Source of the DNA: Chloroflexota bacterium
GTDB lineage: Bacteria > Chloroflexota > Anaerolineae > Aggregatilineales > Phototrophicaceae
DNA: 40,920 bases
Assembly (NCBI GenBank): GCA_013388735.1
Contig: JACAES010000074.1
Location: 1 to 40,920 of the forward strand
Direction of reading: 5' to 3'
Numbering within the stretch: position 1 is the first letter of the stretch; each line of letters begins with the position of its first letter. Below the pieces are notes generated by a model. That model was not told the origin of the DNA and did no database searches. It saw only the letters and a program-made list of their open reading frames with translations. Below, in pieces: positions 1 through 40,920 of this stretch. A program made the translations under genes and the position numbers.

Positions 1-150
1 AGGGCCAACCGGCAGCGCAGAAGGGCATAACATGCGCTGGAGACCGGTAACTAAAGACTAGTGGCTAAGTACATCAGCAGGATGAGAATGACGGGTGATA
101 TAGGGGAGCGCCTGTGTGCAACCGGAGGAAGTCCCTACGGGGCGCTCTCC

Positions 151-172
151 GGGCGGCCACGCCGGGCCGCCC
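151..172. repeat. Small palindromic GTAGGGGC-type intergenic repeat
   Basis: Bases 1-238 hold no gene I can support. Within them GGGCGGCC at 151-158 is matched by the inverted GGCCGCCC at 165-172, and the reverse complement continues into CGTAGGGGC. Related hairpins with a GTAGGGGC edge occur at 9457-9483, 9636-9659, 9690-9705 and 19382-19410, always outside genes. This is therefore one unit of a dispersed, degenerate intergenic repeat rather than an isolated terminator. No function can be read from the sequence. Confidence 0.5.
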
Positions 173-238
173 CTACGCCCTGCAAATTAATCTTGGCCGT
201 GTACTGGCCCCCCTGTTTCGTGAACAGGGAAACGATGC

Positions 239-487
239 CTAAAACGGCGAGGCCGGGCGCGCCAGCTTTTGCCGCGCCCGGCAGATGAGCCGGCGCATCA
301 TCTGTTCGGCGCGGTTAAATTCGTCCAGTTCGGCGAATTCTTCGGCGCTCAACACCCCGGCGCGTTTGCGGCGCAGCAGGTCGTTCAGCCGCATCCGGGT
401 GGGTTGAGACGGGCTGAAGGTGATGATCTGCTCCGGGGTCGGGGCAGCGGTCAGAAAATCCAGCAGTTCGTCATAAACCTTTGTCAT
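239..487 (-). CDS. Small conserved hypothetical protein (82 aa), third gene of the HEAT-repeat operon
   Basis: I do not know its function. The 82-residue protein is charged and predicted helical. Its core (about residues 15-75) has the pattern TPEQIITFSPS, then RLNDLLRRKRAGVLSAEEFAELDEF, then a basic C-terminus. This resembles small proteins common in Cyanobacteria and Chloroflexota, often found beside nucleases or other accessory genes. The start codon overlaps the stop of the HEAT-repeat gene upstream (ATGA at 484-487), so it is almost certainly translationally coupled and is the last gene of a three-gene operon. An antitoxin-like or adaptor role is possible but is inference only. Confidence 0.7.
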   Translation of the reverse strand: MTKVYDELLDFLTAAPTPEQIITFSPSQPTRMRLNDLLRRKRAGVLSAEEFAELDEFNRAEQMMRRLICRARQKLARPASPF

Positions 488-960
488 CGCTGCATCTCCA
501 GATAACCGGCGCTCGCCAGCGCGGCGTGTGCCACGCGATAGACGGTTTCGCCGGCGGCGTCCAGCTCGTGCTGTACTGCTTCCAGCGCGCCAGAACGCAG
601 CAGCGCCAGCGCCGCCACATAAGCGATGTCCGGGTCGCGGGGGTTTTGCTGGCGCATGATCGTCAGCAGCGGGTCAATGGCCTGCCGGTCGCCGATCTGG
701 CCGAGCGCCCAAACGATGTTCAGTTTCATATCGTAGCGCGCGCTGTCCAGCCGGGCGACCAATGCGCTCACAGCCTGCGATTCGCCGCGCCAGCCCAGCG
801 CCACCGCCGCCCGCCAGCGTATGTCCTCACGAGGATGATCGAGGGCGGCGATCAGGGTTTCGAGGGGGAGCGTCCCGGCAGCGCGCTGCACGCCGCCGGT
901 TATCCATTCGTTTTCAGGATCATTCTCGTTTTCAGGATCATTCGTGTCGAAAGTCGTCAT
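484..960 (-). CDS. Short HEAT-repeat protein (158 aa)
   Basis: This is a soluble alpha-solenoid of about three to four HEAT/PBS-lyase-type repeats, recognisable from units such as DIRWRAAVALGW and DMKLNIVWALGQIGDRQAIDPLL. The N-terminus (DTNDPENENDPENEW) is acidic and contains a short tandem repeat of DPENE. No catalytic motif is visible, and HEAT proteins of this kind usually scaffold protein contacts. It overlaps the preceding HEAT gene by ATGA (957-960) and the following small gene by ATGA (484-487), so the three are coupled. It looks like a shortened partner of the larger HEAT protein upstream rather than a fragment, because it has its own start and stop. Confidence 0.8.
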   Translation of the reverse strand: MTTFDTNDPENENDPENEWITGGVQRAAGTLPLETLIAALDHPREDIRWRAAVALGWRGESQAVSALVARLDSARYDMKLNIVWALGQIGDRQAIDPLLTIMRQQNPRDPDIAYVAALALLRSGALEAVQHELDAAGETVYRVAHAALASAGYLEMQR

Positions 961-2081
961 CGTTTTAACCGCCGGAGCGCATGACTGGCTACTTCCTGTA
1001 CCCGCGAATTCGGATGTTTAAGCGCGGCGTTCAGCGCGGCGACTGCTTCTAGGTCGCTCAGGGCTTCCAGCGCGGTGTAGCGCGTCCATTCGCTTTCATC
1101 TTCGATCAGGCGCGCCAGCGGTTCAATAGCCCGTTTGTCCCTTATCCAGCCCAGGGCAGCGGCGGCCTGCATCCGCACCTGGTCATCTTCGTCCCCCAGG
1201 GTTTCGATCAGGGGTTCGACGGCGCGCCGGTCTTTGATCCAGCCCAGGGCGAAAGCGGCACGCTGGCGCACTTCCCGGTCGCGGTCTTTGAGCGCGTCGG
1301 TCAGCGCCGTGATCGCGCGCGTGTCCATGATCCAGCCCAGCGCGTTGGCCGCGCCCACGCGCACCTGCGGGCGCGGGTCGTACAGGGCTTCGACCAGGAG
1401 TTCGATGGCGCGTTCGCCGAATTTCGCCAGCGCAATCGCGGCGTCCCAGCGCACTTTCGGCGACGGGTCGTCGAGCGCGTCCACCAGCGGCGGGATCGCG
1501 CGCGAGTCGTTCAGGCGGCCCAGCGCCCAGGCGGAATAAGCGCGCACTTTGATGTCCTCGTCGCGGCGCAGGCTGTTAATCAGCGGCTTCACCGCGCGGC
1601 GGTCGCCGATCATCCACAGCACCCAGATCACCTTGCGGCGCACTTCGATGTCAGGATTGTTCAGTTCGGCGATCAGCGCGTTTGCCACCGACCGCCCCAT
1701 ATCCACCAGGATAATGGCGGCAAAAACCTGCGCCGATTCGTCACCCTCGCGCAGCGCCGTAATCAACGAACGCAGCGCGACCATAGTTTGAATTTTGCCC
1801 AACCGCCAGGCCGCTTTCATGCGTTCGCGGGGGTCTTTACTCCCGCACAGAAGCGTTTCCAGAGGCGTCGCCGTATCTTCTGCGCCGGAGGTTTCCGGCC
1901 CGTCTTCTACCGGCTCGTGAGCATTCAGGCTTTCATCTTGTAATTTTACGATGCGCTCATCAATAACCAGTTCGCGGATTTCAAATAAGTACGCTGCTGC
2001 CCGGTCCCAGACCGATTCATGATCGCCTGCTGCCCCGTCCGGCAGCCCATTGAGTAGGTCATCGGTATCCATAACGTTCAT
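957..2081 (-). CDS. HEAT/PBS-lyase-like repeat protein (374 aa)
   Basis: The first 90 residues are acidic and non-repetitive. From about residue 100 to the end there are roughly nine HEAT repeats of about 31 residues, with the recurring core 'VR..AA.ALG.I.D.RAI.PL...L.D' (examples: KVRAYSAWALGRLNDSRAI, EVRQRAAFALGWIKDRRAV, QVRMQAAAALGWIRDKRAI). This is the E/Z-type (phycobilin lyase-like) HEAT signature, but phycobilisome genes are absent, so a generic protein-binding scaffold is more likely. The start at 2081 is preceded by GGGCAGG; a second ATG four codons in is an alternative. It is the first gene of the operon. The 224-bp gap upstream contains a short perfect palindrome (CCCGCC-TTAC-GGCGGG, 2097-2112) and no gene. 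Confidence 0.85.
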   Translation of the reverse strand: MNVMDTDDLLNGLPDGAAGDHESVWDRAAAYLFEIRELVIDERIVKLQDESLNAHEPVEDGPETSGAEDTATPLETLLCGSKDPRERMKAAWRLGKIQTMVALRSLITALREGDESAQVFAAIILVDMGRSVANALIAELNNPDIEVRRKVIWVLWMIGDRRAVKPLINSLRRDEDIKVRAYSAWALGRLNDSRAIPPLVDALDDPSPKVRWDAAIALAKFGERAIELLVEALYDPRPQVRVGAANALGWIMDTRAITALTDALKDRDREVRQRAAFALGWIKDRRAVEPLIETLGDEDDQVRMQAAAALGWIRDKRAIEPLARLIEDESEWTRYTALEALSDLEAVAALNAALKHPNSRVQEVASHALRRLKR

Positions 2082-2305
2082 CCTGCCCTTCTCTTCCCGC
2101 CTTACGGCGGGCGCTGCTTGTCCTGTGAGAAGTCCCGGAGTCCCGGCCTGACCAAAACCGATCTGTGCGCGAACACCACAACCGGCTGTGAATTGGTAAA
2201 AAACGTAAAAGCCATTTTTATCCTAACAGGTTTGGACGCATCGCATCACCCTCATAACAGGGGGGTGTTAGCCGGAATTGTACCAGAGTACCATTAGCGC
2301 CGATA

Positions 2306-2686
2306 TTATTCGGGCGGGTAAAGCGCATCCGGCAGGGTGAAGCTGCCGTCCGGCTGTGGCGGAAAATCCACCACCCACACCACTGCGTCCAGGTTAAGCG
2401 CCCCGTAGAGATGCGGGAACAGCTCGGCGCTGCCGGTTTCCGGCTGGCCGGACGCCGGGTGAACGGGCGGCTCGAACTTCAGCGGCGCGGCCAGCTTTTC
2501 CGTTTCGATGACCAGCAGCGCCAGGTCGGCCAGGCCGCGATAGACGGCATTGGCGACCCGCGTCACCTGTTCCGGGGTGGAACAGTGAATAAAACCCTGC
2601 GACTCCAGCGAGTCGGCACGGTATTCGCCGGCAGCGCGGGCGGCTTCCCAGGCGTGGCGGGAAACGATGTGGACGATCAGACTCAT
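2306..2686 (-). CDS. DUF952 family protein (126 aa)
   Basis: The sequence matches the DUF952 pattern: an opening IVHIVSRHAWEAA, then 'SQGFIHCSTPEQV', then a central 'LLVIETEKL..PLKFEP', then 'ELFPHLYGALNLDAVV'. Family members are small cytosolic proteins of about 110-130 residues without an established reaction. The frame stays open upstream to 2866, but that part runs through tRNA-Gly. I therefore place the start at the ATG at 2684-2686, which has AGGGG seven bases upstream. It lies downstream of the tRNA and its terminator and is probably transcribed separately. Confidence 0.85.
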   Translation of the reverse strand: MSLIVHIVSRHAWEAARAAGEYRADSLESQGFIHCSTPEQVTRVANAVYRGLADLALLVIETEKLAAPLKFEPPVHPASGQPETGSAELFPHLYGALNLDAVVWVVDFPPQPDGSFTLPDALYPPE

Positions 2687-2782
2687 GCTTAAAGCCCCTG
2701 GAAAAAGTGCTGAGTAGGGAGTGCCGAGTGCCGAGTCAAAAATGCGATGAAGGCTGACTCTGACCGCGCCCGGCGGCGAATC

Positions 2783-2815
2783 AAAAAGCCCCAGTTGATA
2801 CACCAGGGCTTTTTT
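2783..2815 (-). terminator. Rho-independent terminator of tRNA-Gly, probably bidirectional
   Basis: Read on the minus strand, AAAAAGCCC(TGGT) pairs with (ACTG)GGGCTTTTT around a short loop, giving a stem of about 13 pairs including two G-U pairs and ending in five T residues. It starts a couple of bases after the tRNA-Gly 3' end. The A-run/T-run symmetry means it could also work on the plus strand. Confidence 0.75.
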
Positions 2816-2888
<73 letters not shown>

Positions 2889-2900
2889 GAAGATAAAAAG

Positions 2901-2929
2901 ATTATAGCGTTCTCAGGCCAATTGCGCAA
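2901..2929 (-). promoter_or_regulatory. Promoter of tRNA-Gly
   Basis: On the minus strand TTGCGC (2924-2929) is separated by 17 bases from a perfect TATAAT (2901-2906). The predicted transcription start is about six bases before the tRNA 5' end at 2888. Confidence 0.7.
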
Positions 2930-2948
2930 GGGGTAAAAATTGGATACG

Positions 2949-3199
2949 CAGAGCAATCGCTTCACACTGTCATCTTGCGTCACATTAACCCCTATCCCCC
3001 CGGCCCCCTTTCCTCCCTGAAGGGACTGCCTTCGGTCGCCGTGTACGGGAAAGGGGGAGTAAGAGTTGTGTTAAGCCCCCTGCTTGAATTCGGCGAGCCG
3101 AATGGGGACGTTTGTCCCCTAAGCGCGAGGGGGTTGGGGGTGGGGTCAAAAGGCAAAAGTCTGCTTACTGAGACGACGTATCTTCAAGCGATTGCCCTG
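2949..3199 (+). mobile_element. MITE, copy 1 (CAGGGCAATCGC-ended non-autonomous element)
   Basis: The left end CAGAGCAATCGCTTCA (2949-2964) is an imperfect inverted copy of the right end TTCAAGCGATTGCCCTG (to 3199). The interior is closely similar, in the same orientation, to the element at 36142-36376. The shared parts are the AAGCCCC arm, the GGGGACGTTTGTCCCC palindrome next to CGAATGGGG, the GGGGGTTGGGGGTGGGGTCAAAAGG stretch in pieces, and the GAGACGACGTAT arm. It has no coding capacity. No target duplication is visible, so it may be an old insertion. It sits between the tRNA-Gly promoter and the 3' end of the glycosyltransferase operon. Confidence 0.75.
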
Positions 3200-3212
3200 C
3201 GCCGACCGGGTT

Positions 3213-5027
3213 TTAACCGGCGCCGCGTTGCAGCACCGCCAGCACGAAACGCGGCAGGCGCAGCATCCGCTTGAAGCGCCAGGGCTGCAAAAACAGCCGG
3301 AACAGCCATTCCAGACCGGCGCGCTGCATCCACAGCGGGGCGCGCGGCACAACCCCGGCCAGGAAGTCGAACGCGCCGCCGACGCCCATCGCCATCGCCA
3401 CCTTCAGCCGGGGCAGGTTGCGGGCAATCCACTTGTCCTGCTCCGGCGCGCCGTAAGCCACGAACAGGATGTCCGCACCGCTTGCGTTCACCCGCTCTAC
3501 GATGGCATCCTCTTCGTCCGGCGCTGGGCTGCCGCCGTAAATGCCGGCGATGTCCAGCCCCGGAAAACGCGCCTGCAAAACCGCCCCGGCCTGTTCCGCC
3601 ACGCCGGGCGCGGCCCCCAGCAGGAACAGCCGCCAGCCCAATCGCGCCGCGCGTTCGGCGATTTTCGGCACGCCGTCCGAGCCGGTGACGCGCTCCGGCA
3701 GGCGGTGTCCCAGGCGTCGCGCCGCCCACAGCAGGCCCACGCCGTCCGGCACACACAGGTCGGCGCGGTGCAGGATGTTCCAGAAGTTCGGGTCGCGCCG
3801 CGCGATCATGGTGAACTCCGGGTTGATGGTGCAGACGTGATGGCACGTCCGGTCGCCCGCTCCGGCAGTCCAGCTTTCGATCCGGTCGAGCCATTCGGGA
3901 TAGGTGATGCCGTCCACCGGCAGGCCGAGGATGTGGATGCGGCGCGAGAAAATCATCCGGCGCGGCAGTTCATGAACGGCGGGCGGCGTTCCGTCCAGCA
4001 GCGACCGCGCCGCCGCCAGTACATGCTCCGGCGTGACCATCCGCATACAGGTGCGGGCAGGGCAGCCTTCGCGCAGGCCGATGCCATGCCCGACGTAGCT
4101 GCACGGGCTGCACTCCGGCGCGCTGCGCACGACCCGCGCCGCCCCGTCCGGCGGCCAGGGGCCCCAGGCGGCGGCGTTGCTGGGGCCAAAAACGGCTACG
4201 ACCGGCACGCCGACTGCCGCCGCCAGGTGCATCACACCGCTGTCCGCGCCGATGAACAGGCGGCACTTTGCCAGCAGCGCCGCCAACTGCGGCAGGGTGG
4301 TTTGCCCGCTCAGGTCAAGCGGCTCGTTTCGCATGGCGGCTTTGACCGAAGCCGTATCGTCGTCCGGCCCGCCGACCAGCACGATTTCTGCGCCGTATTC
4401 GTCATGCAGCGCGTCCGCCACCGCCGCGAAACCGGCGGCGTCCCAGCGGCGCGCGCGGCTGTATCCGCCGCTGCCGGGATGAATGGCGACGACGAGTGCT
4501 GAGTTAAAGAGCGTGGATAACTGCGGGCTGAGGGGGTCGGCGGCCACGACTGCCGGGCGAGGTGTTGAATCCGCGCCCAGCAGACCGACCAGATCAAGCC
4601 AGTACTGCGCCTGATGCCGCGCGCCAAAACCGGCGTCCAGCAGGGTATCGGTCAGAAACCAGGCCCTGTCGTTGTCCAATCCAATCCGGCGTTTGGCCCG
4701 CGCCGCCAGCGCGATCAGCGCGAACTTGAACGTGCCGAGCCGCAGCGTGAAATGATGAAAATAAACGACCGTATCAAACCGCCCCAGGCCGAACAGCCGC
4801 CGCAGGTTGGCCGGTTTCAACAGGGCGGTTGAGCTGTTGAAGGCCTGACGGTCGAGGGTGAAAATGTCGTCCACCAGCGGCAGGCCGCGAACGACCGGCG
4901 CGGCGTGGGCGCCGGCGAGCAGCGTGATGTGCGCGTCCGGTCGGGCCTGGCGCAGGGCAGCCAGCGCCGGTGTAGACAGAATCAGGTCGCCGATGTCGGC
5001 CAGTTGAACGACCAGCACACGTTCCAT
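3213..5027 (-). CDS. GT9 (heptosyltransferase-like) - GT26 (WecG/TagA/CpsF) fusion glycosyltransferase (604 aa)
   Basis: Two complete glycosyltransferases lie in one uninterrupted frame. Residues 1 to about 345 form a GT9 domain: 'RVLVVQLADIGDLILSTPAL' at the start, HPGSGG (173-178), and 'FIGADSGVMHLAAAVGVPVVAVFGPS' in pieces at about 259-282, the nucleotide-sugar binding region of ADP-heptose:LPS heptosyltransferases. Residues about 358-600 form a GT26 domain: ILGLPVDGITYPEW, TINPEFTMIARRDP, DLCVPDGVG, GAPEQDKWIARN and GVGGAFDFLAG, as in WecG/TagA, which add ManNAcA or ManNAc to lipid carriers. The start at 5025-5027 is chosen because it opens the GT9 domain ten bases after the upstream gene; the frame extends further upstream only as shadow. 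It is the last gene of the glycan operon. A fusion this clean suggests sequential transfer in one surface-glycan pathway. Confidence 0.85.
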   Translation of the reverse strand: MERVLVVQLADIGDLILSTPALAALRQARPDAHITLLAGAHAAPVVRGLPLVDDIFTLDRQAFNSSTALLKPANLRRLFGLGRFDTVVYFHHFTLRLGTFKFALIALAARAKRRIGLDNDRAWFLTDTLLDAGFGARHQAQYWLDLVGLLGADSTPRPAVVAADPLSPQLSTLFNSALVVAIHPGSGGYSRARRWDAAGFAAVADALHDEYGAEIVLVGGPDDDTASVKAAMRNEPLDLSGQTTLPQLAALLAKCRLFIGADSGVMHLAAAVGVPVVAVFGPSNAAAWGPWPPDGAARVVRSAPECSPCSYVGHGIGLREGCPARTCMRMVTPEHVLAAARSLLDGTPPAVHELPRRMIFSRRIHILGLPVDGITYPEWLDRIESWTAGAGDRTCHHVCTINPEFTMIARRDPNFWNILHRADLCVPDGVGLLWAARRLGHRLPERVTGSDGVPKIAERAARLGWRLFLLGAAPGVAEQAGAVLQARFPGLDIAGIYGGSPAPDEEDAIVERVNASGADILFVAYGAPEQDKWIARNLPRLKVAMAMGVGGAFDFLAGVVPRAPLWMQRAGLEWLFRLFLQPWRFKRMLRLPRFVLAVLQRGAG

Positions 5028-5037
5028 AAGATAAACC

Positions 5038-6129
5038 CTACCCGGCGGCCAGTGCCGCCTCTTCCAGCGCGGCCAGCGCCCGCCGCCCGGCCTCGTCCCA
5101 GGTGAAACGTGCCGCCTGAAGATACCCCCGCTCGCGCAGAGAGTCGCGCAGGGCGGCGTCGTCCGACAGCCGCCCCATCGCCCCGGCAATCGCCGCGACA
5201 TCGAGCGGGTTGATCAGCAGCCCGGCCTGGCCGGCCAGTTCCGGCAGGCTGGAGGTATGGCTGGCGATGACCGGCGCGCCGCTGTGCATGGCCTCGATCA
5301 CCGGGAAGCCGAAGCCTTCGTACAGCGTGGGGAAAACCAGCGCCAGCGCCCCGGCCAGCAGCGCGCCCCGGTCGGCCTCGTCCACGTAACCAGGCAGAAT
5401 CACACCGTCCACGCCGTCCACCCACTCCGGGTCGAACAGCCAGCCGCGCGCCCCCGCCAGCACCAGCGCCGCCGGGTCGTCCGGGTGGTTTTCGCGCCAC
5501 AGCCGGTACGCCTGCACGATGCGGGCGATATTTTTGCGCGGCTGGAGCGTGCCGATAAACAGGAAATAACGCGGCGGCAGGCCGTACCGGGCGCGCATCG
5601 GTTCGATGCTGCCGCTCGGCGGTTTGTCCACGCCGGGATACACCACGCGGATTTTATCCGGCGGCGCGCCGTAAAATCGCGCCAGGTCGGCGGCGGTGGC
5701 CTGGCTGTCGGCCAGGATGACGGCGGCGCGGCGGGCGCTGTGGCGCGTCGTCCAATCCAGATACAGCCGGTCTTTGAGCGGGTGCGCCTGCGGAAAATAG
5801 CGGAAGCCCAGGTCATGAACGGTCACGGCGGCGCGGCCTGGGAATATCAGCGGCAGCGTGTGCGCCGGGACGAACAGCACATCCGGGCGGTCGCGCCCGA
5901 TTTCGGCGGCCAGCCGTAAATGCGTCCAGGCGCGGCGGAAGGGGATCACCCGCGGCTGCACCCGGTCTGAGGCCGGGAACAAGTCCGGCGGCGGCGTATC
6001 GCGGAAGTACAGCGTCAGTTGGTGGCGCGTGTTCAGGCGGATGATCGCGCGGATCAGTTCAATCGCGTAACGTTCGGTGCCGGTCACGCGGGCGACGGTA
6101 CACCGGCTGGCGTCAATGGCGAGGCGCAT
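5038..6129 (-). CDS. Glycosyltransferase family 4 protein (363 aa)
   Basis: This is a GT-B fold, GT4-type retaining glycosyltransferase, cytosolic and probably membrane-associated. Visible marks are the N-terminal MRLAIDASR with GTERYAIELIRAI, the central VYPGVD, then YFLFIGTLQPRKNIARIVQAY, which opens the nucleotide-sugar binding domain, and the EGFGFPVIEAM motif, which holds the two glutamates of the EX7E signature. The length is normal for the family. It resembles mannosyltransferases that build exopolysaccharides or lipopolysaccharide-like glycans, but the sugar cannot be told from the sequence. It starts immediately after the stop of the membrane-protein gene and ends ten bases before the GT9-GT26 fusion, so the three form one operon. 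Confidence 0.9.
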   Translation of the reverse strand: MRLAIDASRCTVARVTGTERYAIELIRAIIRLNTRHQLTLYFRDTPPPDLFPASDRVQPRVIPFRRAWTHLRLAAEIGRDRPDVLFVPAHTLPLIFPGRAAVTVHDLGFRYFPQAHPLKDRLYLDWTTRHSARRAAVILADSQATAADLARFYGAPPDKIRVVYPGVDKPPSGSIEPMRARYGLPPRYFLFIGTLQPRKNIARIVQAYRLWRENHPDDPAALVLAGARGWLFDPEWVDGVDGVILPGYVDEADRGALLAGALALVFPTLYEGFGFPVIEAMHSGAPVIASHTSSLPELAGQAGLLINPLDVAAIAGAMGRLSDDAALRDSLRERGYLQAARFTWDEAGRRALAALEEAALAAG

Positions 6130-6957
6130 TCATCCTCGCCGGATGACCGGCAGCACCCAGACCACCAGCAGCGCCACCGCCGCTGCCGGCCATAAACCGG
6201 CGGCCAGATCGAGCAGGCTGCCGGGCAGCAGGCCGAAAGTGACAACCAGCGCCGCCAGCCCGGAAACGGCCAGCAGCAAACCCGGCAGAATCAAGCGGCG
6301 GTCAGGCGGGGCGGCCAGGGCAGCCGTCAGGAAAAAAGCCGCGCCCAGGCCGATTAACATCAGCGGCCAGCCGCGCGCCGCCCCCGGCGAACCCGGCACG
6401 GCCAGCAGCGCCAGCGCGCCGCCCACGCCGATCAGCGCCAGCGCCAAGAACAGGCTGCCGCGTGACCAGCGCCCGGACGATAACCAGCGCCCGGCCAGGA
6501 CGATCACCAGTGCGCCGCCCAGCGCCAGCGTCACCAATCCGCCGTCCGGCGGCGACCCGGTGGTGAAGGCGAACGTCAGCCACGCGCCGAGCGCGATCAG
6601 AATCAACGCCGGCAGAACCGAAGCCATCTGCCCGCGCCGCAGCACGACCAGCGGCGGCACGGGGAAAAACTGCTCCGGGTGTTCCAGCCGCAGGCGGCGT
6701 TCTTCGGCGGCCATCGCTTCGGCTTCCGCCTGGGCGATGCGCGCCTGTTCGGCAGCTTCCTGCTCCGCCAGCATATCACTGAGGGTGGACACCGCCGCCA
6801 GCGCCGCTTCGATGTCCAGCCCATCCGCAGCGGCAGACGCGGCTTCGGCGTCCGGTTCTGGCGGCGCGCCGGTGTCATCCGGCGGGGCAAAGCGCAGATC
6901 ATCGGCGTCGGCGGGTAAATCGGTTTCGGGGGGGAGGTCACGTTGTTCGTCGCTCAT
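6130..6957 (-). CDS. Membrane protein with acidic, coiled N-terminus (275 aa)
   Basis: I recognise no family. Residues 1-105 are cytosolic-looking, acidic and Pro/Ala-rich, with a probable coiled coil in the run of QEAAEQARIAQAEAEAMAAE. After PPLVVLRRGQ there are about six to seven closely spaced hydrophobic segments to the C-terminus, which ends in VIRRG. The start ATG at 6955-6957 is preferred over one 20 codons upstream because the longer version has a basic, shadow-like extension. It is the first gene of the glycan operon, with its TGA directly touching the ATG of the GT4 gene. That tight linkage suggests a role in glycan assembly or in anchoring the transferases, but this is inference. 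Confidence 0.7.
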   Translation of the reverse strand: MSDEQRDLPPETDLPADADDLRFAPPDDTGAPPEPDAEAASAAADGLDIEAALAAVSTLSDMLAEQEAAEQARIAQAEAEAMAAEERRLRLEHPEQFFPVPPLVVLRRGQMASVLPALILIALGAWLTFAFTTGSPPDGGLVTLALGGALVIVLAGRWLSSGRWSRGSLFLALALIGVGGALALLAVPGSPGAARGWPLMLIGLGAAFFLTAALAAPPDRRLILPGLLLAVSGLAALVVTFGLLPGSLLDLAAGLWPAAAVALLVVWVLPVIRRG

Positions 6958-7272
6958 AGGGTTGATTGTGGCGCGTTTTGCGGCTGAACGCAAGCGGCGC
7001 GAACCCCTTGTATCCATCTATCCATCCCCCGGCTGACGGCCCCCGGCTGACAGGGATTCACCCGTTAAATAAACAGGTCACGCCCGGTCATCTGCCGGTT
7101 TTGCCGCCGCCTTAAACGATGCCACAATAGGGGAAAGTTAAAGGCCGCAGACTGCCGGTTACAGGTTGCCGGTTCAAATCACAATCCCTGATGATCCTGA
7201 ATACTTGAGCTGGCCTTTTGTGGACTTGTGATTTACAGGCGGCATTCAAGCCTGATACGCCGAGATGGCACT

Positions 7273-8130
7273 ATGGACGATCAATCTGCCCCTGAGTTTT
7301 TCAGCAGCGACAGCGCCCCGGAAGACGCCGCAGCGGCGGGCGAGGCCGAACGCCGCCGCCTGGCCGACCTGCTGGAAAGCGAAATCATCAGCCCGTTGAA
7401 TTTGCTGCTGGCGCAGGCCGGCGCTTACGAACAAACCCTGGCCGCCAACCCGCAGGCGCACGTGGCTGTATCGGTGCTGGCGAACCTGACGCGCCAGCTT
7501 TTGCAGCAGGCGCGCGACCTGAAGAACAACCTGCGCCCGGCGCTGCTGGAAACGCTGGGACTCGAACCGGCGTTAGAGGCGCTGGCCGCCCAGGTGGCGC
7601 GCGCGTCCGGCCTGCCGGTGACGCTGCTGCTGGAACGCCAGCGCGAACGGCTGCCGCTGCCCATCGAACTGGCGCTCTTTCGCGCCGTGCAGGATATGCT
7701 CGACCGCGCCGTTCATGGGGGACGCGCGACGCGGGCGGTTATCCGGCTGGAACGCCGCGAACAAACGCTGACGCTGACCCTGGCCGACAACAGCCTGCCT
7801 CATACCGACACCGGCGGGCTGCGTGCATCGCTGGCGCGCATCGAGCAGCTTGGCGGTCAGGCCGAAGAACGCGCCGGGCGGGAAGGCAACTTTGAACTGG
7901 AAATTCGCTTTTTTTTCGCCCCGGCGGTCGAACTCACCGCCCGCGAGGTGGAAGTCATCCAGCGGCTGGCTGAGGGACTGACCAATAAGGAAATCGCCCG
8001 CGCGTTGAAGGTTTCCGCCCGCACCGTCAATTTTCACCTGGACAACATTTACGCCAAGCTGGGCGTCAGCACGCGCACCGAAGCGGCGGTGTACGCGCTG
8101 CGCCGGGGCTGGGCGCGGCGTCCCGGTTAA
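7273..8130 (+). CDS. LuxR-type transcription regulator with degenerate histidine-kinase-like sensor (285 aa)
   Basis: The C-terminal residues 219-280 are a clear LuxR/NarL helix-turn-helix: LTAREVEVIQRLAEGLTNKEIA, then VSARTVNFHLDNIYAKLGV. Upstream, residues 26-95 resemble the dimerisation helices of NarX/DesK-type kinases, including LRPALLETLGLEPALEALA, and residues 130-212 resemble their ATPase domain. However, the usual phospho-accepting histidine is absent (ERRRLADLLESE), the N-box asparagine is replaced (QDMLDRAVHGG), and the DxGxG motif is replaced by ADNSLP. It should not bind ATP or autophosphorylate. I infer a DNA-binding regulator that uses a dead kinase module for dimerisation or ligand sensing. 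The ATG at 7273 is chosen over 7228 because the shorter form starts the natural acidic N-terminus. CpaF follows after 97 bases. Confidence 0.85.
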   Translation: MDDQSAPEFFSSDSAPEDAAAAGEAERRRLADLLESEIISPLNLLLAQAGAYEQTLAANPQAHVAVSVLANLTRQLLQQARDLKNNLRPALLETLGLEPALEALAAQVARASGLPVTLLLERQRERLPLPIELALFRAVQDMLDRAVHGGRATRAVIRLERREQTLTLTLADNSLPHTDTGGLRASLARIEQLGGQAEERAGREGNFELEIRFFFAPAVELTAREVEVIQRLAEGLTNKEIARALKVSARTVNFHLDNIYAKLGVSTRTEAAVYALRRGWARRPG

Positions 8131-8227
8131 ACAGACAGGCATGGCGCTGGTCGTCTGCCCGTTCTGCCCGGTCGCGAGTCCCGCGATAATCAGATTAACG
8201 ATTGAATTGAGTGTGAAAGGCGCGATC

Positions 8228-9403
8228 ATGGACAATATTCATCCTCAACACGGCACAGACCTGGGGCCGCTGGAGCCGCTCCTGGCCGACCCGGACGTGA
8301 TGGAAATTTTAGTGAACGGCCACGACCATATTTACGTCGAGCGGCGCGGCAAACTGGAGCGTGTCGAAAGCCACTTCCGCGACGAGGCGCACCTGATGCA
8401 GATCATTCAGTACATCGTGGGAATGGTCGGCCAGCGCGCCGACGAATCCAACCCGATTGTGGACGCGCGGCTGGCGGACGCTTCCCGCGTGCATGTGGTC
8501 GTGCCGCCCATCGCCCTCACCGGGCCGAGCCTGACCATCCGCAAGCTGTACAACCGCCCCATCACCATCGAAAACCTGATCGAATGGGGAAGCATTTCTG
8601 CCGATATGGTCGAATTCCTGCGCGCCTGCGTCCAGGCGCGGGTGAACATGGTGATTTCCGGCGGAACAGGGTCGGGCAAAACGACGCTGATGAACGTGCT
8701 GTGCGGTTTCATCCCCGCCGACGAACGGCTGGTCGTGCTACAGCAGGACGCCGAACTGCGCCTGCCGCAGGAACATCAGGTGGTGCTGGAAACGCGCCCG
8801 CCCAACCTGGAAGGCCGGGGCGAAGTGACCATGCGGCAGCTTGTGCAGAGCGCCGTCAAGATGCGCCCCGACCGCATCATCATGGGTGAACTGCGCGGCG
8901 GCGAGGCGCTGGACATGCTGCAAGCCATGAACACCGGCCACGACGGCTCGATGGTGACGCTGCACGCTTCCAGCCCGCGCGACGCGCTGGCGCGCCTGGA
9001 AATGATGGCCCTGATGGGCGGGATGGACATGCCGGTGCGCACCCTGCGCGAACAGATGGCGAGTGCGATCAACCTGATCGTGCAGATTGAGCGGCTTCAG
9101 GACGGCGGTCGCCGCCTCGTCAAAGTGACGGAAGTGCTGGGCGCGCACGGCGATGTGATCGCCACCCAGGACATCTTTGAATTTATCGTCACAGGCGTCA
9201 AAGAGGGCGGCAAACTGGTCGGTGAGTTCGTCTCCAACGGCCACGTGCCGACTTTCATCCAGCGCATCCAGGCGGCGGGCGTCCGGCTGCCGGCAGCCAT
9301 GTTCACCCCCACGCGGGATTTCACCCATCCTCTGCCGCCCATCCCCCCCCTGCCGCCGATTCCACCTGTGCCGCCGATTCCACCTGTGCCGCCGCGCCGT
9401 TAA
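8228..9403 (+). CDS. cpaF: CpaF/TadA-family type II/IV secretion ATPase (391 aa)
   Basis: This is a secretion-superfamily ATPase of the CpaF/TadA group, which powers Tad-type pilus assembly from the cytosolic face. It shows an N-terminal domain with DPDVMEILVNGHDHIYVERRG in two parts, RLADASRVHVVVPP, a Walker A GGTGSGKTT (145-153), a Walker B region RIIMGELRGGEALDML (about 216-231), and the His box TGHDGSMVTLHA (236-247). The ATG at 8228 has AAAGG upstream and begins at the expected residue. The C-terminus carries an unusual proline tail made of PPIPP/PPVPP units, encoded by near-identical 18-base repeats (9341-9397). No tadB, tadC, prepilin or secretin gene is nearby, so it is an orphan here. 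Confidence 0.9.
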   Translation: MDNIHPQHGTDLGPLEPLLADPDVMEILVNGHDHIYVERRGKLERVESHFRDEAHLMQIIQYIVGMVGQRADESNPIVDARLADASRVHVVVPPIALTGPSLTIRKLYNRPITIENLIEWGSISADMVEFLRACVQARVNMVISGGTGSGKTTLMNVLCGFIPADERLVVLQQDAELRLPQEHQVVLETRPPNLEGRGEVTMRQLVQSAVKMRPDRIIMGELRGGEALDMLQAMNTGHDGSMVTLHASSPRDALARLEMMALMGGMDMPVRTLREQMASAINLIVQIERLQDGGRRLVKVTEVLGAHGDVIATQDIFEFIVTGVKEGGKLVGEFVSNGHVPTFIQRIQAAGVRLPAAMFTPTRDFTHPLPPIPPLPPIPPVPPIPPVPPRR

Positions 9404-9417
9404 CGCTGAAAATGCCT

Positions 9418-9705
9418 GACACAAAGGCGCAAAGAGGCAAAAAACGCAGAGAATCGTGTAGGGGCGAGGCTGTAACCTCGCCCAAACGGGAAAAGACTCA
9501 ACACAGAGTCGCAAAGGTTCAGAGACTCAGAGAGAAAAAACGCAACGCAAAGACACAAAAAACGCAGAGAATCGTCTGGGGGTGCGCCGATGTGCGCGCC
9601 CGGCATTGGCTGGTGCAATGCGCCGGGGCGTGGCTGTAGGGACGCGCATCAGCGCGTCCTTGCTGGTGCAATGCGCCGGGGCGTGGCATAGTAGGGGCAA
9701 GGTTT
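9418..9705. repeat. Intergenic repeat cluster between cpaF and the heptose kinase gene
   Basis: The 334-base gap holds no gene. CAAAAAACGCAGAGAATCGT occurs at 9438-9457 and again at 9556-9575. A 26-base direct repeat starting GCTGGTGCAATGCGCC lies at 9609-9634 and 9662-9687. Three short hairpins, each starting at a GTAGGG edge, occupy 9457-9483 (GGGCGAGG/CCTCGCCC), 9636-9659 (GGACGCG/CGCGTCC) and 9690-9705 (GGCAA/TTGCC). The 'ACAAAGGCGCAAAGAGGC' type of tract is a low-complexity sequence found between genes in many large bacterial genomes, and a similar one lies at 40355-40370. Spacing is irregular, so this is not a CRISPR array. Confidence 0.7.
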
Positions 9706-9737
9706 GCCACCGTTTGCACTCGAAAGCCGGATGATTC

Positions 9738-10730
9738 ATGACCGAACGACTCAAATCCTGGATACCCCGACTGGCCGACCAGCGCATCGTCGTGATCGGC
9801 GACGTGATGCTGGACGAATACCTGATTGGCCGGGCTACCCGCCTCAGCCGCGAAGCGCCCGTGCCGGTGCTGGAGTTCGAGTCGCGCCAGATCATTCCCG
9901 GCGGCGCGGCCAACCCCGCCGCCAACATCGTTGCGCTGGGCAGCACAGCGGTGCAGGTCGGCGTCATCGGCTCGGATACCGCCGGGACGACGCTGCGCCA
10001 GGTGCTTCAGGCGCGCGGCATTGATACCAATTCGCTGGTGGTAGACTCCGGCAGGCCGACGACCGTCAAAACGCGCATCATGGCGCAGATGGGGCTGCGT
10101 TTCCCGCAGCAGGTGGCGCGGCTGGATACACTCTCGCGGGAGCCGGCCGGCGCGGCGGTCGAGCGCCAGGTGCGCGCCGTGATTGACCGGCAGATTCAGG
10201 GCGTGAACGCCGTCCTCCTGTCCGATTATCATGTTGGGCTGCTGACGCCTTCGCTGGTTTCTACGGTGCGGAAGTTGTGCGCCGGGACGCTGTTAACCGC
10301 CGACGCGCAGGGCAATCTGGACAAATACGCCGGCTTCGCGCTGGTGAAGTGCAACGCCGACGACGCCCGCGATTATCTGCGGCGCGACCTGCGCGCGGAC
10401 ACCGATTTTGCCGATGCCGCGCTGGAACTGTGCCGCGCGCTGCGGCTGGCGGGCGGCATGGTCATCACGCGCGGGTCGGCAGGTGCGACGGTGGCGACCC
10501 CGGACGGCAGCGCCGCTCACTGCCCCGCGCCTGCCGTGAGCGACGTATACGATGTGGTCGGCGCGGGCGATACGGCCATCGCCGTCATGACGCTGGCGAT
10601 CAGCGCCGGTGCCAGCTACCCGGACGCTGTGACCCTGGCGAACTATGCCAGCGGCCTGGTGGTGCGCCGCGTGGGCAACTACACCCCCAGTCCCGACGAG
10701 CTGGCCTGGGCGATTGACACCTGGGGTTAA
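9738..10730 (+). CDS. PfkB-family sugar kinase, heptose-7-phosphate kinase-like (330 aa)
   Basis: This is a ribokinase/PfkB-fold kinase most like the N-terminal half of HldE (RfaE), which phosphorylates D-glycero-D-manno-heptose 7-phosphate at C1 in ADP-heptose synthesis. Marks are GDVMLDEYLIG (21-31), REAPVPVLEF, PGGAANPAANI (54-64), LLSDYHVGLLT (160-170) and the catalytic DVVGAGDTA with GAGDT at 275-279. Length equals a kinase domain alone; the nucleotidyltransferase half of HldE is missing, as in split HldA/HldC systems. Together with the GT9 domain at 3.2-5.0 kb it hints at heptose-containing surface glycans, but specificity within PfkB kinases is hard to call. A TTGACA (10714-10719) in its last codons may serve the next genes. 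Confidence 0.8.
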   Translation: MTERLKSWIPRLADQRIVVIGDVMLDEYLIGRATRLSREAPVPVLEFESRQIIPGGAANPAANIVALGSTAVQVGVIGSDTAGTTLRQVLQARGIDTNSLVVDSGRPTTVKTRIMAQMGLRFPQQVARLDTLSREPAGAAVERQVRAVIDRQIQGVNAVLLSDYHVGLLTPSLVSTVRKLCAGTLLTADAQGNLDKYAGFALVKCNADDARDYLRRDLRADTDFADAALELCRALRLAGGMVITRGSAGATVATPDGSAAHCPAPAVSDVYDVVGAGDTAIAVMTLAISAGASYPDAVTLANYASGLVVRRVGNYTPSPDELAWAIDTWG

Positions 10731-10781
10731 ACGATGCGGTGTATAATCAAAATAAATACACGGTACACGGGAGAACAGTCA

Positions 10782-10991
10782 ATGGCCGCTGAACGTGTCG
10801 GCGATATGACCCTGAATGAACTTCATGACCTGATTGAAGCGGTAGTGACGCGCCGCCTGCTCGCCATGCAAAGTCCCCAAACCACGCGCTCGGTGAAGGA
10901 AATCAACGAATCGATCCGGCGCAATCGCCGCCCACCGCGTCCGGGAACGCCCTCAACGCTCGAACTCCTGCGCGAGGATCGTGACCGGTGA
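10782..10991 (+). CDS. VapB-like antitoxin (69 aa)
   Basis: A small protein is encoded directly before a PIN-domain toxin, overlapping it by GTGA (10988-10991), the usual antitoxin-toxin arrangement. Its N-terminal MTLNELHDLIEAVVTRRLLAM is a predicted helix, and the C-terminal half is basic and proline-rich (RRNRRPPRPGTPSTLELL), suited to docking into a PIN active site. I chose the ATG at 10782 because GGGAGA lies eight bases upstream; an ATG at 10734 lacks a good site. A TATAAT at 10742-10747 may be its -10, but the nearest TTGACA is 22 bases away. The antitoxin role is inferred from position and size. Confidence 0.75.
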   Translation: MAAERVGDMTLNELHDLIEAVVTRRLLAMQSPQTTRSVKEINESIRRNRRPPRPGTPSTLELLREDRDR

Positions 10992-11416
10992 TAGATTATG
11001 TCGTAGACGCCAGTGTGACCGCCCAGTATATCGTTCCCGACCAACTCACCGCATACGCCGACGCTTTGTTTGCCCAACTTGGCGATACGCTAAAGCTGCA
11101 CATTCCAGAGTTTGGGCTGCTGGAATGTGCGAATGTCATCTGGAAACAAGTGCGTTATGGCAACTTAACAACCAATGAAGCGGAAACGCTGGTTGTTGAC
11201 CTGGCGGCACTGCCCTTGATTATTGTGTCATCGTCTGCGCTGCTTAAACGCAGCCTGCAAATTGGTCTGTCTAACCAACTGGCCGTTTACGATTCCGCTT
11301 ACATTGCGCTGGCCGAGATGCTGGGCTGCCCACTGATTACGGCAGACAGTAAACAAGGAACAGCGGCAAAGTCTGTTGGCGTTCAGTTGAAGCCCTTGAC
11401 CGATTTCGCCCCCTAA
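10988..11416 (+). CDS. PIN-domain ribonuclease toxin, VapC-like (142 aa)
   Basis: The protein has a PIN-domain fold with the expected acidic residues: D7 (VVDAS), E46 (GLLECANVIWK), D102 (VYDSAYIALAE) and D120 (LITADSK). VapC toxins are Mg-dependent RNases that cut tRNA or rRNA when the antitoxin is degraded. It starts at GTG 10988, overlapping the antitoxin stop. Codon use is somewhat less GC-rich than in its neighbours, compatible with an acquired module. Its TAA overlaps the convergent AroA(G) stop by three bases, so the two genes share a tail-to-tail end with no room for a terminator. Confidence 0.85.
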   Translation: MIDYVVDASVTAQYIVPDQLTAYADALFAQLGDTLKLHIPEFGLLECANVIWKQVRYGNLTTNEAETLVVDLAALPLIIVSSSALLKRSLQIGLSNQLAVYDSAYIALAEMLGCPLITADSKQGTAAKSVGVQLKPLTDFAP

Positions 11417-12528
11417 GCCCCATTCAGCGTCTCGCGTTTGACGTGCGGTTTGATCTCCACTTCGTCCAGCGCGTCCATCAGAAGGTTAAATTCCGGTATC
11501 GTGAGCTGCTGCTTGGCATCGCTCATGGCGACCGGCGGGTTGGGATGCACTTCCACCATCAGGCCGTCCGCGCCGCTGGCCTTCGCCACCCGCGCCAGCG
11601 GAATCGCAATGTCGCGCCGCCCGGCGCTGTGCGAGATGTCCACGATCACCGGCAGATGCGTTTCCAGCTTTAACACCGCCACGCCGCCGATGTCCAGCGT
11701 ATTGCGCGTCCAGCGTTCAAAGGTGCGGATGCCGCGCTCGATCAGGATCACGTTCGGGTTGCCGCTGCTGACGATGTATTCCGCCGCGTACATAAATTCT
11801 TCCAGCGTAGCGGACAGGCCGCGTTTGAGGATGACCGGCTGTTTGACCTTGCCCATCGCCTTCAGCAGAAAGCTGTTCTGCATGTTGCGCGCGCCCACCC
11901 AGAAGATGTCCACGTAGTCCGACATCATCTCGATCTGGCTTTTGTCCATGATCTCGCTGGTGATGAACATGCCGTATTTGTTGGCAACCTGCCGGGCGAT
12001 CTTCAGCCCCTCTTCGCCCAACCCCTGAAAATCGTAAGGCGAGGTGCGTGGTTTGTAGGCCATGCCGCGCAGGATTTTGATACCCCGCCGCGCCAGCGCC
12101 GCCGCTGTGATGTCCATCTGCTCGTAACTTTCGACCGCGCACGGCCCGGTGATGACCTGAAAAAGGCTGTTGCCGATCTGCGTTTTGCCGTCCGGAAGGG
12201 TGACGATGGTGCGGTCGTCGGGCGTTTTGCGCTGGACGAGGATTTTGGCGCGGGCTTCGCGTTCTTCCAGCGCCATCGAAGCGCGGAAGATTTCCCGGAA
12301 CAACGCCTTGATCGTTTCGTTGCTGAACGGCCCCTGGTTGTGCTGCTCCAGCATTTGCAGCATGAAGGCTTCCCGCTGCGGGTCATAGAAGGATGTGCCT
12401 AACTGCGCCTGCACCTTGCCGATGGCCGATACCAGGCGCGCCCGCTGGTTCAGCAGGTCGAGGATTTGCAGGTTGATTGTATCTACCTGAGCGCGGAGTT
12501 CCTGTAAACGATTTTCCGGGGTACTCAT
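11413..12528 (-). CDS. aroF: Chorismate mutase - 3-deoxy-7-phosphoheptulonate synthase fusion (371 aa)
   Basis: Residues 1-95 form an AroQ-type chorismate mutase (LQELRAQVDTINLQILDLLNQRARL, read in parts), and residues about 105-371 form a type I-beta DAHP synthase. The synthase motifs are GPCAVES with metal ligand C130, GMAYKPRTSPYDFQGLG, VGARNMQN, IVDISHSAGRRD with H300, and EVHPNPPVAMSDA with E326 and D337. The enzyme condenses phosphoenolpyruvate with erythrose 4-phosphate at the entry of the shikimate pathway. In Bacillus AroA(G), the same domain order lets prephenate or chorismate binding to the mutase domain inhibit the synthase. The start at 12528 has AAGAGG upstream. It stands alone, not in an aromatic operon. 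Confidence 0.92.
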   Translation of the reverse strand: MSTPENRLQELRAQVDTINLQILDLLNQRARLVSAIGKVQAQLGTSFYDPQREAFMLQMLEQHNQGPFSNETIKALFREIFRASMALEEREARAKILVQRKTPDDRTIVTLPDGKTQIGNSLFQVITGPCAVESYEQMDITAAALARRGIKILRGMAYKPRTSPYDFQGLGEEGLKIARQVANKYGMFITSEIMDKSQIEMMSDYVDIFWVGARNMQNSFLLKAMGKVKQPVILKRGLSATLEEFMYAAEYIVSSGNPNVILIERGIRTFERWTRNTLDIGGVAVLKLETHLPVIVDISHSAGRRDIAIPLARVAKASGADGLMVEVHPNPPVAMSDAKQQLTIPEFNLLMDALDEVEIKPHVKRETLNGA

Positions 12529-12602
12529 AGCCAGCCTCTTGGTGATCGCACGAATGACGCGCCATTATACAGCGCGCCCGGACTATTGCGAAACCGAAAG
12601 TT

Positions 12603-12831
12603 TTAGTAACAACAGGGCAATCGCCTGAAGATGCTTCGTCTCGATAAGCGGGCTTTCGCCTTTTGCCCCCTCCCCCCAACCTCCTGGCGCTCAGGGGACA
12701 AACGTCCCCATTCGGCTCACCGAATTCCAGGGCGGGGGCTTCATCGCATCGGCAGCCAGGTCTCCCCCGAATTCAGGGGAGATTGAGAGGGGGTCTGAAT
12801 GCTTTTGATGCGATTGCCCTGTTAGTAACAA
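12603..12831 (-). mobile_element. MITE, copy 2, with 10-bp target-site duplication
   Basis: The element proper is 12613-12821. Its ends are perfect inverted repeats: CAGGGCAATCGC (12613-12624) and GCGATTGCCCTG (12810-12821). It is flanked on both sides by TTAGTAACAA (12603-12612 and 12822-12831), a 10-bp target duplication that shows transposition. The interior is the reverse complement of copies 1 and 3. It has no open frame of note. CAGGG-starting ends with 8-10 bp duplications are, to my knowledge, typical of the ISAs1 family, so a transposase of that family may move it. It landed between the aroF-type gene and the promoter of the TPR gene, eight bases from the -35. Confidence 0.88.
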
Positions 12832-12838
12832 CAGCAGA

Positions 12839-12867
12839 TTGAAGGCCGCGCCCCCAGGGTCTATAAT
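12839..12867 (+). promoter_or_regulatory. Promoter of the TPR gene
   Basis: TTGAAG (12839-12844) and a perfect TATAAT (12862-12867) are 17 bases apart. The expected transcription start is about 25-30 bases before the TTG start codon at 12903. The right target duplication of the MITE ends at 12831, so the insertion stopped just short of the -35. Confidence 0.7.
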
Positions 12868-12902
12868 CTATCGTTAATATCCGGTACGACCTGAGGAACA
12901 CC

Positions 12903-13859
12903 TTGAGCGAAGCACCCATACCAGAAATCGAACCCACCCCGGAATTCAACGCCCGCTGTCTGGCGATCATCCAGGAATGGCAGAGCGGCGATTTACCTTT
13001 TCCCGAAGCCAACCAGCGTTTAGCCGCCCTGGAACGAGAAGCCATCAGCACCGGCCACGTGGTCAATCAGGGGCGGGTGGAGCAGCTTCTAGGATACATG
13101 AAAGGTTATCGCGGCGACCTGAACGCCGCCATCTATCACTACGAACGCGCCCGTGCGCTCTACAACCTGGCCGGTAATCAGCGGCGCGTCGCCATCTGCG
13201 ACCTGAACATGGGCGAGGCGTTTCGCTATAAAGGCGACTTCAAACGTGCCCGCCTGCTGTTTGAAAAAGCCTACCAGACCTTTAGAGCCGTCGGCGACCA
13301 GGGCAGCGAGGCGATGGCGATTGGCAATAAAGGACAGATGCACCTGAGCATGGGCCAGTTGGATACCGCCCGCGCCGACCTGGAGGAAAGCTGTCGCATC
13401 GCCCGCCAGCTTTCTGACAGTGATCTGGACCGCAATGGGCAGTTGTGCGAGGTTCATCAGGCATTGGCGCTGCTGCATCTCAAATCCGGCGATACGGCGG
13501 CGGCCTGGCGCGAAGCGCACCAGGCTTACCAGATTGCCGACCAGACAGGGCAGCCGCTCGAACAGGGCTTCGCCAACCGCGCCATCGCCGAGGTGCTGAC
13601 GGCCATCGGAGACGCGCCGGAAAACGGTTTTTCGTCCGACCCGGACGCTTATTATCAGGCGTCCAGCGAAGCCTTTGCCGAAATCAACGCCGAGGGCGAG
13701 ATCGCCCGCACCATGTTTGCTCAGGCGATCAGCCTGGCGCGGCGGGGACGCCGCATGACCGCCGCCCGCAAGCTGCAACTGGCGATGAGCATCTTCACCC
13801 GGCTGGGCATGGTAGACGACGCCGCCAAAGCCGCCGAAGCGCAGCTCGAAGTGCTGTGA
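12903..13859 (+). CDS. Tetratricopeptide-repeat protein (318 aa)
   Basis: This is an all-helical cytosolic protein with about five TPR units between residues 40 and 230, for example GDLNAAIYHYERARALYNLAG, then GDFKRARLLFEKAYQTFRAVGD, then GQLDTARADLEESCRIARQL (each unit read separately). The order of units resembles TPR regions of AfsR/MalT-type regulators, but no DNA-binding or NTPase domain is attached, so it is likely a scaffold. The start is TTG at 12903, with GAGGA five bases upstream and no nearby ATG; its promoter is visible at 12839-12867. The last 40 bases of the gene recur exactly, inverted, at 27185-27224. Confidence 0.82.
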   Translation: MSEAPIPEIEPTPEFNARCLAIIQEWQSGDLPFPEANQRLAALEREAISTGHVVNQGRVEQLLGYMKGYRGDLNAAIYHYERARALYNLAGNQRRVAICDLNMGEAFRYKGDFKRARLLFEKAYQTFRAVGDQGSEAMAIGNKGQMHLSMGQLDTARADLEESCRIARQLSDSDLDRNGQLCEVHQALALLHLKSGDTAAAWREAHQAYQIADQTGQPLEQGFANRAIAEVLTAIGDAPENGFSSDPDAYYQASSEAFAEINAEGEIARTMFAQAISLARRGRRMTAARKLQLAMSIFTRLGMVDDAAKAAEAQLEVL

Positions 13860-14017
13860 CCTGAAACGCGCCGGACGCGCAGCAGCACGTCCCCGCGACC
13901 ATTGATTTTGAAGCGACTGCCCCGCCGCTTCTGTTAAAGCTTTTTTAATTCCCGCCCTTTAGCGGTATACTCCCCGCCAATTCACCGGACTTCGATACCC
14001 GAACACTGAGGACGCTT

Positions 14018-15560
14018 ATGGATGACTCCTCTCGACCGGTTGTGCTGGAAGCGCGCGGCCTGACCAAACGGTTTCCTGGCGTGCTGGCGAACGATCATAT
14101 CAATCTTCAGCTTCGTAAGGGGCAGGTGCTGGGGCTGCTGGGCGAAAACGGCGCCGGCAAAAGCACGCTGATGAACCTGATCTACGGCCTGTACGCGCCC
14201 GACGAAGGCGAAATCCTGGTCAACGGCCAGGTCGCCCACATCCAAGACCCCAACGACGCCATCGCGCTCGGCATCGGCATGGTACACCAGCATTTTCAAC
14301 TGGTGCCGGTGCTGACCGTGACCGAAAACGTCATGCTGGGTAACGAAGCTGTGCGCGGGCCGTTCCTCGACCGCCGCGCTGCCCAAAAACGCATCCTGGA
14401 AATTTCGACCCAGTACGGCCTGGAAGTAGACCCGGACGCCCTGGTGCAGGATTTGCCGGTCGGCGTGCAGCAGCGGGTGGAGATCATCAAGGCGCTGTAC
14501 CGCAAAGCCGATATTTTGATCCTCGACGAACCCTCGGCGGTGCTGACGCCGCAGGAAACCGAGGGCCTGTTCGACATCATGCGGTCGCTGCTGGCGCGCG
14601 GCGTCAGCATCATCTTCATCTCGCACAAGCTCAAAGAAGTGCTGGAAATCTGCGACGAAATCGTCGTGCTGCGGCAGGGGCGCGTGGTCGGCAGCGCCGA
14701 CCCGAAAACCTCGACCGAAGAATCGCTGGCGGCCATGATGGTCGGGCGCGAGGTGATCTTGCAGGTGGAAAAAGGTCCGCCCCATCTGGGCGAACCGGTC
14801 ATCACCCTGCACGACCTGTGGGTGCGGGATGACCGCGATCTGCCGGCGCTCAAGGGCGTTTCGCTGGAAGTGCGCGGCGGCGAAATCCTGGGCGTGGCCG
14901 GGGTGCAGGGCAACGGCCAGACCGAACTGGTGGAGGCCATCACCGGGCTGCGCAAGGTGGAAAGCGGGCAGATCGTCATCCAGTACCGGGACGTGACCAA
15001 CGCCCGCCCGCGCCGCGTGACCGAAAGCGGCGTTTCTCACGTGCCGGAAGACCGCCAGAAAAACGGCATGGTCGCCACCTTCCCGATTAAGGATAACCTG
15101 GTGCTGCAAACCTACTACATCGGCCCGTTCAGCATCGGCATCCTCGCCAACGAACGCGCCAAAGAGGAAAATGCTCACCGGCTGGTGAAGCAGTACGACG
15201 TGCGGACGCCGAGCATCTTCGTTAATATGAGTACGCTTTCCGGCGGAAACCAGCAGAAGGCCATCGTCGCCCGCGAGTTCTCGCGCCAGAGCCGCCTGCT
15301 GATCGCCGCCCAGCCCACGCGCGGCCTGGACGTGGGTTCGATTGAATTCATTCATAAACAGATCGTGGCGATGCGCGACGCGGGCATCGCCGTGCTGCTG
15401 GTTTCGACCGAACTGGACGAAATCTTCTCGCTGTCCGACCGGATTGCGGTGATGTACGCGGGCAGGATCATTGATATCGTGCCAGCCGGGGAAGCCACCC
15501 GCGAGTCTATCGGCCTGCTGATGGCGGGCATCAAACGCGACAAGGAGGAGGCCGTAACGC

Positions 15561-15568
<8 letters not shown>
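14018..15568 (+). CDS. Nucleoside-type ABC transporter ATP-binding protein (516 aa)
   Basis: A duplicated ABC ATPase of the sugar/nucleoside class (NupO/YufO-like). The first domain has Walker A GENGAGKST (42-50), GMVHQHFQLVPVLTV, signature LPVGVQQRVEI and Walker B ILILDEPSAVLTP. The second has the usual degenerate Walker A (VAGVQGNGQTEL), VPEDRQKNGMV and a good signature LSGGNQQKAIVAREFSR. The HFQLVP Q-loop wording is typical of the BMP-dependent guanosine/nucleoside importers. GAGGAC precedes the ATG, and a TATACT lies at 13966-13971. It overlaps the first permease by eight bases (15561-15568). The gene for the substrate-binding BmpA-like lipoprotein is not in this window. Confidence 0.92.
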
Positions 15569-17795
<2,227 letters not shown>

Positions 17796-17798
17796 CCG

Positions 17799-19103
17799 AT
17801 GGCGACCGCATCATCCACCTGGACTCCGGTAGAGGCGCGTTCGTGGCGGGATACCCTGAAGATCACCCGCACGGGCATCTTTTCAGTTTTTTTCATCCTC
17901 ATCGGCCTGTGGATTCTGCTGTCCGCGCCGCAGAACATCGCCGGCGACGCCAGCACCCTGCTGACGTTTGACCGCACCGGGCAGCAGGGCATCAGCGTGC
18001 CGACCGTGCCGTTCGCCGTCGTGGTAGCGCTGCTGTACGTGGCCGGGGGTATCGTCGGGCTGCTGTCGACTCCGCGCCTGTCGCGCATCAAATTCATCTG
18101 GCTGCTGGTCAACGGCCTGCTGATTATCCCGACCGTGCTGATCATCATCGCCGCCGGGGGGCGCACCAACATCGTCGTCATGCTTCAGGAAAGCCTGCGG
18201 CTTGCCACGCCGATTGTGCTGGGCGCGCTGGCCGGCATCTGGTGCGAGCGTTCCGGCGTGGTCAACATCGCCATCGAAGGCATGATGCTGACCGGCGCGG
18301 CGCTGGGCTTCGTCAGTTATACGCTGCTGCTGCAAAGCGGCCTGGGGCTGTCCAACGAGTGGGCACAGTTCCTGGCGGTCATCATCGCCGTGTTGTCCGG
18401 CGGTTTGATGGCCGTGCTGCACGCCTGGCTTTCGATCACCTTCAAAACCAACCAGATCGTCAGCGGCACGGTGATTAACATCCTGGCAATCGGCCTGACC
18501 AGCTACCTGCGGCTGGAAGTGCTGGTCAACGCCGAAGCCGCCCGCGCCACGCTCCAGACGGTGCAGATTCCCCTGCTTAAGGATATTCCCGTTATGGGTG
18601 ACGTGTTTTTCACCGGCAAGCCGATTTTTTACGGCATGTTCATGCTGCTGCTGGTGACGCACGTGGTCTTGTATTACACGCGCTGGGGGCTGCGAACGCG
18701 GGCGGTGGGCGAAAACCCGCACGCCGCCGATACGCTGGGTGTGAACGTGCAGCGCAACCGCTGGATCAACGTCATCATCGGCGGGCTGATCGCCGGGCTG
18801 GCCGGGGCGTGGTTCTCGCTGGAAACCAGCGGCGCGTTTGATGACCAGATGACCGCCGGGCGCGGTTTCATTGCCCTGGCGGCCATGATCTTCGGCAAAT
18901 GGACGCCCATCGGCGCATTCGGCGGCGGGCTGCTGTTCGGCTTTTCAGACGCGCTCGGCCAGCGTTTTCAATTCCTGGGCGTGCCGGTTCCGCCGCAGTT
19001 TTTACAGATGGTGCCGTACTTCGTGACGCTGGTCGTGCTGGCCGGTTTGATCGGCAAATCCAGCGCGCCCAAAGCCGACGGCATCCCCTACGAAAAATCG
19101 TGA
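17799..19103 (+). CDS. Nucleoside-type ABC permease, second subunit (434 aa)
   Basis: This is a BPD_transp_2 permease of the NupQ/YufQ type: SLRLATPIVLGALAGIWCE, RSGVVNIAIEGMMLTGA, FKTNQIVSGTVINILA, RTRAVGENPHAADTLGV and GRGFIALAAMIFGKWTP. The core begins at about residue 125. Before it there is an N-terminal extension with three hydrophobic segments and a polar loop, so the protein is about 100 residues longer than usual. It starts three bases after the first permease and ends the operon. The two permeases should form a heterodimer served by the double ATPase encoded at 14018-15568. Confidence 0.9.
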   Translation: MATASSTWTPVEARSWRDTLKITRTGIFSVFFILIGLWILLSAPQNIAGDASTLLTFDRTGQQGISVPTVPFAVVVALLYVAGGIVGLLSTPRLSRIKFIWLLVNGLLIIPTVLIIIAAGGRTNIVVMLQESLRLATPIVLGALAGIWCERSGVVNIAIEGMMLTGAALGFVSYTLLLQSGLGLSNEWAQFLAVIIAVLSGGLMAVLHAWLSITFKTNQIVSGTVINILAIGLTSYLRLEVLVNAEAARATLQTVQIPLLKDIPVMGDVFFTGKPIFYGMFMLLLVTHVVLYYTRWGLRTRAVGENPHAADTLGVNVQRNRWINVIIGGLIAGLAGAWFSLETSGAFDDQMTAGRGFIALAAMIFGKWTPIGAFGGGLLFGFSDALGQRFQFLGVPVPPQFLQMVPYFVTLVVLAGLIGKSSAPKADGIPYEKS

Positions 19104-19621
19104 GGTTTCGATGCTGTAAGCCTGCGTCCCGTTAACCTCTGTCCATCCGACAGATTGTCCTCGCCCTCACCCCCTCGTTCCCCCTTTCTCAGCCGCCGCT
19201 TCGCGGCCGGGCGAGGAGGAGGAAAGCGCGTTTGTGGGCGTTTTCGCCCCGCTCCCAGTGTCGAAGGCCCGTTCGGCAGAGGGGCCGGGGGTGAGGGCAA
19301 AAAGCCGTTTCATCGCCCTGCTGGAGCGGCAAAGGACATAACAGCCTCCAGCAGAGGGGGAGGAAAAACGGTTAATCAATCGTAGGGGCGGCCACGTTGG
19401 GCTGCCCCAGGGCGCGCACACAGGCGCGCCGAACGGGGATTCATATCCCCTGAGTGCGAAGGGGATGAAGGCCGAGACTTCATGCGCCGGCCCCGCGACC
19501 CATGATCTTGAGTCTTGCCGAAGGCAAAGCGGTTATATACTATTCGCGGGTGATAGCCTGCCGTAAGGCGTCTCGTGTTTGAATGACACCGGACAAAAAT
19601 GAGTCAAAAGCAGGAGCGAAC
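19104..19621. other. Gene-free interval with dispersed repeats
   Basis: About 520 bases lie between the importer operon and exoD without a credible gene; the open frames here are GC-rich shadows. GCCCTCACCCCC (19163-19174) is matched by the inverted GGGGGTGAGGGC (19287-19298), enclosing 112 bases, and the sequence after it (CAAAAAGCC, then TTTCATCGCCCTG ending at 19319) looks like a worn relative of the MITE right end. A GTAGGGGCGGCC hairpin unit lies at 19382-19410. TATACT at 19536-19541 is a possible -10 for exoD, with TTGCCG (19515-19520) only 15 bases upstream. Confidence 0.55.
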
Positions 19622-20281
19622 ATGTCCGTTCAGATGCACGATGTAAACCAGACCCTGGCCGAATCCCTGTTGCAAGCGGCTCACTCGATCAAGGGCGAAC
19701 AGGTGACGCTGCGCCAGATTTTAGAAATTATCGGCGAGCAGGGCTTGATATTCGTCTGCATGTTTTTGTGCATTCCCTTTTTGATTCCGGTGTCCATCCC
19801 CGGCGTCAGCACCGTTTTTGGCGCGGCCATCATTCTGTTGAGCATCAGCATCACGCTCAACCGCCTGCCCTGGCTGCCCCGGCAGATCATGAACCGTCCT
19901 ATCACCACCGAAAAACTGATCCCTACCCTGGAACGCGGCGCGCAGGTCATTGGCCGCCTGGATCGCTGGGTGCGCCCGCGCATGATCCGTTTCACCCAGA
20001 GCGCTGCCATGAACCGTTTTAACGGCCTGATGCTGATGTTCGGCGGCGTGCTGCTGATCTTCCCGCTCGGCCTGATCCCGTTTTCCAATACGCTGCCGGC
20101 GCTGGCGGTTATCTTCCTGGGGGTGGGCATGTTGCAGCGCGACGGCCTGTTCATCCTGCTCGGTTACGTGATGCTGATCGCCACCGTGTTATACTTCGGC
20201 CTGCTGGCCGTCGCTGCCGTGCTGGCCGGCAACGGCATCATGTCGCTGCTTGGGCTGGTCAGACTGCCGCTGTTGTGGTAA
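19622..20281 (+). CDS. ExoD-family exopolysaccharide synthesis protein (219 aa)
   Basis: An integral membrane protein of the ExoD family, named for a Rhizobium gene affecting exopolysaccharide and alkali tolerance; the biochemical role is unknown. Visible are SIKGEQVTLRQILEIIGEQG at the N-terminus, the segment MFLCIPFLIPVSIPGVSTVFG, RLPWLPRQIMNRPI, and two or three further hydrophobic segments (MLMFGGVLLIFPLGLIPFSN, LLGYVMLIATVLYFGLLAVA). I use the ATG at 19622, preceded by AGGAG at a good distance, instead of an in-frame ATG at 19583. The trmB gene follows 48 bases downstream on the same strand. Confidence 0.88.
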   Translation: MSVQMHDVNQTLAESLLQAAHSIKGEQVTLRQILEIIGEQGLIFVCMFLCIPFLIPVSIPGVSTVFGAAIILLSISITLNRLPWLPRQIMNRPITTEKLIPTLERGAQVIGRLDRWVRPRMIRFTQSAAMNRFNGLMLMFGGVLLIFPLGLIPFSNTLPALAVIFLGVGMLQRDGLFILLGYVMLIATVLYFGLLAVAAVLAGNGIMSLLGLVRLPLLW

Positions 20282-20329
20282 ATACTGTCGGGGCAGGGTG
20301 AAAAAATCCATCCCGGCGGGGTGTCTTGT

Positions 20330-21301
20330 ATGCAGAAACTCAGCAGCCTGACCCTGCCCTGGCCGACCGATTGGGCGGCGCTGTTCGGCGTCGAACGCCC
20401 GCTGATCGTGGAAATCGGTTTCGGCTACGGGCAGTTTTTGCTGCATCTGGCGCGCACCTACCCGGACGCCAGCATCATCGGCCTGGAGATCGCCAACCGC
20501 TGCCTGTCGCATGTCGAAGCCCAGATCGAACGCCGGGGTTTGACCAATACGCGCGTCATTCATTCGACGGCGGAAACGGCCCTGCACCATCTGTTCCAGC
20601 CGGCCAGCATCAGCCAGATTCACATCAACTTCCCCGACCCCTGGTTTAAGAAGCGGCACGGCCACCGCCGCCTGATGCAGCGCGACACGCTGGAAGTGAT
20701 GGTCAACCGGCTGTCCCCCGGCGGGATGCTGTACCTGGCGACCGACATCCTCGAATATGCCGACATGAGCGCCGAACTGCTGGCGGCCACGCCGGGGCTG
20801 GAAAACACGCTGGAAACCCCCTGGGCGGCGGCGCTGCCGGGGCGCGCCCAAACGCGCTACGAAGGCAAAGCCGCGCGGGCGGGGCGGGCGTGTTATTATT
20901 TCGCCTGCCGGCGCAACTATCTGCCGCCGCCGTTTGTCGCGCCGGTGAAGGAACTGGATATGCCGCACCTCATCCTGCAAAGCGCCCTGACGCTGGATAC
21001 GATTTACGACGCCTTCACGCCCGGCCAGTACCAGGCCGACGGCGCGCATATCAGCTTTCTTTACATTTATCGCAGCCGGAACGTGTTACTGTTGGAAGTG
21101 TACGTGAAGGAACCAACCATTGACCAGCACGTGGCGTTCCTGCTTTCGGAGCGCGCGCCCAACGAGCTGTCGCTGCGTTTAAGCACGCTGGGACACCCAC
21201 GCCCCACCCCCGGCCTGCACGCCGCCGCCGGGCTGCTCGGTGAATGGCTGATGCGCTTGCATCCGGGAACGGCGATCATCAAACAGGCAGTGAAGGATTA
21301 A
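20330..21301 (+). CDS. trmB: tRNA (guanine-N7-)-methyltransferase with C-terminal extension (323 aa)
   Basis: Residues 1-197 are TrmB, which makes m7G46 in tRNA from S-adenosylmethionine. The SAM-binding start is VEIGFGYGQFLLHLA with GLEIANRC, the catalytic and substrate region is INFPDPWFKKRHGHRRLMQ (FPDPW at 101-105), and LSPGGMLYLATDILEYA follows. Most bacterial TrmB proteins end near here. This one continues with about 125 residues that I cannot assign; TrmB from the thermophile Aquifex is known to carry a long C-terminal extension needed for stability, which may or may not be comparable. I use the ATG at 20330; a GTG at 20321 is the alternative. The next gene starts directly at the stop codon. 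Confidence 0.88.
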   Translation: MQKLSSLTLPWPTDWAALFGVERPLIVEIGFGYGQFLLHLARTYPDASIIGLEIANRCLSHVEAQIERRGLTNTRVIHSTAETALHHLFQPASISQIHINFPDPWFKKRHGHRRLMQRDTLEVMVNRLSPGGMLYLATDILEYADMSAELLAATPGLENTLETPWAAALPGRAQTRYEGKAARAGRACYYFACRRNYLPPPFVAPVKELDMPHLILQSALTLDTIYDAFTPGQYQADGAHISFLYIYRSRNVLLLEVYVKEPTIDQHVAFLLSERAPNELSLRLSTLGHPRPTPGLHAAAGLLGEWLMRLHPGTAIIKQAVKD

Positions 21302-22267
21302 GTGGCCGCTCAAACCGTTTCTTCGCGCCGGTCGCGCCTGCGGCTGGCACTGCAAAACCCGCGCTGGCAGCCGGTCATTTATGCCGAAGTCGGCGGGCTG
21401 ATTCTGCTGGCGTTGACGCTGCTGCCGGGCGGCTTCGACTACCTGCACTTTTTCCACAAGGTCGCGCAGGGCTGCGTGACCTGCGCCTACAACCCGTATT
21501 ATCTGGAGTGGTTTTTGCGCCCGCTGGGGCTGCTGCCCTGGCGCGCGGCTTATCTGCTGCTGGCGGCGCTGACGATGCTGGGCGGCTGGTGGGCGGCGCG
21601 GCGGCTGGGCGGCAGCCCGTTCATCGCGCTGGTTTCGCCGGCTTTCCTGTGGATTCTGTGGCTGGGGCAGATTGACATCGTGCCGGCTTTTGGCCTGGCG
21701 CTGGCCTGGTGGAGTACGGAGCGGCAGAAGCCGCTGCTGGCCGGGTTCGGCCTGCTGCTGCTGGCGACCAAACCACAGCTTGGCGCGTTCGCCATCCTGG
21801 CGCTGGCGCGGTGGAACGGGCCGAAGGCGCTCATCATCCCGGCCCTCGGCGCGGCGGCCAGCTTTTTAATCTACGGCCTGGACTGGCCGCAGCGATGGCT
21901 GGGTTACACGCCGCAGACGGTTTTCGGCGGGGACGCCTGGTTTTATATCGCGCCGATCTGGCTGCTGGCCGGGCTGGTGGGCGTGTTTTTCGTGCGCGGG
22001 CGGCGGGAACAGCTTCAGTACATCGTCGCAGCCACGCTGTCCGGCGCGCCGTTCCTGGGGGCGTACTCGTTTTTTGTGCTGACTTTTTTCCCGCTGCGCC
22101 GGTGGGAGATCGCCGCCGCCTATCTGCCCTTCGCGCTGATGGGGCTGACCGGCAGCCAGTGGTGGCTGGGGCTGCTGCTGGCGCAGCCGCTGCTGGTGAT
22201 GGCGCGTCTACTGTGGGAAAACGGCCAGGTGCCGGCTTTCCTCGCACATCTCCGACCTGCCCCATAA
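21302..22267 (+). CDS. GT87/DUF2029-like polytopic membrane protein (321 aa)
   Basis: About eight hydrophobic segments span the protein. The pattern resembles GT-C fold lipid-linked sugar mannosyltransferases of the GT87 (DUF2029) group: a first extracytoplasmic loop with YNPYYLEWFLRPLGLLPW, then FLWILWLGQIDIVPAFGLAL and LLATKPQLGAFAI, where the 'GQ.D' and 'KPQ' elements are typical. It should use polyprenol-phosphate sugars on the outer face of the membrane. It starts with GTG directly after the trmB TAA, with AAGGA inside the trmB end, so the two are coupled. Its 3' end sits 22 bases before the first WD40 repeat copy. Confidence 0.75.
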   Translation: MAAQTVSSRRSRLRLALQNPRWQPVIYAEVGGLILLALTLLPGGFDYLHFFHKVAQGCVTCAYNPYYLEWFLRPLGLLPWRAAYLLLAALTMLGGWWAARRLGGSPFIALVSPAFLWILWLGQIDIVPAFGLALAWWSTERQKPLLAGFGLLLLATKPQLGAFAILALARWNGPKALIIPALGAAASFLIYGLDWPQRWLGYTPQTVFGGDAWFYIAPIWLLAGLVGVFFVRGRREQLQYIVAATLSGAPFLGAYSFFVLTFFPLRRWEIAAAYLPFALMGLTGSQWWLGLLLAQPLLVMARLLWENGQVPAFLAHLRPAP

Positions 22268-22288
22268 GCCGTCTGAACCGCTGTTGAA

Positions 22289-22440
22289 CGACATCTTCAG
22301 GGGCGCGGGGTTCGGTGGAGAGTATTAGCATCGGCTGTGGGTAGTGTGCGCTACCCATCCACCACGCCCCACAGCCGGACGGTGCCGTCCGTGCCGCCGG
22401 ACGCCAGCAGCGTGCCATCGGGACTGAAGGCGAGACTTGT
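22289..22440. repeat. 152-bp WD40-tail direct repeat, copy A
   Basis: This copy and the one at 23991-24142 are the same length and differ at only a handful of positions, mostly around the stop codon. On the minus strand it encodes the last WD40 blade (DGTLLASGGTDGTVRLWGVV), the stop codon at 22351, and about 60 bases downstream. It is GC-rich and host-like, unlike the rest of the propeller gene. Copy A lies at the outer, downstream edge of the mosaic island next to the GT87-like gene. Confidence 0.9.
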
Positions 22441-23439
22441 AATTGCTCCTTTAGGAACCTCAAGCATGATCAATTCCTCTCCAGTTTCGACATCATAAAT
22501 TTTGATCATGCCAGCATTTGTAACTGAAGGTCCTCCATCGGAGCGCCGAATTGATTTGAAATAACCGACAGCGAGAAGAGATTCATCAGGGTTAAGAGCC
22601 ACTTGTGTTATTGACTCGCCTTCATTAATAACGACTAGATTACGAACTACGGCATCAGTAGCAGATGTTGAATCTAGGAGTTCCACACCTTGTTCACTGA
22701 TGCAAAATAAGACCTGCATTTTAGTCTCGAACAGTAGATCACCATATGTTGCGTTACATCCTGAATATGTTTCAGTCAGTTCATGTGTTCGTGTGTTCCC
22801 CACATACACTTGACCAGTTCCCGAAGCGAGGTCAACTGTGGAGAAAAATACGACTTCTCCGCTTTCGTTAAAAGTCATTCCACGACCATAAACATCAGCA
22901 GAATTGGGGGGTAAGGAAGCAACCTCCTCACCTGACACCAAATCGAAAAGTTGAAATGCATACTCCCTCTCAGCGACGATCTCAGAAACACCGAAAGTCG
23001 CTCCTAGATAAGCATTATCTGGACTGATGGCAATATCGTTTACGACATCAACACTGGTATGGATTGTCGAAATCTGCTCCCATTGTGAGGTGTTATAGAC
23101 GATTATTTCGCCCTGCCCCGTGCCAAGTGCAAAGCGAGAACCATCAGGGCTGAACGTAAAGGCTGTCGCCTTTGCAAATTGGTCAGAGGGGATTTCGTTG
23201 AGAGTGTTTTCGTCTAGTGGAACAATATCGCCAGCAAGTCCCTCAAAGCGGTTTAGCCGTATGATAAAAAGGTCGCCGCTAGCGGGTTGAAATGTCAAGT
23301 CACGTATGATGGTTTCTTCATACGTTCGGCTTTGAACTTCACTCAGTTCCTGTGCATTTTCAGTCGTGATTCGCTCACGCTCAGTTTGAGGGTAAACGAA
23401 CGATAGACTGAATAGGAAGACAAGCCAAGCAAATCTCAT
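22351..23439 (-). CDS. Secreted WD40 beta-propeller protein B (362 aa)
   Basis: The N-terminus MRFAWLVFLFSLSFVYPQ is a signal peptide. It is followed by ITTENAQELSEVQ, a start common to Chloroflexota WD40 proteins. Blades are diverged, with FSPDGSRFALGTGQGEIIVYN, ISPDNAYLGATFGV and NPDESLLAVGY recognisable, and a perfect final blade SLAFSPDGTLLASGG. The protein is probably exported and binds partners; no enzyme motif is seen. The body is AT-rich, whereas the last 30 codons are GC-rich and nearly identical in DNA to the other propeller. The ATG lies three bases after the stop of a truncated peptidase-like gene, so it may be translated by coupling. Confidence 0.82.
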   Translation of the reverse strand: MRFAWLVFLFSLSFVYPQTERERITTENAQELSEVQSRTYEETIIRDLTFQPASGDLFIIRLNRFEGLAGDIVPLDENTLNEIPSDQFAKATAFTFSPDGSRFALGTGQGEIIVYNTSQWEQISTIHTSVDVVNDIAISPDNAYLGATFGVSEIVAEREYAFQLFDLVSGEEVASLPPNSADVYGRGMTFNESGEVVFFSTVDLASGTGQVYVGNTRTHELTETYSGCNATYGDLLFETKMQVLFCISEQGVELLDSTSATDAVVRNLVVINEGESITQVALNPDESLLAVGYFKSIRRSDGGPSVTNAGMIKIYDVETGEELIMLEVPKGAITSLAFSPDGTLLASGGTDGTVRLWGVVDG

Positions 23440-23442
23440 GAA

Positions 23443-24033
23443 TTATTCTCCGACAATCATCGGAAGATCGGTAGCAGCGTAGTTTCTGGACGGGTTCATA
23501 ATCGTTGTAGTGATTTGATTCTGCTGATTCAAAGCCGATGGATTATGTTGAAGTCCATTCGATGCAACCCAGACAAGACGGTTTTCCTGATCCACGACTA
23601 ACAACCAATAGGTTGATACACCATCCGATAGAGTTCCACCAGCATCTAACCAGCCATATATCTCTACAGTATTGGGAAATTCAGGATCACTCGTTGATCC
23701 AATTTCGGTCACTGACAGCTCTTGCGGCACTGATCGGACACTGTAGCCTGTGCTCGTCTTAGTCGCACTGGTCACGCTCGTCTGCGGGATCACGCCCTCA
23801 TCCTTATAAAACTGCACCATGCCGCCTGGATAGTTGTAAATCACGGCGTTCCGCAGGAACATCCCGATACGCCGGGTGCTACCCTCAAAAAAGTCCTGCC
23901 AGGCATCCCCTTTTGCGCCCTCAAACGCGCCGCGCACCCAATTGAGGAACGAGTCGGCAGTGATTTCAGACCGGCGGGTAAAATCAAAGCCGACATCTTC
24001 AGGGGCGCGGGGTTCGGTGGAGAGTATTAGCAT
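23443..24033 (-). CDS. Truncated zincin-like protein, C-terminal part only (196 aa, probable gene remnant)
   Basis: From its residue 24 on it matches the C-terminal third of the peptidase-like protein at 25186-26949: ADSFLNWVR against ADSFMNWVR, then WQDFFE/WQNFFE, FLRNAVIY/FMRNATVY, EGVI/NGVI, IYGW, WLLV and RLVWVASNG/RLAWVVSSG. The HELGH region and everything before it are missing. The first 14 residues (MLILSTEPRAPEDV) come from the tail of the 152-bp repeat, so the 5' end was replaced at the repeat junction. No ribosome binding site precedes the ATG at 24033, although the WD40 stop is 19 bases upstream. Roughly the first half is GC-rich and the end AT-rich. A relict gene is the simplest reading; a small secreted or coupled product is possible. 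Confidence 0.6.
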   Translation of the reverse strand: MLILSTEPRAPEDVGFDFTRRSEITADSFLNWVRGAFEGAKGDAWQDFFEGSTRRIGMFLRNAVIYNYPGGMVQFYKDEGVIPQTSVTSATKTSTGYSVRSVPQELSVTEIGSTSDPEFPNTVEIYGWLDAGGTLSDGVSTYWLLVVDQENRLVWVASNGLQHNPSALNQQNQITTTIMNPSRNYAATDLPMIVGE

Positions 24034-24142
24034 CGGCTGTGGGTAGTATGCACTATTCGCCCACCACGCCCCACAGCCGGACGGTGCCGTCCGTGCCGCC
24101 GGACGCCAGCAGCGTGCCATCGGGGCTGAAGGCGAGACTTGT
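23991..24142. repeat. 152-bp WD40-tail direct repeat, copy B
   Basis: Second copy of the repeat at 22289-22440, same orientation, 1702 bases apart start to start. On the minus strand it holds the final blade and stop codon (24053) of the propeller at 24053-25129, and then runs 43 bases into the truncated peptidase-like frame. The sequence after the stop, coding in that frame for LILSTEPRAPEDV, is shared by both copies. Divergence starts sharply at both ends of the 152 bases. Confidence 0.9.
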
Positions 24143-25129
24143 GACCCATTCATCATGTCCATTTAAAATAACTAATTCTTTACCCGTTTGTGCGTCCCAC
24201 AGATAAATTTCGCCGTTCTGTCTATTTCCTAGCGCAATGATGTTTCCATCAGGGCTAAATGTGCCCGTCCATATCATGCCATGAGAATTCTCTATTTGTA
24301 GAGTTACTTCTCCATCTACCGTTAACTCAGCTAGACGGTTCGGTTGTAGGCCATCTAAGGATTCAATGCTAATCAAGATCGTACTCTTGTCGGGCGACAC
24401 TGCAAGTGGCACAATAAAGAAACGGAATTGCGACGGATCTAGGTCTAGTATATTATCAAGTTGAATTTGCTTCAAAAGATCGCCATTTTTCGTATCTCTA
24501 AATTCCAGTGTGTATCCTTTTCGGGCGATAACATTTAGTTCACCATCAGCACTTAAGATCGCATATTCGGCAGATGTAGATTCGTCAAATCCAAAACCCT
24601 TTTCAAATATTGCTTTCCCTGATTCTGCATTCCATCGTGCTAAACCGCCATTTTGAGCAAATACGGCTACAACTTCGTTTCTGTCTGTGGGAAAAGCAAT
24701 ATCAGCTATCCACCGTACATTAGTTTGGGAAGGGGTGGATAACTCGATCCATTCATTGCTATTCGAAACACTCCACAAGTACAAACCATAATTGATACTC
24801 GCCGCGATTCGTTCACCGCTAGGGTTGATGCTCAATTGAGAGCCATTTGTAATAGGAAGCCGCCAAAGCGTTTGTTGTTCGTTTATATCCCAAACGCTAA
24901 GGGTTGTACTGGATGTGTAAGCAATTATATTTTGGCCTGAGCTGAAGACTACTTCACCAATTACGGTTTCCTCTTTGGCAATTTCTGTTAGCTCACGAAC
25001 CTTAGATGCATTGGTTATCGAGATGACTTTAAGCGCTTCAGTCCAAAGTAATTCAAATCGCTTTGCTTGAACACTATCCAAACATAAAAGATAAATGAGC
25101 GAGAAGAGGCACAAGACCTTTGAAATCAT
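24053..25129 (-). CDS. Secreted WD40 beta-propeller protein A (358 aa)
   Basis: MISKVLCLFSLIYLLCLDSVQA is a signal peptide with a plausible AxA-type cleavage. The mature part has six to seven diverged blades (INPSGERIAASINYGLYLWS, LSADGELNVIARKG, VSPDKSTILISIES, FSPDGNIIALGNRQNGEIYLW) and the same exact last blade as protein B. The gene body is markedly AT-rich with A/T-ending codons; the composition switches to GC-rich at about 24142, where the 152-bp repeat starts. No catalytic residues are seen. It follows the zincin-like gene by 56 bases and could pair with it. Confidence 0.82.
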   Translation of the reverse strand: MISKVLCLFSLIYLLCLDSVQAKRFELLWTEALKVISITNASKVRELTEIAKEETVIGEVVFSSGQNIIAYTSSTTLSVWDINEQQTLWRLPITNGSQLSINPSGERIAASINYGLYLWSVSNSNEWIELSTPSQTNVRWIADIAFPTDRNEVVAVFAQNGGLARWNAESGKAIFEKGFGFDESTSAEYAILSADGELNVIARKGYTLEFRDTKNGDLLKQIQLDNILDLDPSQFRFFIVPLAVSPDKSTILISIESLDGLQPNRLAELTVDGEVTLQIENSHGMIWTGTFSPDGNIIALGNRQNGEIYLWDAQTGKELVILNGHDEWVTSLAFSPDGTLLASGGTDGTVRLWGVVGE

Positions 25130-25185
25130 TACAATACTCCATCTTTAGAATTTTAACTATTCAATTGAAGTCGTTAACGAAAAAC

Positions 25186-26949
25186 TCATGAGCCAGTGAA
25201 ATTGGCTACAAGTAATCCTAGAATTGTACACAAATCAGCAGGAGAAAACTCCCTTCCGGGGTCTAACGGATTAACATCGAGAATCCGATTGCCCAGGGGC
25301 GGGGGATTATCTATAAGATCGTTGGCTTCATTGACATCCATGCCTGACGAAACTACCCACGCTAGACGTTTTCCATCGGACGATATACTGTCTACCAATA
25401 GCCATTTGGTCATAGGTGTCCCCCCTTCCCACCAACCATATATTTTTGATTGGAGTGGATCCCGACCGGAAATTGGTGCGGATCCAATGAGTGCATCGCT
25501 CACCGTTGGATCTGGGATGAGCCTCAAATTGGGCCATTCTGGATCTCCAATGAAGTTTCTAATTTCAGTTTGAGTTGCTCGAATGACACCATTTTGAATG
25601 TAGTGCGTTGACATACCATTTCGATATACGGTAGCATTTCGCATGAACTTACCAATGGTTACCTCAAAGAAATTTTGCCAGTCTGCACCTTTTGTACCTG
25701 TAAATGAGTTACGTACCCAATTCATGAATGAATCGGCAACAAGTTCCCTGATTTTGACGTCGTCGCTATCACTGCTTGGAGGCCAATTCTGAACAAAAAT
25801 GTCCACTCGTGCGCGTAGGCCGTACATGTTGTATGAAGAGTTCCATAATGCAAAATTGGTGCCGAACAGATCGAATAGTAGATAATTATCGGGAGTAAGG
25901 TCTGGGTAGGTAGGGTTTAGCTTAGTAAAAATTGCAACTCCATTGTCATTGGAAATAACAGCGTGTTCAAAGTACAGTTGGTCATATATACCTTGAGGAG
26001 GCCTCAAGTATTCTGGTCCCAAACCATCACGGGTGTAGTCTGTGACAAGGGAAGTGTTTTGTAACGCTTGTTCTATACTTCCAATGAGAACTGTATCATA
26101 GCCTGTCGCACGTGTAAAAGAGTGTCCCAATTCGTGAATGAGGTTATTCGGCGTCATCACCCATTGGCGGTCCGCCCCCGGTTTGCGATAGACCCGGATC
26201 GTCGCGCCGGTCGTCAGCGCAACGTTATCCTGTTCCTCGGCGGCGTTCATCAACGTCATCTGCCCCATGATCCGCCGGAACAGGTCAAAGCGGCCCACGC
26301 TGCGGCACACCCCCTGCCGGACGATTTCGGCCTCAACCCAGCGTTCAAAGGCCTCGGCGGTCGCCTGTAGACCTAAATGCGCGAAGTGCAGCGAGACTGC
26401 TCCCCAGGCGGATGCGCCGCTCTCGGTAGAAAACGTAACGCCGAAAGCAGTTTGTATCGCGGTTTTGTAGTTGTTGAGCGGGGTAGCGATGACCGGGTCG
26501 ATTTCGGCAGCAGTCGGATTATTCTGAAGGGCGGTTTTGAGCGCGGCGAAGGCGGTATCCAGGTTGTGCTGATATTCGGCTTCTTCAACGCAAGCTGAGC
26601 AGAAGGGATTGACGCCTGTGCCAAACAGCTTCAAACCAAGCAAACGCAGTGTCGGTTGTTGACTTTCATATTGGCCGATTCCCAGACCGCTCATCTGCAG
26701 GCTTCCTTCCCAGACATAGGGCGGCTCTCCGTTGGGTACCGGGGTAAAGCTCTTGAAATACAAGGATGTGCTTAACCGGCTGGTAGGTGAATGATTGGCA
26801 TACAGCCTCACCCAACAGCCGTAGGGATCGCAGAATGGGCCGTCTGTGGATGCGCGCAGCTCAATGCGAGTAAGGGTGACTGTCGTGCCAAATGAGCGGC
26901 TGATCTCGTTGGCGCTGTCAGGGCCTCCTTCTGGTTGGTAATAACCCAT
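25186..26949 (-). CDS. Zincin-type metallopeptidase-like protein, probably 5'-disrupted (587 aa from first in-frame ATG after an amber codon)
   Basis: The protein contains NNLIHELGHSF with HELGH at residues 272-276, the zinc-binding HExxH motif of zincins, and RELVADSF, whose E402 could be the third ligand. An N-terminal beta-rich part (SRSFGTTVTLTRIELRAS) resembles secreted carbohydrate- or surface-binding modules. However, the frame continues upstream through a TAG (26992-26994) to an ATG at 27061-27063, which has a strong GAGGAGG site; no such site precedes 26949. Either this is a pseudogene with one nonsense codon or the shorter form is made poorly. No signal peptide is present. DNA for residues 1-263 is GC-rich and host-like; from just before HELGH it turns AT-rich. 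Confidence 0.65.
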   Translation of the reverse strand: MGYYQPEGGPDSANEISRSFGTTVTLTRIELRASTDGPFCDPYGCWVRLYANHSPTSRLSTSLYFKSFTPVPNGEPPYVWEGSLQMSGLGIGQYESQQPTLRLLGLKLFGTGVNPFCSACVEEAEYQHNLDTAFAALKTALQNNPTAAEIDPVIATPLNNYKTAIQTAFGVTFSTESGASAWGAVSLHFAHLGLQATAEAFERWVEAEIVRQGVCRSVGRFDLFRRIMGQMTLMNAAEEQDNVALTTGATIRVYRKPGADRQWVMTPNNLIHELGHSFTRATGYDTVLIGSIEQALQNTSLVTDYTRDGLGPEYLRPPQGIYDQLYFEHAVISNDNGVAIFTKLNPTYPDLTPDNYLLFDLFGTNFALWNSSYNMYGLRARVDIFVQNWPPSSDSDDVKIRELVADSFMNWVRNSFTGTKGADWQNFFEVTIGKFMRNATVYRNGMSTHYIQNGVIRATQTEIRNFIGDPEWPNLRLIPDPTVSDALIGSAPISGRDPLQSKIYGWWEGGTPMTKWLLVDSISSDGKRLAWVVSSGMDVNEANDLIDNPPPLGNRILDVNPLDPGREFSPADLCTILGLLVANFTGS

Positions 26950-26991
26950 CCATCCGACGGTTTTTTCCCAGGTGGATTTCCGGACGGGTGT

Positions 26992-27063
26992 CTATCGGTT
27001 GGGTGGAGCGACAAACTCGCCGTTACATTTGGTGAAATCAAACGCATGGCACCAGCCGGCCAT
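26992..27063 (-). pseudogene. Interrupted 5' end of the zincin-like gene (23 codons, then TAG)
   Basis: On the minus strand CTGAGGAGGCAGACACG precedes the ATG at 27061-27063, an excellent ribosome binding site. The product would be MAGWCHAFDFTKCNGEFV and five more residues, then TAG at 26992-26994. The same frame goes on directly as TPVRKSTWEKTVGWMGYYQP into the 587-residue protein. The W-C-x-x-F-D-F start followed later by GW looks like the opening strand of a secreted beta-sandwich module, so both halves belong to one domain. In-frame TAA further upstream excludes a signal peptide, so the true 5' end was probably lost. Confidence 0.6.
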
Positions 27064-27184
27064 CGTGTCTGCCTCCTCAGGTGGTTGTTATTTTATAAGT
27101 ACCATAAAGGAGGCAGAAGAACAACTGGACAGGTTTTTTACGAAGGTATTTCGTTGGGTAATCGCCGGTTGGGCAGGGGTATTT

Positions 27185-27287
27185 ACAGCACTTCGAGCTG
27201 CGCTTCGGCGGCTTTGGCGGCGTCGGCTGTGGGTAGTGTGCGCTATTCGCCCACCACACCCCACAGCCGCACCGTGCCATCATCCAA
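27185..27287 (-). pseudogene. Concatenated 3'-end remnants of a WD40 gene and a TPR gene
   Basis: On the minus strand, directly after the ammonium transporter stop, the bases read DDGTVRLWGVVGE and a TAG. This is the last WD40 blade, a third and partial copy of the island repeat. After CACTACCCACAGCC, 40 bases (27185-27224) are identical to the last codons of the TPR gene at 13818-13857, coding DAAKAAEAQLEVL and a stop. Neither piece has an upstream body. The region 27064-27184 between these relics and the zincin-like gene has no recognisable gene. Confidence 0.75.
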
Positions 27288-28733
27288 TCAATCCCCCGTC
27301 GCCGGGGCGCTGACCGGGGAACCGCCCGGCATCATCATATCGCCGTCGCCCACCGGCAGCACGTCCGGCCACAGGCTCGCGCCGTGTTCGTATACGTCAA
27401 TGCCGATTTCATCGGCTTTCGGGTTAACACGCAGCCGGCCAATCGCCTTCAGCGCCAGGAACATCACGCCCGCCGTCGCGCCCACCCAGATGATGGTCGC
27501 CACCGAGCCAATCGCCTGATTAATAAGCATATCCACGCCGCCGCCCATCAGCAGGCCGCCGACGCCGTTGGTCAGTTCCGGCTGCCCAAACAGGCCGATC
27601 GCCAGCGTGCCGAAGATGCCGCACGCGCCATGAACCGCGAACGCGCCCACCGGGTCGTCAATCTTCAGCGACTCGATCAGGTCTACCACCAGGATCACCA
27701 GCACCCCCGCCACCAGGCCGATGAGAACCGACGCCCAGGGGACAACAAAAGCGCAGCCGGCCGTGATGCCCACCAGCCCGGCCAGCGAGCCGTTGAGCGT
27801 CATGCCCAGGTCCCATTTGCCGCTGCGCGCATAGCTGAAGAACATGGCCGCCACTGCCCCCGCCGAGGCCGCCAGTGTGGTATTAACCGTCACCAGGCCG
27901 ATCAGTCCGGGGTTGCCGGTGCCGAGCGTCGAGCCGGGGTTGAAGCCGTACCAGCCGAACCACAGCACCATCGTGCCGAGCGTCGCCAGCGCCAGGTTAT
28001 GCGGGCGCGGCATCTGCCCGAAAACGCGGCCAGGGCGCGGGCCGAGCAGAATTGCGCCCGTCAGCGCCATCACGCCGCCGACCGTATGCACAACGGTGCT
28101 GCCGGCGAAATCGTAAAAACCGCGCTGGAACAGCCAGCCGCCGCCCCATACCCAATGCACCACCACCGGGTAGATGACCGCGCCGGCGATCACGCTGTAG
28201 ATGATGTCTCCGATGAAATCGGTGCGTTCGGCCATCGCGCCAGTGGCGATGGTGCTGGCGGTAGCCGCGAAGGCGAACTGGAAGAAAAACAGCGTGAACA
28301 CGCTCAAGCCCGTGCCGCCGTAAACCACGCTGCCGTTTTCAAAGCTGATCGCGTTGCTGAGGAAGAAGTTGTCCGTGCCGAACAGACCGCTGCTGTGCGG
28401 CGTGCCGAACGCGATGGCGAAGCCGACCGCCCAGAAGGCCAGGCCGGTCAAACCGGCGTCTATGAAGTTTTCCAGCAGGGCGTTAACGACTCCGGTATGA
28501 CGGATAAAACCGGCTTCCAGCATGGCGAACCCACACTGCATGAAAAAAACCAGGAAACCGGCGATCAGCACCCAGGTCGTATCAATCGAAACCTGCAAGC
28601 CGGCGGCAGTCGCTTCCAGCACATCCGACGTAACCGCGTCCTGCGCGCCGACCGACGGCGCGAAGACAGCCAGCACCAGCGCGCCGAACGCAATCGCCAG
28701 CAAACGCCGCCACAGCCGATTTTGCTTATTCAT
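27288..28733 (-). CDS. amtB: Ammonium transporter (481 aa)
   Basis: This is an Amt/Mep/Rh channel, a trimeric inner-membrane protein that conducts ammonium/ammonia. An N-terminal signal peptide (to SVGAQ) precedes eleven membrane segments. Family motifs include FFMQCGFAMLEAGFIR, GAMAERTDFIGDIIYSV, VVHTVGGVMALTGA with the first pore histidine, FGWYGFNPGS, and FAVHGACGIFGTLAIG with the second. GGGAGG lies upstream of the ATG at 28733. No glnK (P-II) gene is adjacent, although Amt and GlnK are usually linked. The stop codon is immediately followed by the WD40 remnant, so the normal downstream region has been replaced. Confidence 0.95.
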   Translation of the reverse strand: MNKQNRLWRRLLAIAFGALVLAVFAPSVGAQDAVTSDVLEATAAGLQVSIDTTWVLIAGFLVFFMQCGFAMLEAGFIRHTGVVNALLENFIDAGLTGLAFWAVGFAIAFGTPHSSGLFGTDNFFLSNAISFENGSVVYGGTGLSVFTLFFFQFAFAATASTIATGAMAERTDFIGDIIYSVIAGAVIYPVVVHWVWGGGWLFQRGFYDFAGSTVVHTVGGVMALTGAILLGPRPGRVFGQMPRPHNLALATLGTMVLWFGWYGFNPGSTLGTGNPGLIGLVTVNTTLAASAGAVAAMFFSYARSGKWDLGMTLNGSLAGLVGITAGCAFVVPWASVLIGLVAGVLVILVVDLIESLKIDDPVGAFAVHGACGIFGTLAIGLFGQPELTNGVGGLLMGGGVDMLINQAIGSVATIIWVGATAGVMFLALKAIGRLRVNPKADEIGIDVYEHGASLWPDVLPVGDGDMMMPGGSPVSAPATGD

Positions 28734-28952
28734 CCTTTATCCCTCCCTGAAGATAACAACCTGTTTCGAAGCAGCGCCCGGCAGTTTAGCCCGAAACAAT
28801 TCGTCATTTTCAGGTCAGGATGAATGAAGTTTTTCAGACGGGCTTTGTCATAATCTGACAGTGAGGTCGCTATACTGGGCGGGATTGGGCGAAATGCTCA
28901 GATAACGCCCGCAAAACCCGTCAGAAACGGCTGTGAACTGGACAATTTACCT

Positions 28953-28991
28953 AATACCTCCCGATTGAGTGGGGGTCAACCGGGAGGTATT
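28953..28991 (-). terminator. Long inverted repeat after the 110-aa gene, possible terminator
   Basis: AATACCTCCCG (28953-28963) and CGGGAGGTATT (28981-28991) form a perfect 11-base-pair stem around a 17-base loop. It lies 18 bases past the stop of the gene at 29010-29342. There is no T-run on either strand, so a processing or protein-binding role is as likely as termination. The rest of the 28734-29009 gap holds no gene; TTGTCA (28845-28850) and TATACT (28871-28876) are 20 bases apart, too far for a confident promoter. Confidence 0.4.
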
Positions 28992-29009
28992 GTCGAAAGT
29001 CACCAATGC

Positions 29010-29342
29010 TCACCAGTTGCGATCATGCAAAACCGGGCGCTGTTTGAACCACACATGCGCCCGGTGCATATGGAGCTTGAGCACGGTGGGCGGAATCTCC
29101 GGGAGACCGCCCAGGGTTTGTTCGAGTTCCCACAGACGCTCGGCCAGCGTGCGTTTGTTGTGCGCGTCCGCCACCAGCCCGGCAGCCTGCCGCGTGCGAA
29201 CCCAATCGCCGTCATGCGAAGTGCGACACACGATCAACATCCAGAGATCGTTGTAGGTCAGCGAGACGGTGTTTTCCCAGCGGTCTTTGAGGTCAATGTA
29301 AACTTCGCCACCCAACGGCCCCATCAGCGTCTTGGTCGTCAT
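29010..29342 (-). CDS. Hypothetical protein (110 aa)
   Basis: I recognise no family. The protein is soluble, rich in Trp and His, and starts MTTKTLMGPLGGEVYIDLKD; a helical middle (RTRQAAGLVADAHNKRTLAERLWELEQ, read in parts) and a basic tail (HRAHVWFKQRPVLHDRNW) follow. The ATG at 29342 has GGGGAG six bases upstream, which supports expression on this strand rather than the overlapping plus-strand frame. It has no cysteine cluster or catalytic pattern beyond a single Cys. It sits alone between the amtB promoter region and a divergent membrane-protein gene. Confidence 0.65.
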   Translation of the reverse strand: MTTKTLMGPLGGEVYIDLKDRWENTVSLTYNDLWMLIVCRTSHDGDWVRTRQAAGLVADAHNKRTLAERLWELEQTLGGLPEIPPTVLKLHMHRAHVWFKQRPVLHDRNW

Positions 29343-29536
29343 AACTTACTCCCCTGCGGCCTCCAGCAGAATCGCCTGCGATAAGCATAGCGCAGTTAAA
29401 CGGAATTCTGACGTAATAATCCCCTAAAATGTGTAAATTTTCCAGTGCCTTGTGACGTCTGTCAGGCGAATAATGCCGGATTGACAGCCGGCTTCCGTCC
29501 GTTGTACAAGTGGTTTTTATTTTCAGGAGAACAACT

Positions 29537-30607
29537 ATGCTGCCGCTCGCCAAAATCGGCGCGTTTGTGTTGGGCTGGGCGATTGTTGGCTATACACTGC
29601 TGTCGGCCATACGGACGTTCGTGCTGCCGCGCGGCGACAACGTGTCGCTGACGCGCTTCGTCTTTCGGCGCATCGCCGCCGTCTTTCGCTGGCGCGCCCA
29701 CAAGGCCACCACCTACGCCGACCGCGACCGGGTGATGGCGCTGTACGCGCCGATCACGCTGCTGGTGCTGCCGGTGGTCTGGATCGCGCTCGTGCTGCTG
29801 GGTTATACGTTCATCTTCTGGGCGGTCGAGGACATCGCCTGGTATCAGGCGTTTAAACTCAGTGGTTCGTCGCTGCTGACGCTGGGCGCGTTCACCATCG
29901 ATTCGGCGGCGGCCACGCTGCTGGAATTTTCCGAAGCGACCATCGGCTTAGGGCTGGTGGCGCTGCTGATCTCGTACCTGCCGACTATGTACACGGCTTT
30001 CTCCCGGCGCGAAATGCTGGTCACGCTGCTGGAAGTGCGCGCCGGGTCGCCGCCGTCGGCCATTACGCTCATCGAGCGCGCGCACCGCATTCGCGGCCTG
30101 GATTACCTGAAAGAACTGTGGGTGCAGTGGGAACAGTGGTTCACCGAAATTGACGAAAGCCATACTTCCCTGGGCGCGATCAGCTTCTTCCGGTCGCCGC
30201 AGCCAGACCGCTCATGGATTACAGCGGCGGGGACGATACTGGACGCCGCCGCGCTGGTTCATGCGGTCGTGGACATCCCGCGAACGGCGGAGTCGCAGTT
30301 GTGCATCCGGGCGGGTTTTCTGGCGCTGCGCCACATCTGCGACTTCTTCCGCATCCCCTACGACCCCGACCCGCGCCCCACCGACCCGATCAGCATCACG
30401 CGGCAGGAATTTGACGAAGCCTGTGCAAGACTGGCCGAGGCCGGCGTGCCGCTGCTGGCCGACCGCGACCAGGGCTGGCGCGATTACGCCGGCTGGCGCA
30501 TCAACTACGATACGGTGCTGCTGGAACTGGCCGAACTGCTGATGGCACCTTACGCGCCCTGGGTTTCCGACCGGGGCGTGCAGCGGCGGCGCGACAGGCA
30601 GCGTTAG
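29537..30607 (+). CDS. Membrane protein with ion-channel-like pore region (356 aa)
   Basis: The N-terminal 155 residues have about four hydrophobic segments. Between the third and fourth lies AFKLSGSSLLTLGAFT, placed like the pore helix and filter of two-helix K+ channels, but the TVGYG signature is replaced by TLGAF. The remaining 200 residues are soluble and helical, with RSWITAAGTILDAAALVHAVVD and WRINYDTVLLELAELLMAPYAPW. The start at 29537 has CAGGAGA upstream; an in-frame ATG at 29510 is less likely. A divergent channel relative is plausible but unproven; K+ selectivity is not supported by the filter. Confidence 0.72.
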   Translation: MLPLAKIGAFVLGWAIVGYTLLSAIRTFVLPRGDNVSLTRFVFRRIAAVFRWRAHKATTYADRDRVMALYAPITLLVLPVVWIALVLLGYTFIFWAVEDIAWYQAFKLSGSSLLTLGAFTIDSAAATLLEFSEATIGLGLVALLISYLPTMYTAFSRREMLVTLLEVRAGSPPSAITLIERAHRIRGLDYLKELWVQWEQWFTEIDESHTSLGAISFFRSPQPDRSWITAAGTILDAAALVHAVVDIPRTAESQLCIRAGFLALRHICDFFRIPYDPDPRPTDPISITRQEFDEACARLAEAGVPLLADRDQGWRDYAGWRINYDTVLLELAELLMAPYAPWVSDRGVQRRRDRQR

Positions 30608-30627
30608 GCCGCGCCGCGCGTTCTGCC

Positions 30628-33162
30628 TCAGCCGCGCAGTTCGTCCAGGCGCAGGAAACGCTCGAACAGCCGCGCCCGCCAGATCAGCCGCAGCAGGAAG
30701 GCCCACAGCAGCAGCGTCGCGCCGATGACGCCGACTTCCCGCAGGCCCAGCGGCGCGAGGTCGAAGAAGCGCCGCAGCCCCGGCACGAGCAGGATGCCGG
30801 CATAAACAGCCGCCAGCAGGACGGCCAGGATGGTTGGTTTCCAATCGCCGCTCAGGTCGTCGCCGCCGCTAAAAAAATGCACCGGCGGCTCGACGAACAC
30901 GACCAGCAGCAGACCGCCGAACATCAGCAGCGAGGTCAGGACGGTGCGCGAGAGCGCCAGCGCGTCCTGTTCCGCCTGGGCGAAAATCTCGCTGATCGGC
31001 AGGCCGTGCAGCGTTTCCAGTGCGATCATATCCTGGGTGCTGCTGACCGGGCCGATGCTGCCGTTGAGCAGCGCGACGTAATACAGCATGTACACGCTAA
31101 GGCCGAACAGCGCCAGCGTCGCGGCGGCGGGCAGCACAAAATGCCCCACCGACCGGATCAGCCCCGCCTTACGCTGCGCCGGGCGCGCCCAGGCCGCCAG
31201 CGCCAGCGTGGGGATGCCGACGGTGAGCAGCGACAGCAGCGACGAATGAATAGGCGTGAACGGAAAACCCAGCCCGATAACCGCCGCGCCGATCACGATC
31301 AGCGCCATGTACGACGCCCGCGCCAGGAACAGCCGCATGATGTCCTGCATCCCGCTGACGATGCGCTGGCCTTCGCGGAAAGCCGGCGGCAGCGCTGCGA
31401 ACGAATCGTTCAGCAGCACGATGTCGGCCACGCCGCGCGTCGCCTGGCTGCCGCTTTGCATGGCGATGCCGATGTGCGCCTTTTTGAGCGACAGCACGTC
31501 GTTTACGCCGTCGCCGATCATGGCGACATAATGCCCGCGCGACCGCAGCGCCTCCACCAGCTTTTCTTTCTGCTGCGGCGTGATGCGCCCGAAGATCGTC
31601 GCATCCTCCGCCGCTTTCGCCAGTTCCATCGCGTCCATCGCGTCCAGTTCCGGGCCGGAAATCACGCGGATGTCCCCGGACAGCCCGGCCTGCCGCGCCA
31701 GCGCCGCCACCGTATGCGGGTTGTCACCGGAGATGATCTTGAGGCGGATCCCCGCCTCGAAAAACCCCCTGAGCGTTTTATCGGCTTCGGGCCGCAGTTC
31801 GTCGCTGAAGCTGATGATACCGAGCGGAATCATCTCCGGCGGAAGCTGCGGTTGGCCGAGCGAGTCATGCAGGGGCGTGACTTCCGGTCGGTAAGTGAAC
31901 AACAGCACCCGCAGCCCGCCGTCCGCCCATTGGTGGATTTTGTCGCCCAGGTCGGCGTTTTCCCGCACGAACGGGCGCAGCATTTCCGGCGCGCCCAGCA
32001 CGTATACGCCGCGCAGGTCGTCGCTGTCAAAGGCCAGGGCGCTCCACTTGCGCGCCGACGAAAACGGCACTTCATCCGTCACCGGACGCCGCTGGCCGGG
32101 CAGGGCCGCTGCCAGCGCCTCCGAGGTGCGGTTGCCCGCCGACACGCTGGCGGCGAACGCGCCCAGCAGCCGGCGCAGTTCGGCTTCCTCAACGTTCAGC
32201 GGGTCAAGCTGGAAAAAGTGGATGCGGTTGGCGGTCAGCGTGCCGGTTTTGTCCAGGCATAATACGTTGACGTTGCTCATGGACTCGACCGCGTTGGACT
32301 GCTGGATGAGCGCGCCCCGCCCGGCCATCCGCACTGCGCCCATCGCGTAGGCGATGCTGATCATAAAAAACAGGCCGTTGGGGATGATGCCGACGATCAC
32401 CGCCGCTATCCGCGCATTGTCTCTGGCCGATGTGCCGGCGATCAACATGCCCATGCCGAACAGGATGCCCAACTGCACCACCAGCAGCACCAGCAGGCGA
32501 ATGATGAACTCCACGTCGCGCTGGAGCGGCGTTTTAACCTGGCGGAAGGCGCGCGCCCCGGCGGCCAGCCGGTTAGCGACGCTTTCCGCGCCGACGCGCG
32601 TCGCCTCGTAAGCCGCGCTGCCATTGACGCAGAACGTGCCGGAATACACCGGGTCGCCGGCCGCTTTCGGGATGAGGTCGGACTCGCCGGTCAGCAAGGA
32701 CTCGTCCACATCTATTCTGCCTGCGCCCGTCACCGTGCCGTCCACGATGATCTGGTCGCCGGGCCGGACGAGCAGCGTATCACCCAGCACCACTTCGGTC
32801 GGGTCGAGGATTTTTTCCTGGCCGTCGCGGAGGACGGTAGCCTTCGGGCGGGTGAGCAGGGCAATCCGGTCGAGCGTGCGTTTGGCGCGCACTTCCTGCA
32901 CCACGCCGATGACCACGTTCAGCATCACAATGCCGACCGACAGCAGCGCGTCGGTATACAGCCCCAGCGCCACCAGCACCGCGCCGATGCCGAACAGCAC
33001 CAGATTAATAAACGTCAGCACATTTTCCCGAATAATCCGGCCATATGACCGGCTGGTTTCCAGGCGGACGTCGTTGCCCTGGCCGTTCTGCCGCCGCCGG
33101 GCAGCCTCGTTTTCCGAAAGGCCGCGTGGGGCATCCGCCACGTTTTCTATCGCTGCCTGCAT
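30628..33162 (-). CDS. CtpE-type cation-transporting P-type ATPase (844 aa)
   Basis: The enzyme is an HAD-superfamily P-type ATPase of the plasma membrane. TGES (158-161) is in the actuator domain, DKTGTLT (304-310) holds the phosphorylated aspartate, and GDGVNDVLSLKKAHIGIAMQ is the hinge. PNGL (261-264) lies in the M4 ion-binding helix where related pumps have PEGL. About ten membrane segments and no N-terminal metal-binding domain are seen. The wording around GDGVNDV and the FAALPPAFREGQRIVSGMQD region is closest to mycobacterial CtpE, implicated in Ca2+ uptake, so calcium is a reasonable guess. The ATG at 33162 has AAGGAT upstream. It ends tail-to-tail with the pore-like gene and is divergent from dps. 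Confidence 0.88.
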   Translation of the reverse strand: MQAAIENVADAPRGLSENEAARRRQNGQGNDVRLETSRSYGRIIRENVLTFINLVLFGIGAVLVALGLYTDALLSVGIVMLNVVIGVVQEVRAKRTLDRIALLTRPKATVLRDGQEKILDPTEVVLGDTLLVRPGDQIIVDGTVTGAGRIDVDESLLTGESDLIPKAAGDPVYSGTFCVNGSAAYEATRVGAESVANRLAAGARAFRQVKTPLQRDVEFIIRLLVLLVVQLGILFGMGMLIAGTSARDNARIAAVIVGIIPNGLFFMISIAYAMGAVRMAGRGALIQQSNAVESMSNVNVLCLDKTGTLTANRIHFFQLDPLNVEEAELRRLLGAFAASVSAGNRTSEALAAALPGQRRPVTDEVPFSSARKWSALAFDSDDLRGVYVLGAPEMLRPFVRENADLGDKIHQWADGGLRVLLFTYRPEVTPLHDSLGQPQLPPEMIPLGIISFSDELRPEADKTLRGFFEAGIRLKIISGDNPHTVAALARQAGLSGDIRVISGPELDAMDAMELAKAAEDATIFGRITPQQKEKLVEALRSRGHYVAMIGDGVNDVLSLKKAHIGIAMQSGSQATRGVADIVLLNDSFAALPPAFREGQRIVSGMQDIMRLFLARASYMALIVIGAAVIGLGFPFTPIHSSLLSLLTVGIPTLALAAWARPAQRKAGLIRSVGHFVLPAAATLALFGLSVYMLYYVALLNGSIGPVSSTQDMIALETLHGLPISEIFAQAEQDALALSRTVLTSLLMFGGLLLVVFVEPPVHFFSGGDDLSGDWKPTILAVLLAAVYAGILLVPGLRRFFDLAPLGLREVGVIGATLLLWAFLLRLIWRARLFERFLRLDELRG

Positions 33163-33331
33163 AAATTATCCTTCGCACTGAATAGTCGTTATATACAACC
33201 GTTCACCACGTTATACGATGCGTGTGTCGCATCGGTTTCGGCGCGCCGCTCATCAGCGTCTCATGGTGGTGTGATCGTCATCTTACACATGGCGGTTAGT
33301 CTGGTTACGACGTTCAGCGCCCCGCACGGCG

Positions 33332-33368
33332 TTGAAACTTTCTCAGTTTAGTTTATACTCGCAGTATA
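33332..33368 (+). promoter_or_regulatory. dps promoter with palindromic operator over the -10
   Basis: TTGAAA (33332-33337) and TATACT (33354-33359) are 16 bases apart. The -10 is the left arm of a perfect 6-3-6 palindrome, TATACT-CGC-AGTATA (33354-33368). A second, weaker pair AGTAT/ATACT follows. A repressor bound here would block polymerase, as PerR or Fur-type regulators do at dps genes; the exact regulator cannot be named from the sequence. The remaining part of the 33163-33404 gap shows nothing else firm. Confidence 0.65.
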
Positions 33369-33404
33369 GAATCGCATACTCATGCGACTTTATAAGGAGG
33401 AACA

Positions 33405-33902
33405 ATGGTCGAGACAACCACTCTACAGCTCAATCTTGGGCTTTCCGACGAGGCGCGACAGGGAATAGCCGGCATCCTCAAAACGCTGCTGGCCGACGAA
33501 ATGGTGCTGTACGTCAAACTGCGCAACTACCACTGGAACGTAACCGGCCCGCAGTTCATCGCCCTGCACGAACTGTTCGAGGAGCAGTACGACGCGCTGG
33601 CCGAAGTGATTGACGACACCGCCGAACGCATTCGTCAGTACGGCGAGATGACCCCCGGCACACTGGAAGAATTCAAGAAGCTGGCGCGGCTGACGGAACA
33701 GCCGGGCGAATACCCCGACTGGCGCACGATGGTCGCCAATCTGGTAGCCGATCACGAGGCGCTTATCCGTTACCTGCGCGACGATACCGACAAAATTGAT
33801 GACGACTACGACGACATCGCTTCAGAGGACTTTCTGACCGGGCTGCTCCAGCAGCACCAGAAGATGGCGTGGCTGCTGCGGGCGCATCTCGAAGGCGCGT
33901 AG
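33405..33902 (+). CDS. dps: DNA-protecting ferritin-like protein Dps (165 aa)
   Basis: This is a Dps miniferritin: a dodecameric shell that oxidises and stores iron and shields DNA from peroxide. The between-subunit ferroxidase residues fit the family spacing: H43 in NYHWNVTGPQF, H55 in LHELFEEQYDALAE, E59 (Asp in E. coli), D70 and E74 in IDDTAERIR. Length and the four-helix pattern are normal. There is no long lysine-rich N-terminal tail, so direct DNA binding is uncertain. AAGGAGG stands five bases before the ATG, an optimal site, and a palindromic operator overlaps its promoter. Confidence 0.94.
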   Translation: MVETTTLQLNLGLSDEARQGIAGILKTLLADEMVLYVKLRNYHWNVTGPQFIALHELFEEQYDALAEVIDDTAERIRQYGEMTPGTLEEFKKLARLTEQPGEYPDWRTMVANLVADHEALIRYLRDDTDKIDDDYDDIASEDFLTGLLQQHQKMAWLLRAHLEGA

Positions 33903-34026
33903 GGCAGTCGGTAGTCGAAAGACGAAGCAGCTAACCGGCGACGGTCTCAGCTCTGGTGGACTGGAACGGCATTCGACACATAAGCAATGCAGTCTCATGG
34001 GCAAGTGAAAGCCAATGCACAGGATA

Positions 34027-34072
34027 GACAGTGTGGCTTTAGCCCACTGGCAGCAGGTTGAAGCCCACTGTC
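34027..34072. repeat. Long imperfect inverted repeat in the dps-downstream gap
   Basis: GACAGTG-T-GGCTT (34027-34039) is matched by AAGCC-CACTGTC (34061-34072) with a 21-base loop that itself repeats AGCCCACTG. It could be a REP-like unit or the distal end of the dps transcript; no T-run follows. The rest of 33903-34228 contains no gene I can support; TATACT at 34185-34190 is a possible -10 for the next gene. Confidence 0.4.
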
Positions 34073-34228
34073 TGACACTTGATCGTATCAATTCGAATTC
34101 GTTTCTCCATAAGATGCCCGGTATCCTCATGCGACTGCCCTGTGGGGGTGTTTCCGCTTCATAGCTAATCTGCCGCGCCTCGTCTATACTAGCGCCGTTT
34201 GCCTGGACATTACGACGTTAGGGACTTC

Positions 34229-36136
34229 ATGACTCTGTTTGTAATTTTCATCTTTGGCGCAGTCGTCATCGGCGCGGGCGCGATGCTGGCCCCGGCCTGG
34301 AATACGGCGCAGCCGCGCATCGGGCTGGCGGCGGCGCTGGCATTGGGCCTCATCATGGGCGGCGCGATCTTCTGGGCGGCGCTGTTCGGCTGGAATACGC
34401 TGGTCATTGATTATCTGCTGTTCGCCCTGGTGACGACGATCTTCCTGGGCGGCACGCTGTCTTACGGGCAGCGGCGGGCGGAAAAGCTCGGCCTCACCCT
34501 GTCGGACACCGAACAGGGCTGGCCCGGCCCGCGTGATCTGCTGTTTTTCGGGCTGGCGGCGCTGGTATTCATCGCGCCGGCGCTGGTGCTGCCGGTGCCG
34601 ATGGGGACAGACGCGCAGGGTTTTGGCTACCTGGGGCTGATGGCGCGCATGGGCGGCGGCTTCCAGTCGCTCGCGCCCTGGCATCCCGAAATCAGCTATC
34701 TCTACTCGCCCGGCTTGCCGCTGCTGATCGCTTACCTCAGCCAGCAGCTCGGCCAGGGGATGCACACCATCCAGTTCGCCCTGGCGGCAGTGCTGGGCGT
34801 GCTGCTGGTCTGGCTGGCCTACGACCTGGGATCGGAAATCCGCGACAAACGCCTGGGGCGGGCGATGGCTGTGACCATGCTGGGCGGCCTGGGGCTGTAC
34901 CTGGCCTACCTGGATTCGCACTTCACGACGCTGCTGGGGCTGGTGTTCGCGCTGGCCTGCATCACCTACGCGCTGCGCTACCAGCGCGACCGCCAGTGGC
35001 CGGACGCGGTGGCCGCCGGGCTGATGCTCGGCGCAGTGGTGCTGTCTCACCCGGATACGACCATCATTTTAGGGTTAGGGTACGTTCCCTGGCTGCTGAC
35101 GATGTGGTTCGGCAAACCGCGCCCCACCCTGCGGACGACGCTCGTCCTGGCGCTGGGTGTGCCGCTGCTGGCTGCGCTGGCGATTTCGCCCTGGTTGTTG
35201 AGCATCCGCGACCTGCTCGGCGCAGACATTCAATCGCCGTTCCGGCGCAGCCCCGACTACTGGCGGATGATGATTTTTTATCACGGCGTCTGGGTTGTGC
35301 CGGCGGCTGTCGTGGGCGCGGTGGCCGGCCTGCGCGGGCGCAGTCAGGCGGCCATCCTGGCGGTCGGCTGGCTGGCGCTGGCGCTGGATTTCGCCAGCCT
35401 GGGGCTGCTGGAGCGGTTCGTCCCCTGGCTGATCGCGCCGGTGCTGCGGTACGATTATCCCTTCAGCATCGCCTGGCACGCGCCGATCATCCCTTACAGC
35501 ATCCTGGGCGGTATGGGGCTGCTGTGGGCCTGGGATCGCTGGCTTGAACCGCGCCTGGGCGCGCGGCTGCATCGCGGCGCGTATGCCCTGCTGGGCGGCC
35601 TGATCGTCATCGGGCTGGCCGCGCTGGTTTTCAATCGGCAGCTTCTCGATTTCAGCAAAGGGCGGCTGGGCATCTACGGCGCGTTTTCGTCCCAGGCGGA
35701 CGTGCAGGCGATGGAATGGCTGCGCGACAACACGCCGCCGGGCGCGCGCGTGTTAAACTTCCCCGGCACGCTTAAGGATAACTCGCACGAAAGCGACTGG
35801 GTGCCGGTTATCAGCGAGCGGGACAGTGTGTACTACCGCTGGCAGCCCTTCTTCCGGGGCAACGAGGCCAGCCTGGCCGAGCAGGAACGGATGCGCGCCT
35901 TCTGGCAGAACCCGGCTGACCCGGCTTTGGCCGATCTGCTGCGCGAAGCCGGAATCGGCTACGTGATCGTGCCGCAGATCGTGACCGACCCGGCCAGCAT
36001 TGAAAGCCAGTTCCGCTGGGGCGAACCGTTCGCGGACGACATTGAGATGTATTCCAGCCTGGCCGACGCGCCCTATCTGCGGCAGGTGTTCGAGGCCGAC
36101 GGCGCGCTGGTTTACGAAGTGCTGCCGGGCGGATGA
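34229..36136 (+). CDS. Polytopic glycosyltransferase-like membrane protein (635 aa)
   Basis: Twelve or so hydrophobic segments occupy residues 1 to about 480. An extracytoplasmic loop carries GFGYLGLMARMGGGFQSLAPWHPEISYLYSPGLPLL in two parts, reminiscent of GT-C/GT39-type or DUF6541-like transferases. The last 150 residues are soluble and outside: DVQAMEWLRDNTPPGARVLN, then HESDWVPVISERDSVYYR, a combination seen in family-39-like proteins. The acceptor and sugar are unknown. The ATG at 34229 follows AGGGA and opens a membrane segment directly; a TTG at 34199 is an alternative. It is a single gene, followed by a MITE six bases after the stop. Confidence 0.75.
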   Translation: MTLFVIFIFGAVVIGAGAMLAPAWNTAQPRIGLAAALALGLIMGGAIFWAALFGWNTLVIDYLLFALVTTIFLGGTLSYGQRRAEKLGLTLSDTEQGWPGPRDLLFFGLAALVFIAPALVLPVPMGTDAQGFGYLGLMARMGGGFQSLAPWHPEISYLYSPGLPLLIAYLSQQLGQGMHTIQFALAAVLGVLLVWLAYDLGSEIRDKRLGRAMAVTMLGGLGLYLAYLDSHFTTLLGLVFALACITYALRYQRDRQWPDAVAAGLMLGAVVLSHPDTTIILGLGYVPWLLTMWFGKPRPTLRTTLVLALGVPLLAALAISPWLLSIRDLLGADIQSPFRRSPDYWRMMIFYHGVWVVPAAVVGAVAGLRGRSQAAILAVGWLALALDFASLGLLERFVPWLIAPVLRYDYPFSIAWHAPIIPYSILGGMGLLWAWDRWLEPRLGARLHRGAYALLGGLIVIGLAALVFNRQLLDFSKGRLGIYGAFSSQADVQAMEWLRDNTPPGARVLNFPGTLKDNSHESDWVPVISERDSVYYRWQPFFRGNEASLAEQERMRAFWQNPADPALADLLREAGIGYVIVPQIVTDPASIESQFRWGEPFADDIEMYSSLADAPYLRQVFEADGALVYEVLPGG

Positions 36137-36141
36137 GGGCA

Positions 36142-36376
36142 GGGTAATCGCTTCAAAAGCATTCGGGTCAACCATCACAGACGTGATGGCAATCAGACCC
36201 CCTCTAAATCTCCCCCGAATTCGGGGGAGACTTTGCTGCCGGGGTGATTAAGCCCCCTCCTTGAATTTGGCGACCCGAATGGGGACGTTTGTCCCCTGTG
36301 GGGAGGGGGTTTGGGGGTGAGGTCAAAAGGCGAAAGCCCACTTATTGAGACGAAGTATTTTCATGTGATTGCCCTG
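36142..36376 (+). mobile_element. MITE, copy 3
   Basis: The ends CAGGGTAATCGC (36142-36153) and GTGATTGCCCTG (36365-36376) form imperfect terminal inverted repeats. The interior matches copy 1 in the same orientation and copy 2 in reverse, including the CCCCCTCTAAATCTCCCCCG arm shared with copy 2, CGAATGGGGACGTTTGTCCC, and TTATTGAGACGAAGTATTTT. No target duplication is seen. It fills most of the 314-base gap between the membrane transferase gene and the amidase gene. TACAAT at 36419-36424 downstream may be the amidase -10. Confidence 0.8.
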
Positions 36377-36450
36377 GTATTCGTCCGGGCGCGTTCGCGC
36401 AAAAGGCTTTGGTTCGGGTACAATAGGCACACTTGAACGAGTGAAGCTCC

Positions 36451-37539
36451 ATGCCAGACGACAACACCGTACATCCCGACGAGCCGCGCTGGGACGATAA
36501 CTCCGACGACATCGAAGTGCCGCCTTCGGTGACGTTTATGGAGATCATGCGCCAGGCGGCGGCCAAATCGGCCAAACCCGCTTCAGAGTCCGCCGAGCAG
36601 CTTTTCCGGCGGCCTGTCCAGCCCGCGCTGCCGCCTGAACCGGCGACAGCCCCCGCGCTGCCCGAAGCAGCTCGTGCCGCCCCGCCGGCACAGCCCGTCC
36701 GCGAAGCCGCCATCGAAGAACAGCGCATCCGGCGCATCAAACGGCGCAAAGCGCGCCGCCGCCGGCAGACGGTCGGCGTCCTGGGCGGGATTTTCCGCAC
36801 CTTTCTGGTGGTGGTGGTAGCCGCCGGACTGCTGGCGACCATCTTCACCTGGTGGACGCCTTCGGGGTTTTTGACCGATGAAGTTAAGCTGGAACTGAGC
36901 ATCGCCCAGGCTACCAGCCAGATGACCGTCGTCCCCACCGGCCTGCCCACCCCCAACTGGCTGCGCCGCATCGGCATCGTGTCCGGGCATCGCGGGCCGC
37001 AGGTCCCGCCTGACCCCGGCGCAGTCTGCCCGGATGGCCTGACCGAAGCCGAAATTAATTTCGCCGTCGCGCAGCAGGTGGTGCGTTTCCTCAGCGCGCA
37101 GGGTTACGCGGTAGACCTGCTGGACGAATTCGACCCCCGGCTGGATAATTATCAGGCGGCGGCGCTGGTGTCCATCCACGCCAACACCTGCCAGGAATGG
37201 CCGGGCGAAGTCGTCTCCGGCTTTCTGATCGCAGCGGCGGCGGCGCGGCAGTCCGCCGGCGGCAACGACGAAGCCCTGGTCAACTGCGTGGCGCGTTATT
37301 ACCAGCAGGCCAGCGGCTTGCAGCGGCGTGAAGGCCTGACGGTAGACATGACCGATTACCACACCTTCCGCGAGATACACCCTTCGACGCCGGCGGCGAT
37401 CATCGAACTGGGTTTCCTGCTGGCCGACCGGCCCATCCTCACCGGCCAGCAGGAAAAACTGGCGCGCAGCATCACCGACGGCATCCTGTGTTTCCTGGAA
37501 CCCAACCACCCCCCGCCAACTTACGTACCGGGAGCATGA
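36451..37539 (+). CDS. N-acetylmuramoyl-L-alanine amidase, membrane-anchored (362 aa)
   Basis: Residues 173-352 are an Amidase_3 domain, the zinc enzyme that cleaves the bond between muramic acid and the stem peptide. Ligands are present: H180 (IVSGHRGP), E199 or E201 (LTEAEINFAV), H243 (VSIHAN) and catalytic E319 (AAIIELGFL). Before it are a long disordered, Pro/Ala-rich cytosolic part (1-90), a very basic strip (RRIKRRKARRRRQ) and one membrane helix (about 107-133). This makes a type II membrane protein with the enzyme outside. The usual DPGHGG is changed to SGHRGP, a divergent but metal-competent form. The glutaredoxin-like gene follows after four bases. Confidence 0.87.
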   Translation: MPDDNTVHPDEPRWDDNSDDIEVPPSVTFMEIMRQAAAKSAKPASESAEQLFRRPVQPALPPEPATAPALPEAARAAPPAQPVREAAIEEQRIRRIKRRKARRRRQTVGVLGGIFRTFLVVVVAAGLLATIFTWWTPSGFLTDEVKLELSIAQATSQMTVVPTGLPTPNWLRRIGIVSGHRGPQVPPDPGAVCPDGLTEAEINFAVAQQVVRFLSAQGYAVDLLDEFDPRLDNYQAAALVSIHANTCQEWPGEVVSGFLIAAAAARQSAGGNDEALVNCVARYYQQASGLQRREGLTVDMTDYHTFREIHPSTPAAIIELGFLLADRPILTGQQEKLARSITDGILCFLEPNHPPPTYVPGA

Positions 37540-37543
37540 TACG

Positions 37544-37888
37544 GTGAGCCGAGAACTTGTGATGTATTCACGCTCGATGGGCTGTGCCTTCATCACCACC
37601 GCCAAACAGGTCTTGGACGATTACGGCCTGCCCTACCGGGAAATCCTGATTGACCGCGACGAACCGGCCCGCCAGCGCGTATTACAATGGACGGGATTTT
37701 TATCCGTCCCGACGCTGGTGATTGCCGACCCCGGCACCGATCTGCCCTATCGTGACCCGCTGCCGCTGCCTGCCGGGGCCAGCCCGCGCGGTGTTCATCG
37801 CGGCTCGATGATTACCGAACCCAGCGCCGACCAGCTGGCGGCCTGGCTGGCCGAAAACGGTTTTATCCAGGAATCCGATCTGGAGTGA
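37544..37888 (+). CDS. Glutaredoxin-like protein with a single cysteine (114 aa)
   Basis: The thioredoxin-fold start is VMYSRSMGCAFITTAKQVLDDYGLPYREILID (in parts), followed by GFLSVPTLVIADPG with the cis-proline typical of glutaredoxins. The active site reads C14-A-F-I, so the second redox cysteine is absent and no other cysteine exists. It may work by a monothiol route or may not be a redox enzyme. Starting at GTG 37544, with GGGAG upstream, places it four bases after the amidase stop. The hydrolase gene follows ten bases later, so all three are probably co-transcribed. Confidence 0.82.
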   Translation: MSRELVMYSRSMGCAFITTAKQVLDDYGLPYREILIDRDEPARQRVLQWTGFLSVPTLVIADPGTDLPYRDPLPLPAGASPRGVHRGSMITEPSADQLAAWLAENGFIQESDLE

Positions 37889-37898
37889 GGACAGCAGT

Positions 37899-38753
37899 AT
37901 GGCTTTCGAAGCAAAAACGGTGGTAGTGGACGGTCTGACGGTCAGTTACTGGGAAGGCGGCCAGGGCAACGGGCGCACGCTGCTGCTGATACACGGCGGT
38001 TTGGGGGACGCCAGCCTGCATTGGGGGCCGGTCGCCCCGCTGCTGACCGAGGAGTTTCATATCCTCGCGCCCGACCTGCCGGGTTTTGGCGGCAGCCAGC
38101 CGCTTGCCGTGCGGCGGACAAACGCTCTCATGCACTGGCTGACCAGCTTTTTGAACGCCCTGGGGATTGAGCAGGCGGTCGTCGTCGGCAACTCGCTGGG
38201 CGGCTTGATCGCCCGGCTGTTCGCCGCCAACAGCCCCCAGCTTGTGCCGGCGGTCATCCTGCTCAACGGCGGCGCGGTGCCGGATTTCCCGCCCATGATG
38301 CGGCTGTTGGAGCGTGTGCCGGGGCTGTCGCACCTGCTGTTCAGCCAGATCACGCGCGCCTCGCTTAACCCGACCAGCCTGCGCGCCATGCTGCGCGTCG
38401 AGAACATCCTGACCGACGACTTCATGCGCGGGGCGCGCGCCGCCGCGCCCGGCTTCTCCCGCCTGCTGCGTATGATCGTCGCCAGCCCGCTGCCGCAGCA
38501 GCAGACGCCGCTGGTGCCGACGCTGATTTTGTGGGGTACCAACGATCAGGTGGCAACCCTGGCCGGGGCGGAGAGCATCAAAAACAGCATCCCCGGCGCG
38601 GTGCTGACCGAAATCGCCGACTGCGGGCATATGCCGCAGCTCGAAACGCCGGACGTATTCGTGTGGCAGGTGAGCAACTTCCTGCAAAAGCTCAGCCGCC
38701 CACAGCGCGACGACCTGCCCGGCGCGGGAATGCTGCCGCCCTACCCTGGATAA
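37899..38753 (+). CDS. Alpha/beta-hydrolase (284 aa)
   Basis: An alpha/beta-hydrolase fold with a complete triad: S99 in the nucleophile elbow GNSLGG (97-102), D216 in LWGTNDQVA and H244 in DCGHMPQLETP. The oxyanion-region motif is LIHGGLGDASLHW. Its closest look is to the 2-hydroxymuconic semialdehyde hydrolase/epoxide hydrolase-like group, but the substrate cannot be read. GAGGAC precedes the ATG. It is the last protein gene before tRNA-Ser, and the -35 of the tRNA overlaps its stop codon. Confidence 0.88.
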   Translation: MAFEAKTVVVDGLTVSYWEGGQGNGRTLLLIHGGLGDASLHWGPVAPLLTEEFHILAPDLPGFGGSQPLAVRRTNALMHWLTSFLNALGIEQAVVVGNSLGGLIARLFAANSPQLVPAVILLNGGAVPDFPPMMRLLERVPGLSHLLFSQITRASLNPTSLRAMLRVENILTDDFMRGARAAAPGFSRLLRMIVASPLPQQQTPLVPTLILWGTNDQVATLAGAESIKNSIPGAVLTEIADCGHMPQLETPDVFVWQVSNFLQKLSRPQRDDLPGAGMLPPYPG

Positions 38754-38775
38754 AACACCCGCGCACTGTTATAAT
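38747..38775 (+). promoter_or_regulatory. Promoter of tRNA-Ser
   Basis: A perfect TATAAT at 38770-38775 lies about 12 bases before the tRNA 5' end. TGGATA at 38747-38752, 17 bases upstream, matches TTGACA in four of six positions and overlaps the hydrolase stop region. Confidence 0.6.
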
Positions 38776-38786
38776 GCGCGGCGTTG

Positions 38787-38871
38787 GGAGAGGTAGCGTA
38801 GTGGCCTAACGCGCTCGCCTGGAACGCGAGTAGGGGTAACACCCTCGTGGGTTCGAATCCCACCCTCTCCG
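38787..38871 (+). tRNA. tRNA-Ser (GGA)
   Basis: GGAGAGG (38787-38793) pairs with CCTCTCC (38864-38870), and G38871 is the discriminator, as expected for serine. The anticodon stem-loop CTCGCCTGGAACGCGAG carries GGA. A long variable arm (TAGGGGTAACACCCTC) marks a class II tRNA, and GTGGGTTCGAATCCCAC is the T arm. CCA is not encoded. Confidence 0.95.
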
Positions 38872-38939
38872 CAGAGCGTAAAATCTTCACCGGGAGCGCA
38901 GCACGCTGCGCTTTTCTGTTGCCCCTGCGAGGTTCGCCT

Positions 38940-39293
38940 ATGGAAATCCCCTGGCAGCGCGTCCTGCCCGTACTGGTTTCGATTGCGATCATCATCCTGG
39001 TCGCCATTCTGCGCGAATATTCCAAAACGCTGGCGGCCATCACTGCCACCATGCCCATCAACGTGCCGCTGGCGCTGTGGATTATCTACGCCGCCGAGGG
39101 GCAGCCGGCGATGATGTCGTTCACCGAGGCGCTGCTCATCAACATCTGGCCGACGATCATTTTTCTAATTATCGCCTGGCTGGCCGCGCGGGCCGGCTGG
39201 GGGCTGCTGCCGATTTTAGTCGCGGGCTACCTGGGCTGGGGCATCAGTCTGGGGCTGATTTTGTTTGTGAGGCAGGTGTTTTATGCTCCGTAA
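38940..39293 (+). CDS. Small four-helix membrane protein, DUF3147-like (117 aa)
   Basis: Four hydrophobic segments are visible: LPVLVSIAIIILVAIL, ATMPINVPLALWIIYA, LINIWPTIIFLIIAWLAA and LLPILVAGYLGWGISLGLIL. The order, with REYSKTLAAITATMPINVPLALW between the first two, resembles DUF3147 proteins, which have no known activity. The ATG at 38940 follows GAGG by seven bases; the frame is open upstream only because it reads through tRNA-Ser. Its end overlaps the start of the SMP-30-like gene by 11 bases, so the two are coupled. Confidence 0.75.
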   Translation: MEIPWQRVLPVLVSIAIIILVAILREYSKTLAAITATMPINVPLALWIIYAAEGQPAMMSFTEALLINIWPTIIFLIIAWLAARAGWGLLPILVAGYLGWGISLGLILFVRQVFYAP

Positions 39294-40314
39294 TCTTCAA
39301 CAATCCAGCCGTCGCCAGCGCGTGCTGGTGTTTGTGCTGCTGTTCGGCGGCGGTCTGCTGGCGCTGCTGGCAATCAGCGGGGTTTTGATCCTGGGCGCGC
39401 TTAATTCCGCCCCGCGCACCCTGGCTGTGGCGCTGATCGAAGGACTGACCGTGCGCGAATTCGCTGCCCTGCCCGGCGAGGATGGTTATCCGGCTTTTGT
39501 GGCCGCCGCGCCGGATGGCACGATTTACACCGCCAGCTACAAAACCGGCGCGATCTACCGCATCACCCCCGACGCCGCCGTGACCGAAATCCCCGGCACG
39601 CGGGACGCCATCGGCGCGGCGGCAGGGCTGGCCTACACGCCGGATGGGCGACTGCTGGTGGTTGACCACGTGGACGCCGACATTCGCGCGTCCGGCGGCA
39701 GCATCAAACAACTGCTGCCGGACGGCCAGGTGAGCGATTTCGCCGCCATCCCGGACGCGCGCGGTTTCGTGCTGCCGTATGACATCACGCTGGACGGGCA
39801 AGGCTGCGTTTATGTCAGCGACCGGGCGCGTGATGAAGTCTGGCGTTTTAACTCCGACGGCGGCGGCGGGCTGGCCTGGTGGTCGTCGCCGGCGCAGACC
39901 GGCAGCGGCCAGGGCAGCGAACCCGGCGGGCTGGCCTACGACCCGGCGCGCGATGCGCTGCTGATCGCCGACGGCACGCAGAATATCATCTACCGCGTTT
40001 CGACCGCCGACGGCACAACCGAAACGCTCTACCGGCACGGCAGCCCGGCCAACGCGCCCGGCTTCGGCGGCCTGACGGTGACGCCGGACGGCACGATTTA
40101 CGTGGCCGCACTGGCGACCAACCAGGTTATGCGGCTGGACGGCGATCGGCTGACCGCCATCGCCGGGAACTTTCGCGGCGCCAGCGACGTGACCTACGCC
40201 GCGCCGGGACGCCTGTTCGTCACCAACTTCGACCAGCGTTCGCTGGCCTTTACGCTGGAGCGCCCCCGGCTGCCGTTCGCCCTGGACGTGATCGAGCCGC
40301 ACGCAGCGCAGTAG
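39283..40314 (+). CDS. Membrane-anchored SMP-30/NHL-like beta-propeller protein (343 aa)
   Basis: One N-terminal membrane helix (VLVFVLLFGGGLLALLAISG, about 15-38) anchors an extracytoplasmic propeller. Repeats of the type 'APDGTIYTASYKTGAIYRI', 'TPDGRLLVVDHVDA', 'ALDGQGCVYVSDRARDEVWRF'-like and 'TPDGTIYVAALATNQVMRL' match SMP-30/gluconolactonase or NHL propellers. No clear lactonase calcium ligands can be assigned, so a binding or sensing role is as likely as an enzyme. The ATG overlaps the preceding gene by 11 bases, with GAGGCAGG upstream. Confidence 0.82.
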   Translation: MLRNLQQSSRRQRVLVFVLLFGGGLLALLAISGVLILGALNSAPRTLAVALIEGLTVREFAALPGEDGYPAFVAAAPDGTIYTASYKTGAIYRITPDAAVTEIPGTRDAIGAAAGLAYTPDGRLLVVDHVDADIRASGGSIKQLLPDGQVSDFAAIPDARGFVLPYDITLDGQGCVYVSDRARDEVWRFNSDGGGGLAWWSSPAQTGSGQGSEPGGLAYDPARDALLIADGTQNIIYRVSTADGTTETLYRHGSPANAPGFGGLTVTPDGTIYVAALATNQVMRLDGDRLTAIAGNFRGASDVTYAAPGRLFVTNFDQRSLAFTLERPRLPFALDVIEPHAAQ

Positions 40315-40489
40315 GGGTACGCCTGCGCGCGCTCGAACCGGAAAAGCCTGACACGGAGACGCAAAGACACAGCGGCGCGGAGGGGAACAGGCGCGCGAGT
40401 AAGGGCGCAAGACCGCGCTGCCTCTGCGCTTCTTTTTCCCCTCAACTTCGGCTATACTAACCTTACACGAAGTATTAACGGAGGTGAAG

Positions 40490-40920
40490 ATGTCGAACGC
40501 GCCTGGTTCTACCCCGCCCGCGCCCAGCCGCCCCCATATGCCGGAGAGTTACGGCGTGCCGACCGGCAGCGAAGGGCTGCTGCCCTGGAGCTACGTGACC
40601 GGACGCATGGCCGCCGCGCGTTATTACTGGATCGGCACCTCACGCCCGGACGGGCGCCCCCATACCATGCCGACCTGGGGCGTCTGGCTAGACGATACGC
40701 TGTACTTCGGCGGCAGCCCGGAAACACGCTGGGCGCGCAACCTGGCCGCCAATCCCAGGGTGTCGGTACACTTGGAAAACGCCGAAGAAGTGGTCATCCT
40801 GGAAGGTTCTGTCACCAAACTGACCGAAGCCAACGCCGACCCCGCGCTGCTGACGCGGCTGGACGACGCCTATGAAGCCAAGTACAACATGCGGCATGGC
40901 ACGCCCTTCTGGCGAGTGCG
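40490..40920 (+). CDS. Pyridoxamine 5'-phosphate oxidase-family protein (partial, 5' part)
   Basis: The frame opens at the ATG at 40490 with a strong GGAGG seven bases upstream and runs off the window end without a stop (143 codons). After a proline-rich start come RYYWIGTSRPDGRPHTMPTW, GVWLDDTLYFGG, WARNLAANPRVSVHLEN and EVVILEGSV, the split-barrel FMN-binding pattern of PNPOx-like proteins. Members bind FMN or F420 and reduce varied substrates, so this need not be PdxH. TATACT at 40453-40458 is a possible -10. Upstream, 40312-40450 contains a GTAGGGG edge and an ACGGAGACGCAAAGACAC tract like those in the 9.4-kb repeat cluster. Confidence 0.85.
   Translation, partial: MSNAPGSTPPAPSRPHMPESYGVPTGSEGLLPWSYVTGRMAAARYYWIGTSRPDGRPHTMPTWGVWLDDTLYFGGSPETRWARNLAANPRVSVHLENAEEVVILEGSVTKLTEANADPALLTRLDDAYEAKYNMRHGTPFWRV

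What the first reader, a model, noticed from the sequence alone, without database searches (positions are those of the whole stretch)
22289..27287. Mosaic cassette island of zincin-like and WD40 propeller genes bounded by WD40-tail repeats
Seen: on the minus strand the order is WD40-tail remnant, zincin-like gene, WD40 A, truncated zincin-like copy, WD40 B, with the same last-blade DNA at each junction (partial near 27240-27287, complete at 23991-24142 and 22289-22440). The island lies sharply between amtB (its stop touches the remnant) and the GT87-like gene. Inference: the unit 'peptidase-like + secreted propeller' was duplicated or exchanged by recombination at the conserved 3' tail, much as Rhs or CDI tips are exchanged at conserved ends. 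It could be a locus for diversifying secreted proteins. A plain tandem duplication followed by decay is the sober alternative. This is my leading candidate for an undescribed system.
Basis: partly seen in the sequence, partly recalled or inferred. Interest (0 to 1): 0.75.

Follow-up and report, generated by a model that had tools for sequence, protein, structure and literature searches.

The report
Swappable toxin tips with propeller shields
A bacterial genome carries a string of exchangeable gene pairs, each apparently a weapon tip plus a matching secreted propeller protein that may shield its owner, and related genomes show the pairs being swapped as units.

Summary
Window 22226-27286 is a 5,061-bp island between amtB and a GT87 gene; three relatives have the empty site. 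It holds a zincin-like gene, WD40 A, a zincin remnant and WD40 B. The WD40 last blades are 96% identical in DNA, the bodies 41%. Third-position GC jumps inside the WD40 frames from 0.36-0.38 to 0.93-0.95.

A same-genus MAG has a four-cassette version elsewhere: full zincin+WD40, then three (tip+WD40) cassettes with nearly identical junctions. In another genus of the family, related toxin-like proteins share heads but carry different C-terminal domains, some beside phage-tail genes. Tip and WD40 move together, independently of the head (Mantel r=0.97, 1 of 40,320; partial r 0.96 against -0.35).

Best reading: a polymorphic-toxin-type locus with orphan tip/partner cassettes. The tip is SH3b-like; the secreted WD40 propeller is its cognate partner, most likely immunity. 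Unusual are a WD40 propeller in the immunity position and recombination handles inside both genes. No function was tested, and the window's own toxin head may be decayed.

The parts
22226..27286 (.). Island of 5,061 bp absent from relatives
   Evidence: G006, G013 and G008 have amtB and GT87 adjacent with 216, 105 and 202 bp between aligned ends; for G013 the GT87 side is only 41 bp at a contig end. GC of 22289-27219 is 0.482 against window 0.619
27220..27281 (-). Remnant of a WD40 3' tail directly after the amtB stop
27185..27228 (-). Copy of the last 41 bp of another gene (window 12903-13859, +)
   Evidence: 97.7% over 44 bp to that gene in G006, 41 bp identical to 13817-13857
26992..27063 (-). 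Short start MAGWCHAFDF... with AGGAGG in front, ended in frame by TAG
   Evidence: a similar short start ended by TGA in L017
25186..26949 (-). Main zincin-like gene, 587 aa; HELGH at residues 272-276, second motif E402-x-x-A-D406; SH3b-like tip from about residue 437
   Evidence: no Pfam, PHROG or NCBIfam match for this protein at the limits used
25189..25641 (-). Variable SH3b-like C-terminal tip of the main gene
   Evidence: A3 profile positions about 531-609 find SH3 proteins; SH3_3 above cut-off in 10 of 10 scanned, of 23 such loci
24053..25129 (-). WD40 A, propeller with hydrophobic N-terminus, partner of the main tip
   Evidence: PF00400 67.6 bits, cut-off 27; hydrophobic N-terminus
23991..24142 (-). 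152-bp repeat, copy 2: 3' WD40 end plus lead into the next cassette
23443..23988 (-). Orphan zincin tip: E-x-x-A-D handle plus SH3b-like tip
22351..23439 (-). WD40 B, partner of the orphan tip
   Evidence: PF00400 62.7 bits; AlphaFold2 pLDDT 83.9, pTM 0.84, 27 strands of 3 or more residues; best PDB match a bacterial WD40 domain
22289..22440 (-). 152-bp repeat, copy 1: WD40 B tail plus the cut-off start of a further cassette
22416..26139 (-). GC3 step positions: 26139 (0.67 to 0.39), 24136 (0.36 to 0.93), 23706 (0.68 to 0.37), 22416 (0.38 to 0.95)
   Evidence: 0, 0, 1 and 0 of 500 shuffles reach the observed step
27288..28733 (-). Flank: amtB (ammonium transporter)
   Evidence: PF00909 386.8 bits
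21302..22267 (+). Flank: GT87-like gene
   Evidence: PF09594 30.6 bits, cut-off 25

Best explanation
The island is a polymorphic-toxin-type locus. A main protein (variable head, HExxH...ExxAD zincin-like domain, SH3b-like C-terminal tip) is followed by a secreted WD40 propeller and by one or more orphan cassettes, each holding the end of the zincin domain, a different tip and that tip's own WD40 gene. Tip and propeller body are swapped as one cassette by recombination between a 5' handle inside the zincin gene (the ExxAD helix in G015 and the sister genus; near HExxH or early in the tip in the window) and a 3' handle, the WD40 last blade. SHOWN from sequence: the layout, the shared ends with different bodies, linked movement of tip and WD40, decoupling from the head, empty sites. 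INFERRED: the zincin or M23-like domain damages a wall or surface target in competing bacteria, the SH3b tip docks it, and the secreted propeller binds the matching tip and protects the producer; orphan pairs are kept as an immunity store or as reserve tips. Delivery in the sister genus is probably linked to the neighbouring phage-tail genes; for the window it is unknown.
For: G015 array of 1 full and 3 orphan cassettes at another locus, each internal WD40 stop followed by nearly the same handle DNA. WD40 bodies 36-51% identical in DNA against last blade 78-96%; GC3 of the last blade 0.69-0.96 against body 0.32-0.38 in 6 of 6. GC3 steps inside four window ORFs. Tip-WD40 Mantel: r=0.72, 6 of 720 permutations; r=0.97, 1 of 40,320; M23-like set r=0.875, 0 of 20,000. 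Partial correlation tip-WD40 given head 0.96, head-WD40 given tip -0.35, 15 pairs. L035 against L037: head 83%, tip 37%, WD40 49%; L037 against L039: head 40%, tip 66%, WD40 71%; main cassettes of L035 and L037 recur as orphans in L041. Shared heads with other C-termini: 19 g17 ORFs match only the head part of the zincin profile, among them a clear M23 (56.5 bits); an AHH nuclease (above Pfam cut-off) is not found by that profile but shares its proline-rich start with some of them (BLASTP with low-complexity filter off). Zincin fused to an Rhs-core end in L047 (23.4 bits, below cut-off 32.5, only 27 core residues on the contig). A WD40 gene stands next downstream of 8 of 8 zincin main or orphan genes, all 8 above the PF00400 cut-off, and a homologous propeller gene of 9 of 9 M23-like genes with a visible downstream gene (3 of 9 above a curated WD40 cut-off, the rest below). 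Propeller partners also follow two further warheads (L097:14248-15318, WD40 40.0 bits; L102, PD40 49.3 bits). Hydrophobic N-terminus in 13 of 13 WD40 tested and 0 of 6 toxins. WD40 genes linked to orphan tips look constrained: dN/dS 0.33-0.36.
Against: No toxicity, binding or protection was measured. The zincin fold was not confirmed: AlphaFold2 pLDDT 37 with 5 sequences and no sequence relative in the PDB (one search found only an SH3b match at E 0.31). The M23 label is weak: of 7 such proteins scanned, 1 is above cut-off (L104), 4 below, and 2 (L103, L044) gave no match; the rest were grouped by alignment. Co-movement shows a functional pair, not that the WD40 is immunity, and linked vertical descent adds to it. 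L104, the clear M23, and L109 have partners with no propeller match. In the window and in G015 an in-frame stop follows a short conserved start, so the main toxin may be inactive there. The locus is rare: 2 of 17 genomes in the genus and none of 399 others in a phylum sample at E<=1e-5, where at most 3 candidates per genome were scored.
Confidence: 0.66

Rival explanations
1. The cassette exchange is real, but the WD40 is not immunity: it is a co-secreted accessory such as a receptor-binding or targeting subunit, chaperone or adhesin that must match the tip.
For: The propeller has its own hydrophobic N-terminus and covaries with the tip. Published umbrella particles join polymorphic toxin domains with diversified lectins (PMC13274773, start of abstract seen in the listing); propellers are general binding scaffolds.
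Against: Position directly after the toxin, orphan copies kept with open WD40 frames, and the same slot filled by other proteins when the warhead differs (AHH followed by a 184-aa protein, L105 and L101 by proteins with an N-terminal hydrophobic stretch, by eye) is the usual place of immunity genes (PMC3482391, passages seen).
Confidence: 0.24
2. A plain tandem duplication of a zincin+WD40 pair followed by decay.
For: Two units in tandem, the second zincin truncated.
Against: Bodies 41% and last blades 96% identical in DNA between the two units; WD40 B and its tip are nearer to G015 cassette 1 (43% and 52%) than to WD40 A and its tip (25% and 33%); GC3 steps.
Confidence: 0.05
3. Diversification of phage-tail or tail-like lysins and host-range proteins rather than toxin-immunity pairs.
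For: Two sister-genus loci tested lie next to tail genes (L035 phrog_9522, L040 phrog_10528), and M23 with SH3b is a lysin-like make-up.
Against: An AHH nuclease beside a zincin toxin in L036, the Rhs-core end in L047, no relatives of P0005 in 50,697 phage records nor of P0005, the tail pattern or L035's toxin in viral contigs, and no tail genes seen beside the window array.
Confidence: 0.1
4. Assembly chimera in one MAG.
For: The window genome is a 190-contig assembly, and GC changes abruptly at the island.
Against: Independent arrays in G015 and, at one shared locus, in G096, G100 and G117.
Confidence: 0.02

Closest known systems
Polymorphic toxin systems with toxin-immunity cassettes (CDI and Rhs), PMC3482391
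   Same: Constant head with changeable C-terminus, cognate downstream gene moving with it, arrays of standalone tip cassettes, recombination at the 3' end of the toxin gene (passages seen).
   Different: Here the 3' handle lies inside the partner gene (WD40 last blade), so both genes are chimeric, and the partner is a WD40 propeller with a hydrophobic leader. [quoted passage not shown] its table lists Tox-MPTase1-5 zincin toxins with no immunity protein (passage seen).
Tse1/Tsi1 and related periplasmic inhibitors (Tsi1, XAC2610, PliI-Ah)
   Same: Exported beta-propeller-like proteins that neutralise peptidoglycan hydrolases (passages of PMC3391265 and PMC10933484).
   Different: Tsi1 is a partial three-sheet propeller, not WD40; no exchange arrays are mentioned in the passages seen.
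VgrG2b/PA0261 and Tpe1/Tpi1 metallopeptidase effectors, PMC6899460
   Same: Gluzincin (HExxH plus Glu on a later helix) acting in the envelope, with an envelope-located immunity protein (passages seen).
   Different: T6SS delivery and another immunity protein; an SH3b tip or cassette array is not mentioned in the passages seen.
Lysostaphin-type M23+SH3b wall hydrolases (recalled)
   Same: Peptidase plus wall-binding SH3b.
   Different: No WD40 partner, not polymorphic (recalled).

Membership tests
Polymorphic toxin system | Shared N-terminal region with different C-terminal domains | tested here: met
   19 g17 ORFs match only the head part (positions up to 237 of 646) of the zincin profile (C-termini). 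The AHH protein is not among them and shares only a proline-rich start. Met for genus g17; the window's own head domain was found in no second protein in 7 genomes searched.
Polymorphic toxin system | Orphan tip cassettes starting at a conserved handle | tested here: met
   1 in the window, 3 in G015, 2 in L041
Polymorphic toxin system | Downstream gene co-moves with the tip, not with the head | tested here: met
Polymorphic toxin system | Warhead domain found on other delivery heads | tested here: inconclusive
   Rhs-core end fused to the zincin in L047; core match below cut-off, only 27 residues are on the contig
Polymorphic toxin system | Recognised delivery module | tested here: inconclusive
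   Tail genes beside L035 and L040; none seen beside the window array, homologues of one tail-module protein elsewhere in G000 and G015
Polymorphic toxin system | Toxicity and specific immunity | not testable with these tools
   needs bench work
WD40 propeller | WD40 repeats above the family cut-off and propeller fold | tested here: met
   WD40 A and B, 8 of 8 zincin-linked partners in g17; model of WD40 B. For the M23-like partners only 3 of 9 are above a curated WD40 cut-off.
Zincin (gluzincin) metallopeptidase | HExxH and a distal Glu ligand | tested here: met
   HELGH and E-x-x-A-D invariant in 8 of 8 full proteins; the role of the Glu is inferred
Zincin (gluzincin) metallopeptidase | Metallopeptidase fold | tested here: inconclusive
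   model too poor, pLDDT 37
Bacterial SH3 domain | Match to SH3 families | tested here: inconclusive
   Direct matches weak (SH3_3 E 0.035 and 0.22 in two g17 toxins, none in the window's; SH3b PDB chain E 0.31), but proteins found by the tip part of the profile carry SH3_3 above cut-off in 10 of 10 scanned
Tsi1-type immunity | Partial three-sheet propeller | tested here: not met
   WD40 B is modelled as a WD40 propeller with 27 strands; Tsi1 described in PMC3391265

The most novel reading that the evidence does not exclude
A weapon system in which what is exchanged is not the catalytic warhead but the SH3b docking tip together with a matching secreted WD40 propeller, so that self-protection works by a propeller that captures or competes with the tip outside the cell. 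This would be a WD40 immunity family, to my knowledge the first, with a two-gene cassette whose crossover points lie inside both ORFs and whose last propeller blade serves as a shared recombination anchor.
Probability: 0.35. Interest if true: 0.85.

Novelty: new variant of a known kind. Interest (0 to 1): 0.68.

Why it matters
If right, it adds a WD40 propeller family to immunity proteins, which the 2012 survey said lacked propellers, and gives a likely partner to zincin toxins, five families of which were listed there without immunity. The tip-not-head covariation makes a sharp prediction: the propeller recognises the docking tip, not the active site. It also offers a natural series of matched pairs (6 in the window and G015, 8 zincin-type and 9 M23-like in the sister genus) for studying how propellers change specificity while keeping one blade nearly constant.

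Tried and rejected
Plain duplication, phage lysin diversification and assembly error: see rivals. Known families: the window's zincin gives no Pfam, PHROG or NCBIfam match at the limits used. PADLOC gives for the WD40 proteins only HEAT-ARM_XIII, over a WD40 stretch, and nothing for the toxins. No relatives in phages or plasmids (query P0005) or viral contigs. The single genome-contig scan returned only the G015 record, JAIUNI010000007.1. The structure of the zincin failed and was not searched. The class search (31 of 396 genomes at E<=0.001) is mostly SH3-only matches and was not counted as the system. The family search with A3 (16 of 98 at E<=1e-5) likewise includes SH3-only and head-only genomes. 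Rows dropped: in the g17 Mantel test I used 8 pairs and left out L046, L035's second cassette (partial tip), the extra WD40 genes of L036 and L040 and WD40 genes without a tip. In the M23-like test I used 9 pairs and left out L044 (no downstream gene seen) and L104. Related sequences within each set are not independent, so the permutation counts are not strict probabilities. The last blade of the M23-like partners exceeds the body in 31 of 36 pairs, the 5 exceptions being close pairs (body 78-97%), and their GC3 shows no step, unlike the window. Literature: searches and 91 of an open-licence library only; no paper on WD40 immunity appeared in those listings, which is weak evidence of absence.
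Full report
WHAT IS THERE. The WD40 3' tail occurs three times in the island; six other matches in the 4.27-Mb assembly are shorter or weaker. The island has GC 0.482 in a window of 0.619. In three relatives, amtB and GT87 are neighbours with 216 bp (G006, flanks 92% identical), 105 bp (G013, GT87 side only 41 bp at a contig end) and 202 bp (G008) between aligned ends; a fourth, G005, ends inside amtB and says nothing (I fetched 4 of the 14 other genomes with an amtB match at E<=1e-60). So the 5,061 bp were most likely gained here. At its left border lies a copy of the last 41 bp of a gene that also stands at window 12903-13859, and its right border cuts into the start of a further cassette. 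Both suggest a formerly longer array that was trimmed.

MOSAIC STRUCTURE. GC at third codon positions changes abruptly inside single reading frames: main zincin at 26139, beside HELGH (0.67 to 0.39); WD40 A at 24136 (0.36 to 0.93); orphan tip at 23706 (0.68 to 0.37); WD40 B at 22416 (0.38 to 0.95). Shuffled orders reached these steps in 0, 0, 1 and 0 of 500 trials, while amtB and GT87 show only weak steps (30 and 22 of 500) and G015's main gene too (52 of 500). The low-GC segments (end of zincin, tip, WD40 body) are the exchanged parts, and the high-GC ends are the handles.

THE SAME SYSTEM ELSEWHERE. In G015 (JAIUNI010000007.1, 'Chloroflexi bacterium isolate ANAER1') a 621-aa zincin-like protein with WD40-1 is followed by three orphan tips, each with its WD40. 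After each of the three internal WD40 stops comes nearly the same short spacer (one copy differs by a base) and the same start of the handle DNA that codes for the E-x-x-A-D helix in the main gene. One of the three orphan tips has an internal stop; all four WD40 frames are open. Among the six WD40 proteins of the two genomes, the last 26 or so residues are nearly identical and the bodies are 17-43% identical. The window's orphan pair is closest to G015's main pair in both parts (tip 52%, WD40 43%), not to its own neighbour (33%, 25%).

A SISTER GENUS SHOWS WHAT IT IS. In genus g17 of the same family related zincin+tip proteins have long heads, proline-rich in several. Nineteen further ORFs match only the head part of the zincin profile and end in M23-like, clear M23 (56.5 bits) or unrecognised domains. 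An AHH-nuclease protein (25.7 bits, cut-off 22.3) stands beside the zincin toxin in L036; it is not found by the profile but shares a proline-rich start with L108 and L035 and a middle part with L099 and L100 (BLASTP without low-complexity filter). Two loci tested have tail genes alongside (L035 phrog_9522, L040 phrog_10528). At one locus beside NfeD/stomatin-like genes (named by eye), G096, G100 and G117 hold different sets of cassettes (L041, L035, L037). L035 and L037 have heads 83% identical but tips 37% and WD40 49% identical. L037 and L039 have heads only 40% identical but tips 66% and WD40 71%. The main tips of L035 and L037 reappear as orphans in L041 with their own WD40 (tips 87% and 79%, WD40 82% and 71%).

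TIP AND PROPELLER ARE A MATCHED PAIR. Tip and WD40 distances correlate in the window+G015 set (r 0.72, 6 of 720 permutations), the g17 zincin set (r 0.97, 1 of 40,320) and the M23-like set (r 0.875, 0 of 20,000). Over the 15 pairs of six full g17 proteins, WD40 follows the tip (partial 0.96), not the head with the zincin domain (partial -0.35, from rounded values). The tip is SH3b-like: the profile finds SH3 proteins across the class at the tip positions, and all 10 of the proteins I scanned, of 23 loci, carry Pfam SH3_3 above cut-off; direct Pfam matches of toxins are below cut-off or absent. WD40 B is predicted with good confidence as a propeller of 27 strands, which fits seven blades, with a bacterial WD40 domain as best PDB match. 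All 8 zincin-linked partners of g17 pass the PF00400 cut-off; of the 9 M23-like partners 3 pass a curated WD40 cut-off and 6 match propeller families only below cut-off. Propellers also follow two other warheads (L097, L102), while the partners of L104 and L109 gave no family. All 13 WD40 proteins tested start with a strongly hydrophobic stretch, and none of 6 toxins does. WD40 genes linked to orphan tips show dN/dS 0.33-0.36 (two comparisons), so they appear to be kept for use.

MECHANISM. Shown: exchange of a two-gene cassette between handles inside both genes; matching of tip and propeller. Inferred: the zincin and M23-like domains are toxins acting at the wall or surface; the SH3b tip docks them; the propeller, exported by its own signal, binds its tip and protects the owner. 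The localisation fits: the AHH nuclease, which would act in the cytoplasm, has a partner whose start shows no hydrophobic leader by eye, while wall-type warheads have partners with one. In print, exported propeller-like proteins do neutralise peptidoglycan hydrolases (Tsi1 and relatives; [quoted passage not shown]).

LIMITS. No function is tested. Immunity is an inference from position, retention and matching; a matched accessory protein would look alike. The zincin fold model failed. The window's array may have no working head: a short start with a strong ribosome site (MAGWCH...) is ended in frame by TAG after 23 codons, and G015 has the like with TGA after 21. The system is rare: main zincin relatives in 2 of 17 genomes of the genus and in a minority of g17 genomes; beyond the family I saw only weak or partial cases such as L047 and L048. 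Relatedness within sets makes permutation counts optimistic.

VERDICT. Observation confirmed. Not a plain duplication. A new variant of the polymorphic-toxin kind, with a WD40 propeller in the immunity position and a recombination anchor in its last blade.

Noticed in passing
26992-27063 (window) and L017 6281-6346: Both main zincin genes have a conserved short start (M-x-x-W-C-H-x-F) with an AGGAGG-like site, ended in frame after 23 and 21 codons by different stops (TAG, TGA), after which the long frame continues. Decay of the head in both species, or recoding, is unexplained.
   Followed up: partly
27185-27228 and 13817-13857: A 41-bp identical copy of a gene's 3' end lies at the island border, possibly a trace of where the array stood before.
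   Followed up: partly
L120 (G015:C1), L122 and L123 (G000): Homologues of the tail-module protein next to g17 toxins exist elsewhere in G000 and G015; in L120 a 770-aa ORF whose start looks LysM-like sits where the toxin sits in g17 (by eye).
   Followed up: partly
L036:14254-16596 and 13703-14257: AHH-nuclease polymorphic toxin with a 184-aa downstream partner beside a zincin toxin with two WD40 genes.
   Followed up: partly
L040:7624-8670 and 8827-9873: Two WD40 genes identical in DNA in tandem after one zincin toxin.
   Followed up: partly
L102:6389-7714 and L101:3281-4522: TolB-like (PD40) propeller genes follow two further, unrecognised warheads, so propeller partners may be broader than WD40.
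   Followed up: partly
L048: A zincin-like domain (HEIGH...EEFADMFLHW) fused behind a TolB-like propeller in another family of the order.
   Followed up: no
L038, L041, L044: Toxin-like proteins with an H-N-H-x-N motif resembling RadC/JAB domains (by eye, no family match obtained) ahead of the zincin or M23-like domain.
   Followed up: no
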